From a virus, in IMG/VR virus record IMGVR_UViG_3300032238_001543, positions 1 to 49,434 of that record: a stretch of DNA of 49,434 nt; one strand, 5' to 3'. Of the stretch, positions 1-49,434 are shown in pieces (the first letter of the stretch is position 1; each line of letters opens with the position of its first letter). Under the pieces are notes generated by a model that ran no database searches, was not told the origin of the DNA, and was given only the letters and a program-made list of their open reading frames with translations. A program made the position numbers and the translations under genes.

Positions 1-1027
1 AGGCGTCGCTGGGTGGGGAGACGATTTCGGCGCCGCCGTCGGGTGGGAGGAGGATGGCGGTGTTGACGGAGAGGCCGACGGGGCTGTCGCTGTCGGGGTC
101 GAATCCGCGGAGGGTGAGGATGGGGCTGGCGCCTACGTGGATGCTGTGGAAGTAGTCACAGAAGCGTTGGGCGTAGGCGACGTTGAGGAAGGCGCACTCA
201 ATGAGTGGGGGGCGGGAGAGGAGGGTGCCGAGGCGGTTGCTGTAGACGGTGACGAGGGGGATGGCGGAGGTGGTGATGGGGCCGGAGTCGTGGATTTGCC
301 AGCCGGCTTGGCGGCCTTCGCCGATGAGGCGCCAGACCTGCCAGGTGTCGGCGGTGAGGACGCGGATTTGGTCGAGGACGCGCTCGCCGAAGAGGCCGTC
401 GGGCTCGGTGACGCGTTCGAGGAGGCGGACTTGGGCGAGGGCGCTTTCGGCGCGGTTGTCGGTGGTGCGCCAGCCCAGGATTTGGGTGGGGGAGACGGGG
501 CAGAGGTAGGGGCGCTCGCCGTTGGCGCGTTGCTCGGCCAGGTTGCGGGCGGGGGTGGTGGCGCTGTAGTCGACGAGGGCGCTGGAGTGGCCGAAGAGGA
601 GGGCGTCGGTGAGGAGGCGACGGGCGAAGCCGTTGAGGGTGGTGCCGTCACCGGTGACGTCGGTGCGCCAGGTGTCCCAGTAGGGGTCGCCTTCGAGGGT
701 GATGCCCTTGCGGAGGATGGTGCCGGCGGCCTGCGACGCGAGGCGCTGCAGGAAGGGGGGCATGGTGAGGTGGAAGATGCGGCGGTTGTAGGCGTCGTCA
801 TCTTCGCGGGGCTCGCGGGGAACGATTTCCTCGCAGCGGGTGCGGATGAGTTTGGTGCCGCCGAGGCAGATGGTGATGGGGTCCCAGTAGGGCATCATCC
901 CCAGGACGCTGGCGCTGCGTTGGCTGGGGTCCTCGGCGGGGGAGGTGTGGATGACACCGCCGGGGGCGCGGTAGCCGCCGAAGTTGGGCAGGTCGCGGCC
1001 GGGGTAGGTGCTGCCGGTAGAGGCCAT
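1..1027 (-). CDS. Portal protein, N-terminal part (runs off the window)
   Basis: This is the N-terminal 342 codons of a phage portal protein, read from an ATG at 1027 and still open at base 1. Portals form the dodecameric ring at the capsid vertex through which DNA is packaged and where the head-tail connector docks. The translation (start MASTGSTYPGRDLP, later GMMPYWDPITICLGG and PPFLQRLASQAAGTILRKG) resembles the DUF4055 portal family. The C-terminal end of the same protein appears at the opposite end of the window (49042-49434), so the gene was cut when the genome was linearised. It lies just downstream of the large terminase, the usual packaging order. Family assignment is from recall; the coding frame is clear from codon use and an uninterrupted frame. 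Confidence 0.75.
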   Translation of the reverse strand, partial: MASTGSTYPGRDLPNFGGYRAPGGVIHTSPAEDPSQRSASVLGMMPYWDPITICLGGTKLIRTRCEEIVPREPREDDDAYNRRIFHLTMPPFLQRLASQAAGTILRKGITLEGDPYWDTWRTDVTGDGTTLNGFARRLLTDALLFGHSSALVDYSATTPARNLAEQRANGERPYLCPVSPTQILGWRTTDNRAESALAQVRLLERVTEPDGLFGERVLDQIRVLTADTWQVWRLIGEGRQAGWQIHDSGPITTSAIPLVTVYSNRLGTLLSRPPLIECAFLNVAYAQRFCDYFHSIHVGASPILTLRGFDPDSDSPVGLSVNTAILLPPDGGAEIVSPPSDA

Positions 1028-1058
1028 GCTCGCTTCGCTCGCAGCAGCGAGACCGCAC

Positions 1059-1079
1059 TAGGTGACTACCTGTATGTTA
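1059..1079. promoter_or_regulatory. 8-bp-phased repeat upstream of portal gene
   Basis: TAGGT at 1059 and TACCT at 1067 are exactly 8 bp apart and mutually inverted, with a weaker TGTTA at 1075. The site lies about 32 bp upstream of the portal start and after the terminase stop. It belongs to the dispersed set of phased sites described in the findings. Its role as operator or promoter element is inferred. Confidence 0.45.
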
Positions 1080-1089
1080 CGCGGTGGTG

Positions 1090-2445
1090 TTAGTACGTGC
1101 GGAAATTGCTGCCGCCGGTGGCGTAGCGACGGAGGCCGGCGAGGGCGGTGATGACGTAGCCGCAGGCGTCGGCGGGGCCGGATTTGTCCTCAACGCCGCG
1201 GCCGCTTTTGTCGGGGCGGCCTTTGTCGTCGAAGGCTTGGGTTTCGAGGGAGCGGATCAGGTAGCGGCAGCGGCTGCTGACGCGGAAGCGCTTGTGGATC
1301 ATCAGGACGTTCATCGCGTTGACGCGGTCCTCGATGGCGGGGTTGGAGGGCTGGGCTTTGACGGTGAAGCCGCCTTTGCGGAGGAGGGCGAGGTCGCTTT
1401 CGGCGGCGTTGGTGGTGGTGCGTTGGCGGGAGGCGGCGTCGGGGATGGCGATGACGTTGCCGCGGGCGATGTGGTCGGGGTACAGCTCTTGGATCTTGGT
1501 GATGACCGAGGGGGTGTCCTTGGGGTGGTACTCGTCGAGGAAGTGGAACTCGTCGCCGCGGCGGACGCAGACCTCCATGAAGCAGCAGCCGACGTTGAAG
1601 TCGATGCCGATGTAGATGCGGTCGTCGGGGCGGAGGGCCTCGTCGGTCCAGTGGAGGTCGCGGTCGAAGTAGGGGTAGACGGTGGTGGAGTTGAGGTTGG
1701 TGAATTGGCCTTCGAGGTAGGCGGCAAGGAGGTTTGGGGGGTAGTTGCGGTATAGGGAGTCGACGAAGCCGTCGGGCAGGTGGGGGTTATCGAGGGTGCG
1801 GGCGCGGATGAGGTGGCGGTCGCTTTGGTCCTCGACCTCGACGAAGGTGCGGTGGAGCCAGCGGAAGCCCTCGGGGGTGGAGGCGACGGCTAGTTGGGGG
1901 TTGGTGCCGCCGCGGAGGCGGGCCAGCACCATCTCGGAGGCTTTTTGGGCGACCTCCATGGAGGAGGTGTCGATTTCGTCGATCAGGGCGAAGCTCAGGT
2001 TCTGGCCGCGGATGCGGTTCCAGGTTTCGGTGGCGCGGCAGAGGAGGGTGACGGTGCCGCCGGGGACGTGGAGCTTGTACTCGGGTTGGGGGGAGACGCG
2101 GAAGTCGTAGTCGATGTCGTGGGCTTCGAGGAAGTCGTCGAAGGAGCGGACCCACACGTCGCGGATCATGATGTGGGTCGGCTCGAAGACGGCGCCGACG
2201 GTGTTGGGGTTTTCGAGGGCGAGGAGGAGGGCTTTGGCGCAGAGGGCGTGGGTCTTGCCAGCGCCGAAGCCGGCCACATAGCCCACGATCTTTTTGTCGG
2301 TGCAGTTGACGAACTCCCGTTGGGCTGGGAGGAGTCCTGCGTAGATGCGGTCGCGTAGTTCCTGGTAGGTGGCCCGGCAGCGGGTGCTGGTGTTAATGCG
2401 GGGTTCGAGGCACTTGCCGCCGGGGATTCCACCGAGGAGGGTCAC
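1090..2445 (-). CDS. terL: Terminase large subunit
   Basis: ATP-driven DNA-packaging motor and headful nuclease, 451 aa, full length for the family. The ATPase domain has a Walker A motif GFGAGKT at residues 59-65 and a Walker B ending in IDEID (Asp156-Glu157). The C-terminal RNase H-like nuclease domain starts at YIGIDFNVG (Asp282), with a second acidic position at Asp336 (AIPDAAS). The start is a GTG at 2445; no ATG lies near. The portal follows downstream on the same strand. No small terminase is adjacent; the best candidate is the HTH protein at 5853-6251. A phased repeat site sits 25 bp upstream of the start. Function is confident from motifs and context. Confidence 0.93.
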   Translation of the reverse strand: MTLLGGIPGGKCLEPRINTSTRCRATYQELRDRIYAGLLPAQREFVNCTDKKIVGYVAGFGAGKTHALCAKALLLALENPNTVGAVFEPTHIMIRDVWVRSFDDFLEAHDIDYDFRVSPQPEYKLHVPGGTVTLLCRATETWNRIRGQNLSFALIDEIDTSSMEVAQKASEMVLARLRGGTNPQLAVASTPEGFRWLHRTFVEVEDQSDRHLIRARTLDNPHLPDGFVDSLYRNYPPNLLAAYLEGQFTNLNSTTVYPYFDRDLHWTDEALRPDDRIYIGIDFNVGCCFMEVCVRRGDEFHFLDEYHPKDTPSVITKIQELYPDHIARGNVIAIPDAASRQRTTTNAAESDLALLRKGGFTVKAQPSNPAIEDRVNAMNVLMIHKRFRVSSRCRYLIRSLETQAFDDKGRPDKSGRGVEDKSGPADACGYVITALAGLRRYATGGSNFRTY

Positions 2446-2469
2446 GGGTGCCGGGGCGGGGGGAGGGCC

Positions 2470-2490
2470 TACGTCACTACGTTAGTTGTG
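2470..2490. promoter_or_regulatory. 8-bp-phased repeat upstream of terminase
   Basis: TACGT at 2470 and TACGT at 2478 are spaced exactly 8 bp, followed by a weaker TTGTG at 2486. The site lies 25 bp upstream of the GTG start of the large terminase and overlaps the stop codon of the small gene before it. It is one member of the genome-wide phased set. Confidence 0.5.
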
Positions 2491-2652
2491 GCTTGTCGCG
2501 GCTAGGGCGATGAGCACTAGGACGACGAGGCTGAGGCCGTAGGTCAGAGGGGCCAGGAGGAGCCCGAGGCTGATTGCAACGGCTAGGGCCTGGACACGGG
2601 GGGAGTAGGGGGCGTGGCGGGCGCGGTTTGGGCGCCTGTAGCGCATACCCAT
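2482..2652 (-). CDS. Small membrane protein, 56 aa
   Basis: Hypothetical 56-residue protein: a basic N-terminus (MGMRYRRPNRARHAPYSPR) followed by about 30 hydrophobic residues that could form one or two membrane helices. It sits directly upstream of the large terminase on the same strand. A longer frame begins at 2820, but its extra N-terminus is not protein-like and runs across a phased repeat at 2683, so I prefer the ATG at 2652. No Shine-Dalgarno sequence is obvious. The topology (positive-inside tail plus hydrophobic end) is compatible with a holin-type or host-membrane protein, but I recognise no family. Confidence 0.45.
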   Translation of the reverse strand: MGMRYRRPNRARHAPYSPRVQALAVAISLGLLLAPLTYGLSLVVLVLIALAATSHN

Positions 2653-2682
2653 GGGGGTGGGGCAGGTGTCATGAGTATAGGT

Positions 2683-2695
2683 TACGTAAGTAGGT
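2683..2695. promoter_or_regulatory. 8-bp-phased repeat upstream of small membrane gene
   Basis: TACGT at 2683 and TAGGT at 2691 are exactly 8 bp apart, 31 bp upstream of the ATG at 2652. This has the same layout as the other phased sites. Confidence 0.45.
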
Positions 2696-2703
2696 AAAGG
2701 TGG

Positions 2704-2919
2704 GTGGTTTGGTGTGAGAGCAGCTACCTGCGCCCCGCTATTGAGAATCATTTGCAAGGGGGGAGGGGCATTGTCCAACCGGTGTCCAATGTCCAAAGAA
2801 TCGCTGTAAAGGCCCGCCACTACTGGGTTTTGCTGCTCGCGTATCTGTGTGAAGGACAGGTACGCGGATTGGACCAGATCGCAGGGGCCGCAACGGGTCT
2901 GGGGTGTGAACAGTTGTGA
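2704..2919 (+). CDS. Possible small HTH-like protein
   Basis: Uncertain plus-strand frame of up to 71 codons. The credible part begins at an in-frame GTG at 2782, 13 bp after a purine-rich stretch (2757-2768) that could serve as ribosome-binding site, giving about 45 aa. Its end (LDQIAGAATGLGCEQL) has the spacing of a helix-turn-helix, but it stops abruptly after the putative recognition helix. It immediately precedes the four-unit phased repeat at 2929. The alternative is non-coding leader sequence between divergent transcription units. Confidence 0.25.
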   Translation: MVWCESSYLRPAIENHLQGGRGIVQPVSNVQRIAVKARHYWVLLLAYLCEGQVRGLDQIAGAATGLGCEQL

Positions 2920-2928
2920 CTCTGGTCC

Positions 2929-2957
2929 TACGCTGCTACGTAGCTACGTAGCTAGCG
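2929..2957. promoter_or_regulatory. Four-unit 8-bp-phased repeat array
   Basis: TACGC, TACGT, TACGT and TAGCG begin at 2929, 2937, 2945 and 2953, a perfect 8-bp ladder of four units separated by TGC or AGC. This is among the longest and most regular arrays in the window. It lies at the head of the rightward gene cluster that starts at 3039. Because ACGT and TACGTA are self-complementary, the array reads almost the same on both strands. A role as operator for a dimeric DNA-binding protein is inferred. Confidence 0.55.
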
Positions 2958-3000
2958 AGTAGGATTAGGGAGTCAAACGCAGCCCCCTCCCCGTTGAGGT

Positions 3001-3035
3001 GAGGGAGCGCAGCTGGCGTCATCCACCGCTCCCTC
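3001..3035 (+). other. Leader hairpin before small ORF
   Basis: GAGGGAGCG (3001-3009) and CGCTCCCTC (3027-3035) form a perfect 9-bp stem with a 17-nt loop, ending 3 nt before the ATG at 3039. In an mRNA started near the phased array at 2929 it would occupy the ribosome-binding region. No T-tract follows, so it is not a simple terminator; translational control is a possibility. Confidence 0.4.
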
Positions 3036-3038
3036 GCC

Positions 3039-3215
3039 ATGCACAACGCGCTTCGGACAATCGCCATCCATGCAGCTTCCGCAGGACTGCAGGTGGCCGT
3101 AATCGCCCTCACTCTCGTCAGCACCGCCGCCATTAACAACTCCATGGCAGAGGCCAATTGTCGTGATGCTGCAGCTCAGGCGCTGATCAGCGCTGATCAC
3201 TGTGCCCTGCGCTGA
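3039..3215 (+). CDS. Small single-span membrane protein, 58 aa
   Basis: ATG at 3039 opens a 58-codon frame ending at TGA 3213-3215. The N-terminus is short and basic. Residues about 17-32 (LQVAVIALTLVSTAAI) are hydrophobic and could be a membrane helix or an uncleaved signal, followed by a polar tail with two cysteines. No family is recognised. It is the first gene of the rightward cluster and is preceded by a 9-bp-stem hairpin. There is no Shine-Dalgarno sequence. Translation is plausible from composition but not proven. Confidence 0.4.
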   Translation: MHNALRTIAIHAASAGLQVAVIALTLVSTAAINNSMAEANCRDAAAQALISADHCALR

Positions 3216-3249
3216 CGCTAATGCGTCGCAAACTCAACGCATCGCAAAC
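3215..3249. promoter_or_regulatory. Direct repeat / phased element upstream of 3261 gene
   Basis: The repeat GCGTCGCAAAC (3223-3233) recurs as GCATCGCAAAC (3239-3249), exactly 16 bp (two 8-bp steps) apart. ACGC at 3215 lies one 8-bp step before the first copy. It sits 12 bp upstream of the ATG at 3261, like the phased sites elsewhere, although the core is ACGC/GCGT rather than ACGT. Confidence 0.35.
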
Positions 3250-3260
3250 AGGTTCTAATT

Positions 3261-3905
3261 ATGCAAAACAACATCAGCATTACCACCACCTCCGGCGCCC
3301 GTGAGATCCCCGCGGCATGGGTCGGCTCACACCTAGCAGTGCATCGCCCCGTATTGACGGACGGTGAAAAGGCGGAACCGCGGCAATGGTGCATCACGCA
3401 TCTAGCCTCAGGGTTGAGCATGGGCGGCACTCTCAGCACTACAAAACCCGAAGCGCTAACGCTTGCGCGGTTATGGGATGCAGCTGCGGGTGAGATCGAC
3501 CCCGGCAATCCGCACGGCTGGCGTTACGTTCAGACGTGGCTGTTGGATGTAGCGGTAATCGAACACCGCCGCATCGCTGAACTAGCGGGTCCGGTGCTGC
3601 CCGATTGCCCGACTGCGGGTGATGTTGCCGCTGCGATATCGGCGGCCATTGGTGGCGACTATCAACCGGTGTCAGAGGATGACGGCGCCGAACAATACCC
3701 TGCGCGTGAGACGGTAGCCGCTTCGCTGCTACGCGATGGAACATACGGTTTGGAGATGTTCTGGCGTGGCGAGTGGTGGCAGGTGCCAACCATGGGCGAG
3801 GTTGAAGCGTGGGCGCTGTTTGAAGGCGCGGCCGAAACGCCAGACGGCCGCACCGTTGAACCTGACGCGCCAGACGCGTGGCCGGTGCTCTTAGGAGTGA
3901 TCTGA
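3261..3905 (+). CDS. Hypothetical protein, 214 aa
   Basis: Cytoplasmic-looking 214-residue protein of unknown function. It has no membrane segment and no clear catalytic motif. The middle holds an Ala-rich helix (CPTAGDVAAAISAAIGG). The C-terminal third (YGLEMFWRGEWWQVPTMGEV) is rich in aromatic residues and may be a separate small domain. Codon use is less GC-biased than in the structural genes. It is a member of the rightward accessory cluster and is followed after 49 bp by the Cys-rich gene at 3955. The start ATG at 3261 lies just after the direct repeat and lacks an obvious ribosome-binding site. Confidence 0.7.
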   Translation: MQNNISITTTSGAREIPAAWVGSHLAVHRPVLTDGEKAEPRQWCITHLASGLSMGGTLSTTKPEALTLARLWDAAAGEIDPGNPHGWRYVQTWLLDVAVIEHRRIAELAGPVLPDCPTAGDVAAAISAAIGGDYQPVSEDDGAEQYPARETVAASLLRDGTYGLEMFWRGEWWQVPTMGEVEAWALFEGAAETPDGRTVEPDAPDAWPVLLGVI

Positions 3906-3954
3906 GCCCACATAACTGCCTACCTAACCCTTACCCCCCTTACCCCATAGCTCC

Positions 3955-4668
3955 ATGGCCACCCCCGCAACATCGGCGCCAACCGGTGCCCTTAGTTTCC
4001 ACCTATCCCCCCGTAGCAGTAATGCCAAAACGGGGCCCATCCCTGTCAGCACGAGTTCGCGCCAGACGTGCCCCCCTACGTGCCCTTTTCTTAAAAACGG
4101 CTGTTACGGCGATAACTATCACCTGGCGATGCACTGGGATGCGGTTAGCTGCGGGGATCGTGGGACCCCGTGGAAAGAGTTTTTAGCTCGTATCGCAGGG
4201 CTGCCGTTTGGGCAGTTGTGGCGCCATAACCAAGCGGGTGATTTGGTGACCCCCGGTAACGCAATCGGCCGTAAGGCGTTGGAACAGCTGACGGAAGCGA
4301 ACCGCGGGCGTCGCGGTTTTACCTATTCGCATCACAAGCTGACCCCCAAAACGGTTCAGGCGTTTAAGGCTGCGACGGCAAACGGTTTTACCGTTAATGC
4401 CAGTTGCAACAGTGAGCGCGAAGCAGACGCAGCGATAGCCGCAGGCTTACGCGCTGTGTTTGTGGTGGCATCTGGTGATGAACGCGCTACGTGGCTCACG
4501 CCATACGGCAACCGCGCCATTGTTTGCCCCGCTCAGCGTTTCGATGCGATGGATTGCGCTAGGTGCAAGCTATGCCAAGCCAGGCCGCAAAACGTGGCGA
4601 TCGCATTTAGGGCTCATGGCACGCAACGGCGTAAGATCGACGCTGTTCTGGCTGACCTAGCCGGCTGA
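3955..4668 (+). CDS. Conserved Cys-rich phage protein (DUF7227-like)
   Basis: A 237-residue protein I recall as a family scattered through phages and plasmids, of unknown activity. Its hallmarks are visible: an N-terminal NAKTGPIPVSTSS segment, a Cys cluster (TCPPTCPFLKNGCYGD, spacing C-x3-C-x6-C), the central block GFTYSHHK, and a C-terminal cluster with CPAQ then CARCKLC. The cysteines suggest a metal or iron-sulfur site. The central region has alternating strands and helices (FTVNASCNSEREADAA, AVFVVASGD), which would suit a barrel-like enzyme; that is inference. The start ATG at 3955 fits the family N-terminus. Confidence 0.6.
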   Translation: MATPATSAPTGALSFHLSPRSSNAKTGPIPVSTSSRQTCPPTCPFLKNGCYGDNYHLAMHWDAVSCGDRGTPWKEFLARIAGLPFGQLWRHNQAGDLVTPGNAIGRKALEQLTEANRGRRGFTYSHHKLTPKTVQAFKAATANGFTVNASCNSEREADAAIAAGLRAVFVVASGDERATWLTPYGNRAIVCPAQRFDAMDCARCKLCQARPQNVAIAFRAHGTQRRKIDAVLADLAG

Positions 4669-4683
4669 CATAGGAGCCACAAC

Positions 4684-4703
4684 TACGTACGGCCCACGGC
4701 CGT
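4684..4703. other. Inverted repeat with TACGT core upstream of RHH gene
   Basis: A single TACGT (4684-4688) is followed by a 6-bp inverted repeat, ACGGCC / GGCCGT, around CAC (4689-4703). It lies about 60 bp upstream of the RHH gene start at 4763. It may be an operator for that gene; it does not show the 8-bp ladder. Confidence 0.3.
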
Positions 4704-4762
4704 TGCCGTCTCGCAAGGGGCGGCTTTTGCGCGTCCCATCGCCGGGCTCCCCCGGTTCAGCC

Positions 4763-4975
4763 ATGGAAACCAATACCAAAACCCAGACAGCGCGGGAGGA
4801 CGCGGCACTGCGCGAGCGGATTTCCCGCGCCAAACGGCGCCCGCTGCGCATTTCAGCCACGATCAGTGGCGCTCTGTACGACCGCTTGCAGGAACGGGCA
4901 GCGGCCGAGGGGCGCAGCGTTAGCAACCTGGCGTCGTTCCTGCTCGAAAGCGCCTGCTATGGGGCGGGGCGCTGA
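4763..4975 (+). CDS. Ribbon-helix-helix (CopG/Arc-like) DNA-binding protein
   Basis: A 70-residue protein whose C-terminal 45 residues match the RHH pattern: a basic beta-strand (RRPLRISATIS), helix A (GALYDRLQERAAAEG) and helix B (VSNLASFLLESACYG). RHH dimers insert the paired beta-strands into the DNA major groove and usually bind tandem or inverted short sites, often repressing their own gene. An upstream TTG (4703) would extend the protein, but the extension is Pro/Gly/Arg-rich, so I use the ATG at 4763. The stop overlaps the start of the next gene by one base (TGATG), so the two are translationally coupled. It is one of three small RHH proteins in the window. Confidence 0.65.
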   Translation: METNTKTQTAREDAALRERISRAKRRPLRISATISGALYDRLQERAAAEGRSVSNLASFLLESACYGAGR

Positions 4976-5433
4976 TGGGGCGGAACCGAAGCAATGCCGC
5001 GACCGTTGCGGTCCGCGTCGATGCCGCCGCCGCGCTGTTGGCCGATGGGCTGCCGCGAACCGCTGCTGTATCTCAGCTGGCGGAGCGCTACCGGGTGGAT
5101 CGCCGGACTGCGCGGCGGTACGTGGCGGACGGCGCTGAGTTGCTGGCGGAGGAGATTGGCGGCACTGACCTGGCGGCTGCCATGGCCGAGAGTGTCGAGC
5201 GGTTGCATCGGCTCGCGCATCTCGCCGAACAACGCGGAAACCTAAACGCTGCCATAGGGGCTGCAAGGGCAGCCGCGTCAACACTGGCCGCTGTCTATCG
5301 CGTCGACGCTATGGCTGCGGCTGCGCTGAACGGGCGAAGTCTGGCCATGCCGGAGCCGACCGAACGGGAGCGTCGACGGTACCGGGAGCGACGCGGTAGC
5401 GCTGGAGGTTTGCCGGACGACTACCCCCACTGA
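4975..5433 (+). CDS. HTH protein, terminase-small-subunit-like
   Basis: A 152-residue protein with an N-terminal helix-turn-helix (PRTAAVSQLAERYRVDRRTARRYV, residues about 29-52). This is followed by a helical region (AAAMAESVERLHRLAHLAEQRGNLNAAIGAARAA) and a basic tail. The order HTH, then 'E..G.l.AAi.a...', resembles phage small terminase or packaging-type proteins, and matches the layout of the minus-strand gene at 5853. It is coupled to the RHH gene by a one-base overlap and ends just before a strong terminator. It could equally be a transcription regulator working with the RHH protein. Confidence 0.5.
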   Translation: MGRNRSNAATVAVRVDAAAALLADGLPRTAAVSQLAERYRVDRRTARRYVADGAELLAEEIGGTDLAAAMAESVERLHRLAHLAEQRGNLNAAIGAARAAASTLAAVYRVDAMAAAALNGRSLAMPEPTERERRRYRERRGSAGGLPDDYPH

Positions 5434-5438
5434 ACGAC

Positions 5439-5462
5439 GGGCCCCGCAGGGCCCTTTTTTTT
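5439..5462 (+). terminator. Rho-independent terminator of the rightward cluster
   Basis: GGGCCC, loop CGCA, GGGCCC (5439-5454) is followed by eight T (5455-5462). It begins 5 bp after the stop codon of the HTH gene. This is the clearest intrinsic terminator in the window for the plus strand. Confidence 0.85.
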
Positions 5463-5700
5463 GGCGCGGTTTTATGTCCGTTGTGTCCGGTTTTGGGGGA
5501 TCGGTCGCCGGGCCGCATGGGAGCGCGGCATAGCGCCCCGAAGTGCAGCACCATGACGCTAGCCGCGGCATAGCGCTGCGGCTTGCACTAGGGTGCTGCA
5601 TCTTGACGCTTGGTGCTGCAAAGTGGTGCGTGTTGCGGCTGACCGCGGCGGCGTGCGTTGGAGGGCCGTAGGTTGGCAACCCTAAGACACGTGGGCGCGT
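5463..5700. repeat. Gene-free region with short direct and inverted repeats
   Basis: No credible gene lies between the terminator and the iteron block. CGCGGCATAGCGC occurs at 5524-5536 and 5564-5576, exactly 40 bp apart. GTGCTGCA occurs at 5593 and 5613, with its inverse TGCAGCAC at 5544. TGACGCT occurs at 5554 and TTGACGCT at 5603. TAGGTTGG and CAACCCTA (5669-5684) form an 8-bp-phased inverted pair like the one at 12692. The repeat density suggests a control or replication region. Confidence 0.5.
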
Positions 5701-5741
5701 GGGCTATGTGTTATTTAGAGACTGGCGGGGCATTACGCGGG

Positions 5742-5842
5742 TAATGAATGGCCGTTTTGGCGCCGGGCGTAATGAATGGCGTTTTCGAGGCGTGGTAATG
5801 AATGGCGTTTTTGCCGCTGGGTGGCAATGAATGGCCAAAACG
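5742..5842. repeat. Four iteron-like repeats (AATGAATGGC)
   Basis: AATGAATGGC begins a repeat four times: TAATGAATGGCCGTTTT (5742), TAATGAATGGCGTTTT (5770), TAATGAATGGCGTTTT (5796) and CAATGAATGGCCAAAACG (5825). Centre-to-centre spacings are 28, 26 and 29 bp. Single extra AATGAATGG copies occur at 6293 and 6771. Directly repeated 16-20-bp units at 2-3 helical turns look like iterons bound by an initiator at a replication origin. The block lies between converging transcription units and close to the replication genes. Origin function is inferred. Confidence 0.5.
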
Positions 5843-5852
5843 CCGATGGGCG

Positions 5853-6251
5853 CTAGTTTTTGGGGTTGAGGCCGAGAAGTTCGGTCATGAGGCGGACGGC
5901 TCCGATGGCGTCTGAGCCGCGGCCGTTCTTTACACTCATGTCGAGCACTGTTTGCATGGAAGCAACAATCTCGGCGACCTTTTCGCCGCGGTCCATGCCA
6001 CATAGCTCCTTTGCTAGTTGCTTGCGGGCTTCGTGGGTGCGGTTCTCTACTGTCCGCCTATTCAACCCCCACTGTTCCACCATGGCGTTACGAATCTGCC
6101 AGGGCGCTTTGCCATGGCTGATCATTTCCGCGGCGAAGTCAACTTGCTCTGCTATTTCCATCGCAGTCCATGACTTGCGCTGCAGGGGGCGGCCTTCGGA
6201 GGGCGGCGGAAGTGGCGATGGTGCAGTTTCCTCGCTCACAACTGTTGCCAA
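5853..6251 (-). CDS. Possible terminase small subunit (HTH protein)
   Basis: A 132-residue protein with a TTG start at 6251. A flexible Pro-rich N-terminus is followed by an HTH-like segment (PWQIRNAMVEQWGLNRRTVENRTHEARKQ) and a helical C-terminus ending SDAIGAVRLMTELLGLNPKN. The last block, 'a.gA...~~elLGL', is common in small terminase proteins, which bind DNA at packaging sites and feed the motor. It shares its architecture with the gene at 4975. It is not next to the large terminase, so the call rests on motif style alone. Internal starts at the GTG near 6237 or the ATG at MEIAEQ are alternatives, since no ribosome-binding site marks the TTG. Confidence 0.4.
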   Translation of the reverse strand: MATVVSEETAPSPLPPPSEGRPLQRKSWTAMEIAEQVDFAAEMISHGKAPWQIRNAMVEQWGLNRRTVENRTHEARKQLAKELCGMDRGEKVAEIVASMQTVLDMSVKNGRGSDAIGAVRLMTELLGLNPKN

Positions 6252-6319
6252 ATACCTACACGAATACTACTGAACGCAGGGCGGAGCAGAACAATGAATG
6301 GCGTGGGTGGGTGTAATGC

Positions 6320-6332
6320 TAGGTGCGTAAGT
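6320..6332. promoter_or_regulatory. 8-bp-phased repeat upstream of 5853-6251 gene
   Basis: TAGGT at 6320 and TAAGT at 6328 are exactly 8 bp apart, 69 bp upstream of the TTG start at 6251 and downstream of the stop at 6354. A TACCT also lies at 6253, right at the start. Confidence 0.4.
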
Positions 6333-6353
6333 ATCGCGCATGGTGTGGGGGTG

Positions 6354-6584
6354 TTAGGGCGTGGGTGGTGGTGGTGGGGACAGCGTTAGGCCGTCGAGGT
6401 GGAGGTTGGTGGTGTGGGTGATGGCGTAGGCCCAGGCCATGGCGGCGCCGAGGGTGGGGTGGGTGCGGGGGTGGGGCCAGCCGGGGCCGGGGATGGCGCC
6501 GCCGGTGGGCTCGAACTCCACCCGGTAGCCGTCGGGCACCGGGTAACAGCGGGCGCGGACGTAAGTGGGGGACACGTTTGCCAC
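6354..6584 (-). CDS. Hypothetical protein, 76 aa
   Basis: A 76-residue protein from a GTG at 6584. The middle segment is consistent with a small alpha-beta fold (GYRVEFEPTGGAIPGPGWPHPRTHPTLGAAMAWAYAITH). The C-terminus is a Pro-rich tail. No function is recognised. It is part of the leftward replication-associated cluster and follows the 55-aa gene at 6619 after 34 bp. Confidence 0.5.
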   Translation of the reverse strand: MANVSPTYVRARCYPVPDGYRVEFEPTGGAIPGPGWPHPRTHPTLGAAMAWAYAITHTTNLHLDGLTLSPPPPPTP

Positions 6585-6618
6585 GGCGACGGGGCGTACT
6601 GGGAGAGCGGTGGCAGCG

Positions 6619-6786
6619 TTAGGGGCCGACGCCGACGCCGGTGGCGTGGGGGGTGTGGCCGCTGGTGCCCACGGAGTGGGCGGGGGCGGGGGCGTGGCGG
6701 GCGAGGGTGTAGTGGTCGAAGGCGTAGCCGCCGAAGGCGAAGCCCAGGGCGAATGGGGTCAGGGTGGATGCAATGAATGGGCCCAC
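6619..6786 (-). CDS. Small hydrophobic protein, 55 aa
   Basis: A GTG at 6786, 4 bp after the stop of the preceding gene, opens a 55-codon frame. Residues 4-22 (FIASTLTPFALGFAFGGYA) are hydrophobic and could cross the membrane once. The rest is His/Pro/Gly-rich. A longer frame from 7044 exists only as an out-of-phase overlap with the gene at 6791 and is rejected. Function is unknown. Confidence 0.4.
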   Translation of the reverse strand: MGPFIASTLTPFALGFAFGGYAFDHYTLARHAPAPAHSVGTSGHTPHATGVGVGP

Positions 6787-6790
6787 GCGG

Positions 6791-7087
6791 CTAGGCCACG
6801 TTGAGGTGGATTTCTTCCTCGCTGATGGCGCCGCAGGGGTGGTACGTGACGACCCAGATCGAGGGGCAGAGAGTGGGCTCTTGGTGTTCTTCCAGAAGTG
6901 CGTCAAGGCGGCTGTGCAGCGCTTCGCCGTAGATGACGCCGTGGAGTTTGAAGAGCTTGTCGGGGGTGTCGTCGGTGTAGAGGAAGAGGACGTAGGTGCT
7001 GTCGATGGGGTTGTCCACCGTGGCAGTTGCGGTGATGCGGACATTCTGGAGAAAGTGGGTGAGGTTGGTAAGGAGACGGCGGATCAT
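6791..7087 (-). CDS. Hypothetical protein, 98 aa
   Basis: A 98-residue soluble protein (MIRRLLTNLTHFLQNVRIT...). The middle contains DSTYVLFLYTDDTPDKLFKL and the end CPSIWVVTYHPCGAISEEEIHL. The alternating strands and the two cysteines near the end are its only visible features. I do not recognise a family. It is preceded by the palindrome at 7107-7126 and followed within 4 bp by the small hydrophobic gene, so the two are probably co-transcribed. Confidence 0.65.
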   Translation of the reverse strand: MIRRLLTNLTHFLQNVRITATATVDNPIDSTYVLFLYTDDTPDKLFKLHGVIYGEALHSRLDALLEEHQEPTLCPSIWVVTYHPCGAISEEEIHLNVA

Positions 7088-7106
7088 GGTCGGAGCCTTA
7101 TGCGGG

Positions 7107-7126
7107 ATACCTGCTCAGATAGGTAT
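7107..7126. promoter_or_regulatory. Palindrome ATACCT-N8-AGGTAT
   Basis: ATACCT (7107-7112) and AGGTAT (7121-7126) are perfect inverted arms around an 8-bp spacer, 20 bp upstream of the ATG at 7087. The arms carry the same ACCT/AGGT cores as the phased sites, but spaced 12 bp rather than 8 bp apart. Confidence 0.4.
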
Positions 7127-7912
7127 GGAGCTTTGGGTGTAGTAGCGCTTGAGGCGGAGGAAGAACTCGGCCTCGTAGTGGTCGAGTAGCGCTGGTGGTA
7201 GTTCGTAGACGTCGGGGCCCACGGTGGAGGGCGTGGGGCGGGCGATTACGAGGAGGGCGCGGGTGGCGGTGTGGCCGTAGGTGTGGGTGATGGCGGCCCG
7301 GTAGGCGCCGAGCTGGCAGAAGTAGTCCTGCAGGAGGTCGGCGTTGTTGGGGAGGAGGTGGCGCTGGTGGTACGCCTCACCGTCGATTGCGTGGGTTGTG
7401 CCGCGGCTGCGGGCGGCGGTCTTCCAGTCGAGGAGCGTGAGCGCGTCGGGGGCGCTGCCGGCAGCGGCTGTGCCGAGACAATCGAAGGTCCCACTGAAGC
7501 CAGCGGGGTGCCACACCGGGGCCTCGATGCCGATTGCGCGGGTGAAGTGGGTTTCGAGCCAGGGTTGGACGTTGGTCCAGTAGGCGCCGTAGAGGCCCGC
7601 TTTCAGCGCGGAGCCGAAGGTCCGCCGGGGCGTAGCCCCGGCAATCCAGTGCTCGATGCACTCGTGGGTGTAGGTGCCGCGGCGCTTGGCTTCGTCGGAG
7701 ATGGCTTCGGCGCCGGGGCGGGAGAGCCACTGCTGCAGGCGGGCCTTGCCGGCGCTGGTGGCGCCCAGCACCGTGGTGACGCTGGGCAGCTTGCCGGCGG
7801 GGGTGAGGTAGCCCGTGCGGTCGGCGGCCCGGCGGGCGTAGCCGCGCATGGGGCCGAGGCCGGCGGGGTCGAGGCGCGGGGGGTGTGGGGGTGGCGTGGG
7901 GGCGTCGGTCAT
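7115..7912 (-). CDS. PD-(D/E)XK nuclease (RecB/Cas4-like exonuclease)
   Basis: A 265-residue nuclease of the RecB-like fold, probably acting in phage DNA recombination or repair. The motifs are in order: RRGTYTHECIEHW (His83), GFSGTFDCLG (Asp144), LLDWKT (Asp162, Lys164) and YFCQLGAYR (Gln200). Together these are the metal-binding and catalytic set of PD-(D/E)XK exonucleases. The ORF can be extended upstream to 8182, but the extension is Arg/Pro shadow sequence. The ATG at 7912 overlaps the previous stop (ATGA), indicating coupling. Location next to the ssDNA-binding protein fits a recombination module; no annealing protein is visible beside it. Confidence 0.8.
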   Translation of the reverse strand: MTDAPTPPPHPPRLDPAGLGPMRGYARRAADRTGYLTPAGKLPSVTTVLGATSAGKARLQQWLSRPGAEAISDEAKRRGTYTHECIEHWIAGATPRRTFGSALKAGLYGAYWTNVQPWLETHFTRAIGIEAPVWHPAGFSGTFDCLGTAAAGSAPDALTLLDWKTAARSRGTTHAIDGEAYHQRHLLPNNADLLQDYFCQLGAYRAAITHTYGHTATRALLVIARPTPSTVGPDVYELPPALLDHYEAEFFLRLKRYYTQSSIPI

Positions 7913-8142
7913 AGGGCGATCACCGTGAGGGTTTCGCCGTGGGTGGCCTGCCATGCCTTTGCCGCGGCCTCGCAGGCGGTGAGGTCGACCCACTCGTGGG
8001 CGTCGTGGGCGCTGTAGTCCCACTCCAGCCAGGTGTCGGCGTAGCGGTAGGGGTGGACGAAGTATTGGCCGCGGTCGTTCATCAGGCCGTACCGCAGGCG
8101 GGCGCCGACGGTGGCGGCGGGTGGGACGAGGGCGGGGTCCAT
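7909..8142 (-). CDS. Hypothetical protein, 77 aa
   Basis: A 77-residue acidic protein (MDPALVPPAATVGARLRYG...). It contains YFVHPYRYADTWLEWDYSAHDAHEWVDLTACEAAAKAWQ and ends ETLTVIAL. It overlaps the nuclease start by 4 bp (ATGA) and follows the ssDNA-binding gene, so it lies in the same operon. Its acidic and aromatic composition would allow a role as a partner of the nuclease, but no homologue is recalled. Confidence 0.6.
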   Translation of the reverse strand: MDPALVPPAATVGARLRYGLMNDRGQYFVHPYRYADTWLEWDYSAHDAHEWVDLTACEAAAKAWQATHGETLTVIAL

Positions 8143-8174
8143 GGGGGTGTGTGGTGTGGTGGCGCCGGGGTGCC

Positions 8175-8193
8175 GACGCCACGCGGTGGCGTC
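8175..8193. other. Hairpin at the end of the ssDNA-binding gene
   Basis: GACGCCAC (8175-8182) and GTGGCGTC (8186-8193) form a perfect 8-bp stem with a 3-nt loop, overlapping the stop codon of the gene at 8192. There is no T-run on either strand, so it may stabilise or partially attenuate the leftward transcript rather than terminate it. Confidence 0.4.
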
Positions 8194-8788
8194 AGGCGGG
8201 GGTGCCGAAGGGGTTGCCGCCGGTCAGCAGGGCGCCGAGGTCAGCGCCGGTGGTCTGGGCTTCGGTCCAGGCGGCGGTGGCGCGGGCGGCGATGGTGCCC
8301 TTGCGGCGGGTGGGTTTCAGGTCGACGCTGTATTTGGTGTCGGTGCCTTTGCCGTTGCGGGTGATTTGGCAGTCCCACTCGCTGAGGTCGGCGTAGTCCT
8401 CGTCGCTGGTGAGGCGGTCTAGTTCGCGCAGGATGGTTTTTTGGGTGGCGCTGAAGACGCGGATGGCGTCGGCCTCGTAGTCGTAGACGAAGAAGGCGGC
8501 GAAGGGGGAGATAGCGGGGCGGCCGTCACGGATGACGAGGGTGCCGCCGGCGTCGGCTTCGAGGTCCGCGATCAGCGCGGGGTCGGGCTCGGTGGCCGTG
8601 CGTCGGGGGGTCATGCCGCCCTCGGTTTTTTCGATCCACAGCTCATAGCCCGTCAGGGGCTCGTCGCTCAGGATTGCAAAGCGGATGGTGCCGCCGTCGG
8701 GGTCCAGTTTGGAGGGGTTGAGGAAGCCGCCGCTGGTTGACTCTTTGGGGGCGACGGTTGAGGAGAAGGTGCTCTTGAAGAAGGCCAC
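8192..8788 (-). CDS. Phage single-stranded DNA-binding protein
   Basis: A 198-residue protein matching a phage ssDNA-binding family I recall by its N-terminal block 'FLNPSKL-P-GG-IRFAILS-EPLTGYE-W' and central blocks (FFVYDYEADAIRVFSATQKTI, DWDCQI-like DLSEWDCQITRNGKGTDTKYSV). Such proteins coat single strands during replication and recombination. The core looks like an OB fold. The C-terminal third is less conserved and lacks the strongly acidic tail of bacterial SSB. It is the first gene of the SSB-77 aa-nuclease operon and is preceded by a four-unit phased repeat. Confidence 0.7.
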   Translation of the reverse strand: MAFFKSTFSSTVAPKESTSGGFLNPSKLDPDGGTIRFAILSDEPLTGYELWIEKTEGGMTPRRTATEPDPALIADLEADAGGTLVIRDGRPAISPFAAFFVYDYEADAIRVFSATQKTILRELDRLTSDEDYADLSEWDCQITRNGKGTDTKYSVDLKPTRRKGTIAARATAAWTEAQTTGADLGALLTGGNPFGTPA

Positions 8789-8834
8789 GTTGGTGGGGTT
8801 CGGGTGGGTGGAGCTGGTGGGCTCGGGGTCACCT

Positions 8835-8863
8835 TACGTGGCTGGGTTGGTACGTCAATAGGT
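8835..8863. promoter_or_regulatory. Four-unit 8-bp-phased repeat upstream of ssDNA-binding gene
   Basis: TACGT (8835), TGGGT (8843), TACGT (8851) and TAGGT (8859) are in exact 8-bp register, 47 bp upstream of the ATG at 8788. Three of the four units match the core closely. Confidence 0.5.
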
Positions 8864-8895
8864 ATTTGGGCCTGAGGGGATGAGTCTCGTGGGTC

Positions 8896-9126
8896 TCAGG
8901 CTCTGGCGCTGGCGCTGGTGGTGGGGGTGAGGAGGGAGGTGCGGATGGCGTGGAGGTCGAGGTTCTCGCGGTGGGCGTAGCGGAGGAGGACTTCGATGAC
9001 TTCGCTGCGGTTTTGGTGGTGGAGGTCGCTGACGGTGGTGGCGATTTGCCAGCCGGTGTCGGTGATGGAGAGGGTGCGTTGGCGTTTTTCCTCGCGCCAG
9101 GCGGTGCGGCTTTGGGTGTTGCCCAT
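8896..9126 (-). CDS. Ribbon-helix-helix-like DNA-binding protein
   Basis: A 76-residue basic protein. After MGNTQSRTAWREEKRQ comes a strand (RTLSITDTGWQ), helix A (IATTVSDLHHQN) and helix B (RSEVIEVLLRYAHRE), the RHH arrangement. A C-terminal extension follows. The frame is open back to a GTG at 9204, but that extension would translate a four-unit phased repeat and looks random, so the ATG at 9126 is preferred. A GCCTGAG / CTCAGGC inverted repeat (8870-8876, 8895-8901) overlaps its stop codon. It probably regulates nearby genes, including its own, through the phased site just upstream. Confidence 0.5.
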   Translation of the reverse strand: MGNTQSRTAWREEKRQRTLSITDTGWQIATTVSDLHHQNRSEVIEVLLRYAHRENLDLHAIRTSLLTPTTSASARA

Positions 9127-9177
9127 GGGGCGGGAGGAAGGGGTCGGGGTCACGCCGGTGGGGGTGGGGTGTGGGCC

Positions 9178-9206
9178 CACGTTAGTACGTGGGTCCGTAT
9201 TCACGC
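9178..9206. promoter_or_regulatory. Four-unit 8-bp-phased repeat upstream of RHH gene
   Basis: CACGT (9178), TACGT (9186), TCCGT (9194) and CACGC (9202) are in exact 8-bp register. The ladder lies 52 bp upstream of the RHH start at 9126 and just downstream of the stop of the gene at 9214, which is the position expected of an autoregulatory operator. Confidence 0.5.
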
Positions 9207-9213
9207 TTCCGCG

Positions 9214-9927
9214 TTATGAGGCGGTGGGGGTGATGGTGTCGGCGATGAGGGCCCAGAGGTCGGCGTCGGTTTCGTTGATGGTGGCCGCCAGGGGGGCGAG
9301 GTCGGCGATGAGGGTGTCGGCGGGGACGGTGCGGCCCATGAGGAGGGGCTCCATCGACGGGCACGCTTCGCGGAGCGTGGGGAGTTCGGAGAGGAAGTCG
9401 TGGCCGAGTGCGGCTAGTGCCATGCGCAGGTGGCGGCCGACGGCGGCGCTGGCGGGGGCTTCGGCTTCGGTGGGGATGTGGCGGGAGGTGTCGAGGCCCA
9501 GGTCGCGGAGGCCGGTGACGACCTCGAAGATCTGCGTGGGGCCGAGGGGCTGGCCGGAGGCGTCGAGCATGGGGATCAGGCCGCGCCACAGGGGGGCGAG
9601 GTTGTCGGGGAAGGCGGGGGCGGTGACGTGGGGGTAGAGGGGGGTGCCGTTGGGGTCGCGTTGGGAGGCGGCGAGGCTGGCGTTGACCATGCCCAGGACC
9701 AGGAGGCACTTGGGGGAGGGGTCCTTGAGTTTGCCGCTGGCTAGGCCGCCGATTTGGCTGCTGTGGAGGTGTTGGGGGCCGGGGAGGATGCTGGCGGCCA
9801 GCTTGATCCACTTGGGTTGGGTCATGGTGCCTTGGCGGCTGCAGCGGCGCCAGGCGACCTGGAGTTGGCGGCGACCTGCGTCGATGAGGTCGTTGGGGTC
9901 GGGGTATGCGGGGGCGGTGTTGTTCAC
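9214..9927 (-). CDS. Hypothetical protein, 237 aa
   Basis: A 237-residue soluble protein without a recognised family. It begins MNNTAPAYPDPNDLIDAGRRQ. Residues about 36-80 (MTQPKWIKLAASILP...HSSQIGGLASGKLKDPSP) resemble an N-terminal DNA-binding or helical domain. The C-terminal half is helical and acidic (TEAEAPASAAVGRHLRMALAALG). A regulator with an XRE-like start is possible: the phrase 'hssqIggLasGklkdPSP' is reminiscent of a helix-turn-helix followed by the conserved 'P' loop. This is only a resemblance. It has its own phased site directly upstream. Confidence 0.65.
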   Translation of the reverse strand: MNNTAPAYPDPNDLIDAGRRQLQVAWRRCSRQGTMTQPKWIKLAASILPGPQHLHSSQIGGLASGKLKDPSPKCLLVLGMVNASLAASQRDPNGTPLYPHVTAPAFPDNLAPLWRGLIPMLDASGQPLGPTQIFEVVTGLRDLGLDTSRHIPTEAEAPASAAVGRHLRMALAALGHDFLSELPTLREACPSMEPLLMGRTVPADTLIADLAPLAATINETDADLWALIADTITPTAS

Positions 9928-9935
9928 GGCAATGG

Positions 9936-9964
9936 GGCGTACTTACGCATTTAGGTAAGCACTG
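9936..9964. promoter_or_regulatory. 8-bp-phased repeat upstream of 9214-9927 gene
   Basis: GGCGT (9936), TACGC (9944), TAGGT (9952) and CACTG (9960) step by 8 bp; the middle two fit the core well. The site lies 9-37 bp upstream of the ATG at 9927. Confidence 0.45.
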
Positions 9965-10273
9965 GGGGTGGGGGTGTGTCAGCAGGGGGTGGCGTAGGTG
10001 GGGCGGGAGTGCTGCAGACCTGGGGGAGTGCAGTGGGAGTGCCGTAGCAGTTTCAGCGGTTGAATCCCTTGTCGTAGCAAGGGGTCTAGGTATCTGTAGA
10101 TAGAACTGATGTAACTGCTGAAGACTTTTGAACACCTGTCTTAGTGAGACTCTTTTGAGACCTCCATTTATTTTTAACCAGCCCCGCAGCAGTTGAAAGT
10201 TCAGCTTTTCCCCCAGATCCACTGCAGCCCAACGGATCTGGACTGCAGCGGTCGGCTTTTCAACTGCTGACCT
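9965..10273. repeat. Gene-free region with CAGCRGTTGAA repeats and nested inverted repeats
   Basis: No convincing gene lies here. Variants of CAGCRGTTGAA occur at 10054-10064 (plus), 10112-10122 (minus), 10187-10198 (plus) and 10258-10269 (minus). The last two form a perfect 12-bp inverted repeat (CAGCAGTTGAAA / TTTCAACTGCTG). Nested inside is CAGATCC (10214-10220) / GGATCTG (10234-10240). An AT-richer stretch lies at about 10125-10180. The region follows the primase stop. It could be an origin, a strong structured terminator, or a control site. A frame reading leftward from 10222 across it is rejected because it becomes a shadow of the next gene. Confidence 0.5.
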
Positions 10274-12640
10274 TCAGCGGTCGGAACCGCTATCCCACCA
10301 CGTCTGGTCCTTACGTGGGGTGCGCAGTAAACGGCCCAAACCGTAGTCAGTGACTAGGGTTTGCAGCATCTTGCGGGCCTCGGGGGAGGTGGCCGCCCAA
10401 CGGTTGGTCACGAGGTCGCGGGCGGTCACTCGGCCTGTCTCACGTGTCTTACTTAGCTCCACGATCTTGACCACCCAGCCGGGCAGATCGCCGCTGCCGA
10501 CCTGCGGGGCAAGCACGTCGAACTGGTTGAGGAAGAACTGAGTGAGGATCACGGCGCGTTCCATCACGCTGAGTGGGATGGTGCGGTTGATCTGATCCAT
10601 GAGCCCGTCGTAGGTGACGTGATCGAGGGCGTGGAGGAGACCTGCGAACCGGGCCAGGTAGCCGCGGAGTTTGCCTAGGAAGGCGGCGCGGCTGGCGTAG
10701 GTGCGGTCGGCTTCGCGGCTGTAGCCATCGCAGGTTGAGGCGAATAGGTCCCAGGCGTCGTCGCTGAAGGTCACGACGATGGGTTTTTTGCTGCAGGCGT
10801 CGAGGCGTTCGACCAGCTCCATGAGCTGGGTGTTGATCTCGACCTCGTTGCGGTTGACGTGGGGGAAGACGTAGGGCGGAGAGACCCAAAGGAAGCGGCT
10901 CCAGAAACCGTCACCTGACTTCGAGGCGGCATCGTCCCCATAGAGGAGGTCCGTCAGCTTGTCCTGCTGGATGGCGCCGAAGAGGGAGACGGCGGTGCGC
11001 TCCACAAGGATTGGGTCGCTGCCTTTGCGCAGGATGTTGATGCCGCCGCCGGACCACATGGACAGCCAGTGGGCGCGGTCGCTGTTGGACTTGCGGTACT
11101 TGTCCATGTCGCCGATGAAGGCGGCAAGTTCGTCGTGGAAGGAGACCACGCCGTGGACGTCGGGGCGTTCGAGCAGGGTGCAGAGCCCTTCGAGGGTGGC
11201 GTCCATCACCACCCGCTGGCGGGGGAGGGGTGGGGGGTTGCCGCGGGTGTCGCGGGGTTGGGCGCGGTACTGCTGGAGGGCTTCCTTGTAGGCGTGTTGG
11301 CCCTGGCCGTCGAGTTTCTCCAGGGGCCAGAGGAATTGGTTGGCGACCGGCGTTTTGAGGGAGGAGGCAGGGGCGACGGTGCCCATCCAGAAGACGCAGG
11401 GCTCACGCCAGCCGGTTTTGGGTTCGACGACGTAGCGCTTGCCCAGCACCGATGACATGGTGGTGATGAAGGGGGCGAGCATGGCGGTGTCGGCCACCGG
11501 GAAGGCGCTGGCGCGACCGCCGAGGATGTCGGCGATGAAGGGGCTGAAGACGCTGGACAACTCAAACCGGGCGGCGCGGGCTTCGGCCCACCGTCGGTAG
11601 CTGCGCTGACGCAGCTCCAGCAGGAGTGGGTCGTCCTTGTCATTCTCGCTAGGGCTGACGCGGACCTCGCGCTCTAGGGGCCAGGGGCAGAGCCAGCCGT
11701 TGGTCTGGGCCTCGCGGAAGAGGTGCCAGATCGTTTTGCGGTGGTTGGGGGCATCGACCAACGATTCGGCCACGGCGCGGAGATCCCAGTGCTCTTGGCT
11801 CCAGTTGGCTGCCGCGGCCAGTTCGAGGGTGAGATCGACGCCAAACTCGTGGACAAGGGCGGCGACGATGTCGCGGGCTTGGGGGTAGGTGCCGCTGCCG
11901 GGCTCACCCCGCTGGGGCGCAAACCCCAGGGCCTCGATCACCACCGCATGTTTTTGAGTGGCCGTGCGCCGCTCGTAGGGGACACCGCGTTCGGCGTGGC
12001 GCTGGACAGGGGCCGATGGGGCAACGGCCGATGGGGTCAGGAGGCTCTCCAGCTGCTCAAGCTCGAAGCGCTCGCCGGTGGCGGTGAGCACTACGGCGCT
12101 GTCGCCGGTGGAGGGGTGGACGCCGCCGGCCAGGCGCAATAGCTGGGCGGGTTTGGAGAGGCTGGTGTCGACCTCCGCGTTGGGGTCGCAGGCGGAGATG
12201 TGGGCGAACAGCAGCTTCTGCAGGTGCCGGAACTCGTCGGGGGTGCAGGGCTTGGTGAGTACCCAGTAGTTGTGGACGCTCTTGCCGCCGGTCCAGACCT
12301 GGAGGCTGGGGTGATGGAGGCCGCAGCGCTCCCACTGCGACAGCTTGTAGTCGCGGGTGGTGGTGGGGCTGTCGTCCTCGTAGACGAGAGCGCGGCACCA
12401 CTCAATCTGTTCGTTGCGGGTGCCGCCGGGGTTGAGCAGGAAGCCAAGGCTGTAGTTGCTGAGCCGGGAAAGTTCCTGTTCGACGCGGCCACGGAAGGCA
12501 CCGTCGGGGTCCACCTCTATATAGCGGCAGCCGATTTCACGGCTGTCGCCCTTCGGGGGGAAGAGGGCAAGGATCAGGGGGTCGCCGGGTGCGATGCCGA
12601 GGTGTTGGACGTGTTGTGTTGTTTGCTCCCAGTCGATCAC
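10274..12640 (-). CDS. Primase-helicase-like replication protein (AEP primase + DUF3987)
   Basis: A 788-residue fusion. Residues about 80-190 (LVYEDDSP, CGLHHPSLQVWTGGKSVHNYWVLTKP, NAEVDTSLSKPAQLLRLAGGVHP) match archaeo-eukaryotic-type primases of the RepB/'primase-polymerase' group, with an acidic pair and a His in the active-site region. Residues about 360-640 (VLGKRYVVEPKTGW, GTVAPASSLKTPV, VSFHDELAAFIGDMDKY, WSGGGINILRKG, VERTAVSLFGAIQ) match DUF3987, a P-loop ATPase-like domain often joined to phage primases. The Walker A is degenerate (PASSLKT), as usual for that family. It probably primes, and may unwind, at the phage origin for the polymerase at 13465. The start is a GTG at 12640, facing the RHH gene at 12722. 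Confidence 0.8.
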   Translation of the reverse strand: MIDWEQTTQHVQHLGIAPGDPLILALFPPKGDSREIGCRYIEVDPDGAFRGRVEQELSRLSNYSLGFLLNPGGTRNEQIEWCRALVYEDDSPTTTRDYKLSQWERCGLHHPSLQVWTGGKSVHNYWVLTKPCTPDEFRHLQKLLFAHISACDPNAEVDTSLSKPAQLLRLAGGVHPSTGDSAVVLTATGERFELEQLESLLTPSAVAPSAPVQRHAERGVPYERRTATQKHAVVIEALGFAPQRGEPGSGTYPQARDIVAALVHEFGVDLTLELAAAANWSQEHWDLRAVAESLVDAPNHRKTIWHLFREAQTNGWLCPWPLEREVRVSPSENDKDDPLLLELRQRSYRRWAEARAARFELSSVFSPFIADILGGRASAFPVADTAMLAPFITTMSSVLGKRYVVEPKTGWREPCVFWMGTVAPASSLKTPVANQFLWPLEKLDGQGQHAYKEALQQYRAQPRDTRGNPPPLPRQRVVMDATLEGLCTLLERPDVHGVVSFHDELAAFIGDMDKYRKSNSDRAHWLSMWSGGGINILRKGSDPILVERTAVSLFGAIQQDKLTDLLYGDDAASKSGDGFWSRFLWVSPPYVFPHVNRNEVEINTQLMELVERLDACSKKPIVVTFSDDAWDLFASTCDGYSREADRTYASRAAFLGKLRGYLARFAGLLHALDHVTYDGLMDQINRTIPLSVMERAVILTQFFLNQFDVLAPQVGSGDLPGWVVKIVELSKTRETGRVTARDLVTNRWAATSPEARKMLQTLVTDYGLGRLLRTPRKDQTWWDSGSDR

Positions 12641-12721
12641 CGACGGCTGCCCCAGTGCCGTAGCAACCTATCGGGGTTGACAGAGTCTTGCAACCTTCGT
12701 AGGTTGGCGGAGCTTCCAGTA
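12641..12721. promoter_or_regulatory. Divergent control region between primase and RHH gene
   Basis: This is an 81-bp gap between divergent starts. CAACC (12664-12668) and GGTTG (12675-12679) form one inverted pair. AACCT (12692) and TAGGT (12700) form an 8-bp-phased inverted pair inside CAACCTTCGTAGGTTG. The same TAGGTTGG unit recurs at 5669. GGAG at 12709-12712 is the likely ribosome-binding site of the RHH gene. The arrangement suggests that the RHH protein controls both arms. Confidence 0.5.
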
Positions 12722-12889
12722 GTGGCAGTGACCGACCGCAACCGCAAGCTGAGACTGCAGGTCTATGTGGACCGTGAGCTGCACGAGCAGGTGAAACGGC
12801 GGGCGGAGGCTGGCCATCGCCCGGAGTCGTGGGAACTGGAGCGGCTGATTCGCGCCGGGCTGGAGGCCAACGCAACGACGGGGCAATGA
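12722..12889 (+). CDS. Small ribbon-helix-helix DNA-binding protein, 55 aa
   Basis: GTG at 12722 (with GGAG nine bases before it) opens a 55-codon frame. It shows a textbook RHH layout: strand KLRLQVYVD, helix A RELHEQVKRRAEAG, and helix B SWELERLIRAGLEAN. It resembles Arc/CopG-type repressors in size. It faces the primase gene across an 81-bp gap holding palindromic AACCT/TAGGT sites, the standard layout for an autoregulated switch. Its stop overlaps the next start (ATGA), so it leads the rightward polymerase operon. It is the leading candidate to bind the phased sites. Confidence 0.6.
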   Translation: MAVTDRNRKLRLQVYVDRELHEQVKRRAEAGHRPESWELERLIRAGLEANATTGQ

Positions 12890-13185
12890 CCCACGCGGAA
12901 GCGTTTGAGCGGTTTCACGCTGAGAACCCCCACGTCTATGAACGCCTGAAGCGACTGGCGTTTCGGCTGAAGGTGCGGGGCGTGGAGCGCTACGGGATGA
13001 AGGCGTTGTGGGAGGTGCTGCGCTACGAGGAGGCGGTGGCCACCACCGCGCCGGCGGGCTCGTACCGACTGAACAACAACTTCACTGCCCGCTACGCCCG
13101 GCTGCTCATGGAGATGGAGCCGGACCTGCACGGGTTTTTTGAATTGCGTGAGCGCCGGGCGGATGCAGCCGCGTTAGGTGGTTGA
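12886..13185 (+). CDS. Conserved phage protein, 99 aa
   Basis: A 99-residue protein: MTHAEAFERFHAENPHVYERLKRLAF, then GVERYGMKALWEVLRYEE, then YRLNNNFTARYARLLMEMEPDLHGFFELRERR. I recall this block order from a small conserved protein in many tailed phages near replication genes; its function is not known to me. The composition is basic-helical, so nucleic-acid or protein binding is likely. The longer frame from 12829 overlaps the RHH gene and is rejected. The ATG at 12886 overlaps the previous stop. Confidence 0.65.
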   Translation: MTHAEAFERFHAENPHVYERLKRLAFRLKVRGVERYGMKALWEVLRYEEAVATTAPAGSYRLNNNFTARYARLLMEMEPDLHGFFELRERRADAAALGG

Positions 13186-13206
13186 CGCCCCAGCCCCCAT
13201 GGGGCA

Positions 13207-13227
13207 TACTTACTCACGTAGTTACTT
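13207..13227 (+). promoter_or_regulatory. Three-unit 8-bp-phased repeat upstream of 13247
   Basis: TACTT (13207), CACGT (13215) and TACTT (13223) are in exact 8-bp register, 20 bp before the ATG at 13247 and just upstream of its GGAGGG ribosome-binding site. It is one of the plus-strand examples, so the pattern is independent of gene orientation. Confidence 0.5.
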
Positions 13228-13246
13228 TGCGCCGGAGGGCGCGGCT

Positions 13247-13468
13247 ATGGAGAACATGCACTACGACAGGGACCTGAGCGCTGCATGGCGCTGCCACTTT
13301 GATCGGCGCGAGGGGATCCAGCGGATCCTGGAGGCCACGTTCATTGATGTGGGGCCGTTGGCCCTGCGCTCGATCCATGGGTGGGTGGAGGCGTTGGCCA
13401 CCGTCAGCGATGAGAGCTTTGATGCGGTGCTACGTGACGTGGTGGCGGAGCAGGAGGTGCAGCCTTGA
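13247..13468 (+). CDS. Hypothetical protein, 73 aa
   Basis: A 73-residue acidic helical protein (MENMHYDRDLSAAWRCHFDRREGIQRILEATF...). GGAGGG (13234-13239) lies 7 bp before the ATG, making this start clear; an in-frame GTG at 13178 would run through the phased site. The stop overlaps the TTG start of the DNA polymerase, so translation is probably coupled and the protein may act with or ahead of the polymerase. No family is recognised. Confidence 0.65.
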   Translation: MENMHYDRDLSAAWRCHFDRREGIQRILEATFIDVGPLALRSIHGWVEALATVSDESFDAVLRDVVAEQEVQP

Positions 13469-15315
13469 CGTTGCTTACGACCCTGCCGCTGGAGCGGAAG
13501 TTTGAGGAGCTGGGCATCGCGTTCTGCTTTGACACGGAGACGGCGATGGCACCTGCAGCCTTTGGCGGTTGGAACCATGTGCGGTTGCTGCAGTTCGCCA
13601 ATGAGGAGGGGTTTGAGTACTACCTCGACACCCTGGAGATGGGGACTGCAGAGATGGGCCTTGTGCGCGAAGCCCTGGAGCGGCCGGAGCTGGAGGTGCT
13701 GTGTCAGAACGCGGCCTTTGACTACCGCGTGATGCGTGGGTGCGGGATCTACCTCGGTGGCAAGCCGTCGCTGCAGCACCTGCCCACCCTGCGGGACACG
13801 ATGCTCTGCTCCCAGATCCTGCACAACGGGAAGGCCAACCTCAAGCACAACCTCGCGGCGATTGTGAAGCGGGAATGCCGGGTGGAGCTGGATAAGACCC
13901 TGCAGAAGAACAACTGGATGGAGGCGGTGCTCACCGAAGAGGAGATCGCCTACGCCATGGGGGATGTGCGCTACACGCTGAAGGCGGCGTACATGATGCA
14001 CCCACGGCTGAAGGAACAGGGCCTCTGGCCGACCTACGAGATGGAGTGTGCGCTGATTCCGGCGGTCGTGGAGATGGAATCGACGGGCATGAGGTTGGAT
14101 CCCGTGGCCATTGGGGAGACGCTGGAGGCGTATCAGGAGGAGGCGGCGTCGTGCCGAGATTGCTTCCTGGAGACGCTCGATGGGCGGTTGCAGAACGATG
14201 GGCTGGAGCCGCTACCCCGTGATGACGACGGGGCGTTCAACACTCGTGCGAAAGACAGCGGGGCTCTGCGGCTGGGTACGAAGCTCTACGCGGGGTTCAA
14301 TATCAACTCGGCGCAGCAGGTGCTGAAGTATTTCAATGCGCTGGGGATTGAGCCCGTCGATGACAACGGCAAGCCGTCGCTCGATAAGAAGGTGCTGTCG
14401 CGGTTTCAGAGCGACGAGCTGGTGCGGATGTATCGCAACTACCGCAATGTGGAGAAGCGCTACGGGATGGCTCAGAAACTCTGTGAACATGCCTGCGCGG
14501 ATGATCGGATTCGGGCGCGGTTCATGCAGCTTGGAACTGGCACGGGGCGTTGGTCATCAAGCGGGCCAAACCTGCAGCAGATTCCGCGGGATCCGGCGTT
14601 TCGGTGTGCGTTTCGGGCGCCGGAGGGGCGGGTGATTGTTGAGGCGGACTACGCGGCTATGGAGCTGCGGATTGCCGCGGCCCTGGCGGGAGAGCGCACC
14701 ATGTTGGAGGCGTTCAACGCGGGGCGGGATGTTCACACGCTGACTGCGTCGTTGATGTACGACGTGGATATGACGGAGGTTGAGAAGCAGCAGCGACAGG
14801 CGGCCAAGTCGGCCAACTTTGGGTTGCTGTATGGCTCGGGGCCACGGGGGTTGGCTAACTACTTCGCCACGGTGGGCATCTTCATCTCTGTAGCTCAGGC
14901 GGCGGAGTTCCACAGCATGTGGCACCGTGCCTACCCGGCATTTGGCAAGTGGCACAAGGAGTGTCAGGCCAGGGCGGACGATGGCGCGGAGATGCGTACG
15001 GTGATCGGCCGGCGGCGGTATCTCTACGGGGATGACAACAAGGTCACTACGCAGGCGAACAACCTTGTGCAGGGGACTGGGGCTGACATCTCTAAGGCGG
15101 CCATGGTGGAGATTCACCGTCGGTTGCCTGAGACGGCGCGGCTGCTGGCGACCGTCCATGACTCGTACCTGATTGAGTGTGATCGGGGGGATGCGCCGGG
15201 GGTGCTGTCGATGGTGCTGGCTGAGATGGAAGAAGCGGCTGTGCCTGTTCTAGGTGACGCCGTCAGGTTGACTGGTGAAGGTGGTTGCGGTCCCAGTTGG
15301 GGGGAGGCGAAGTGA
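13465..15315 (+). CDS. polA: Family A DNA polymerase with 3'-5' exonuclease
   Basis: The phage replicative polymerase, 616 aa, lacking the 5'-nuclease domain. The exonuclease domain shows FCFDTET (Asp23, Glu25), QNAAFDYRV (Asp86) and AYAMGDVRYT (Asp167). In the polymerase domain, motif A is VEADYAAMELR (Asp395) and motif B is RQAAKSANFGLLYG (Arg444, Lys448, Phe452, Tyr456). Motif C is TVHDSY (His565, Asp566). Phe452 aligns with E. coli Phe762, the position that tunes dideoxynucleotide discrimination and that varies between lytic and temperate phages. The start is a TTG overlapping the previous stop. It pairs functionally with the primase fusion and the ssDNA-binding protein. Confidence 0.93.
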   Translation: MTLLTTLPLERKFEELGIAFCFDTETAMAPAAFGGWNHVRLLQFANEEGFEYYLDTLEMGTAEMGLVREALERPELEVLCQNAAFDYRVMRGCGIYLGGKPSLQHLPTLRDTMLCSQILHNGKANLKHNLAAIVKRECRVELDKTLQKNNWMEAVLTEEEIAYAMGDVRYTLKAAYMMHPRLKEQGLWPTYEMECALIPAVVEMESTGMRLDPVAIGETLEAYQEEAASCRDCFLETLDGRLQNDGLEPLPRDDDGAFNTRAKDSGALRLGTKLYAGFNINSAQQVLKYFNALGIEPVDDNGKPSLDKKVLSRFQSDELVRMYRNYRNVEKRYGMAQKLCEHACADDRIRARFMQLGTGTGRWSSSGPNLQQIPRDPAFRCAFRAPEGRVIVEADYAAMELRIAAALAGERTMLEAFNAGRDVHTLTASLMYDVDMTEVEKQQRQAAKSANFGLLYGSGPRGLANYFATVGIFISVAQAAEFHSMWHRAYPAFGKWHKECQARADDGAEMRTVIGRRRYLYGDDNKVTTQANNLVQGTGADISKAAMVEIHRRLPETARLLATVHDSYLIECDRGDAPGVLSMVLAEMEEAAVPVLGDAVRLTGEGGCGPSWGEAK

Positions 15316-15557
15316 TGGTTGCCGACGATTTGGACTACCACCAGCGCAACTGTGCCAACAAGATTCCGTACCTGAGCCGTAGGGAGGCGAGGCATTCGGC
15401 AAAGCGTGTGCAGAGCAAGAGCGGGGTGCGGAGTGACGTTTACGAGTGTCAGGTGTGCGGGTATTTCCACACCACGTCGCTCAGTAAGTACGCCAGCCGT
15501 CGGGCGAAACAGGCGGTGAAACGTGAACTGCTATCCACCAACAACGAGGAGAACTGA
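15315..15557 (+). CDS. Small zinc-binding phage protein, 80 aa
   Basis: An 80-residue basic protein. Its core, KIPYLSRREARHSAKRVQ followed by YECQVCGYFHTTS, matches a frequent phage mini-protein with one C-x2-C-x3-H element that probably binds zinc. A second Cys (Cys13) may complete the site. The ATG overlaps the polymerase stop by one base, with GGGGAGG upstream, so it is coupled to polymerase translation. Nucleic-acid binding during replication is likely but inferred. Confidence 0.65.
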   Translation: MVADDLDYHQRNCANKIPYLSRREARHSAKRVQSKSGVRSDVYECQVCGYFHTTSLSKYASRRAKQAVKRELLSTNNEEN

Positions 15558-15558
15558 C

Positions 15559-15828
15559 ATGGCATTTGGACGCAAGCCGACGTACTCGCTGACGGCGGCG
15601 ATGGACAATGTGGTGCTGCATTTCAGGGACGACACGCCCCCAGCAAACTTGGGCGAGGGGGTGTCGCGGCCGAAGCGCGGGGATTCGGTGAAAGAGTTTA
15701 CCGTAAGGGTGCGGTTTCCTAATGCGGCACCGATGAAGGCGACGCTGAAGGCGCGGAACAAGCGGGAAGCGCTGAAGTTTGCTGGCAATCGCTGGCCGCA
15801 TTCGACCTGTGAGTTGGAGGCTGTGTAG
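15559..15828 (+). CDS. Hypothetical protein, 89 aa
   Basis: An 89-residue basic protein: MAFGRKPTYSLTAAMDNVVLHF, a linker, then a compact alpha-beta segment (VKEFTVRVRFPNAAPMKATLKARNKREALKFAGNRWP). The second half resembles a small domain in which strands carry the charged residues and one helix follows, as in many phage nucleic-acid-associated proteins. GAGGAG precedes the ATG. It sits within the polymerase operon. No family name is recalled. Confidence 0.65.
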   Translation: MAFGRKPTYSLTAAMDNVVLHFRDDTPPANLGEGVSRPKRGDSVKEFTVRVRFPNAAPMKATLKARNKREALKFAGNRWPHSTCELEAV

Positions 15829-15830
15829 CT

Positions 15831-16166
15831 GTGGCTGCGAATAACAGACTGCTGCCATCGGATGTTATCTACATCCTGCAGTCATCGGACAGTGATGCTG
15901 TGTTGGCCCAGCGGTTGGGGGTTAGTCGACAGGCGGTGAACAATGTGCGGACGGGTAAGAGTTACCGCATGGTGGCGCCGCAGTTGCCGAGAAGGGATTT
16001 GCCGTTGGGTGGGAGAACAGATGGACTCATGTGTACGAGTTGTGATTTTTGGAATGGAAGGGGATGTGAGTTTGGGTTCCCAGAACCGTTGCGCGACCTG
16101 CGATTTGCTGGGGAGTGCTCAATGTATGACTTGGCGAGTGCTGGTACGGGGGTGTGGGACGAATGA
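15831..16166 (+). CDS. HTH plus Cys-cluster protein, 111 aa
   Basis: A 111-residue protein from a GTG at 15831. The N-terminal helix-turn-helix is clear (SDSDAVLAQRLGVSRQAVNNVRTGKSY, residues about 20-46). The C-terminal half carries a probable metal site: CTSCDFWNGRGCEFGFPEPLRD...GECSMY, with four Cys. I recall the second part as a stand-alone phage motif, so this looks like a fusion of a DNA-binding head with a zinc-binding tail. It probably regulates transcription within the early or middle region. The stop overlaps the next gene's start. Confidence 0.6.
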   Translation: MAANNRLLPSDVIYILQSSDSDAVLAQRLGVSRQAVNNVRTGKSYRMVAPQLPRRDLPLGGRTDGLMCTSCDFWNGRGCEFGFPEPLRDLRFAGECSMYDLASAGTGVWDE

Positions 16167-16399
16167 ATCCAGGTGAACAACGCTGCGAAAAGTGTGGGGG
16201 TGTGATGCGGTTGGTGATGCAGGAGCGCACCTATAACAACCGTGCGCGACGTAGGCGGCATGAGTGTTATGAGTGCCGGCACCGCAGCACCAGCTATCTG
16301 GTGGGGGAGACGTTTTTTACACAGCTGGTGGCCGCCCACGACATAGTCGAGCGGTTGCAGGGGTTCTACTTCGACCATTGTGATCCTGAGGAGGACTGA
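16163..16399 (+). CDS. NrdR-like zinc-ribbon protein, 78 aa
   Basis: A 78-residue protein with CEKCGG near the N-terminus and CYECRHRSTSYLV in the middle, joined by a basic segment (NNRARRRRHE). The two C-x2-C pairs and 'RRRReC..C..RstsY' are strikingly like the zinc ribbon of NrdR, the repressor of ribonucleotide reductase genes, but the ATP-cone is missing. It also resembles short phage activators of the Ogr/Delta type. It may bind DNA. It overlaps the previous gene by 4 bp. Confidence 0.6.
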   Translation: MNPGEQRCEKCGGVMRLVMQERTYNNRARRRRHECYECRHRSTSYLVGETFFTQLVAAHDIVERLQGFYFDHCDPEED

Positions 16400-16405
16400 C
16401 CGACG

Positions 16406-16672
16406 ATGGGCTACTTCAACTGCACTACGACAAAGGAGGCGTACTACCTGGCGATGGCCAACCGCCCGCGACCTGCGTGGGCGGCCAGCGTCTATCGCGG
16501 GGTGTCACGCAGCTGCAACCCAAAGCTGCCGTGGCGGGCGGCATTGGGCTATCGCGGGGCCCGGTACTACCTGGGCAATCACGCCACCGAGCGCGAGGCG
16601 GCCTTGGCTTACAACCGAGCGGCCTTGAGCGTTATTGGCGATCACGCCGTTATCAACCAAATCACCGAATGA
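16406..16672 (+). CDS. Free-standing AP2-domain DNA-binding protein
   Basis: An 88-residue protein. Residues about 30-84 form an AP2/ERF-type domain: YRGVSR, then a strand with WRAALGYRGARYYLGNHATEREAALAYNRAALSVIGDHAVIN. The YRGV start, the 'LG.~.te.eAAlAYnrAAl' helix and the terminal 'G..AviN' are the family signature. AP2 domains bind DNA by a three-stranded sheet; in phages and bacteria they are usually fused to HNH endonucleases. Here no nuclease domain is attached. GAGGAG lies about 15 bp before the ATG. The gene ends with an ATGA overlap onto the next. Confidence 0.8.
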   Translation: MGYFNCTTTKEAYYLAMANRPRPAWAASVYRGVSRSCNPKLPWRAALGYRGARYYLGNHATEREAALAYNRAALSVIGDHAVINQITE

Positions 16673-17028
16673 CTGACCACAAAATCACACCTGAACAATT
16701 CATGGGCGACTCAGAGCCGCCGGTTTGGAAAACGATTGAGAGCTACGCCGGCCAGAACGATGTGTTCTCTGCCGCCCTGCTGAGCATTAAAGCCAGGGTG
16801 GAGGCGCTGGAGGCCAACTCCCAACCAACTCCTAATCCAAGCCAAATTAGGAGTTTCGGCGAAGGCGATTCGCTGGTGAAGCGGGTAAGAGAAGCCATCC
16901 TCAACAATGTCGATGGCGGTGATTGGGCCGATGAAGCCCGCGCAGCGATCCGCGTCATAGTAGGAGAACTCAGCGCTCAGTGTTTTGTCCATGCCGCCGA
17001 CTGGCTGGAGCAGGAGGCCGGCCGATGA
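16669..17028 (+). CDS. Hypothetical protein, 119 aa (ATGACTGAC array)
   Basis: A 119-residue protein, first of six overlapping genes whose starts share ATGACTGAC or ATGACTAAC. It contains ITPEQFMGDSEPPVWKTIESYAGQNDVF, a short coiled-coil-like helix (IKARVEALEANSQ), and a helical C-terminus (DEARAAIRVIVGELSAQCFVHAADWLEQE). The longer frame from 16477 is an out-of-frame overlap with the AP2 gene and is rejected. Function is unknown. The base composition from here to 18481 is visibly less GC-rich than in flanking genes. Confidence 0.6.
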   Translation: MTDHKITPEQFMGDSEPPVWKTIESYAGQNDVFSAALLSIKARVEALEANSQPTPNPSQIRSFGEGDSLVKRVREAILNNVDGGDWADEARAAIRVIVGELSAQCFVHAADWLEQEAGR

Positions 17029-17189
17029 CTGACATCACTTCCGAGCACGGTTACATTGGCCCGTTCTGGTGGATCAACAGCCAGCCGTCTGAACGGCAGT
17101 GGCTTGCTGATCGCTATTGGACACTGTGGGGAACATTCGGCATTGGCCGCAAAACACTTCGCGTTGCATTGGAGCCTTGTGATGACTGA
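17025..17189 (+). CDS. Hypothetical protein, 54 aa (ATGACTGAC array)
   Basis: A 54-residue Trp-rich protein (MTDITSEHGYIGPFWWINSQPSERQWLADRYW...). It starts in an ATGA overlap with the preceding gene and itself overlaps the next start by 8 bp. No family is known to me. The dense aromatic content (six Trp) and short length suggest a compact binding module. Confidence 0.5.
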   Translation: MTDITSEHGYIGPFWWINSQPSERQWLADRYWTLWGTFGIGRKTLRVALEPCDD

Positions 17190-17508
17190 CCATCTAACAC
17201 CCCCCGCCCAGCGCCTGATTGATGAGTTTGACTACGGCGAAAGTGTCCGATACGGCATTGCCAATGTGCTCAGGCATCTGAGCTGTGACTTTTGTGTGTA
17301 TTGCGAAGGCGAAGGTGAAAGCATGGTCGGCGTTCCAGTGGCCACTCTTCTTGAGTTGGCCACTGAACTCACCGCTCCAACACTGCTGGAGCGTGCCTTG
17401 GATGGTGATCGCGCTGCTGCCCTGCAGTTCCTGCAGGAAGTCGGCTTTGTCGATGCCAATGGCCAGCTGAGAAGCCCCTACCGCCCAGAGGATTTGAACA
17501 ATGACTAA
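17182..17508 (+). CDS. Hypothetical protein, 108 aa (ATGACTGAC array)
   Basis: A 108-residue acidic helical protein starting MTDHLTPPAQRLIDEFDYG. It has a short Cys pair (CDFCVYC) at residues about 35-41 and ends RSPYRPEDLNND. It overlaps both neighbours by 8 bp. The Cys pair is too isolated to call a zinc site. Function is unknown. Confidence 0.5.
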   Translation: MTDHLTPPAQRLIDEFDYGESVRYGIANVLRHLSCDFCVYCEGEGESMVGVPVATLLELATELTAPTLLERALDGDRAAALQFLQEVGFVDANGQLRSPYRPEDLNND

Positions 17509-17812
17509 CCAACAACATCCCATCACCCCACCTCCAGAACTATTGCAAGAGTGGTATGACGACGAAACAGATTACTTTACAGACATGCTACGCGCCGCCC
17601 AATGGGGCGGCGACCAGGAGTTGGTGGCATGTTGCCATTACTTTGCCCGCGATCTTCGGGAAAGTCTTGCGCTAGAACTCCGTGCTGCCCGCCGCCCCAA
17701 ACCTCCAAGCTTAAAGGAGCAGGCGTTGGAAGCACTAAACCGCATGGATCAGTTTCCTACCGCCGATGACCAACGCATCATCCGCCAAGCATTGGAGCAA
17801 CTTAATGACTGA
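17501..17812 (+). CDS. Hypothetical protein, 103 aa (array member)
   Basis: A 103-residue acidic helical protein (start MTNQQHPITPPPELLQEWYDDE). Its C-terminus, EQALEALNRMDQFPTADDQRIIRQALEQL, is of a type I recall from small proteins in marine picocyanobacteria and their phages. It starts inside the preceding gene's end and overlaps the next start by 8 bp. Function is unknown. Confidence 0.55.
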   Translation: MTNQQHPITPPPELLQEWYDDETDYFTDMLRAAQWGGDQELVACCHYFARDLRESLALELRAARRPKPPSLKEQALEALNRMDQFPTADDQRIIRQALEQLND

Positions 17813-18107
17813 CTTCCGAACACTTTGCGCTGAGTTGGTTTACGAACTTGAGGAGTGGGTGGCCTTTGGTGACATTGGTAAAATTGAGTTTGCTCACGCA
17901 CTAATTGACCGCGCTCGCGCCGCCCTGGCCCAGCCCGAGCCGCAGGGGCCGACAGATGATGAGATCCTTGCTTTGTCTCAGGAGCATGAAGTGTCATACA
18001 CCATGAGCAATGGCAGTGTCGTCTACCCGATGCAAGAAGGTTCTGACATGAAAGATGCTGTGCTTTCCTTTGCCCGAGCTGTCCTTGATCGCTGGGGGAA
18101 CCAATGA
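17805..18107 (+). CDS. Small cyanobacterial/phage-type protein, 100 aa
   Basis: A 100-residue protein opening MTDFRTLCAELVYELEEW, followed by ALIDRARAALAQPEPQGPTDDEILALSQEHEV and ending LSFARAVLDRWGNQ. The 'RARAALAQPEP.GPTDDE' block is a recurring element of picocyanobacterial and cyanophage small proteins (recall, not search). Its first 17 codons are nearly repeated at the start of the next gene (MTDFRALCAELHAAL), showing duplication or cassette exchange. Function is unknown. Confidence 0.6.
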   Translation: MTDFRTLCAELVYELEEWVAFGDIGKIEFAHALIDRARAALAQPEPQGPTDDEILALSQEHEVSYTMSNGSVVYPMQEGSDMKDAVLSFARAVLDRWGNQ

Positions 18108-18481
18108 CTGACTTCCGAGCACTGTGCGCTGAGCTTCACGCAGCGCTGGAAAAGCGTTGTGAAACTCTGGAAGAGGATCAATTATTGGATCGAAGCGCTG
18201 CTGCATTGCGCGCCGCCCTAGCGCAGCCCGAGCCAGATGGACCGGCTGTGTCCAATGACAGGGAGCCGGCCTCTGTCGCTTATCAGCCTACTGACCAAGA
18301 ACTGCACGAGATCAACCCTGAGTGTTACTCGCGGGAGATTGCCGCCGCCGCCCTCCGCGCTGCTGCCGATCAGGTGGTGCCAATCCCGCGCCTCCCCTAT
18401 GACTCTTGTTGCGATGTTCACGCGGCAGCCATACGCGCCGAACTCCTCGCCATCGCCACCGAGCTGGAGGGGAAGCAATGA
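18104..18481 (+). CDS. Small cyanobacterial/phage-type protein, 125 aa
   Basis: A 125-residue paralogue of the preceding gene at its N-terminus (MTDFRALCAELHAAL...AALRAALAQPEPDGP). Its second half differs: TDQELHEINPECYSREIAAAALRAAADQVVP then CCDVHAAAIRAELLAIATELEGKQ. The C-terminal 'AAAIRAELLAIA.ELEg' block is also common in cyanophage proteins. The gene looks like a mosaic of exchangeable segments. It starts by ATGA overlap and ends by ATGA overlap. Function is unknown. Confidence 0.6.
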   Translation: MTDFRALCAELHAALEKRCETLEEDQLLDRSAAALRAALAQPEPDGPAVSNDREPASVAYQPTDQELHEINPECYSREIAAAALRAAADQVVPIPRLPYDSCCDVHAAAIRAELLAIATELEGKQ

Positions 18482-18564
18482 GACAAGGCCCGCCCTATGA
18501 CGCCGCGATCTGGTTTGTCGTTATCGCTGGCACCACCGCGGTAATTACACATCTACTCCGATGA
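18478..18564 (+). CDS. Tiny membrane peptide, 28 aa
   Basis: ATG at 18478 (ATGA overlap with the previous stop) opens 28 codons: a short polar start, then a hydrophobic segment IWFVVIAGTTAVITHLL at residues 11-27 that could be one membrane helix. It ends TGA 18562-18564, overlapping the next ATG. The perfect double ATGA coupling supports translation despite its size. Function is unknown; small phage membrane peptides can act in lysis timing or superinfection exclusion. Confidence 0.45.
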   Translation: MRQGPPYDAAIWFVVIAGTTAVITHLLR

Positions 18565-18650
18565 CTGTACCCCTGCTGTTCGAGCTGCTGGTCGTCTACG
18601 TCGTGGCGTGCTGCTTGGCGCTGTGGCTTGCGTCGAAGCTGCTGCCGTAA
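18561..18650 (+). CDS. Tiny membrane peptide, 29 aa
   Basis: ATG at 18561 overlaps the preceding stop. The 29 residues are almost wholly hydrophobic (LLFELLVVYVVACCLALWLA, residues 5-24), with a short basic end. This fits a single-span membrane peptide. Paired with the 28-aa peptide, it may form a two-component membrane unit. Translation is inferred from coupling and composition. Confidence 0.45.
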   Translation: MTVPLLFELLVVYVVACCLALWLASKLLP

Positions 18651-18674
18651 GTCGGGGGAGGTGGCCGGTCCTCA

Positions 18675-18788
18675 CGAGGTGCCAGCCTCACCGTAGCCTC
18701 CCGCTACGGAATGCCCAGTGACTCCATGAAGTCATTGGACTAGAAGCATAGCCCGTTCGACGGGCTCGCACTCGGCCGCAGGGCGGCC
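18675..18788 (+). ncRNA. Candidate structured RNA / leader of dCTP deaminase
   Basis: The 171-bp gap between 18651 and 18821 has no gene but holds consecutive hairpins. GAGG/CCTC flank TGCCAG (about 18675-18690). CCGTAGC-CTCCC-GCTACGG lies at 18691-18709 and TGACT/AGTCA at 18719-18734. AGCCCG-TTCGA-CGGGCT lies at 18750-18766 and GGCCGC-AGG-GCGGCC at 18774-18788. Several perfect stems in a row suggest a folded RNA or a leader controlling the deaminase gene 34 bp downstream. No T-run follows, so it is not an ordinary terminator. No known riboswitch class was recognised. Confidence 0.4.
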
Positions 18789-18821
18789 AAGATGAACACC
18801 TAACGCCGTGAGGGCATCGCT

Positions 18822-19418
18822 TTGCTTCAGAACGACATTTGGATCCGTGCCCGTGGCATGGGCGGGATGATTACGCCGTTTGAGCCATCGCTGGTTCGGC
18901 AGCAGACCGATGGGGTGAGACTCGGGAGTCCCGTGCTGAGTTATGGGTGCAGCTCGTATGGGTACGACCTGCGGCTGTCGCCGAAGCAGTTTTTGGTGTT
19001 TCGGCATGTGCCGGGGACGGTGATGGACCCGAAGGCGTTCAACGAGGACAACCTGGAGGAGGTGGCGCTGCGTACCGACGCCAAGGGTTCGTACTTTGTG
19101 CTGCCGGGGCACTCGTATGGGTTGGGGGTGGCGTTGGAGCGGTTGGAGATGCCGGCCAATGTGACGGGGGTGGCGCTAGGTAAAAGCACCTATGCGCGGA
19201 TGGGGATCATCGTGAACACGACGCCGGCTGAGGCGGGGTGGTGTGGGTATCTGACGCTGGAGTTCAGCAACAGCTCGGGGGCTGACTGCCGGTTGTACGC
19301 GAATGAGGGGATCTGTCAGCTGCTGTTTTTGGAGGGGGATCCGTGCGAGGTGTGTTACTCGACGCGGTCGGGGAAGTATCAGGGGCAACCTGATCGGGTC
19401 GTGCTGGCTAGGGTGTGA
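18822..19418 (+). CDS. dcd: dCTP deaminase
   Basis: Hydrolyses dCTP to dUTP, feeding thymidylate synthesis; homotrimeric, cytoplasmic. The 198 residues match the cyanobacterial Dcd form: start MLQNDIWIRARG, SYGCSSYGYDLRLSP, then HSYGLGVALERLEMPANVTGVALGKSTYARMGI. The catalytic block TTPAEAGWCGYLTLEFSNSS carries Glu137 (E. coli Glu138). The C-terminus is GKYQGQ then VLARV. The start is a TTG at 18822, supported by the family N-terminus. This is the only nucleotide-metabolism gene seen. It follows the hairpin-rich gap and is coupled to the next gene by overlap. Confidence 0.92.
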   Translation: MLQNDIWIRARGMGGMITPFEPSLVRQQTDGVRLGSPVLSYGCSSYGYDLRLSPKQFLVFRHVPGTVMDPKAFNEDNLEEVALRTDAKGSYFVLPGHSYGLGVALERLEMPANVTGVALGKSTYARMGIIVNTTPAEAGWCGYLTLEFSNSSGADCRLYANEGICQLLFLEGDPCEVCYSTRSGKYQGQPDRVVLARV

Positions 19419-19882
19419 TGGTGGCTGTTTTGACGACGTCAGTGCCGGGTGCGACGTTGATCGACCGCTGTCTATGGGTGTTTTGGCATGAGCAGTTCAA
19501 CGTGCTCTCGCTGGATCACCCCATGCGCATGGCGGCGGTGTTTGCGTTGTTGGCCGATGAGGTGGCGCCCGATGAGCCGGATCCTGTGGATGCGGAGGAC
19601 TACCCCTATGAGCGGGGGTGGTGGGGGTGCAATGCGCTGATGCGGGGCCAACTCATGCGTGAGGTGGATTCCGTCGTTGGGGCCACACGTAAACCTGTTG
19701 ATGAGGAACCTGCGATGGTCAGGGCCTGTGATCCTGCGGTGCAGCAGCGGCGGCAGGAGTTTTTGGACTGGTTGTATGACTGCAGCCGGCGGCACGAGCA
19801 GGGCAACTGCACCTACACCGGGCTGTTTCAGGAGTACCTCCAGGCCGAGGCGGCGCGGCTGAACGCGGAGCCAGCGGCATGA
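19415..19882 (+). CDS. Hypothetical protein, 155 aa
   Basis: A 155-residue acidic protein beginning at GTG 19415 or the adjacent ATG at 19418. It contains IDRCLWVFWHEQFNVLSLDHPMRMAAVFALLADEV, a Pro/Asp-rich segment (DEPDPVDAEDYPYERGWWGCN), and the tail RRQEFLDWLYDCSRRHEQGNCTYTGLFQEYLQ. The last 40 residues (phrase 'l..LY..sgR....hp....YtGL') are a recurrent C-terminal module in cyanobacterial phage proteins as I recall. Function is unknown. Confidence 0.6.
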   Translation: MMVAVLTTSVPGATLIDRCLWVFWHEQFNVLSLDHPMRMAAVFALLADEVAPDEPDPVDAEDYPYERGWWGCNALMRGQLMREVDSVVGATRKPVDEEPAMVRACDPAVQQRRQEFLDWLYDCSRRHEQGNCTYTGLFQEYLQAEAARLNAEPAA

Positions 19883-20163
19883 GCGGCACCGACGTCAACA
19901 GCACCCTTGAACAGCGGGGGAAGCGCTACGGCGACTTCGTGGGTCATGCGACGGTCACGATGCGCCTGAAGCGTGTGATAGGTGATGAGCTGGCTGCCCG
20001 CGGTAAGACGCTCGCTGACGATCAGCAGGAGGCGCTCGACATGGTCTGCCACAAGATCGGGCGGATCATCAACGGGGATGCGGACTACGACGACAGCTGG
20101 CATGACATCGCTGGTTATGCGCAGCTGGTGGCGGAGCGCTTGCGGCGTGAGGCTGCGGCGTGA
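19879..20163 (+). CDS. DUF6378-type phage protein
   Basis: A 94-residue protein with the conserved string TLEQRGKRYGDFVGHA, then QQEALDMVCHKIGRIINGD, then DSWHDIAGYAQLV. I recognise this as the DUF6378 family of tailed phages; its biochemical role is unknown. The conserved Glu, His, Lys and Asp residues resemble nucleotide-pyrophosphatase-like helical folds (MazG/dUTPase-2 style). This fits a place beside dCTP deaminase, but it is inference. It overlaps the previous stop by 4 bp. Confidence 0.7.
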   Translation: MSGTDVNSTLEQRGKRYGDFVGHATVTMRLKRVIGDELAARGKTLADDQQEALDMVCHKIGRIINGDADYDDSWHDIAGYAQLVAERLRREAAA

Positions 20164-20201
20164 GGGGTGCTTAGCGTGGGTGCGCGACGGCGTGGGGGAG
20201 A

Positions 20202-20426
20202 GTGTCAGACGCGGTGCAGTTGCGATCTGTCATGGTGCGGCGTTTGCAGGCCGCGATGTCTGTGGCGACCGCTGGTGAGCTGCACCGCGCCGCTGACTTT
20301 CTGGAGTTTGCGCGGGATGTCCGACGGGGCAAGCGGCAGCAGCGCTCTGGTTGGCGGGGGCGACGGTCTAACGCGGGCCGGGAGCAGCGTTATGCGGAAA
20401 GTGCAAAACGTAGTGGTTATGAATAG
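20202..20426 (+). CDS. Small basic protein, 74 aa
   Basis: GTG at 20202, preceded by GGGGGAGA, opens 74 codons. The first half is helical (VQLRSVMVRRLQAAMSVATAGELHRAADFLEFARDV). The second half is very basic (RRGKRQQRSGWRGRRSNAGREQRY). It could bind nucleic acid. A frame from 20167 in another phase overlaps it and is less protein-like. No family is recognised. Confidence 0.45.
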   Translation: MSDAVQLRSVMVRRLQAAMSVATAGELHRAADFLEFARDVRRGKRQQRSGWRGRRSNAGREQRYAESAKRSGYE

Positions 20427-20535
20427 CGGTGCTGCACTTGTGTCTCTATATGCTGCTCGCGGCTCAATGCAAGACAGGAGCGGTAGTTCGTATGTATTTG
20501 TACCTACCCCCCCCCGAGAGGGCATGTATGGCTGA
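20419..20535 (+). CDS. Possible small protein, 38 aa, with C9 tract
   Basis: ATG at 20419 overlaps the end of the preceding gene and opens 38 codons (MNSGAALVSLYAARGSMQDRSG...). The frame crosses a run of nine C at 20507-20515, a spot prone to sequencing or replication slippage, so the reading frame beyond it is uncertain. TATGT (20491) and TACCT (20501) lie within it. Low confidence. Confidence 0.25.
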   Translation: MNSGAALVSLYAARGSMQDRSGSSYVFVPTPPREGMYG

Positions 20536-20555
20536 CTTTGTGATCAAGGCCGGCG

Positions 20556-20792
20556 ATGGCTGAGGACCCCTATGTCGTGCTGCTGCGGGTCCTGGAGCGC
20601 TATGTCAAAAACGGAGGTCCACCCGCTCGACCTCCTGACTGGTTACAACCACCTGCGCTACAAACTGGTGGTAGAGGTCCGTCAGTTCCTCGTAGGTCGC
20701 CAGCTCGTAGAGGCGGGGGTCGCGGAGGGGCTCCAGCAGTGCAGCGGGGACAGCCGGCTGTGTCTTCAGTTGGGCTAGGCGCTGGCGCTTAG
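20556..20792 (+). CDS. Doubtful ORF overlapping the recombinase antisense
   Basis: ATG at 20556 has an AAGG ribosome-binding-like sequence, and its first 22 codons (MAEDPYVVLLRVLERYVKNGG) look protein-like. Beyond 20605 the frame is antisense to the recombinase gene and becomes Arg/Pro/Gly-rich, as shadows do. It may be a real short gene with an overlapping 3' end or an accident. Confidence 0.2.
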   Translation: MAEDPYVVLLRVLERYVKNGGPPARPPDWLQPPALQTGGRGPSVPRRSPARRGGGRGGAPAVQRGQPAVSSVGLGAGA

Positions 20793-21897
20793 CGGTGATG
20801 GCGTCGGCGAGGTCGGGGTCGTTGAGGGCTTCGAGGGAGTCGATGGTGGCGCGGAGGGTCGCTTGTTCGGCTGTTTCGTTGGTGGGGATGCTGTGGGCTA
20901 AGGCTTCGGCGTGGGTGGCGAGGGCTTTGGCGATGGCGGGGGCGATCACGGATTCGCGGGTGCTCTTGAACTGTTGGGGGCAGCCGCGGTGTTTGCAAAG
21001 GACCGAAGGGAGGGGGCGGCCGCCGACGTAGTTCATGCGACGGCCGCAGTTGCCGCAGACGCAGAGGCCGGTGAGCAGGCGCCGGACGGTCATGGTGTTG
21101 CGTCCCCTGAGCGAGCGGTTCTGCGCAAGGCGTCGCTCGACGTGGGCGAACTCTTCATGCGTGAGTAGTGGCTCGTGCGTTTCCCAAATTATTTGCGCGT
21201 AGGTGTGGTTGGGCTGTTGGTTATATCCGATGCCTCCTCGGAGTATGGGGTTCAGGAGCCATGCGCGGACAGCTCTACAACTGTGCAGCGGAATGTCTCC
21301 GCACTTTTGCACTTCCCATTGGGTGAGGGCGGTGTTCATGCGCCAGTTGCTGGAGGCGAGGGTGGAGAGGAACGCCTTGGCGCGGGGCCATTCGATGGGG
21401 TGGGGCTCGAAGTGGCGTTTGTCGTTGGTGATCCCGTAGCCCCAGGGGGCGCGGCCGCGCAGGGGCATGGCCTGTTTGCGGCGTTCGGTTAGGCCGGAGC
21501 GGATGCGGGTGGCGAGCATTCGGCTCTCCATCTCGGCCATGGTCGTCATGATCCGGCTCATGACGAACCCCGCGGGGGTCTCGGATTCGATGGTGCCGCC
21601 GTCGAGGGCGGTGAGCTTGACGCCCTTGCGGGCGGCGAAGGCGATGGCGGCGTCGGTGTCGGCGGCGTCGCGTCCCAGGCGGTCGACGCGGGCGATCACG
21701 ACCTCGTCGATGGCCTTGGTGGCGATCAGCTCCAGGAGCTGTTGGTAGCCGTCGCGGTCGGTTTCACGGCCGCTTTGGATGTCCTGCAGGATGAAGTCGA
21801 CGCCGGTGGCCTCGACACGGCTGCGCTGGTTGGCGAGGGCAGCCAGCTGTTCGCCTTTGGCAGTGGAAACTCGGACGTAGCCGACGCGGCGGGTCAT
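20605..21897 (-). CDS. Large serine recombinase (XisF-like integrase)
   Basis: A 430-residue site-specific recombinase, the presumed integrase. The N-terminal resolvase domain has VGYVRVST with the catalytic Ser11, plus ARVDRLGRDAAD with Arg73 and Arg76. Next comes the 'recombinase' domain (RGRAPWGYGI, LLNPILRGGIGYN, HEPLLTHEEFAHVERRL). A zinc ribbon follows (Cys279, 281, 284, 301, 306). The C-terminus is helical, possibly coiled-coil, with LTDLYHQFVAQVVV near the end. It resembles XisF, which excises developmental DNA elements in heterocystous cyanobacteria. No tyrosine integrase or excisionase is visible. It converges on the rightward operon and faces the 46-bp palindrome at 21968. Confidence 0.85.
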   Translation of the reverse strand: MTRRVGYVRVSTAKGEQLAALANQRSRVEATGVDFILQDIQSGRETDRDGYQQLLELIATKAIDEVVIARVDRLGRDAADTDAAIAFAARKGVKLTALDGGTIESETPAGFVMSRIMTTMAEMESRMLATRIRSGLTERRKQAMPLRGRAPWGYGITNDKRHFEPHPIEWPRAKAFLSTLASSNWRMNTALTQWEVQKCGDIPLHSCRAVRAWLLNPILRGGIGYNQQPNHTYAQIIWETHEPLLTHEEFAHVERRLAQNRSLRGRNTMTVRRLLTGLCVCGNCGRRMNYVGGRPLPSVLCKHRGCPQQFKSTRESVIAPAIAKALATHAEALAHSIPTNETAEQATLRATIDSLEALNDPDLADAITAKRQRLAQLKTQPAVPAALLEPLRDPRLYELATYEELTDLYHQFVAQVVVTSQEVERVDLRF

Positions 21898-21967
21898 TGC
21901 AGCTGGGTGCAGCGTTTTGGGGCGAGGGTGCAGCGAGCGTCGCGTGAGACTCGTTGCAGGGGCTTGC

Positions 21968-22013
21968 GGTGTCCCCAGTTACCTGATTATCTGAGCAGGT
22001 ACCTAGGGACACC
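21968..22013. other. 46-bp interrupted palindrome; candidate attP or recombinase operator
   Basis: GGTGTCCC (21968-21975) and GGGACACC (22006-22013) are perfect inverted arms. Inside them TACCTG (21980-21985) and CAGGTA (21996-22001) are also perfectly inverted, at equal distances from the centre (ATTAT|CTGAG; central dinucleotide TC at 21990-21991). The size and the place next to a large serine recombinase suit an attP site, which for this class is typically about 50 bp with imperfect symmetry. The same stretch also carries TACCT, TATCT, CAGGT and TAGGG at 21980, 21988, 21996 and 22004, an 8-bp ladder, so it may double as an operator. Confidence 0.5.
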
Positions 22014-22018
22014 GGCCA

Positions 22019-22240
22019 ATGCAGCGCAACAGCAGCGACTTCGACGCAGCGATTCAGGAAGCGGTGGGGGTGACAGGGGAACTGCTGGAGGCGCTCCACT
22101 TGGTGAGTGATTTGGGGTGGGATGACGACGTGGCGGTGCTCCATGTGCGGGCGTGGCGCAGCGCCATCTCGGTTCAGCGGGAGTTGGTGCGGTTGGCGGT
22201 ACTGCAGCACCGGCCTGACGCCGGGGAACATGCTGCGTGA
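22019..22240 (+). CDS. Hypothetical protein, 73 aa
   Basis: A 73-residue acidic helical protein (MQRNSSDFDAAIQEAVGVTGELLEALHLVSDLGWDDDVAVLHVRAW...). It starts 5 bp after the palindrome and is divergent from the recombinase. That position is typical of an excision factor or regulator, but the sequence has no recognisable DNA-binding motif. Unknown function. Confidence 0.5.
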   Translation: MQRNSSDFDAAIQEAVGVTGELLEALHLVSDLGWDDDVAVLHVRAWRSAISVQRELVRLAVLQHRPDAGEHAA

Positions 22241-22276
22241 CCGCAGCAGAATGGGAGCGTTACTGCGTCAGCTGCT

Positions 22277-22990
22277 GTGATCTCCGAAGTGCAGTTCAGT
22301 GATGAACGGTGGCTGCAGTTCTGGGGGGCCTTTAGGGGCCTACCTCATCAGAAGGCGGCGGTCAGCAAGCTGGCGGAGCACATTCGACAGGTGGACCCGT
22401 GTCTGCTGACGGAGTCGGCGCAGTGGGTGGTGGAGTTCAAGTCGACGCCGCCGGAGGCGCAGGTGCGCAACCCGCTGCCGGTGAAGTGGCAGAGCCAGAA
22501 CGACAACGCCTCAGGCACCGGCTACCGGGAGTGCTTCAGCAGCAGCTGCGCGATGCTTGCCATGTACTGGGGGAAAGTCGCCAACGACAACGCCTACAAC
22601 GCTGTTCGTGCGAAGTACGGGGATAGTACCGATGCACAGGCGCAGTTGGCGGCGTTGCGGTCGTTGGGGCTGAAGGCGGACTTTCACACCGACGGCAATG
22701 CAGTGGCGCTGGAGCGGGAAATTGATGCGGGGCGGCCGGTGGCGGTGGGGTGGCTGCACCACGGGCCGGTGTCGGCACCCACGGGTGGGGGGCACTGGAG
22801 CGTCGTCATTGGCTACACCACCGCCCGCGATGCGTGGATCATGCACGACCCCAATGGCGAGGCTCGGTTGGCTGAGGGTGGCTATACCCCCAACACCAAT
22901 GGTGCGGGGCTGCGTTACTCGCGGCGCAACTGGAATCCGCGCTGGATGGTCGGGGGTAGTGGTGGGTGGTATCTGACTTGCCGGCCCTAG
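22277..22990 (+). CDS. C39-like papain-fold peptidase; candidate endolysin
   Basis: A 237-residue protein from a GTG at 22277. An N-terminal helical segment of about 65 residues (DERWLQFWGAFRGLPHQKAAVSKLAEHI) precedes a C39-like cysteine-peptidase domain. The region WQSQNDNASGTGYRECFSSSCAML contains the presumed catalytic Cys86, with Gln nearby for the oxyanion hole. GGGHWSVVIGY carries His173 and IMHDPNG Asp191. Papain-fold domains occur in phage cell-wall peptidases and this gene lies next to the holin-like genes, so it is the best endolysin candidate; no lysozyme or amidase is seen elsewhere. There is no signal peptide, so release would need a holin. Its stop overlaps the convergent stop of the holin-like gene. 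Confidence 0.65.
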   Translation: MISEVQFSDERWLQFWGAFRGLPHQKAAVSKLAEHIRQVDPCLLTESAQWVVEFKSTPPEAQVRNPLPVKWQSQNDNASGTGYRECFSSSCAMLAMYWGKVANDNAYNAVRAKYGDSTDAQAQLAALRSLGLKADFHTDGNAVALEREIDAGRPVAVGWLHHGPVSAPTGGGHWSVVIGYTTARDAWIMHDPNGEARLAEGGYTPNTNGAGLRYSRRNWNPRWMVGGSGGWYLTCRP

Positions 22991-23169
22991 CGTTTAACGC
23001 GAGGAGTGACGACGCCGGCGATGATTTCGATGGCGCGGTAGAGCTTGACCACCAAGCGGCTGTAGGTGTCGAGGGCCTCGTTATCGCGGGGGGTAGGGGT
23101 CATGTTCACCACGACGAGGGCCACGCCGTGGATGGCGACGGCGAGCGCCACGTAGTCGGTCAGGGACAT
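22987..23169 (-). CDS. Holin-like membrane protein, 60 aa
   Basis: A 60-residue protein: an N-terminal hydrophobic helix (YVALAVAIHGVALVVVNM), then TPTPRDNEALDTYSRLVVKLYRAIEIIAGVV. The phrase 'n.TPTp.DnealdtYsrl....ieiiAg' is common in small phage membrane proteins annotated as holins or holin-like. It would permeabilise the inner membrane or gate the lysin. It is the last gene of the long leftward transcript and lies tail-to-tail with the peptidase. Confidence 0.5.
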   Translation of the reverse strand: MSLTDYVALAVAIHGVALVVVNMTPTPRDNEALDTYSRLVVKLYRAIEIIAGVVTPRVKR

Positions 23170-23186
23170 AACGGTGGGGCGGGTGA

Positions 23187-23423
23187 TTACAGGCTAGGTG
23201 GGGTGCTGGCCGCGGCGGTTTGGTTGACAGCGAGGCTGAGGTTTTCGGCGGCTTCGTGGGCTAGCCAGCGGTTGATGGTGCATTGCTGGATCCACAGCTC
23301 GTTGAGCGTTTCGGCGTGGGCCAGCAGGCTTTGCCGGTCTTGGTCGTCGTACAGCTCAAGTAGGCAGCGGTGGACGGATTCACGCCGGAGGGCGAGTTCT
23401 GGTGGCTGCTCCAGTGGTCTCAT
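23187..23423 (-). CDS. Hypothetical protein, 78 aa
   Basis: A 78-residue helical protein (MRPLEQPPELALRRESVHRCLLELYDDQDRQSLLAHAETLNELWIQQCTINRWL...). It overlaps the upstream gene by 4 bp, so it is co-translated with the membrane coiled-coil protein. It has no membrane segment. Location within the lysis cluster suggests an accessory role, but no family is recognised. Confidence 0.55.
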   Translation of the reverse strand: MRPLEQPPELALRRESVHRCLLELYDDQDRQSLLAHAETLNELWIQQCTINRWLAHEAAENLSLAVNQTAAASTPPSL

Positions 23424-23692
23424 TGACCTGCCTCTAGCCGGGTGGTTCGTCGGTCGAGAATGATGATATTGTCTTCGACTTTTCCCAGGCGGTTTTCGAT
23501 GATGGCGGCGCGTTCGGTGATGACCTGTTGGTTGCGGAGGACTAGGTCCAGCTGACGGGGCAGGGTCCAGACCATGAAACCGATGCCGCCGGCGGCAAGC
23601 AGAATCAGACCCGCGGCCACCTGCTCCTCGACACCCTTCCAGCTGAAGCGCTGGGGAGGGGGTTCTGGGAGCTGGCGGTCGCTCTCTGACAC
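23420..23692 (-). CDS. Membrane-anchored coiled-coil protein (holin/spanin candidate)
   Basis: A 90-residue protein from a GTG at 23692. A Pro-rich start is followed by one hydrophobic helix (VAAGLILLAAGGIGFMVWTL, residues about 25-44) and a heptad-like coiled coil (LVLRNQQVITERAAIIENRLGKVEDNIIILDRRTTRLE). One membrane span plus an external coiled coil is the shape of i-spanins and XhlA-type proteins. With the 60-aa holin-like protein and the peptidase it makes a plausible lysis set. Confidence 0.5.
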   Translation of the reverse strand: MSESDRQLPEPPPQRFSWKGVEEQVAAGLILLAAGGIGFMVWTLPRQLDLVLRNQQVITERAAIIENRLGKVEDNIIILDRRTTRLEAGQ

Positions 23693-23765
23693 GGCCCTAC
23701 GCGGTTGGGTGCTGTTAGTACCTTAGCGGCCTTGCTACAGGTGCTCAATGACGTAGGGGCGGGGT

Positions 23766-24020
23766 TTAGTTGGCAAACACACGTACAGGCTGACTGGGGT
23801 GTACCTCGTAAGCGGCCCACGCAGCTGGAAGCTCGCCAATGTAGTTAATGTGCCAGCCATCTAGGGGTGTTGCTCCATCCTCGATAGCGATACTGCCAAC
23901 GACGTCTAGTGCGTGTATGTGGCTTCCTGTAATTGGTGTGCCTTCTTCACTCAGTAGATCGGCAGCGGCTAAGGCGGCCATTCCAGTGGCTTGGTCGGGG
24001 AAGCGTAGGTAGTGGGTCAT
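23766..24020 (-). CDS. Small tail-associated protein, 84 aa
   Basis: An 84-residue protein of a type I recall at the 3' end of phage tail-fibre operons: MTHYLRFPDQATGMAALAAADLLSEEGTPITGSHIHALDVVGSI, then LDGWHINYIGELPAAWAAYEV and a 'P.rVFA' end. The function is unknown; it is usually encoded right after a fibre gene, as here (4-bp overlap), so it may assist fibre assembly. It is full length. Confidence 0.6.
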   Translation of the reverse strand: MTHYLRFPDQATGMAALAAADLLSEEGTPITGSHIHALDVVGSIAIEDGATPLDGWHINYIGELPAAWAAYEVHPSQPVRVFAN

Positions 24021-25381
24021 CGTGTTATTTGCTCAAGCGCAGTTCTGGGAAGGCGTTGAGGCCAAAACACAACTCTATTGATGCGTAGAGCTATATCAGC
24101 GCTACCTGTGGTAGCGGTACCAAAAACCAAACGATTAAGCTGTGGAATTATGCAGTCAGTGTCTATAGTGTTGTTGACAGATCCATTGCCAGCCGAGACG
24201 GAGTTATCTTTCTCAAAAGCTAGGCAGACTTTTGCTCTATTTAGCACGTTGGCTGCTGCAATAGCATTTTGCAGAAATTGATTGACGCCTTCAGTGACTA
24301 TTGATATTCTGTGGTTTACACCACTAGGAATAAAAAGTGATATACGATTGTTATTTGTGCCATCTGTTAATTGCATTATATTTGGGTTTCCTGTTGGAAA
24401 GCCAAACGCAGTGTGGTCTGAATATAGAACTCCGCTTCCGTTGTTGAACCACGAAGAGAAATTAGTGCTTGAAATGCTGGCAATATCAACACTACGTGTA
24501 ACTGTCGATGCAGCTGTGGGAATGTAGCTACTGACGTATGCACCAGCTTCCAGTTGGGCTCCCCAAACCAAAACAGTTCCAGTTCCAGTTCCTGTATAAC
24601 TTATGCCACCATTCATGGGCCTAATCTGAATACCTCCACTACCTGTAGCTGTAGCTGTAGCTGTAATAGCTACACGATACCAACCGTCGCAAAAAGGCGT
24701 AACAGATGTTGTTGAGTTTGTAGAAGTAGTAATGGTTGCCCCAGTGGACAAGTTAATTCGATTGATAAGAATCGACCCAAAACCAGCAGTTGGGAGACTT
24801 ATGCCGCCTTCTGACAAGGTTCCAGCTTTCATCCACACAGTAAATGTGTAAGTCGTTCCTAACGTAAATGCAACTGATTGACTAAGGTTGTGTGCCGTAG
24901 CAGAGGCATCCAGAGTATCTTTTAATTCCCAAGCCGTATTAGTGCCGTCAGGTGCTGTGCCTGCGGCTGCTGTTCTACTAACGTTGGCTGTTACCCATGT
25001 TGTATCAAACTGATTACTTTGTAGTAATATGTTTGTCTTTGGTTCTTCTATCAACAGCCCCAGGCTTTCGCCGGTTGTGGGATTGTGGTCAAAACGGGGT
25101 TCGTTGACAGCAGCTGTTTTTATTCGGCCGCCGCTACTGACGAAGGTGGCAGTGCTGGCGCGGGTAAACGTGATTAGGTTTCGTCCTGTGACGACATCGT
25201 TGAGGGTTTTGGTGCGCGCAAAGTCGAGGTCAATGGATGGGCTAGTACCCGCAATTTGGTAGAGGCGTTGCTGTAGGGGCCAGGAGTTCGGTGCGACGGT
25301 ACCTCGTGCAGCCTTGGGCCAGCTCCACCCGTATGGCGTTGGGGCTTGTCTTTGTGGCCAAGTTGCTGGTGAGTTGTTCAT
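24017..25381 (-). CDS. Tail-fibre / receptor-binding protein with jelly-roll domains
   Basis: A 454-residue fibre protein. After a short head (ATWPQRQAPTPYGWSWPKAARGTVAPNSWP) comes SIDLDFARTKTLNDVVTGRNLITFTRASTATFV and NEPRFDHNPTTGESLGLLIEEPKTNILLQS. I recall this signature from phage head- or tail-spike fibres with two carbohydrate-binding, concanavalin-like domains. The first domain ends about residue 290 (VWGAQLEAGAYVSSYIPT); the second runs about 300-450. The gene is clearly AT-richer than its neighbours, suggesting acquisition or fast exchange, as expected for a host-range determinant. Confidence 0.7.
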   Translation of the reverse strand: MNNSPATWPQRQAPTPYGWSWPKAARGTVAPNSWPLQQRLYQIAGTSPSIDLDFARTKTLNDVVTGRNLITFTRASTATFVSSGGRIKTAAVNEPRFDHNPTTGESLGLLIEEPKTNILLQSNQFDTTWVTANVSRTAAAGTAPDGTNTAWELKDTLDASATAHNLSQSVAFTLGTTYTFTVWMKAGTLSEGGISLPTAGFGSILINRINLSTGATITTSTNSTTSVTPFCDGWYRVAITATATATGSGGIQIRPMNGGISYTGTGTGTVLVWGAQLEAGAYVSSYIPTAASTVTRSVDIASISSTNFSSWFNNGSGVLYSDHTAFGFPTGNPNIMQLTDGTNNNRISLFIPSGVNHRISIVTEGVNQFLQNAIAAANVLNRAKVCLAFEKDNSVSAGNGSVNNTIDTDCIIPQLNRLVFGTATTGSADIALRINRVVFWPQRLPRTALEQITR

Positions 25382-25773
25382 CAGGTGAGATCACCACCCA
25401 AGGCAATTACGTTGGTACTTTGCGAAATAGATGTTGTTACACCAAGTACGTGACTGGTGGAAGGAAGCACAAGGTTGGTGTAGGCAGTGACGTTGCGGTT
25501 TGCCTTGACTGTGTTGCTGGCTGTTGCAGCAGTAACCGCAATCTGGTCAAACAGCCTGAAGGTGGTGCCGCCGTCAGTGCTAATGAAGATGCTGACGTTG
25601 GCGGCAGCGCTAGTTGCTGCGCACTGAACGTCAATTTCCAACACCCTCGTGCCGGCGGCTGCCCCCGTGATGAGTGGGGTGATCGTGCCTGTGCCGTCGA
25701 TGGCGGTATTAGCAGTGGCGACGTTGACTGACGCGAGACGCGGGGTGGAGATGAAAGCAGGGTTGGCAGCCAT
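25381..25773 (-). CDS. Tail-fibre-associated structural protein, 130 aa
   Basis: A 130-residue Ala/Thr/Ser-rich beta-structured protein (MAANPAFISTPRLASVNVATANTAIDGTGTITPLITG..., with IDVQCAATSAAANVSIFISTDGGTTFRLFDQI). I recall this small protein from phage tail-tip and fibre operons, where it precedes a fibre gene; its exact role is not known to me. GAGGTAAG forms a strong ribosome-binding site ahead of the ATG. The adjoining stop and start are within one base of the fibre gene. Confidence 0.6.
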   Translation of the reverse strand: MAANPAFISTPRLASVNVATANTAIDGTGTITPLITGAAAGTRVLEIDVQCAATSAAANVSIFISTDGGTTFRLFDQIAVTAATASNTVKANRNVTAYTNLVLPSTSHVLGVTTSISQSTNVIALGGDLT

Positions 25774-25781
25774 GACTTACC

Positions 25782-26240
25782 TCAAGTAAAGAGAGTGGAC
25801 AGGTAGAGACCTAAGCCGTAACTGGTGCCTGGCGTACCTGTGGCTCCAGTAGCACCTGTTGCACCTGTAGGGCCGATGGGTCCCTGAGGTCCGGTGGGGC
25901 CAGTTGGTCCCTGGGGTCCGATGGGCCCAGCTGGCCCCGTATCACCCGTGGCGCCTGTGGGACCCGTAAGACCGATAGGGCCTTGAGGGCCTGTTGCACC
26001 TGTGGGGCCGGTAAGGCCGATGGGACCTTGAGGACCAGTAGCTCCAGTAAGACCGATAGGGCCTTGAGGGCCTGTTGCACCTGTGAGACCTATAGGGCCT
26101 TGTGGACCGATAGCACCAGTAGCGCCTGTAGGGCCTGTAGCGCCTTGCGGACCAGGGGCTGTGAGCGTGACGATACTGTTGTCACCGTTTTCTGTAACAA
26201 CAACGGTATTGTTTACGGCACCGACAGTTACAGAAGTCAC
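25782..26240 (-). CDS. Collagen-like tail fibre protein
   Basis: A 152-residue protein. About 30 residues form a small beta N-domain ([27 protein letters not shown]). About 100 residues of Gly-X-Y collagen repeats follow ([20 protein letters not shown] and variants), and the end is a short [15 protein letters not shown] tip. Such repeats form trimeric stalks in phage tail fibres. The DNA is correspondingly repetitive and a hot spot for length change. Confidence 0.8.
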
Positions 26241-26575
26241 GCTGTGTACCCCTCTGATACAAACACAATGCCTTCTAGGTAATACTCCTTTAAGCCAGAG
26301 CCATTTATTAGTAGTACGTCGTAATAGACTTCATTGGGGAAACCGGCTGTTTGGTCGTCCGTGAGTGCGATTGTTACAGTGCCTGTTGGGGGGTTTGTGT
26401 AGGTGACTGTGAAGTCTGCATATTTGTTGGTGCGCTCCTGATTCCAGACTTGAGCCGCGACGGTCCAGCCGGTCAAGTCGATGGCAATGTCAGTGCTGTC
26501 TTTGAACTGCAGCACGATGCTGTAGTCCGCCCGGCGCTGCAGGCTGATGTTGTAAGTGCCGGGCGAGATAGCCAT
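26237..26575 (-). CDS. Baseplate/tail-fibre N-domain-like protein, 112 aa
   Basis: A 112-residue protein: [55 protein letters not shown]..., then [40 protein letters not shown]. The alternating strands resemble the N-terminal attachment domains of baseplate upper proteins (BppU-like) in siphoviruses, which dock receptor-binding modules. It overlaps the collagen-like gene by 4 bp and probably anchors it. Confidence 0.6.
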
Positions 26576-26584
26576 GGTGCGATT

Positions 26585-26719
26585 CTAGCGGCCTTGCCCT
26601 ATGCGGAGCTTGCGTGTTCCGCGTGGTTTGCTGTGTTGGCCGTTGCCCTGTTTGGTGCGCTTGGGCTTGCCGGGTTGGTGCTGGACCGAGGCTGTGCCGG
26701 TCTTACTGCGAACTGCCAT
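26585..26719 (-). CDS. Conserved small basic protein, 44 aa
   Basis: ATG at 26719 opens 44 codons of a strongly basic peptide (start MAVRSKTGTASVQHQPGKPK, end RKLRIGQGR). I recall peptides of this kind, with 'v.h.PG.pKkTrQG...skp...rk...GQG', in the structural regions of many cyanophages, often missed for their size. The function is unknown; the charge suggests binding of DNA or RNA, or of an acidic virion protein. It lies 9 bp upstream of the 112-aa gene. Confidence 0.6.
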   Translation of the reverse strand: MAVRSKTGTASVQHQPGKPKRTKQGNGQHSKPRGTRKLRIGQGR

Positions 26720-26759
26720 TAGAGGTTGTTGCGTGAGTTGATAGCAACGGGGTAACTGA

Positions 26760-27188
26760 TCAGGACTGTGCCTGTGGCATAGACGGCCACAGAATGTCGA
26801 AAGGATCGGTCTGCTTTGTTACATCGCGCAGCTCTTGGCGGTAGGCCGCCCAAGCCGTCTTATCGACAGGTGCGTCAGGTAACTGGGTCCAATCGGAGTT
26901 AATGAGTCGACGGTTACGGTCACTGCGTACATCGGACCATTGCGTGTCGAGTACCACCTGACGCTCTTCTGAGGTCATGGGACGCACTTCGTACTCGGAT
27001 CCAGTCCACTCCAGCACTTCAGTGCGGTTGTCAAAAGCCGGTGGGGTAAAGGGGCCTGTGTATCCCCACGCGGACAGCTCAGCTGAAGTAAAGGTTGCGG
27101 GATCAGTGCGAGTACTGCCCTCGGGGAGCCTTACACGAAAGGGCAAAGCATCGGGCCAAGCGCCGTCAAGTGAGTAAAGGGAAATCAT
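26760..27188 (-). CDS. Tail-fibre assembly-type protein, 142 aa
   Basis: A 142-residue protein. A variable N-terminal half precedes a conserved C-terminal module, WSDVRSDRNRRLINSDWTQLPDAPVDKTAWAAYRQELRDVTKQTDPFDILWP. This C-terminal module is widespread in phage genes following tail-fibre genes and is usually annotated as fibre assembly or chaperone. It overlaps the Gly-rich adhesin gene by 4 bp, consistent with assisting its folding. Confidence 0.6.
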   Translation of the reverse strand: MISLYSLDGAWPDALPFRVRLPEGSTRTDPATFTSAELSAWGYTGPFTPPAFDNRTEVLEWTGSEYEVRPMTSEERQVVLDTQWSDVRSDRNRRLINSDWTQLPDAPVDKTAWAAYRQELRDVTKQTDPFDILWPSMPQAQS

Positions 27189-28048
27189 GGATTGAACTCT
27201 CCGGTGACGAGGTAGACAGCTTTGATGTCTTTGCTGTTTGTATAGGTGTAGCTAGCGGATGTAGCTACATTTGTCAGTTTCACTTGTGGTGCGCCAGTGT
27301 GGTAGCCATTGGCGTGAGTTAGGTACTCCATATAGACGCCAGCAACTGTGCTGAGGTTGCCACTTGTGGCTGACTGGTCGTGATAGATCCGAAGGTTTCC
27401 ATTACCTCCATTGCCACCGTTAATGGGACCTGGGTTAGTAAAGCTGCCGTAGCAACCATTGCCTCCGCTAGTTCCCCCTGGACAGCCGCCGCCTCCACCA
27501 CCTGATTGTGAAGTTCCAAAGTATGCTGGGGCACTAGGATTGTCGTAATAACTACAGGTGCTACCATCTCCACCTACTGTGGGGTCTGTATAGTTGTAGC
27601 CACCGTAACCAATTCCACCATTACTGCCACCCTCATTGATATATTGGTAGCTGGAATACTGATAGAGAGCCACACCACCGCCACCACCACCTCCTCCTGC
27701 CACACCAAGCCACTGATCGTTTACTAATAGACCAGCACCAGCGCCACCAGCCACGCCACCCGCTCCACCGCCATACGCCAGTCCTCCTTGCATGTAATAA
27801 GGACGAACCTGGAATGTCTGGGCTGTATTTAGCTTAACGCGAAACTTGTTGTAGCCGCCATTGCCTCCAGCACCTTGATTGATAACAGGTTGCCGGAACC
27901 AACTAGCACCTTTACCACCGTACAACTCCACGTCAACCGTTATTTCAGTTACACGACCAACGCCACCTACAGTGTGGACACCAGATGGGAATGGCTGTCG
28001 GTAGTCAATGCCAACATACCCACCGTTCTTTTTATGAATAATGCCCAT
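27185..28048 (-). CDS. Glycine-rich tail-tip adhesin-like protein
   Basis: A 287-residue protein. About 40 residues with beta strands are followed by long Gly-rich stretches (GAGGNGGYN, GGAGGVAGGAGAGLL, GGGGGGGG, GGGGGGCPGG) separated by short aromatic loops, and a C-terminal strand-rich domain (VKLTNVATSASYTYTNSKDIKAVYLVTGEFNP). Polyglycine sandwich folds of this type are found in gp38-like adhesins of T-even phages, where the loops contact the receptor. It is a likely second receptor-binding component. Confidence 0.6.
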   Translation of the reverse strand: MGIIHKKNGGYVGIDYRQPFPSGVHTVGGVGRVTEITVDVELYGGKGASWFRQPVINQGAGGNGGYNKFRVKLNTAQTFQVRPYYMQGGLAYGGGAGGVAGGAGAGLLVNDQWLGVAGGGGGGGGVALYQYSSYQYINEGGSNGGIGYGGYNYTDPTVGGDGSTCSYYDNPSAPAYFGTSQSGGGGGGCPGGTSGGNGCYGSFTNPGPINGGNGGNGNLRIYHDQSATSGNLSTVAGVYMEYLTHANGYHTGAPQVKLTNVATSASYTYTNSKDIKAVYLVTGEFNP

Positions 28049-28386
28049 TAGGTGATCTCCAGCGCAGACACCGTGATTTCTAGATAGCCGCCAGCGCTTG
28101 CTGTGCCTCTGATCTTTTCACCACGCTTGAGAATCAACTTGTTAGGGATGGTTTCAAGTGTGCTGTCAGCAGGTACTGCAATCGTGTAGGCAATTCGTGA
28201 AATAGCACTATCAGTGCTGCTGGCGACAGTTAGTGTGATGTCGGCAGGGCTGGTGCCGTTGACATTGGCTACCAAGCAGCTAAGTACAACAGCGCGATTT
28301 GTGTCTGCAATGTTGGGAGCTTGGTAGATGTCAGTAATGCTGGTTCCAGCGAGTGCCACTGCAGAGCGATTAAATGTTTCAGCCAT
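28048..28386 (-). CDS. Structural protein, 112 aa (fibre region)
   Basis: A 112-residue beta-rich protein (MAETFNRSAVALAGTSITDIYQAPNIADTNRAVVLSCLVANVNGTSPADITLTV..., ending RGTASAGGYLEITVSALEIT). I recall this as a small conserved protein next to fibre genes in cyanophages and other phages. It is probably virion-associated, with a jelly-roll style fold. It lies between the giant fibre and the Gly-rich adhesin, with abutting stops and starts. Confidence 0.6.
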   Translation of the reverse strand: MAETFNRSAVALAGTSITDIYQAPNIADTNRAVVLSCLVANVNGTSPADITLTVASSTDSAISRIAYTIAVPADSTLETIPNKLILKRGEKIRGTASAGGYLEITVSALEIT

Positions 28387-28387
28387 A

Positions 28388-31300
28388 TCAGGAAAGGGCT
28401 AGAACTGTGCCCAGGCTTACGCCTGCACTTGGGGTACTCCAACTAAGTGTAGCACCGCCATTAGTTGTCAGCACTTGCCCAGTTGTGCCGTCAGCTGCGG
28501 GCAAAATAAAGGTCACGTTTGTTGTGACAGTAGCGGGTGCTTGTAGTGCAATGTAGTTGCTACTGTCTGCATCGGCAAAACGTGCTGCAGATTGTGCGTT
28601 CAGCGTGATGTTGCTAGTAAAAGCACCACCTGCTTTAGGCATGGCGGCGTTGGCCAGGTCGTAGGCTGCTTTGACAGCCGCAGGGGTAGCAGCGGTAGTT
28701 GTACTTGTGCTGCTGGTGCTGTCCGTTAGCTGTAGCTTTCCTGCTGTTGTAGTTGTACCGGTGACAACTGTAGTAACACCAGTATTGGTGACACTGACAT
28801 CGCCGCTAAGCGCTGTGGGGGTAGCGACATTAAGACTGTTACCCAGCAGCACAGTGGCGCTGGTCATAGTGGCCAGCTTGCTAAAGGCAATAGCTGCACT
28901 TCCACTTATGTCTGCATTTAGGAGGTTGCCAGTAAGTGCCAGTTTGCTGTAAGCAATAGCAGCGCTGCTGGATATGTCAGCATTTACAATGCTGCTGGTT
29001 AGTGAGAGTTTGCTGTAGGCAATGGCAGCAGTTGTGGAAATGTCGGCATTAAGAATGCTGCCTGTGAGCGCCAGCTTGCTATAGGCAATGGCTGCGTTAG
29101 TAGCAATGTCGGCATTTAGGATCGTGTTGTCGGCTATCATCGTGCCGGTCACGGTGCCTGTATCGCCGGTCGTGACGAGAGTGCCTGTAACAGCAGGGAA
29201 CGTGATCGTGGTGGTGCCCGCTACGGCAGACGGCTGAATCGTTGTCGTTCCGCTGGTCGAACCCGGTAGTGCGATTGAGCTGATACCGGTCAGTGCTTGG
29301 TTGGCCGAGGCGCGGTTTAGTGCCAGCGAAGTGGTACCAAGGAAGGTGGTGCCGCTGAACGTACCTGTGATGGTGCCGGCAGTGAAGTTGCCGGAAGCGT
29401 CGCGGGCGACGATGGCGGATGCGGTGTTTGCGCTGGTGGCTGTGGTGGCGCTGTTGCTGACCTTGGCAGCAGTGCTGATCGTGGCCAGCTTGGTGTCGGC
29501 GATTGAGCCGACCAACATTGTGTTGGTGACGGTGGCGGTGTCACCGGTGGTGATGACAGTGCCATCAGCGTTGGGCAGGGTGATGGTGCGGTCGGCTGTT
29601 GGGTCTGCTGCAATTAGCCGGGTCTCGAAGGCGTCGTCGGTGACGCCCTCGAACACCAAGCCGATGTTGACGCCCAGATTGACGTCACCGGTGAAAAGCC
29701 CGCCGGTACGGGGCATTGCGGCAGCCGCTAGGTCGTAGGCCGATTTGACTGCGGTTGGCGTGGCTGCGAGTACCGAGCTTGTGGTGCTGGTGCTATCGCT
29801 TAGCTGCACAACGCCGGCTACGGTCGTACCGGCCGACGCTACCGATACCACAGCATTTGTGGTGCCACTGGTGACAGAGATGGCGCCACTGCCTGAGACG
29901 CTAGTGACGGTTCCGACGTAGTCAGTAACCCATTCAAGACCGGTTGCCGTGGCACTATTGACACGAAGCACCTGGCCGTTTGCGCCAACACCTAACTTAC
30001 TTAAAGTGGTTGCGCCAGATGCTGCGAGTAGATCTCCTTTTGTATAGCTCGCTGCACCTGTACCACCACGCGCAACTGCGAGCGTACCACTAGTGATGTT
30101 GTCTGCACTACGACATTCAGTCGATACTTCTTCAATGGCTGCTTGGACGTTGGTAGATCCAATGCTGGCTGCCGGTGAGAAGGCGACGTTACTGGCGGTT
30201 TGGGAAACGTAGGTGCTGGAAACGTCGATCTCATTCCAGGTGGAACCATTGCTTAAAACAAGGTCTGGTGGCTGCAGTGAGACAGTTGGGGCCGGTGCGG
30301 TGCCGGTGCCACCTGTAGAGACGACAACGTAATAGCCTTTGTTGGCGCTGGTTGCAACTGGTAACGCACTACCTACAGTAAGACCAATAGCCGAACCTTC
30401 AGTTGTTACAGAGGCAATCTTGTTAGTCGTTGCGTTGTATGTGCCGGCGAAGGAAATTGCCCCAGCAGAGATTCCAAGTGGCTGCCAGACGTTGCCGTCC
30501 CATAGGAAGAAAGCCTCGGCAAGCGGGTTGAAAAAGATCTGGCCAATGAAGTCAGCGACCGGGATGGCCTCGCCAAACTTGGCGGTGGAGTAGTTGGCGA
30601 GTTTGGCTCCGGTTACGGCGTCGTCGGTGAGGAAAGAGGTGCCGAAGGTGCCGGTGGTGATTTTGCTGGCATCTAGGGCGGGGATGTCGCTGGCGGACAG
30701 GGTGGAGCCGCTTGTGACGTGGCCTTGGGTGTCCACCGTGACCTTGGGATAGGTGCCGGCGGTGGTGGTGTTGGTGTGGTTGAGAGTTCCGCTGGTTACG
30801 CTGAGGCCAGTGCCAGGCTGGACAATGCCCTTGGTGCTGGCAGTGGCGTCGGGGAGATCGCCGGGCACCAAGGCCCGGAAAGTCGGGGTAGCGTCTACGC
30901 CAGCGGTGGGCCCGGCGAAAACACGCGCAGCTGCCTGGCTGTCCAGCGTGGTGGTGATGGTGGCGCTGTAAGCGTCGGGGTAGGCAACAGCGAAACCGAT
31001 TGGAGTGGAATCACTAAAGGTGATGGTGCTTAGAGATGCCTGACGAAGCCATGCCGTGCCTGTCCAGGTGTACTCAATACCGGTGTTGGTGTTGAGCCAC
31101 TGCTGGCCAACAAATGCACCGGAGCCGGATGGAGTTGCGGCGGCAACCACGGCAGCTGATTGATCCGCCAGTTTGGCTGCAGTGATTGCGTCATCAGCCA
31201 CTTTGGCGGTGATTACCGCGTCGGAGGCGAGCTTGGTGGCGGTGATGGAGCCAGTGGCCACTGTTGCAGCAAAGCTGCCGGTGCCAGAACCCGTCACGTC

Positions 31301-32035
31301 ACCTGTCAGGGTGATCGTCTGGTCGCCGGTGTTGGTACCGGAGCTGGTGCCGCTGTGGGTGCCGGAAAACGTACCGTTCTGGGTGGCGAGGGTGCCCAGG
31401 CCGAGCGTGGCGCGTTGTGCCGCGGTGTCAGCGTCATCAAGGAGGGCGCGACCAGCTGCGGTGCAGGGCACCTCCTCTACGTTGCCCGCACCGTCAGTGG
31501 AGCGGCCCAGCAGAACGTTGCTGGTTGAGGTGTTTTGTAGTTTGGCGTAGGTGACTGCGTCATCCGCAAGGGCGGAGGTGCCGAGGCTGGAGGCTTTGGC
31601 GGTTGTGACGGCACCGTCGGCGAGAGCTGACGTGGTGACGGAACTGGTGACCAGTTCGGGCACCACGTTTGTGTACGTGCCAGCCTTGTAGATCTGCAGC
31701 TTGTTGGTGGTGCTGTTGAGGTAGCCGCGGCCCTCGAAGTTGCCGGTGGTGGGGGCGGTGGCTTCAACCGCAATGCTGGAGTCGTCGGCCAGCTTGGCGG
31801 CGGTGACGGCACCGGTGGCAAGGGCGGCGGTGCCGAGTTTGGTGGTGCTGGCCTGATCCAGCTTGGCTAGGTCGATGCTGGAGGCGTCGATCAGATCGAG
31901 GCCGGCGTCTACAAGGTCTTTGGCGGTTACCTTTTTGGTCTCGCTGGCTGAGAGATCAACGATGGGTAGGACATCGCTTTGATCTACGGCAGCCTTGGGC
32001 AGGGATGTCAGCTGCGTAATTCTCTGATCCGACAT
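28388..32035 (-). CDS. Giant tail fibre protein, 1215 aa
   Basis: A 1215-residue fibre. The N-terminus (MSDQRITQLTSLPKAAVDQSDVLPIVDLSASETKKVTAKDLVDAG) is the usual phage fibre anchor. The shaft is built from degenerate repeats: 'ITAAKLADDS', 'ALADGAVTTAK', GTxGTxT strings, and near residues 980-1080 a 20-residue repeat of the form 'AAIAYSKLALTGSILNADI', present five times. A conserved C-terminal knob (RFADADSSNYIALQAPATVTTNVTFILPAADGTTGQVLTTNG) ends the fibre. The repeats predict an extended trimeric rod. It is probably the side or central fibre that positions the smaller adhesins encoded downstream. Confidence 0.8.
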   Translation of the reverse strand: MSDQRITQLTSLPKAAVDQSDVLPIVDLSASETKKVTAKDLVDAGLDLIDASSIDLAKLDQASTTKLGTAALATGAVTAAKLADDSSIAVEATAPTTGNFEGRGYLNSTTNKLQIYKAGTYTNVVPELVTSSVTTSALADGAVTTAKASSLGTSALADDAVTYAKLQNTSTSNVLLGRSTDGAGNVEEVPCTAAGRALLDDADTAAQRATLGLGTLATQNGTFSGTHSGTSSGTNTGDQTITLTGDVTGSGTGSFAATVATGSITATKLASDAVITAKVADDAITAAKLADQSAAVVAAATPSGSGAFVGQQWLNTNTGIEYTWTGTAWLRQASLSTITFSDSTPIGFAVAYPDAYSATITTTLDSQAAARVFAGPTAGVDATPTFRALVPGDLPDATASTKGIVQPGTGLSVTSGTLNHTNTTTAGTYPKVTVDTQGHVTSGSTLSASDIPALDASKITTGTFGTSFLTDDAVTGAKLANYSTAKFGEAIPVADFIGQIFFNPLAEAFFLWDGNVWQPLGISAGAISFAGTYNATTNKIASVTTEGSAIGLTVGSALPVATSANKGYYVVVSTGGTGTAPAPTVSLQPPDLVLSNGSTWNEIDVSSTYVSQTASNVAFSPAASIGSTNVQAAIEEVSTECRSADNITSGTLAVARGGTGAASYTKGDLLAASGATTLSKLGVGANGQVLRVNSATATGLEWVTDYVGTVTSVSGSGAISVTSGTTNAVVSVASAGTTVAGVVQLSDSTSTTSSVLAATPTAVKSAYDLAAAAMPRTGGLFTGDVNLGVNIGLVFEGVTDDAFETRLIAADPTADRTITLPNADGTVITTGDTATVTNTMLVGSIADTKLATISTAAKVSNSATTATSANTASAIVARDASGNFTAGTITGTFSGTTFLGTTSLALNRASANQALTGISSIALPGSTSGTTTIQPSAVAGTTTITFPAVTGTLVTTGDTGTVTGTMIADNTILNADIATNAAIAYSKLALTGSILNADISTTAAIAYSKLSLTSSIVNADISSSAAIAYSKLALTGNLLNADISGSAAIAFSKLATMTSATVLLGNSLNVATPTALSGDVSVTNTGVTTVVTGTTTTAGKLQLTDSTSSTSTTTAATPAAVKAAYDLANAAMPKAGGAFTSNITLNAQSAARFADADSSNYIALQAPATVTTNVTFILPAADGTTGQVLTTNGGATLSWSTPSAGVSLGTVLALS

Positions 32036-32080
32036 CGCCCTGCCCCAGGTGTTGGTGCTGTTGACTTAGTTTAGGGCGGC

Positions 32081-32947
32081 TCAGTCTCCCACGTCAGTCA
32101 ATAGGAAGCCAAGATCGCGCTCAAGGTAGATACGGTCGTCGTCTTCCTTAAGTACGTAGCCAGAGGGTTCGCCGACCAGCAACCGTATTTCGCCGGTGGT
32201 TACGAAGTCGATGGCGCACTCAATGAGTTTGGTGGAGGTGACTTGGACACCGGAGCGGGTGACGACGGCTGAGAACTCGTAGTAGACGCTTTGTTCTCCG
32301 CCACCAAGGTCACCATCAACCAGCTTTAGAGCGCAGTCGAATTGGCTGCCGATGTCCACTCGGTTGATGAGCTGCAGCATCAGAAGCGGAGTTTCCTTCA
32401 GGCCCGTTGTTTCGTGGTTGAAGATGCAGTCGATGGTGCCGCTGCCGCTGATCATGCCGGCGGCGAGCATCTTTTTGAACTTGTCGGAGAGAGTGGTGAC
32501 GGATAGGGCATCGCGGTCAGTGTTGAAGGTGTAGCCGGTGACGTCCCCGAGGGTTGTCAGGCTGACATCTCTAACGCGTATGTCGATGGGGAGGGGGCCA
32601 CCTTCAAAGGACTGCAGGGCGTACTCAACGGCGCGGGTGTTATTGACGGAGGGGGCAAATGTGGGAAAGCAGCGAAGCCCGCCGGCGGCGTTGACGTTAA
32701 CGCTGGTGGTGATGCTGTTTTCGACGGTGTTACTTGTCCAAGCGGCTGGAGCAAAAAAGGCAAGGCCGCGGGGGTCTGTGGTGCTGATGTCGAGGCGGTC
32801 GCCGGTCAGGATGTTTTCAAGTGAGCCGTCGAAGCTGAAGCGGTTTAGGACCGTGTTGACGTCCTCGTTCTTGACGATGCTGGCGTAGGAGACTTCGGCG
32901 TTTCGGCGCAAACGCACGTTCCCCGCACTGCCGAGGAAGTAGGACAT
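32081..32947 (-). CDS. Tail-tip structural protein, 288 aa
   Basis: A 288-residue protein beginning MSYFLGSAGNVRLRRNAEVSYASIVKNEDVNTVLNRFSFDGSLENILTGD. It contains FTFAPSVNNTRAVEYALQSFEGGPLPIDIRV and ends EPSGYVLKEDDDRIYLERDLGFLLTDVGD. I recall it as a conserved tail protein of cyanobacterial siphoviruses encoded between the tip protein and the fibre. The fold looks like beta-sandwich tail-tube modules, but the exact role is unknown. Its start abuts the tube-like gene at 32947. Confidence 0.6.
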   Translation of the reverse strand: MSYFLGSAGNVRLRRNAEVSYASIVKNEDVNTVLNRFSFDGSLENILTGDRLDISTTDPRGLAFFAPAAWTSNTVENSITTSVNVNAAGGLRCFPTFAPSVNNTRAVEYALQSFEGGPLPIDIRVRDVSLTTLGDVTGYTFNTDRDALSVTTLSDKFKKMLAAGMISGSGTIDCIFNHETTGLKETPLLMLQLINRVDIGSQFDCALKLVDGDLGGGEQSVYYEFSAVVTRSGVQVTSTKLIECAIDFVTTGEIRLLVGEPSGYVLKEDDDRIYLERDLGFLLTDVGD

Positions 32948-33378
32948 CAGCCAATCACCTCGACGAAGTCGCCATCCATGGTGAACTGGATGGGTACGCT
33001 GCTGAGTTCGCCGGTGCTGACACTGATCTGGGCACTGGTGATGTAGGCGTAGAGCTTGATGTCGTCGGAGGCGTTGCCACCGGCGTTGAGCTGCAGGTAG
33101 ACACGGTCGGCGGTTGAGGCGGCGCCGGTTTTCATGACCTTGTTCAGCAGCGAGGTGAACTGCTCCATCACAGCGGACTCGCCGGACTCCAGGCGGTAGT
33201 AGAGCAGGGTGGCACTGCCGGTAGCGCCTTTGACGCCGGGGGTGTAGGTGTTGGTGGTGCTGTCGATGGTGTTGGTGGACAGCAGTTCCACCGTGGTTTC
33301 GAGGGACCAGTCGCGGATTTTGGCGACGGGCTTGTTGTTGTATACCAGCGACCCGGATCGACCTGTGTAGAAGCCCAT
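32947..33378 (-). CDS. Second tail-tube-like protein, 143 aa
   Basis: A 143-residue protein: MGFYTGRSGSLVYNNKPVAKIRDWSLETTVELLSTNTIDSTTNTYTPGVKGATGSATLLYYR..., then KLYAYITSAQISVSTGELSSVPIQFTMDGDFVEV. The 'ak.rdWs.e.t.e...tttig.....y.pg...gsGsatl.y' pattern is the tail-tube fold and is shared with the main tube protein at 43165 (VGQVRDWSFEVSRSEIDVTTIGQ). It lies at the tip end of the tail operon, so it may form a distal ring or adaptor between tube and fibre. Confidence 0.6.
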   Translation of the reverse strand: MGFYTGRSGSLVYNNKPVAKIRDWSLETTVELLSTNTIDSTTNTYTPGVKGATGSATLLYYRLESGESAVMEQFTSLLNKVMKTGAASTADRVYLQLNAGGNASDDIKLYAYITSAQISVSTGELSSVPIQFTMDGDFVEVIG

Positions 33379-33392
33379 TGCCTGATGCCGGT

Positions 33393-33413
33393 CACCTATG
33401 TCTCAGGCTAGCG
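33393..33413. promoter_or_regulatory. Weak phased element upstream of tube-like gene
   Basis: CACCT (33393), TCTCA (33401) and TAGCG (33409) step by 8 bp. The first and third fit the core; the site overlaps the stop of the tip-protein gene and ends 15 bp or more upstream of the ATG at 33378. It is a weaker member of the set. Confidence 0.3.
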
Positions 33414-36400
33414 GACAGTGAAATTGCTATCGCTGAAATCAGCGATGCGGCTGAGTGTTTCGTTGCCGGATACATCGCAGGGGTGCTCGACGGCTTTGAC
33501 GCTGACTTCGCCTTCTTCGTCCATTTGCACCTCGGTGATGCGGAACACCCGTTTGTTGGTGACCGTTTGACCAAGGACGAAAAGCCACCCAGGGTAGCCG
33601 CTTAGCGCGGAGGCTGTGTTGTTGGTGACGGTCACACCGGAGAGACTGACGGGTGACGCACCGCTTTGGTACACCAGAACGCTGTAGGTGCCATTTGGCA
33701 CGGCCCCAGCTACAGGGGTATTCAGGTTGCCGCTCTCGGTGATGGTGCCGGTTTTGACTTGGTCCCAGGTGTTTTCACCGAGGGCGACGTAGATGTAGGC
33801 GCCGGGTGACAGGACGCTGTTGGTCGGGAAGGTGGAGAACTCGATAGCGCGGCGGATGTGGCGACGCTGGTTACAGAGGAGCTTGCCGTACCTGATGGCT
33901 TGATCTCGGCGGGTGACGAACTGGGAGAGGTCGAAGGTCTGGCGGGTGGCGTCGGCCTCTGTGACGCCGGTGCAGCTGATCTCGACGCTGCTGTTGCGGG
34001 GGAACACGCCGTCGACTTCGGTGTCGCGGTAGATCACGGAAGCGATCAGGTCTTGGACGGAGCTGCCGTAGTCGATGAACTCCTCCTTGTAGGAGTCTTC
34101 GAGGATGTTGCCTTGGTTGAAGAGGGCGGTGATGGTGATCGAGCGGGTGATGTTGCCGGCGGTGTCGCAGGGGACGGCGGGGACCAGCGTTTCTTTGCCG
34201 CCGATGCGGCCGAGTTCAAGCAGGCTGAAGGGTGCGGTTTCGGCCCAGAACTGGCGCCACGGCGTCTGGTCGGCAATGACGCCATCCATGAACAGCTGGT
34301 TGCGTTGACAGAAGCGCTTGGCGAGGGCCAGCGCTTTCAGGTCGATGCCCTCAACTTTGGCGAAGCGGCCAATGCCGTTTTGAGTGTCGAGGATGGTGTC
34401 GAGGAAGATCTCGGGGGCGTAGCTGGTAGCGGTGTTGGGTGTAGTGCTGTAGGTGCCGTCGTCGTTCAGTTGGCGGACCAGTTTGCCCTTGTTGACGAAG
34501 AGGGTCATGGACCGCAGGTCCTGAACGCCTTGTCCGCTGTAGATGTTGAAGCCCAGCATCGACAGATTGCTGTAGAGGCTGGGGTAGTTGCTGAAGGGTT
34601 CGGTGCTTTGCTCTGTGACAGCTTTGATTTCCAGCTCGGGGCCGTTGTCGAAGCTGAAGGCAAGCTGAGTGTCGGAGCGCATGGAGAACAGGCCCCATTC
34701 GTCGAGTTCTGACGGGTTGCGGTTGATGGGAGCCACGTAACCATCGCGGGTGCGCAGCTTGCCTTTGAAGGTGAAGGTGCCGCCGGCTGGGCTGGTGATG
34801 GTCCTTACGGGGCCGGAGTTTTCGATGTAGGCGAAGTCGGCGGCGCCGTAGTGCCGCATCTCGGCGGCGGTTTCGGCGATGGGCTCAAAGCGGAACTGCC
34901 ATTTGCCTTGGTTGTCGTCGGCAACGAACTTCAGTGACACGTAGTTGTCTATATCCGCGCCACGGCGGATGACGAAGATTCGGGGGACACGTTGCCAGTT
35001 CCCACCGGCGCGGCGATGCCATACCCAGAAGAACATAGAGCGGAGCTTGATGCCGTTGTCGCTTTCTTTGTAGTTGGTCATCTTGACTTCGCCGTACTGC
35101 TTCTGGCGGCCTTGGACCCGTTTGAACACACGGGCTTTCAGCGCAAAGTCAACGACGCGGCACTGAGTGAGACTTTCGTAAGCTGCCTCCTCAATCTTGA
35201 CCAGGCACTTGGTATTGAAGAAGTCGTTTTGGAGTTCGGGATTTTTAAGAACCTGTTCCTGATAGGCGATATTTGCTTGCAGGCTTGCGATCTCGTTTCG
35301 CCAGGCGTTGTTACGCGATTCGGTGGCGCCTTGGTCTATGTTGTTGGCGTCGCCGTAGAGCGCTGCGATCTGCTCCTGCAACCGGGCTTGCTCCCGCAGG
35401 AAATACTTTCTGTCGTTGCGAAGATTGCCTCCTCTTGGTGTGTTAAAGCCATACTCACGAATAGCCCAGTCAAGTTTTGCCTGCTGGTTGCGAAGGCGCT
35501 TGCTGAGAGCAGAGATGCGATCTCGGGCAGATCGAATCCAGCTTTTACGGTTGCTGACGTAGGTTTGATTGGTGTTTGGCTTTGCACGTTCAACACCTAT
35601 TTCGTCTTGCCATTCCTCGATCTGGTTTCTTTCGTTATCCCTATTGGCTCGTGTATCAATGACACGCTGCGCAAACGGGTTGATGCGGTCGTCGTAGAGA
35701 TCAGCGTCATCGTTGACAATGCTGTCAAGTTCTCCTGCTGTCCAGCGTTGGTCGCGCAGATCTTCAACACTGTCGATCAGGCTATTGATTTGATTGAGGC
35801 GTGAGCTGGCTTCACTGCCGACCCCAGACTTGAGGATTGGAGTGCTGGTGGTTAGCAAGTTTGTAAGTACGTCTATGCGAGCATTTGAGTTGGTGATTTC
35901 CTGCTGAGCTTCTGCTTCGTTCTGCTTGAAGTTGGTGGTGGCGTAGTCCTCCTCGGGGCAGATGCCTTCTTTGACGCATTCCAACGTGATCGTGGTGGAG
36001 TCGTTGTCTAACTCCAGGTCTTCTACGGGGCCAACTACGCGAAGGTGGGCGCTACCCAGTTTGTAGGTGCTGGCAACGTCAATGTAACTGAGAAGGGTGC
36101 GGCGGAGTTCGGAGGCGGCTTGCCTTACGTCGCTGGCACTGGTGCTAGATAACCCCTTGAAATGAAGTCTGAATTGAGTGCCAACGGTTACTAGGGCGCG
36201 GGAGTTGTCTAGCCTGTCGCTGGGCCAGTAACCACCACGGTCGAGCAGTTCGATGCCTAGTTCTGCGTTTTCTCCTTTGCCCTTGTCGTCACGGTCGTAG
36301 TAGTTGACGTTGATGGGGATTGGTGCGTAGACGCCGCAGCGCGTCATCGTGGATGGGGAAAATGCTTGGCTGAAGCCCTCGGTACGTTCGGTGCCTATGA

Positions 36401-37052
36401 GCGTGGCTTGGTAGACGAAGCTGCTGTCGGGGGCGCCAGTGCGGCTTGGGTCCTTGCCGGCTCCGAGACGTAGGTCGCTGAAGCGCAGGTTGCCGTTTTG
36501 GCTGAAGTACAGCCATGAGCGCTGGGCAGAAAACTGCCTGATGGCCATCTGACCAAAGGCTGTACGGGTGAAGTCAATCCCTGTCGGTGCAATATCGGCG
36601 GCGCCGATGACAGCCATCATCTGCATGAACTGGCTTGAGCCGAAGCTGCTGATGGCTGACCATGTGAGGGAGGTCCCGACGCGGACACCCCCGAGTGTGT
36701 TCAGGTCGGTGTTGCAGTAGATGAGGTTGACGGGGTCGCCGTATTTGGCGAGTTCTTGGGTGCTGTTGAAGGCGAAGCGCGGGGCGAAGACCTGCTCGCG
36801 GCGGGTGCGGCGAGCGTCCTGACCTGGGATCTCCGGTTTTGGTGCCAGGAGGGCGGCGCCGACTTGGGCCAGGGTGCCGACGATGGTCAGTACAAGGGCG
36901 ACTACGCCGAAGTCGGCTTGGGGTGTTGTTAGTTTGTCGACTGGGAGGCGGGTGTGGTCAAACTGCGCCTGGAGGAAGTTGAGGTACTCGTCCTTGCTGA
37001 TGCCAAGCTCGGTGATGAGCTGGTGTTCGTATGGCAGCAGGCGGCGCGTCAT
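33408..37052 (-). CDS. Tail tip attachment protein (gpJ-like)
   Basis: A 1214-residue tail-tip hub protein comparable to lambda gpJ. The N-terminus carries a hydrophobic stretch (VVALVLTIVGTLAQVGAALLAPKPEIPG), then FNSTQELAKYGDPVNLIYC and LRFSDLRLG. Residues about 370-590 are an unusual long coiled-coil insertion (NEAEAQQEITNSNARIDVLTN ... QIEEWQDEIGVERAK ... EQARLQEQIAALYG), AT-richer than the rest. The C-terminal half has the hub domains (GFNIYSGQGVQDLRSM, YAPEIFLDTILDTQNGIG, FLDGVIADQTPWRQFWAETA-like) and a final SHB-like region. It forms the tail tip, contacts the host, and helps DNA ejection. Confidence 0.8.
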   Translation of the reverse strand: MTRRLLPYEHQLITELGISKDEYLNFLQAQFDHTRLPVDKLTTPQADFGVVALVLTIVGTLAQVGAALLAPKPEIPGQDARRTRREQVFAPRFAFNSTQELAKYGDPVNLIYCNTDLNTLGGVRVGTSLTWSAISSFGSSQFMQMMAVIGAADIAPTGIDFTRTAFGQMAIRQFSAQRSWLYFSQNGNLRFSDLRLGAGKDPSRTGAPDSSFVYQATLIGTERTEGFSQAFSPSTMTRCGVYAPIPINVNYYDRDDKGKGENAELGIELLDRGGYWPSDRLDNSRALVTVGTQFRLHFKGLSSTSASDVRQAASELRRTLLSYIDVASTYKLGSAHLRVVGPVEDLELDNDSTTITLECVKEGICPEEDYATTNFKQNEAEAQQEITNSNARIDVLTNLLTTSTPILKSGVGSEASSRLNQINSLIDSVEDLRDQRWTAGELDSIVNDDADLYDDRINPFAQRVIDTRANRDNERNQIEEWQDEIGVERAKPNTNQTYVSNRKSWIRSARDRISALSKRLRNQQAKLDWAIREYGFNTPRGGNLRNDRKYFLREQARLQEQIAALYGDANNIDQGATESRNNAWRNEIASLQANIAYQEQVLKNPELQNDFFNTKCLVKIEEAAYESLTQCRVVDFALKARVFKRVQGRQKQYGEVKMTNYKESDNGIKLRSMFFWVWHRRAGGNWQRVPRIFVIRRGADIDNYVSLKFVADDNQGKWQFRFEPIAETAAEMRHYGAADFAYIENSGPVRTITSPAGGTFTFKGKLRTRDGYVAPINRNPSELDEWGLFSMRSDTQLAFSFDNGPELEIKAVTEQSTEPFSNYPSLYSNLSMLGFNIYSGQGVQDLRSMTLFVNKGKLVRQLNDDGTYSTTPNTATSYAPEIFLDTILDTQNGIGRFAKVEGIDLKALALAKRFCQRNQLFMDGVIADQTPWRQFWAETAPFSLLELGRIGGKETLVPAVPCDTAGNITRSITITALFNQGNILEDSYKEEFIDYGSSVQDLIASVIYRDTEVDGVFPRNSSVEISCTGVTEADATRQTFDLSQFVTRRDQAIRYGKLLCNQRRHIRRAIEFSTFPTNSVLSPGAYIYVALGENTWDQVKTGTITESGNLNTPVAGAVPNGTYSVLVYQSGASPVSLSGVTVTNNTASALSGYPGWLFVLGQTVTNKRVFRITEVQMDEEGEVSVKAVEHPCDVSGNETLSRIADFSDSNFTVR

Positions 37053-37426
37053 TTGTTGAGGCGGAAGTAGTGGCCGAGGTCAGGTGGAAGCGGGGCACGA
37101 ACTACGCCGCTCTCACTGATAAACAGCACGTTGCCGTCCTCCATCACTGTACCCAGGGCGCCGCCACTTGCTCCAGGTAGAAGCACCACGGCGTGGGGCT
37201 CGGGGGTGGATAAACGAGTGCCGTTTTGTAGAAGCCACTTGGCCATGTAGCGGCGGGGGAAGGTCTCGTCGGTGTACTGCTCGAAGACCCAGGCGAAGTC
37301 GTGGGTGTAGTCGTAGTAGCCGAGGCGTTTGTGGACTTCAGCGGCGAGAAGGCAGCAGTCGACAGTGCCTGAACCGTCGCCGGGGCGGGCGGCCCAGGCT
37401 CGCCGCAGCCCGATCAGGTCGTTCAC
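37049..37426 (-). CDS. Tail assembly protein of NlpC/P60 type (gpK-like)
   Basis: A 125-residue protein. DCCLLAAEVHKRLGYYDYTHDF places a Cys at the N-terminus of a helix, and PEPHAVVLLPGASGGALGTVMEDGNVLFISE places an HA/G element later, as in NlpC/P60 peptidases that cut peptidoglycan during ejection. It is shorter than typical gpK and the catalytic His position (PHAVVLL or GHYFRL) is not certain. It lies in the expected order between the minor tail protein and the gpJ-like hub, with 4-bp overlaps on both sides. Confidence 0.65.
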   Translation of the reverse strand: MNDLIGLRRAWAARPGDGSGTVDCCLLAAEVHKRLGYYDYTHDFAWVFEQYTDETFPRRYMAKWLLQNGTRLSTPEPHAVVLLPGASGGALGTVMEDGNVLFISESGVVRAPLPPDLGHYFRLNK

Positions 37427-37887
37427 CGCAGGTACAGCTCGCTGTTGAGTGGTAATGGTCCGACGAGTTGGCGGGTCAGGGTGCGGCCGGGGAAGGCGGA
37501 GCCGACGCTGTCGACGGCGGAGCGGTAGCGCAGCTCAATGGTCGTCTCGCTGAAGCTGGCACCGAGGCCGATGTAGTAGTCGGTGGTTGTGGAGGTGATC
37601 GCACCGGCGCCGGTCAGCCAGGCTGAGGTCAGCTGGAGCTGGCTGAGGCGGTTGCCGTCACCGGCCTCGACTAGGCGTAGGGCGTAGTCGACGTTGGGGA
37701 AGAGGACCTGCAGCTGTTGGTTGTCCCCGTTGAGGGTGGCGAGGGCACCTTCGGCGCGGAAGGGGGCGAAGTCGTAGGGCTCGCTGAGGTAGGTGCTACT
37801 GGTGCCGATGAAGTAGTTCTGGTAGCGGTGGACGTTGCCGGTGCTGGTGGTGAGTTTGAAGTATTGGGCGATGCGGATTTCGCTCAT
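37423..37887 (-). CDS. Minor tail protein (gpL-like position), 154 aa
   Basis: A 154-residue beta-rich protein (MSEIRIAQYFKLTTSTGNVHRYQNYFIGTSSTYLSEPYDFAPFRAEGALATLNGDN..., RLVEAGDGNRLSQLQLTSAWLTG). It occupies the place of lambda gpL/DUF2163-type proteins, which plug the tail tube to the tip. I recall close relatives in cyanosiphoviruses. No cysteines suggestive of an iron-sulfur site are present, unlike lambda gpL. It overlaps the next gene by 4 bp. Confidence 0.6.
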   Translation of the reverse strand: MSEIRIAQYFKLTTSTGNVHRYQNYFIGTSSTYLSEPYDFAPFRAEGALATLNGDNQQLQVLFPNVDYALRLVEAGDGNRLSQLQLTSAWLTGAGAITSTTTDYYIGLGASFSETTIELRYRSAVDSVGSAFPGRTLTRQLVGPLPLNSELYLR

Positions 37888-38276
37888 CAGAAGTCCTGCT
37901 CACCGACGAGGTTGATCGTGATGGTGCTGATGCCGTTGTAGACGGACTCAACTTCTGGTGGGCCGGCGTACTCCCACTTGATGCCGGTGGGGGATTGGAC
38001 GCGGGTGGTGAGGTCGCTGGACATGCCGGCGAAGAGGGCGGCCGGCAGGGTGAAGCGCTCGAAACCGCCGGAGGTCAAGGTGTAGTGGTCGAGTAGTTGG
38101 ACGGTGATGTCGTCGGTGATGTTGGTGTAGCTGAGGCGGAGTTCGTAGCCCGTGGGGCGGTTGCCGAAGCTGCGTTTGGTGGTGGCGCCGGAGAGGGCGC
38201 GGTACGTCTTGGTTGGGTATGCGCCCAGCTTGAATTGGCGGTCGGATGGCTTCAGGTTGGGGAACTGGTCAGCCAT
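37887..38276 (-). CDS. Minor tail protein (gpM-like), 129 aa
   Basis: A 129-residue protein: FPNLKPSDRQFKLGAYPTKTYRALSGATTKRSFGNRPTGYELRLSYTNITDDITVQLLDHY, then RFTLPAALFAGMSSDLTTRVQSPTGIKWEYAGPPEVESVYNGISTITINLVGE. It resembles the 'phage minor tail protein / gpM' class located directly after the tape measure and forming the distal tail protein or plug. It abuts the tape-measure stop. Confidence is moderate, from position and fold. Confidence 0.65.
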   Translation of the reverse strand: MADQFPNLKPSDRQFKLGAYPTKTYRALSGATTKRSFGNRPTGYELRLSYTNITDDITVQLLDHYTLTSGGFERFTLPAALFAGMSSDLTTRVQSPTGIKWEYAGPPEVESVYNGISTITINLVGEQDF

Positions 38277-41200
38277 TAGCGCAGCCCCACACGGTTACGG
38301 GTTGATGGGCTTTGTTGCAGTTTATAGAGGGTCATTGACATGCCTCGTTTGGCGCCGTCGCGGGAGGCTTGGCGGCGGGTGGCGGCCATGGCGGCTTCGA
38401 GTTGGTCGCGGCTGACGTATTCGACGCCGCCGATGTTGGTGCTCTGGAAGCTCATGTTGAGGACGGGGCTGCCGCCGCTGGTGCCGGGGCCGGCGCCCAT
38501 GGCGGCGCGAAGGTCGTTGGTGGGGACTACGGAGCCGCCGGTGCCGGGGACGAAGAGTTCGGGGCCGCGTTCGCCGACGACGTAGGGCGAGCTTCCGGTG
38601 ACAGGACCGCCGGCTGCGCGGAACTGGAAGGGACCGGCGCCGGTGAAGAGGCCGCCTCCGGCGAAGGCTTTGGTGGGGGCGCCGGCGCCGAACATGCCGC
38701 TGGGGTTGCCTCCGCCGCCTCCGCCTCCGCCGCCGAGCCCGGCAAAGAGTTTGGCGATGCCGATGGCGACGTAGGTGGCGATCATTTGTTGGGCGGCACT
38801 GGCCAGGGCTTGGCCGACTCCCTGCAGGAATTGGGCGAAGACCTGCTTGGCGTTTTGGGTGCCGTTGACGAGGGAGGCGACGCCGGTGGTCATGGCTTCG
38901 CCCATGGCGTTGCCGACGCCTTGCCAGACGTCCTGCAGTTGGGTGGCTAGGCGGACTTGTTGTTGGAGGGCGTCTACTGCCGCTGCCTGTTTCAATACCT
39001 CCTGGGCATAGGAGCTTTCAAGGGATAGGCCCTCGCGCAAGAGGGTGTTGCGGGCGCGCTGGACTTCCGTGAGCTGGCCGTAGGGCGATTGGGCTTCGAG
39101 GAGGGTGTCCTGCAGTTCGATGTATTTGGTGTTGAGTTCGGTGAGGAGGTCGGTGTTGGTGCGGATCTCATCGCTTGTGGCGGAAAGGGCGGGGATGCTG
39201 TCGATGAACCCCTGCAGCAACTGTTGGGCGGCGCTGTTTTGGGTCTCCTTCTTGAGTTCGCCAAGTTGGGTCAGGAGGTCGGTGAGGGCGGCGTTGCGGT
39301 TGGTGGCTTCGGTGGATTGGGTGCCAATGCCCTTGCCTTGGAGTGCGTCCCACACCTGTTGGGCGTCGTTGGCGGCTTTTTGGAGGGGCTTGTCTAGGAC
39401 CTCGGTCAGCTGCGTCTTCAGCTGTTCGAGGTTTCCAGCTTTGACGAGGTCTAGTAGGGCGGTGCGGGCGGCTTGCAGGTTGCCGAGGAGTTCGGTGCCG
39501 CGAGCGGAGGTGGCGTCAGCACCGGCGGTTGAGACGCCGTAGCGGGGGGCGCCCGCCACTTGCTTAAGTTGCGCGGGGGCCTGCAGGCTTTCGACGGCGG
39601 TGATGCGGCCTTTGACTCCGTTGTAGGTGTCGACACTGGCTTGTCGCAGTGCCGGTGGGGCGCTGAGGTCGCGTGATGCGATAGCCAGTTCGTCGGCCAG
39701 CATCTTGAGCTTGATGACCGCGATCTGTTTCTCGATGTTGAAGCGGCGTGTGTCGTTGTCCTCGTTGGCGCGGCGGACGCCTTTGTTGATTTCGGCGATG
39801 CGTTTGGCGTTGTCTTCGTTGAGGCGGGCGACCTGCTGGGCGACCTGGATCTTGTACTGCTCGGTTTCGATGCTGATGCGCTGGATTTCGAGTTGGGTGT
39901 CGCGCTTCTGTTGGTCGATTTGGTTTTGGACTTCCAGCTCACGCTCTAGGTAGTTGGCGACCGCACCGGCGGCGGAAGACACTTGGTCGTTGGTGAAGCC
40001 GCTGCGGAGGCCAATGTTGCTATTGCGTAGTGACTGCAGGCGGATCTCGGCTTGGGTGCTTAGGAGTTCGTTTTCGCGTTGGAGGTTGGTGAGGCGCTGT
40101 TGGGTGATGCGGTCCTCAATGCCGCGGCGGAGGTCGGCGATGGTGCGCTCGCTGGTTTGGATCAGCTCGTAGCGCTGTTGGTCGGTGTCGAGTTGGGCGC
40201 GGGCTTGGTTGCGTACCTGTGCGGATAGGCCGCGGGCGGTGTCGAGAGCCTCTAGCTGTTTGCCGAGGGTGGTGACCAGTTCCTCACGGATCTGTTTGGC
40301 GCTCAGGCGGATCTTGACCGGCGGGAGGGATTTTTCGGCTTCGGCGATGGCCTTTTCCATGCCCTGGCGGATCTTGCCGGGGTCGAGTCCCAGGGTGCTG
40401 TTGGGGCTGAGGCTGAAGCGGGTGGTGGCGTTGTTGAGGCTGAAGCGGGTGGTGGCGTTGTTGAGGCGGTCGGCGGCGGTGGTGTTGCCGTTACGGCGCA
40501 GGGCGGAGGAGACCTGGGCGGCGCGGCCGAAGGATGCCTGGGCGCCGACCACGTCGGCGAAGCGGTTTTGGGTGGCGGCGATTGGCCCGGCGGCGAGGGC
40601 CTGCGTCTGCACGCCGAGTTGTGCGAAGGCTCGGCCGAGACGGTCGCTGGCGGAGCCGGCGGCGAGAAGCGCTTCAACCCCGTTGGTGCCGACGCTGCGG
40701 GCGAAGTCCTCTTGGGCGCGGGCGGATGCGGTGGCGGCGAAGCCGGATTCCTGCAGTTTTTCAATCTCACGCTCAAGTGCCTTGCTGGAGATCAGCGAGG
40801 CTTCCTTGAGGGCGTCGAAGGCGTGGGTGGGATCGGCGAGGGCTTTGCCGAGGTCTGTGGCCTTTGTGATGAACTGGTCGATGGCTTGGCCGATGGCGCC
40901 ACCGAGGATTTGGCCGCCAAAGCCGCTGCCGACAAAGGAGCCGCCGGCGGCGCCGAGGACGCTGCCGGGGCCGCCGCCGAAGAGGAGGGGGAAGCCGACG
41001 CCGAGGGCGAGGGATTCGGTGCGTTTAGCGAGGTCTTCGCCGCGGCGTTTTTGGTTGCGGAGGTCGGCGACACGAGAACGACGGTCGAGTTGGCCGTTTG
41101 CCACGCGCTGCTCGGCCGCGTATTGCTTCAGTAGCAGGGCGTTGCGTTCGCGGGCTACGGCGATGGAACGCTCGTCGATGGTCTGTTGCTGGCGTTTGGC

Positions 41201-42481
41201 GGCGGTGATTGAGGTTTCGGTGCGCAGGGTTTGGGCTTGGAAGCCCAGGATGGTGCGCTCCGATTTGGCGATGGCGTCGGCTGCGGCGGCTCGCATGGTG
41301 GCCTGCGCGTTCAGCATCGACCGGTATTGGGGCGAAGCTGTGACGCTGTTGCCGCCGGGGAATAGTTCTCCGCGGGCGGGGACTTGGTTCAGGCCGTAGT
41401 TGCTGCCGGTTTGGCGGGCTTCTAGGGCGAGGATCTCGGCGCTGCGTTGGCGGGCGATGTCCGCGCTTTGACGGTTTTGGCGAAACTCTTCGAGGCGGCC
41501 GCGGAGCTGATTGGTGTTGCCGAGGCTGCCGGAGCGGCTGGCGCGGGCGATACGGTCGAGGTTGTCGGCCCAGCGATTGGTTTGAGTGGCGACGTCGGCA
41601 GCTAGCCGGTTGTAGTCGGCCAGTTCGGTGTTGATCTGGTGCTGCAGCTGTAGGTCCTTGCGCTGCTGCAGTTCACGGGATTTGAGGAGTGAGGCGCGGC
41701 GGGCGACCTCGGTGTCGCGGACGTCCTGGGGTTGGAGGCCCTGTGCTTTGCGAACAAGGTCGTTGATGGCCTTTTGTTCGCGGACTTGCTGCCGCTGGGT
41801 CTCAACCAGTTGCTCGGCGGAGACGACAGCTTCGGCGGTGGAGGAGTGGAAGGCGCCGCTTTGTTCGACCGCGTAACGGAGTTGGTCGTTGAGTTGGTTG
41901 AGGGTGCTGCCGTCGAGGAGGTCAGCGAAGGTGGCCTTGACGGCGTTCAGCTCCATGTTGAGCTGACCGACGCCCTGAACCGCTCGCGCAATCTTGTTGG
42001 TTGCCTCCCCGCCGATGGCTTTATCTAGGGCTGTTCCAAGGCCGATTGCTGCGGAGGCCGCTTTCCCCACCTGCGGGGCGAAGGCCATTGCCGCTACGGC
42101 CGCGAGGCCGAAGGCGTTGGGGAGCTGGCCGACTTGGTTCAGGATGTCGACAACAACGCCGGGCACTCCGCCCATTGCGCTGTTGATGGAGGTGCCAGCG
42201 GCTACGGCAGCGGCACCCAGCACCCCAAACTTCCCACTTAGCGCTCCTACGGCAGTAGTTAGCTTTCCGGCACCTAGTGCTAGAGCCCCAAATGCACCCC
42301 GAGTTCCAATTCCTTTGATGGAACTACTTAGTTGATCTATTTGACGCTGTGTTTTACCGAAGTCGAGGGTTAGGCCGCCTTTCTTCTGCAGGTCCTCCAG
42401 CTGACCTGCCAGCTTTTTAACAGTCGCTTCGGCTTGCTTGCTATTTGCAAATAGTCTTATATCGGCTTCGTAGGTTGCCAA
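38276..42481 (-). CDS. Tail tape measure protein, 1401 aa
   Basis: Sets tail length by spanning the tube during assembly. The 1401 residues would predict a tail of roughly 0.2 micrometre at about 0.15 nm per residue. Helical and coiled-coil segments dominate (LAGQLEDLQKKGG, ETQRQQVREQKAINDLVRKAQG, YELIQTSERTIADLRRGIEDRITQQRL). A Gly-rich hydrophobic segment about residue 495-535 (GVGFPLLFGGGPGSVLGAAGGSF) is membrane-active in type. A C-terminal Gly-rich linker precedes GGPVTGSSPYVVGERGPELFVPG, the common tape-measure C-domain. The start is a TTG at 42481. A 27-bp tandem repeat duplicates LNNATTRFS. Confidence 0.88.
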   Translation of the reverse strand: MATYEADIRLFANSKQAEATVKKLAGQLEDLQKKGGLTLDFGKTQRQIDQLSSSIKGIGTRGAFGALALGAGKLTTAVGALSGKFGVLGAAAVAAGTSINSAMGGVPGVVVDILNQVGQLPNAFGLAAVAAMAFAPQVGKAASAAIGLGTALDKAIGGEATNKIARAVQGVGQLNMELNAVKATFADLLDGSTLNQLNDQLRYAVEQSGAFHSSTAEAVVSAEQLVETQRQQVREQKAINDLVRKAQGLQPQDVRDTEVARRASLLKSRELQQRKDLQLQHQINTELADYNRLAADVATQTNRWADNLDRIARASRSGSLGNTNQLRGRLEEFRQNRQSADIARQRSAEILALEARQTGSNYGLNQVPARGELFPGGNSVTASPQYRSMLNAQATMRAAAADAIAKSERTILGFQAQTLRTETSITAAKRQQQTIDERSIAVARERNALLLKQYAAEQRVANGQLDRRSRVADLRNQKRRGEDLAKRTESLALGVGFPLLFGGGPGSVLGAAGGSFVGSGFGGQILGGAIGQAIDQFITKATDLGKALADPTHAFDALKEASLISSKALEREIEKLQESGFAATASARAQEDFARSVGTNGVEALLAAGSASDRLGRAFAQLGVQTQALAAGPIAATQNRFADVVGAQASFGRAAQVSSALRRNGNTTAADRLNNATTRFSLNNATTRFSLSPNSTLGLDPGKIRQGMEKAIAEAEKSLPPVKIRLSAKQIREELVTTLGKQLEALDTARGLSAQVRNQARAQLDTDQQRYELIQTSERTIADLRRGIEDRITQQRLTNLQRENELLSTQAEIRLQSLRNSNIGLRSGFTNDQVSSAAGAVANYLERELEVQNQIDQQKRDTQLEIQRISIETEQYKIQVAQQVARLNEDNAKRIAEINKGVRRANEDNDTRRFNIEKQIAVIKLKMLADELAIASRDLSAPPALRQASVDTYNGVKGRITAVESLQAPAQLKQVAGAPRYGVSTAGADATSARGTELLGNLQAARTALLDLVKAGNLEQLKTQLTEVLDKPLQKAANDAQQVWDALQGKGIGTQSTEATNRNAALTDLLTQLGELKKETQNSAAQQLLQGFIDSIPALSATSDEIRTNTDLLTELNTKYIELQDTLLEAQSPYGQLTEVQRARNTLLREGLSLESSYAQEVLKQAAAVDALQQQVRLATQLQDVWQGVGNAMGEAMTTGVASLVNGTQNAKQVFAQFLQGVGQALASAAQQMIATYVAIGIAKLFAGLGGGGGGGGGNPSGMFGAGAPTKAFAGGGLFTGAGPFQFRAAGGPVTGSSPYVVGERGPELFVPGTGGSVVPTNDLRAAMGAGPGTSGGSPVLNMSFQSTNIGGVEYVSRDQLEAAMAATRRQASRDGAKRGMSMTLYKLQQSPSTRNRVGLR
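40413..40466 (-). repeat. 27-bp tandem duplication inside the tape measure gene
   Basis: Two identical 27-bp units occur back to back (40413-40439 and 40440-40466; each starts CTGAAGCGGGTGG and ends GTTGTTGAGG on the plus strand). Being 9 codons long, the duplication keeps frame and repeats the peptide LNNATTRFS. Perfect identity suggests a recent slippage event. Confidence 0.9.
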
Positions 42482-42489
42482 AGCAGGGC

Positions 42490-42502
42490 TACGCCATCAC
42501 GT
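42490..42502. promoter_or_regulatory. 8-bp-phased repeat upstream of tape measure gene
   Basis: TACGC (42490) and CACGT (42498) are exactly 8 bp apart, beginning 9 bp upstream of the TTG at 42481. The site GCTACGCCATCACGTA is nearly identical to the one at 43068 (GCTACGCAATCACGTA), so the two late-gene sites are true repeats. Confidence 0.5.
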
Positions 42503-42531
42503 AATGGCAGTCTATCGGCGTCGGGCCTGGG

Positions 42532-42723
42532 CTACCGGCGGCGTTTGGCTTTGTCGAGTTCGCGCTGTTGTTCGTCGTTGAGGACGCCGAAGTAGCAGGA
42601 CCAGCCGATTACTTCCTCAGGGGTCATGCGCTCACGTAGGTCCGCGAGCGTCATGCCGAGTTCTTTGGCGACGCCGAATTGGAGGAGGAGCCAGTTGTCC
42701 TTAGCTAGTTGCGCCTTTAGGGC
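42532..42723 (-). CDS. Tail assembly chaperone, frameshift extension (gpT-like)
   Basis: A 63-codon frame with no start codon of its own, read as the C-terminal extension of the upstream chaperone after a +1 slip. It begins ALKAQLAKDNWLLLQFGV, continues LGMTLADLRERMTPEEVIGW, and ends LDKAKRRR. The 'LLLQfgvakeLGmtladlrermTpeEv..W..yf' pattern is the usual T-part of siphovirus G/GT chaperones, which bind the tape measure during assembly. It lies between chaperone and tape measure, exactly as in lambda. The fused product would be 177 aa. Confidence 0.7.
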   Translation of the reverse strand, partial: ALKAQLAKDNWLLLQFGVAKELGMTLADLRERMTPEEVIGWSCYFGVLNDEQQRELDKAKRRR

Positions 42724-43066
42724 TTTTGGGGTCGAGGGGCTCGTCGTCCTCCTTCAGTAGGGCCAGCATCAGTTTCTGCAGGTCGCCGTCATCGACTTCG
42801 TTTTTCAGGACGGCGATGTCGCCGGGGCTGAAGAGGCGTTGGCCGCCTTCGTCGAGGGCCTTGAGGACTAGGAGTTGGAGAGCGAAGGCGTTGGCGTCGT
42901 CGGAGCCGGCTTCGCGTTGGGCGCGTTCGCGCTCGGCCATCACCAGCTTGTAGTGCCAGAAGCTGAAGGTGGAGCCGTCACTCAGTTGCACCTCTTTTTT
43001 GAGCAGGCGGCGATCGGCTGCCTTGATCAGGCGGTCGATGGCGCGGGCTGAGGTGGCCGCAGGCAT
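42701..43066 (-). CDS. Tail assembly chaperone (gpG-like), 121 aa
   Basis: A 121-residue soluble helical protein (start MPAATSARAIDRLIKAADRRLLKKEVQLSDGSTFSFWHYKL), in the standard place between the tail tube and the tape measure. It carries FALQLLVLKALDEGGQRLFSPGDIAVLKNEVDDGDLQKLMLALL and ends DPKSPKGATS. Near its 3' end the codons CCC AAA AGC (42730-42722) allow a +1 slip onto the 63-codon downstream frame. Chaperones of this type coat the tape measure in two forms at a fixed ratio. The ATG lies only 4 bp after a phased repeat, with no Shine-Dalgarno sequence. Confidence 0.75.
   Translation of the reverse strand: MPAATSARAIDRLIKAADRRLLKKEVQLSDGSTFSFWHYKLVMAERERAQREAGSDDANAFALQLLVLKALDEGGQRLFSPGDIAVLKNEVDDGDLQKLMLALLKEDDEPLDPKSPKGATS
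42724..42730 (-). other. Programmed +1 frameshift site (CCC AAA A)
   Basis: Read on the minus strand, the zero frame is GAC CCC AAA AGC. Slipping forward one base re-pairs tRNA-Pro from CCC to CCA, or tRNA-Lys from AAA to AAA, and enters the open 63-codon frame. A -1 slip would hit a stop four codons later. A +1 shift at a CCC codon is known in the tail genes of Listeria phage PSA. Confidence 0.6.
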
Positions 43067-43069
43067 AGC

Positions 43070-43090
43070 TACGCAATCACGTACCTATGC
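43070..43090. promoter_or_regulatory. Three-unit 8-bp-phased repeat upstream of tail chaperone
   Basis: TACGC (43070), CACGT (43078) and TATGC (43086) are in exact 8-bp register, immediately upstream of the ATG at 43066. The site lies directly after the terminator at 43117-43143 in the direction of transcription. A terminator followed by a phased site is the arrangement expected of a new transcription start or operator. Confidence 0.55.
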
Positions 43091-43116
43091 AGTGTAGGGC
43101 CGACGTGTTGACGTAG

Positions 43117-43143
43117 AAAAGCCCCCGCTGGAGGGCGGGGGCT
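43117..43143 (-). terminator. Terminator after the tail tube gene
   Basis: On the minus strand, GCCCCCGC (43142-43135), loop CCTCCA, and GCGGGGGC (43128-43121) are followed by TTTT (43120-43117). It stands 22 bp downstream of the tail tube stop. It would lower expression of the chaperone relative to the abundant tube protein. Confidence 0.7.
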
Positions 43144-43164
43144 GGGGTGCCGGAGCGGGTGGGC

Positions 43165-43935
43165 TCAGGAGGCGGCGAAGTCGAAGGAGACGCTGTCGGC
43201 GGGGCGGAACTTCACCGCAACGCTTTGGGCGTTGTCGGGGTCGATGGCCATGGAGGCGCTGGTGAGTACCGCGTTCATGGCGATGGAGCGGGAGCTGGCG
43301 TCGGAGACGGTGCCGGCGCTCAGAACGCGGTCGGTGTAGAGCTTGAAGGCGCAGCCGACCTGTTTGCGTTGGAGGACGTCCTCGATCATCCGGTTGCTGA
43401 GGGCGGCGTCTTCGTCGGTCATGTAGACCGTGGCGGAGCCGCTGCCGTCGGCGAAGCCGGCGATGTAGGTCTTGAAGGGCGCGTATTGGCCGGGGGTTTG
43501 GCCGATGGTGGTGACGTCGATTTCGGACCTGCTGACTTCAAAGCTCCAGTCGCGTACTTGCCCGACGACGGCGAAGTCGGCGTACTCCACCTGGAAGGCG
43601 TTGGGGGTTGCGGCGGTGCCTGTGGTGGTCAGGGTCACCGAGCTACCACCGGCTGTGGCGGACACCTTCAACACGCCGGTGGCGGGGGTGTAGGTGATCA
43701 CGTAGTAGGTGGTGCCGGCGGTGAGGCCAGCGGGAAGGGTGCCGGTGCCGGTGCCGCCGGCTTGGGCGTTCACCACGCTGAACTTGACGGGGTCGCCGAC
43801 TTTGAAGTTCAGGTAGCTGTCAATCACCATTTCGCCGGAGGCGGTGGTGACGTTGGCGGGGCGGAAGTTGCCCAGGGTGCCGGCTGGCTTGTAGTACAGA
43901 GCGCCGGACGTACCGGAAAGGACGGTTACGGTCAT
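43165..43935 (-). CDS. Major tail tube protein
   Basis: A 256-residue tube subunit that stacks as hexamers around the tape measure. The core FAVVGQVRDWSFEVSRSEIDVTTIGQTPGQYAPFKTYIAGFADGSGSATVYMTDED is the tube-fold signature. It is followed by GCAFKLYTDRVLSAGTVSDASSRSIAMNAVLTSASMAIDPDNAQSVAVKFRP. An N-terminal insert of about 90 residues (VNAQAGGTGTGTLPAGLTAGTTYYVITYTPATGVLKVSATAGGSS) looks like a surface-exposed repeat domain such as those decorating tails. It is followed by a terminator, as expected for a highly expressed gene. Confidence 0.82.
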   Translation of the reverse strand: MTVTVLSGTSGALYYKPAGTLGNFRPANVTTASGEMVIDSYLNFKVGDPVKFSVVNAQAGGTGTGTLPAGLTAGTTYYVITYTPATGVLKVSATAGGSSVTLTTTGTAATPNAFQVEYADFAVVGQVRDWSFEVSRSEIDVTTIGQTPGQYAPFKTYIAGFADGSGSATVYMTDEDAALSNRMIEDVLQRKQVGCAFKLYTDRVLSAGTVSDASSRSIAMNAVLTSASMAIDPDNAQSVAVKFRPADSVSFDFAAS

Positions 43936-44001
43936 GGGTGGTGCCTAGGGAAACAGCTTTTGGGGGCGCTGTGGTGGGGGCACGGCGGGCACAGCCCGGC
44001 T

Positions 44002-44436
44002 CTACGCAGTGTAACGGGCTTGCACTGGCACACTCAGCCGCGTCAGGTAGTGCGGGCGGCCTTCGAGGGCGAAGAATGCGGGGCCGGTGATGGGGCCGAT
44101 GGAGCCGCGGACGTTGTTAATGGCGGTGCCCTGGGTGGCGTTCATCGCAGAAAGTGTGGTGATCGCGGTTTCGATCAGCGTCTGTCCGCGGCCGGGGCCG
44201 ACGCCTTTGGGGCTAAAGCACTCCACGACGAGGGAGCCGCGGTGCCATGACAAGGAGTTGGTGATCGTGGGCTCCGTGATGAGGCCGAAGGTCAGGAACA
44301 GCACCACGAAGTCGGTTGTGGCGTCGGGGGTGGTGATGGTTTGGTTGTCGATGTAGACGGGGACGGGGGGTGTGAGGGCGGAGTAGGCCGTGAAGAGGGG
44401 GACCTCGAAAAAGGCGCGGATGGCTTGGAGAGTCAT
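44002..44436 (-). CDS. Tail terminator / completion protein, 144 aa
   Basis: A 144-residue protein: MTLQAIRAFFEVPLFTAYSALTPPVPVYIDNQTITTPDATTDFVVLFLTFGLITEPTITNSLSWHRGSLVVECFSPKGVGPGRGQTLIETAI..., ending FALEGRPHYLTRLSVPVQARYTA. It matches DUF4128-type tail terminators (gpU-like) that cap the tube before joining the head. A frame extending back to 44754 is a shadow; the ATG at 44436 overlaps the preceding gene by 4 bp. It precedes the tail tube gene, the usual order. Confidence 0.7.
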   Translation of the reverse strand: MTLQAIRAFFEVPLFTAYSALTPPVPVYIDNQTITTPDATTDFVVLFLTFGLITEPTITNSLSWHRGSLVVECFSPKGVGPGRGQTLIETAITTLSAMNATQGTAINNVRGSIGPITGPAFFALEGRPHYLTRLSVPVQARYTA

Positions 44437-44888
44437 TTGAAGCCGAGGCTGCGGAGAGCGCGGTTGGTGGCTTGTTGCATGACGCGGAGCTGTTGGCCAC
44501 CTTGGTTGTAGGTCTCGAACCAGCCTTTGGGCACGTAGTTGCGGCTGTTGCCTTCGGCGTTGCGGCCGGGTTCGATGTCCATGGCCTTGGCGCGGTACTC
44601 CATCTGGTTGCCGATGGTGTAGACGTAGGCGGTGCTTTCCTTTTTGGGGGTTGGGACGGTGGCGTAGGTGATGTCGCGGGGCTGGGGTGCTGGGCTGGGG
44701 TCGGCGCCTTTGAGGGTGGCGGGAATGGTGACGTCGCCTTGGCGGACGACCCACTCGTTGGCGAAGTAGCCATCCCAGTAGGGGCTGGCGTCCTGCAGTT
44801 CGCGCACGAGTTGGGTGGCGGAGAGGCGGGCGATTTCGCCACCGGCGAAGATCACGTCGTTGAGGAGGTCTCTGAAGTTCTTGGCCAT
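44433..44888 (-). CDS. Head-tail joining / tail completion protein (HK97 gp10-like)
   Basis: A 151-residue basic protein (MAKNFRDLLNDVIFAGGEIARLSATQLVRELQDASPYWDGYFANEWVV..., then KGWFETYNQGGQQLRVMQQATNRALRSLGFK). The 'tg.f...W.v' pattern, position before the terminator protein and size fit the HK97 gp10/neck class that bridges connector and tail. A sequence-level family match is not certain. It overlaps its downstream neighbour by 4 bp. Confidence 0.65.
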   Translation of the reverse strand: MAKNFRDLLNDVIFAGGEIARLSATQLVRELQDASPYWDGYFANEWVVRQGDVTIPATLKGADPSPAPQPRDITYATVPTPKKESTAYVYTIGNQMEYRAKAMDIEPGRNAEGNSRNYVPKGWFETYNQGGQQLRVMQQATNRALRSLGFK

Positions 44889-44890
44889 GG

Positions 44891-45268
44891 CTATTGGGGC
44901 CTCACGAAGACGATGAACAGCACGGGGGCGTCACCTTCGTAGGTCGTGACGTCGATGACCTTGCCGCGGATGCTGCGGTTGCCGCGGGTAAAGGTGAAGC
45001 TGTCGGCGGTCGTGATGTAGCTGCCGCCGATTTCGGTGGGGGTGATGAGGAGCTTGTAGTCGGTGGTTTGGAGGGTGCCGGTGAGTTCGGCGGCGGTGAC
45101 GCGGGTGATGACGGCTTTGGCGGTGTAGGTGGTGGCGGAGGTGGTGATGGTGCCGGTGGTGGTGTTGTAGTTGGGGGTGCCGGTGGCTTTGTGGAGGGTG
45201 ACCGTGCGGCCCCACTGTTTGAGGAGAGGGCCGGGGAGAGGGCCGAAGGTGGTGTCGATGGTCGTCAT
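44891..45268 (-). CDS. Head closure / neck protein, 125 aa
   Basis: A 125-residue beta-rich protein (TTIDTTFGPLPGPLLKQWGRTVTLHKATGTPNYNTTTGTITTSATTYTAKAVITRVTAAEL..., ending GKVIDVTTYEGDAPVLFIVFVRPQ). The opening 'gpLl..~G..vtl....~.~Yd~ttG~~~~~~~~~~~~av' is typical of SPP1 gp16-like head-closure proteins that form the stopper ring below the portal. The gene order supports this. Its start overlaps the adaptor gene by 4 bp. Confidence 0.7.
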   Translation of the reverse strand: MTTIDTTFGPLPGPLLKQWGRTVTLHKATGTPNYNTTTGTITTSATTYTAKAVITRVTAAELTGTLQTTDYKLLITPTEIGGSYITTADSFTFTRGNRSIRGKVIDVTTYEGDAPVLFIVFVRPQ

Positions 45269-45795
45269 GAGCGGACCCTGCCGACGAGTTGGGGTGAGCT
45301 GTTGGTTAGCCAGGGGGCGATCAAAGGGCGGAGCCAGCGGAAGCGCTGGAGGAGGGCGCCGGTGTCGGGGGCCCAGGGGGTGAAGTATTCAATTTCCAGG
45401 GCGTCGAGCTTTTGACGCTTGACCGGGCCGGTGGTTGTGGTGCTGCCGGTGTCGCCGGTGAGCGCGGTGGGAGTAGTGGCCAGCGCGAGTGCGAGTTCTG
45501 CCTGGGCGGCGAGGAGTTCGCGGGGGATGGTGGTGCCGTCGTTGGTGGTGCCGGAGGTGCTGGTGGCGTCACGGGGCCACTGCAGGGCTTGGGTGGTGGT
45601 GGCGCGGGTGCCGGTGTAGGCGAGGGTTTCGAGCCACTGAGTGGCGGTGATGAGGGCGGCGGCTTGGGTGTCGGCGGTGAGGGCTGTCCAGTTGGCCGCG
45701 AAGAGGGTGTTGGCGAAGTAGACGCCCGCGTCGGCCACCGATTGGTAGCTGTTGGAGGTGGTGCCACCGAGGGTGGAGACGAGGGAGGGGGCCAT
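45265..45795 (-). CDS. Head-tail adaptor ('DnaT-like' fold), 176 aa
   Basis: A 176-residue protein: APSLVSTLGGTTSNSYQSVADAGVYFANTLFAANWTALTADTQAAALITATQWLETLAYTGTRATTTQALQWPR..., then IPRELLAAQAELALALA. It fits a family often named 'putative DnaT-like ssDNA-binding protein', which in phage genomes is the helical connector adaptor bound to the portal. The C-terminal arm (LEIEYFTPWAPDTGALLQRFRWLRPLIAP) would contact the neck. The start overlaps the previous stop by one base (TAATG). Confidence 0.75.
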   Translation of the reverse strand: MAPSLVSTLGGTTSNSYQSVADAGVYFANTLFAANWTALTADTQAAALITATQWLETLAYTGTRATTTQALQWPRDATSTSGTTNDGTTIPRELLAAQAELALALATTPTALTGDTGSTTTTGPVKRQKLDALEIEYFTPWAPDTGALLQRFRWLRPLIAPWLTNSSPQLVGRVRS

Positions 45796-45965
45796 TAGAG
45801 GGGGACGCAGATGATGTCGTAGCCCTGGCGCTTGAGGCGGCGGCGGATGTCAGGGACGTGGTGGGGTTCGCAGTCGATGACTTTGAACATGTCGGGCCGG
45901 GATGGGTGGTGCGCCGGGGGCACCTCGGGCGACAGCTCGGCGTAGATGCGGATGATTCCGATCAC
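45795..45965 (-). CDS. Small head-module protein, 56 aa
   Basis: GTG at 45965 opens 56 codons (MIGIIRIYAELSPEVPPAHHPSRPDMFKVIDCEPHHVPDIRRRLKRQGYDIICVPL). The C-terminal half looks like one beta-alpha-beta unit. It is coupled to the adaptor gene by a TAATG overlap. No family is recognised; small proteins here sometimes decorate the neck. Confidence 0.5.
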   Translation of the reverse strand: MIGIIRIYAELSPEVPPAHHPSRPDMFKVIDCEPHHVPDIRRRLKRQGYDIICVPL

Positions 45966-46037
45966 GGCGAGGCGGCGTCTCTTTGCAGTTTAGTTGGGTT
46001 GGAAGGGCTAGTTTTAGGGCGTTGGGTTATTCGTGTT

Positions 46038-46316
46038 ATGACCGCTCGGAAAGTTGCTGGAAAGGCTGAAGGGGAGTGCGCGACGGGGTTGTGCCCGATG
46101 CCGTCGGTGGGGAAGCCACGGGAGCTGGCGGAGGTGGTGGTGCAGATTCAGAAGCTGCGTGAAGAAGGGAAGACTGTGCCGGAGATTTGTGATGCGTTGG
46201 AGGTGACGTATCACGTTGTGAATCAGATCATTACGCAGAGCTACAAGATGGCGATGGATACTGTTGGGGTGTTTGAGCGGCAGGAGCGGATGCGGTTGGG
46301 GCTGGACGTGGATTAA
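46038..46316 (+). CDS. HTH protein encoded against the late operon (moron-like)
   Basis: A 92-residue plus-strand gene among minus-strand head genes, from an ATG at 46038. A Cys-containing N-terminus (GECATGLCPMPSVGKPRE) precedes a clear helix-turn-helix (LREEGKTVPEICDALEVTYHVVNQIITQSYKMAM). The C-terminus is short and charged. It ends 25 bp before a strong terminator. An isolated, opposite-strand gene with its own terminator fits a 'moron' expressed from the prophage, possibly a regulator or an exclusion factor. The longer frame from 45858 is antisense shadow. Confidence 0.6.
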   Translation: MTARKVAGKAEGECATGLCPMPSVGKPRELAEVVVQIQKLREEGKTVPEICDALEVTYHVVNQIITQSYKMAMDTVGVFERQERMRLGLDVD

Positions 46317-46334
46317 CCGTCAGCCATAAAGGCA

Positions 46335-46361
46335 GAAAAAAGCCCCCGTTTTGCGGGGGCT
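46335..46361. terminator. Bidirectional terminator between moron-like gene and capsid gene
   Basis: GCCCCCG (46342-46348), loop TTTTG, CGGGGGC (46354-46360), preceded by a run of A (46336-46341) and followed by TTT. It can end the plus-strand gene at 46316 and the leftward capsid transcript that stops at 46382. Confidence 0.85.
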
Positions 46362-46381
46362 TTGCTTTGTGCCTAAGGCGC

Positions 46382-47458
46382 TCAGGCGTAGACGCCGGCG
46401 TCATATGGTGTATTCACCAGGAGGCGAACCATGGGGATGTTCTTCACCTGGGCGTAGGCGAGTGCCCAGCTGCTGGTGGCGGCGAGGTTGCCGGTGGTGG
46501 CGGCGTTGGTGGGGTTGTCACCGGCGGCGGCCCAGCGGGTGCCACGTAGGTGTTGAGCGTAGTGGTAGTCGCAGATCAGCAGGTCCTGGAAGCTGCTGAG
46601 GTTGCGGTCGTAGTTGATGCGCAGGTCCTGTTGGACGCCTTCGAGGATGCTGCCGCCCGCCATCAGGTACACGGGGTACTTGTTGAGGTGGGTGGAGGTG
46701 CCGCCAGAGATCACGCCGACTTGGTCGTCGACGATCACGCGGAGGTTGGCGAAGGTTTGGGTGCTCAGGCCCTGCAGACCGCCGTTGGCGGATACGTTGC
46801 CGCCGGACACCAGCACTTGGGTGTAACCGGTTTCTTCTAGGTACGCAGCAACGTTGCTGTGCATCACGATGGTGGTCAGCTCACTGGCTCGCTCGCCCAG
46901 CTTGGCCTTGGCCTTGATCACGTTGGACGCGGTCAAGTAGTTGGAGCTGGTGGCTGTGGTGGTGCCGGTGGCGTTGAGGGTGTTGGTGCCCAGGATGCCA
47001 GAGCCGGAGATGTTGCCGAACAGGCCGCCGAGCTGGGCGAGCAGCGTGGCAGTCTTTTTCTTGTTCAGGGCTGCGGCCAGTTGGTTGGCAACGTGACCGA
47101 GGGGGTCAGTGCCGGTGCCGAGTTTCGACAGGTCATCTACGGCGTATTGGAAACCGCGGTGCAGGATGGTTGCGATTTCCTCGTCGGCTGTGACTTTCTG
47201 GGAAGTCAGATAGCCGGCGCCGCTGGTGCCCCAGGAGTTGCTGGAGGTGATTGTCTCCTCCGTGGGCTCGATGAAGTCGAAGAAGGGTACGCGGACGCGG
47301 GTACCGCCGGAACGGGCGTCGAGCGCAGGGTTGCGCTGCATTACGCCGGATTGGATGAAGGCGGATTGCTCGAAAATCCGCTCCGACAGATAGTCGGTGA
47401 ACTGGGGTTTGGTGATGAGGTCGGCTAGAAAGCCGCCACCCTGGTTTTGGAGAGACAT
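46382..47458 (-). CDS. Major capsid protein
   Basis: A 358-residue coat protein. It has QGGGFLADLITKPQFTDYLSERIFEQSAFIQSGVMQRNPALDARSGGTRVRVPFFDF near the N-terminus, then DEEIATILHRGFQYAVDDLSKLGTGTDPLGHVANQLAAALNKK. HSNVAAYLEETGY, LSTQTFANLRVIVDDQVGV and VYLMAGGSILEGVQQDLRINYDRNLSSFQDLLI follow. This matches the P22/HK97-fold major coat proteins recalled from cyanophages, with no protease or N-terminal delta domain visible. It is preceded by a scaffold gene and followed by a terminator, as expected for the most abundant protein. Confidence 0.85.
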   Translation of the reverse strand: MSLQNQGGGFLADLITKPQFTDYLSERIFEQSAFIQSGVMQRNPALDARSGGTRVRVPFFDFIEPTEETITSSNSWGTSGAGYLTSQKVTADEEIATILHRGFQYAVDDLSKLGTGTDPLGHVANQLAAALNKKKTATLLAQLGGLFGNISGSGILGTNTLNATGTTTATSSNYLTASNVIKAKAKLGERASELTTIVMHSNVAAYLEETGYTQVLVSGGNVSANGGLQGLSTQTFANLRVIVDDQVGVISGGTSTHLNKYPVYLMAGGSILEGVQQDLRINYDRNLSSFQDLLICDYHYAQHLRGTRWAAAGDNPTNAATTGNLAATSSWALAYAQVKNIPMVRLLVNTPYDAGVYA

Positions 47459-47484
47459 GGCTCAGTGGTTGAGGGTTTCCGTGA

Positions 47485-48189
47485 CTAACCCCGTTGGGCT
47501 TCCGCTTTCAGCGCTTTGGCTAGCTCTGGGTTGGTGGCCTCAAGCTGGATGCGTTCGGTCAGGTTGCCCGTGATGTACGGGTTCGTTAGGCCGGGTGCGG
47601 CGCTGGAAGGTGCGGAGGTGCCCATGCCGCGGGCTCCAGTGGCGCTGAAGTGGTGCTCGTAACCGCTGCCGGGGGCTTTGAGGTTCGTGAGGTAGAAGTC
47701 CAGTGGTTGCTCCGCGCCCCCCGCGAGCACAACTGGCTTACCTTCGAGTTCTCGCAGCTGGTTTTGCAGTAGTGCGTACATCTGCTCGGGGGAGATGGCT
47801 CCGGCCTTGCTGATGGCAGTGACTGCGGTGGCCTTGAGGCGTTCCTGGGCGACAGAGTGAGTCACGGACTCAAGCTGGGCGCGGAGGTCGGCGATTTCTT
47901 GGTCCCTGGCGGCGACTGTGGCCTTGGCGTCCTCCCAGAGCGTTTTGTATTCGCCCTGGTCCTGGAGTTGCTGCTGGTCCCGTGACTGGATTTGGCGTTC
48001 GAGGTCCTTCAGCCGTGCGTTTAGCTGTTGGTTGGTTTCACCGGCTCGGAGTTTGTCCTGTTGGACGAGTTCGAGCTTTTTGGTGAGACGTTGGTACTCG
48101 GCCAGATCGATGGTTGGGGCCTCGGGTGTAACCGCCACGGGCGGTTGTGGAGCAGTCACGGACTGATCCCCTTCAGCGACCACAGTCAT
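47485..48189 (-). CDS. Scaffolding protein, 234 aa
   Basis: A 234-residue acidic protein with a long central coiled coil (LAEYQRLTKKLELVQQDKLRAGETNQQLNARLKDLERQIQSRDQQQLQDQGEYKTLWEDAKATVAARDQEIADLRAQLESV). A Pro/Ala-rich N-terminus precedes the coil and a glycine-rich linker region follows, ending NLTERIQLEATNPELAKALKAEAQRG. This is the normal shape and position (before the capsid gene) of a capsid assembly scaffold. No protease domain is seen. A phased repeat lies 30-50 bp upstream of its ATG. Confidence 0.75.
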   Translation of the reverse strand: MTVVAEGDQSVTAPQPPVAVTPEAPTIDLAEYQRLTKKLELVQQDKLRAGETNQQLNARLKDLERQIQSRDQQQLQDQGEYKTLWEDAKATVAARDQEIADLRAQLESVTHSVAQERLKATAVTAISKAGAISPEQMYALLQNQLRELEGKPVVLAGGAEQPLDFYLTNLKAPGSGYEHHFSATGARGMGTSAPSSAAPGLTNPYITGNLTERIQLEATNPELAKALKAEAQRG

Positions 48190-48221
48190 GAGTTGGGTAA
48201 GGGTTACTCAGTGAGTCTACA

Positions 48222-48242
48222 TACGCGACTGCGTAGCTAGCT
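48222..48242. promoter_or_regulatory. Three-unit 8-bp-phased repeat upstream of scaffold gene
   Basis: TACGC (48222), TGCGT (48230) and TAGCT (48238) are in exact 8-bp register, about 33 bp upstream of the ATG at 48189. The site overlaps the stop of the Mu F-like gene, so the head genes may be transcribed from here. Confidence 0.5.
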
Positions 48243-49037
48243 AATGGTGATGGGTATAACGACGCAGCGGCAGTGTGGGTGGACGGGTGGGGTGACGCCG
48301 AAGCCGTCGGGGGTGGGGCGGCGTTGGGCGTCGAGGGGGCGGCAGACGGGACAGGTGCGGGGGTCGAGGACCGCGGACCACTGCCAGGCGATGGTGGTGT
48401 CGTGGGTCCAGATGCGGCGGCTTTCGCGGGTGAAGACGGACCAGACGCTGGTGGTGATGAGGGCGTCGATGCGGGCTCGAACTGCGTTGGCGACGGTGCC
48501 GCGGCGGATGACGTAGAGGCGTTGGCCTCGGCGGGTGGTTTCGGGGAGGACCTGTTGCAGTAGCTCGCTGGTGGGGGTGCCGTCGAGGAGGGCGCGTTGG
48601 GCGGTGCGGTCAGCGATGCGCAGGATTTCGCGCATGAACGCGGAGGGGCTGTGGCGTTGGAAGTAGGCGGCGAGGGTGCGGCCGAGGAAGCGCAGCTGCG
48701 TCATGAGCGCGGCTGGTGGGGTGGGTGGGGTGCCGGCGTCGGTGCCGGCGTAGGCGGTGGCGAGTTCGCGGGCGCGGGTTTGGAACAGCCACAGCTCGGT
48801 GGTGAGCAGGGTGGCGAGGGCGTCGTTGAGGGGGACGAGGGCGGCTTCGAGTTGGGGGCGGAGGGCCGCGTACTGGAGGGTGCGGCTGATGCCGTCGTCG
48901 GGCAGGGCAGCGAGGGTGGTGCGGATTAGGGCGAGGGCGCGGAGCAGCTCGGTGCGGATGGCTGCGTTGAGGCGGGCCTCTAGGGCGCGGAGTTCACGAC
49001 CGAGGCGGCGGAGGTAGGCGTCGGTGCGGGGGTCCAC
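48237..49037 (-). CDS. Minor head protein (Mu gpF-like)
   Basis: A 266-residue head morphogenesis protein. The long helical N-terminal half (LRRLGRELRALEARLNAAIRTELLRALALIRTT) precedes the conserved C-terminal module: QRALLDGTPTSELLQQVLPETTRRGQ, IDALITTSVWSVFTRES, TIAWQWSAVLDPRTCPVCRPLDAQ, PPVHPHCRC. The CPVC...HPHCRC cluster is the zinc-binding signature of the Mu gpF/SPP1 gp7 family, which is packed with the portal and helps start capsid assembly or DNA entry. It lies 4 bp downstream of the portal stop. Confidence 0.82.
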   Translation of the reverse strand: MDPRTDAYLRRLGRELRALEARLNAAIRTELLRALALIRTTLAALPDDGISRTLQYAALRPQLEAALVPLNDALATLLTTELWLFQTRARELATAYAGTDAGTPPTPPAALMTQLRFLGRTLAAYFQRHSPSAFMREILRIADRTAQRALLDGTPTSELLQQVLPETTRRGQRLYVIRRGTVANAVRARIDALITTSVWSVFTRESRRIWTHDTTIAWQWSAVLDPRTCPVCRPLDAQRRPTPDGFGVTPPVHPHCRCVVIPITIS

Positions 49038-49041
49038 CGCG

Positions 49042-49434
49042 TTAGACGCCGCGGCTGCGGTCGGGGCGGAGCGGTGTGGGGAGGGTGGAGTTGGAGAGTG
49101 CGGTGTTGCCGCTGGTGGTGGTGGAGGCCATGGCGTCCGCGGCCTGTTGGGCTTCGAGGTAGTCGCGGGTCAGGATGATTTCTTCTTCGAGGTCGATGTT
49201 GGGGGGTAGGACTTCGCCTTGTTGGAGGATTTCGAGGAGCGTTTGTTGGCTGATGGCGCCCTGCATGAAGAGCTGCAGGTAGGCGGTGATTTGGTTGCCG
49301 TCTATGAGGCGGTTTTCGTAGTCCTTTGGGATGGTGACGGTGGGGGGTTCGATACCCATGTATTCGCCGGCGAGGGCGAGGATGTCGGTGATGCTGCGTT
49401 CGAGGTCTTCGCTGATGATTGCCATGATCGAGTC
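49042..49434 (-). CDS. Portal protein, C-terminal part (enters from the window end)
   Basis: An open frame of 130 codons running from the last base to a stop at 49042. DSIMAIISEDLERSITDILALAGEYMGIEPPTV, LIDGNQITAYLQLFMQGAISQQTLLEILQQGEVLPPNIDLEEE and a flexible tail match the C-terminal crown and helical end of DUF4055-type portals. With the N-terminal 342 codons at the other end it makes about 472 aa, somewhat short of a full portal. The ATG at 49425 is internal, not a true start. It lies 4 bp upstream of the Mu F-like gene. Confidence 0.75.
   Translation of the reverse strand, partial: DSIMAIISEDLERSITDILALAGEYMGIEPPTVTIPKDYENRLIDGNQITAYLQLFMQGAISQQTLLEILQQGEVLPPNIDLEEEIILTRDYLEAQQAADAMASTTTSGNTALSNSTLPTPLRPDRSRGV

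Follow-up and report, generated by a model that had tools for sequence, protein, structure and literature searches.

The window analysed here, the whole of an IMG/VR virus record (49,434 bp), carries an imperfect palindrome between the start of a serine recombinase gene and a small divergent gene, and this raises the question of whether the palindrome is the site at which the phage would integrate. An earlier note on this DNA had proposed as much, describing a 46-bp symmetric candidate attP beyond the recombinase start. The palindrome is here read as the putative attP of the adjoining large serine integrase, with a probability of about 0.88.

The product of the recombinase gene is, judged by its domains and a structural model, a large serine integrase. 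The N terminus contains a resolvase-type catalytic domain (PF00239, residues 5-142, E 6.1e-28) and the long C-terminal region contains the recombinase and zinc-ribbon domains characteristic of this class, with matches to PF07508 (20.9 bits) and PF13408 (23.5 bits) that both fall slightly below cut-off. Cysteines 281, 284, 301 and 306 are invariant. The protein matches the PHROG integrase family phrog_95, and its catalytic domain also phrog_125, while profile matches in the PDB are SPbeta YokA and the A118 CTD, reaching profile position 332. The model has a pLDDT of 83 and a pTM of only 0.41; its best fold matches in the PDB are the integrase-DNA complexes of SPbeta, phiC31 and Bxb1.

The sequence at 21968-22013 on the plus strand is GGTGTCCCCAGTTACCTGATTATCTGAGCAGGTACCTAGGGACACC. 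The outer arms GGTGTCCC/GGGACACC and the inner arms TACCTG/CAGGTA are equally spaced around a central TC, just as the earlier note had it, and pairing is found at 18 of 22 positions when the centre is not counted. One extra pair (C21967/G22014) extends the dyad to 48 bp. A repeat search returned the same structure as 19-nt arms that are 89% complementary with 10 nt between them. The position beyond the recombinase start was also confirmed, the dyad centre lying 93 bp upstream of the integrase ATG. No other even-centred 46-bp dyad of the entire record scores as high, and none of 516 windows of the same width taken from the rest of the record holds an equally good one. Among 60 first-order Markov genomes matched in length, three reached a maximum of 17/22 and none reached 18. 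The runner-up in the record (16/22, at 21674-21719 with a TC centre at 21696-21697) lies within the integrase gene and is in the chance range. The features of the locus are collected in Table 1.

Table 1. Features of the integrase locus, with positions in the window.
Feature	Position	Strand	Evidence
Large serine integrase, 430 aa	20605..21897	-	PF00239, phrog_95, YokA profile match, integrase fold matches
Candidate attP, 48-bp imperfect dyad	21967..22014		18/22 pairs, top dyad of the window; similarly placed dyads at related int loci
Outer arm distal to int, predicted zinc-ribbon-domain motif	21968..21975		Positions 15-22 from centre, 8/8 paired; LI reads 16-24 (PMC3783163)
Central dinucleotide TC (+) / GA (-), predicted crossover	21990..21991		Exact dyad centre; GA in the window's clade, others AA or TA
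Outer arm, small-gene side, partner of 21968-21975	22006..22013		Positions 15-22, 8/8 paired; LI 16-24 (PMC3783163)
Small divergent gene, 73 aa, candidate directionality factor	22019..22240	+	Counterparts across the site, third-position bias, co-divergence with int, two-helix model

The attP sites of serine integrases are inverted repeats of 45-50 bp, usually adjacent to int (PMC5311408), and the palindrome corresponds to this description, being an imperfect inverted repeat of that size with a central dinucleotide and an adjoining integrase gene. The spacing of the arms is informative as well. The attP half-site of the LI integrase is 25 bp long, with the recombinase domain on the inner part and the zinc-ribbon motif at positions 16-24, and in the LI attB this motif lies 5 bp nearer the centre (PMC3783163). 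With outer arms at positions 15-22 in the window and a peak at 16-21 in its relatives, the distance of the outer motif fits an attP and not an attB. An attachment site of the tRNA type was rejected, the window having no tRNA.

Viral contigs were scanned for related integrase loci in overlapping sets of 7, 54 and 80, and 41 sites upstream of int were scored, including the window and with L079 set aside. Two choices in this scoring favour symmetry: the centres were anchored, in part by eye, to conserved core words, and loci showing no clear dyad were dropped (for example L026, L036, L037, L065, L077, L083 and L093). Three integrase clades were found to have a dyad of their own, 50-110 bp upstream of int. 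The window's clade has GA as its central dinucleotide, a second, large clade has AA, and a third, which is AT-rich, has TA, with a single TT in L101. The arms of the different clades are unrelated (GGTGTCCC or TTCCTGT; GCGCT; GTCGCCTT), matching their own partner and pairing poorly across clades.

For the 35 sites that are less than 85% alike, positions 15-23 were paired in 72% of cells. Sliding one arm by 1-3 bases gave 18-35% pairing at these positions, and re-dealing the right arms in 20,000 trials gave a mean of 45% and a maximum of 62%. The partner arm of a neighbour in the same clade pairs about as well as a site's own, and the independent evidence therefore amounts to about four clade-level contrasts rather than 35. 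Among these four groups pairing with the own partner was 0.53-0.92 as against 0.14-0.51 for cross-pairing, and the true joining of left and right arms was the best of all 24. Pairing peaks at positions 2, 3, 5, 8 and 16-21 from the centre. At positions 15-22 it is above own-locus chance in the window, the AA and TA clades, the L027 group, L002 and L005; no outer-arm symmetry above chance was found in L003, L006, L007, L075 or L076, all of which belong to the window's own clade.

In a test that does not depend on the placing of centres, the best dyad 30-125 bp upstream of int was compared with equal windows elsewhere in the same locus. Among 44 non-redundant loci, 8 fell at or below 5% and 13 at or below 10% (KS p 0.003, kinship between loci ignored); the window, L057, L085 and L089 were at or near zero and L094 and L097 at 1%. 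The excess of upstream dyads in this test is modest. At the level of sequence, the upstream dyad has been shown to be a property of several clades, independent in at least three, and not of every locus. Across the AA-clade site from int the neighbouring gene is variable (sigma factor, endolysin, HTH protein and others) and the dyad thus goes with int. In L064 and L101 the site has a sigma-factor-like ORF as its divergent neighbour. The type of integrase, the length of the dyad with its central dinucleotide, the LI-like arm positions and the dyads of three clades together give good support to the proposal of an attP.

Binding, the position of cleavage, recombination and a temperate life of the phage are deduced by analogy with the established mechanism of serine integrases. 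An integrase dimer would bind both half-sites, its recombinase domains contacting the inner positions and its zinc-ribbon domains the outer arms GGTGTCCC/GGGACACC, and this attP-bound dimer would pair with a dimer on the attB of the host. Staggered breaks would then be made at the central GA/TC, where cleavage is predicted from the dyad centre, and rotation and rejoining would leave the circular phage genome inserted into the host chromosome.

Traces of integration were searched for in genomes and with half-sites. No relatives of the integrase were found in about 85,000 species genomes by two scans, one with the single protein and one with an alignment; these scans come down to a few short peptides, and the absence is no proof. 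In half-site scans for attL and attR all matches were intact two-armed sites except L124, a 6.2-kb contig without an integrase that has one arm word, roughly what an 18-mer would yield by chance. Since these genome and half-site scans yielded no attB, attL, attR or provirus junction, recombination at the site is only inferred. The outer-arm pattern had 17 matches in viral contigs, none with a similar interior, and these were read as chance.

A dyad between two divergent genes could instead be the operator of a dimeric regulator of int and the small gene, and not a recombination site. The regular spacing in the GA clade, where the small gene starts 25-34 bp from the dyad centre in 11 of 12 measured loci (6 bp in L076, by the longest reading), agrees with such a role. 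Arms that reach 23 bp on either side of the dinucleotide, however, are more in keeping with an integrase site than with the usual operator, the AA-clade dyads stay beside int whatever the other neighbour is, and a promoter scan gave no match, so that an operator in place of an attP is improbable. Integrase binding could also regulate, and in that sense the operator and attP readings are compatible.

It is still less probable that the recombinase is an invertase or resolvase acting on internal crossover sites, among them the dyad. The catalytic domain does match such proteins as well as integrases (phrog_125 and PDB matches), but the long C-terminal region is of the integrase type, the best full-length fold matches are integrases, and no second dyad of like strength is present in the window, a record that may be incomplete. 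Equally slight is the probability of a chance palindrome, an RNA hairpin or a terminator. Simulated genomes do come within one pair of the observed value and several near relatives are without clear symmetry; against this, similarly placed dyads with different arms occur in other clades, and terminator and Rfam scans gave no match.

The earlier note had further suggested that integration and regulation may be coupled at this site through an 8-bp phased ladder formed by the same bases. The ladder (TTACCTGA, TTATCTGA, GCAGGTAC) can be made out in the window, but related loci have not conserved it; it seems to follow from the inner arms. Because the relatives have not kept it, this part of the earlier reading is unsupported. 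Another form of coupling is possible, as the site in the GA clade abuts the start codon of the conserved divergent small gene.

In both the GA and the TA clade a conserved small divergent ORF, marked by an 'L..LSD'-like signature, is found on the opposite side of the site from int; its start lies farther from the site in the TA clade. Counterparts of the small gene are present in L003-L007, L026-L037 and L075-L093. In L028-L032, 166 of 221 substitutions in the gene are in third positions and the single changes comprise 142 synonymous and 32 non-synonymous ones; the comparison of L077 with L093 was unaligned and uninformative. In contigs found through the small gene the integrase adjoins in 12 of 12. 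The distances of the small gene and of the integrase are correlated (r = 0.86, 18 loci), which is weak support, since adjacent genes co-diverge by linkage alone. The small gene thus shows the co-occurrence and co-evolution with the integrase that are looked for in a directionality factor. Its product showed no resemblance to known factors of this kind, having no match in Pfam, PHROG or PDB folds, and is modelled as two long helices (pLDDT 87). Known directionality factors share little homology (PMC5311408).

From its sequence and by analogy, the small gene may tentatively be taken to encode the directionality factor for excision, at odds somewhat short of even. The precedent for this reading is Streptomyces phage phiJoe, where such a gene flanks attP opposite int. 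As the candidate attP sits between the small gene and int, integration would send the two genes to opposite ends of the prophage, and host DNA would take the place of the sequence immediately upstream of the small gene. A wider and more doubtful reading is that uncultured phages of fresh and marine waters possess, in int, attP and the small gene, a self-contained switch for integration and excision whose directionality factor belongs to an as yet unnamed two-helix-hairpin class, and that expression of the small gene changes on integration, the attP being its upstream region.

The closest parallel in arrangement is phiJoe (PMC5311408), which like the window has a serine integrase and, just upstream of int, an attP that is an imperfect inverted repeat with a central dinucleotide. 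The phiJoe attP is at most 50 bp and has on its other side the small RDF gene gp52, a proven directionality factor (PMC5311408). Recombination has been demonstrated and attB is known in phiJoe, whereas the attP of the window is read from sequence, and gp52 is predicted to consist of helix and sheet while the small protein of the window has two helices in the model and no family match. The integrase-attP complex of Listeria A118/LI (PMC3783163, PDB 4kis) resembles the window in its half-site, with an inner part for the recombinase domain and an outer zinc-ribbon motif at 16-24, but differs in the sequence of the motif, and the protein is distant (profile match E 6e-4). Over its full length, the integrase model finds its best fold match in YokA (SprA) of SPbeta with its directionality factor YotN (SprB) (PDB 9dxd). 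YotN is small, like the candidate of the window; YokA and the window integrase share 15% identity, and the small protein has no fold match to any PDB chain.

Among cyanophages, the serine recombinase of Nodularia phage vB_NpeS-2AV2 matches a TA-clade integrase over 98% with 25% identity. Serine recombinases in cyanophages are therefore not new as such, one being annotated in 2AV2. The integrases of S-LBS1, P-SS2, P-SSP7 and S-TIP37 concern integration into picocyanobacteria, which is proven for S-TIP37 and P-SSP7 (PMC6157547, PMC2784084, PMC8776855). That of S-LBS1 is stated to be of the tyrosine type, in contrast to the serine type of the window, and the att sites proposed for P-SS2, P-SSP7 and S-TIP37 are stretches identical in phage and host, unlike the symmetric site described here. 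No paper joining cyanophage, serine integrase and attP was found among the open-access papers searched.

Lysogeny is apparently rare in unicellular cyanobacteria, although phages capable of integration exist (PMC6157547). That a family of phage serine integrases has attachment sites which stay recognisable despite wide divergence suggests selection for integration in nature, while the scans of species genomes found no relative. The integrase, its candidate attP and the candidate excision factor are material for testing integration. Serine integrases are also tools for genome engineering, and few have a known directionality factor; a list from 2017 has seven (PMC5311408).

In some AA-clade phages (L041, L051 and L060) the DNA across the site can be read, on the far strand, as a short protein whose N terminus, LLTxxEAA.., is excisionase-like, and this protein is possibly another directionality factor.

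The host of the virus is likely to be a cyanobacterium, to judge from its protein matches. The endolysin of the record shares 68% identity with its counterpart in Synechococcus phage S-SRP02. Identity of the major head protein to the S-2L one is 33%, and an uncultured marine virus is nearer at 42%. No terminal repeat was found at the window ends (1 and 49434). Long open frames continue across the joined ends, and the contig may therefore be a circularly permuted, near-complete genome. Cyanophage S-2L is known for its 2-aminoadenine DNA. In the window, the S-2L-related head protein gene is at 46382-47458 (-) and a family-A-type DNA polymerase gene at 13465-15315 (+), and a dCTP-deaminase-like protein (18822-19418, +) and a DUF7227 protein (3955-4668, +) are also encoded.
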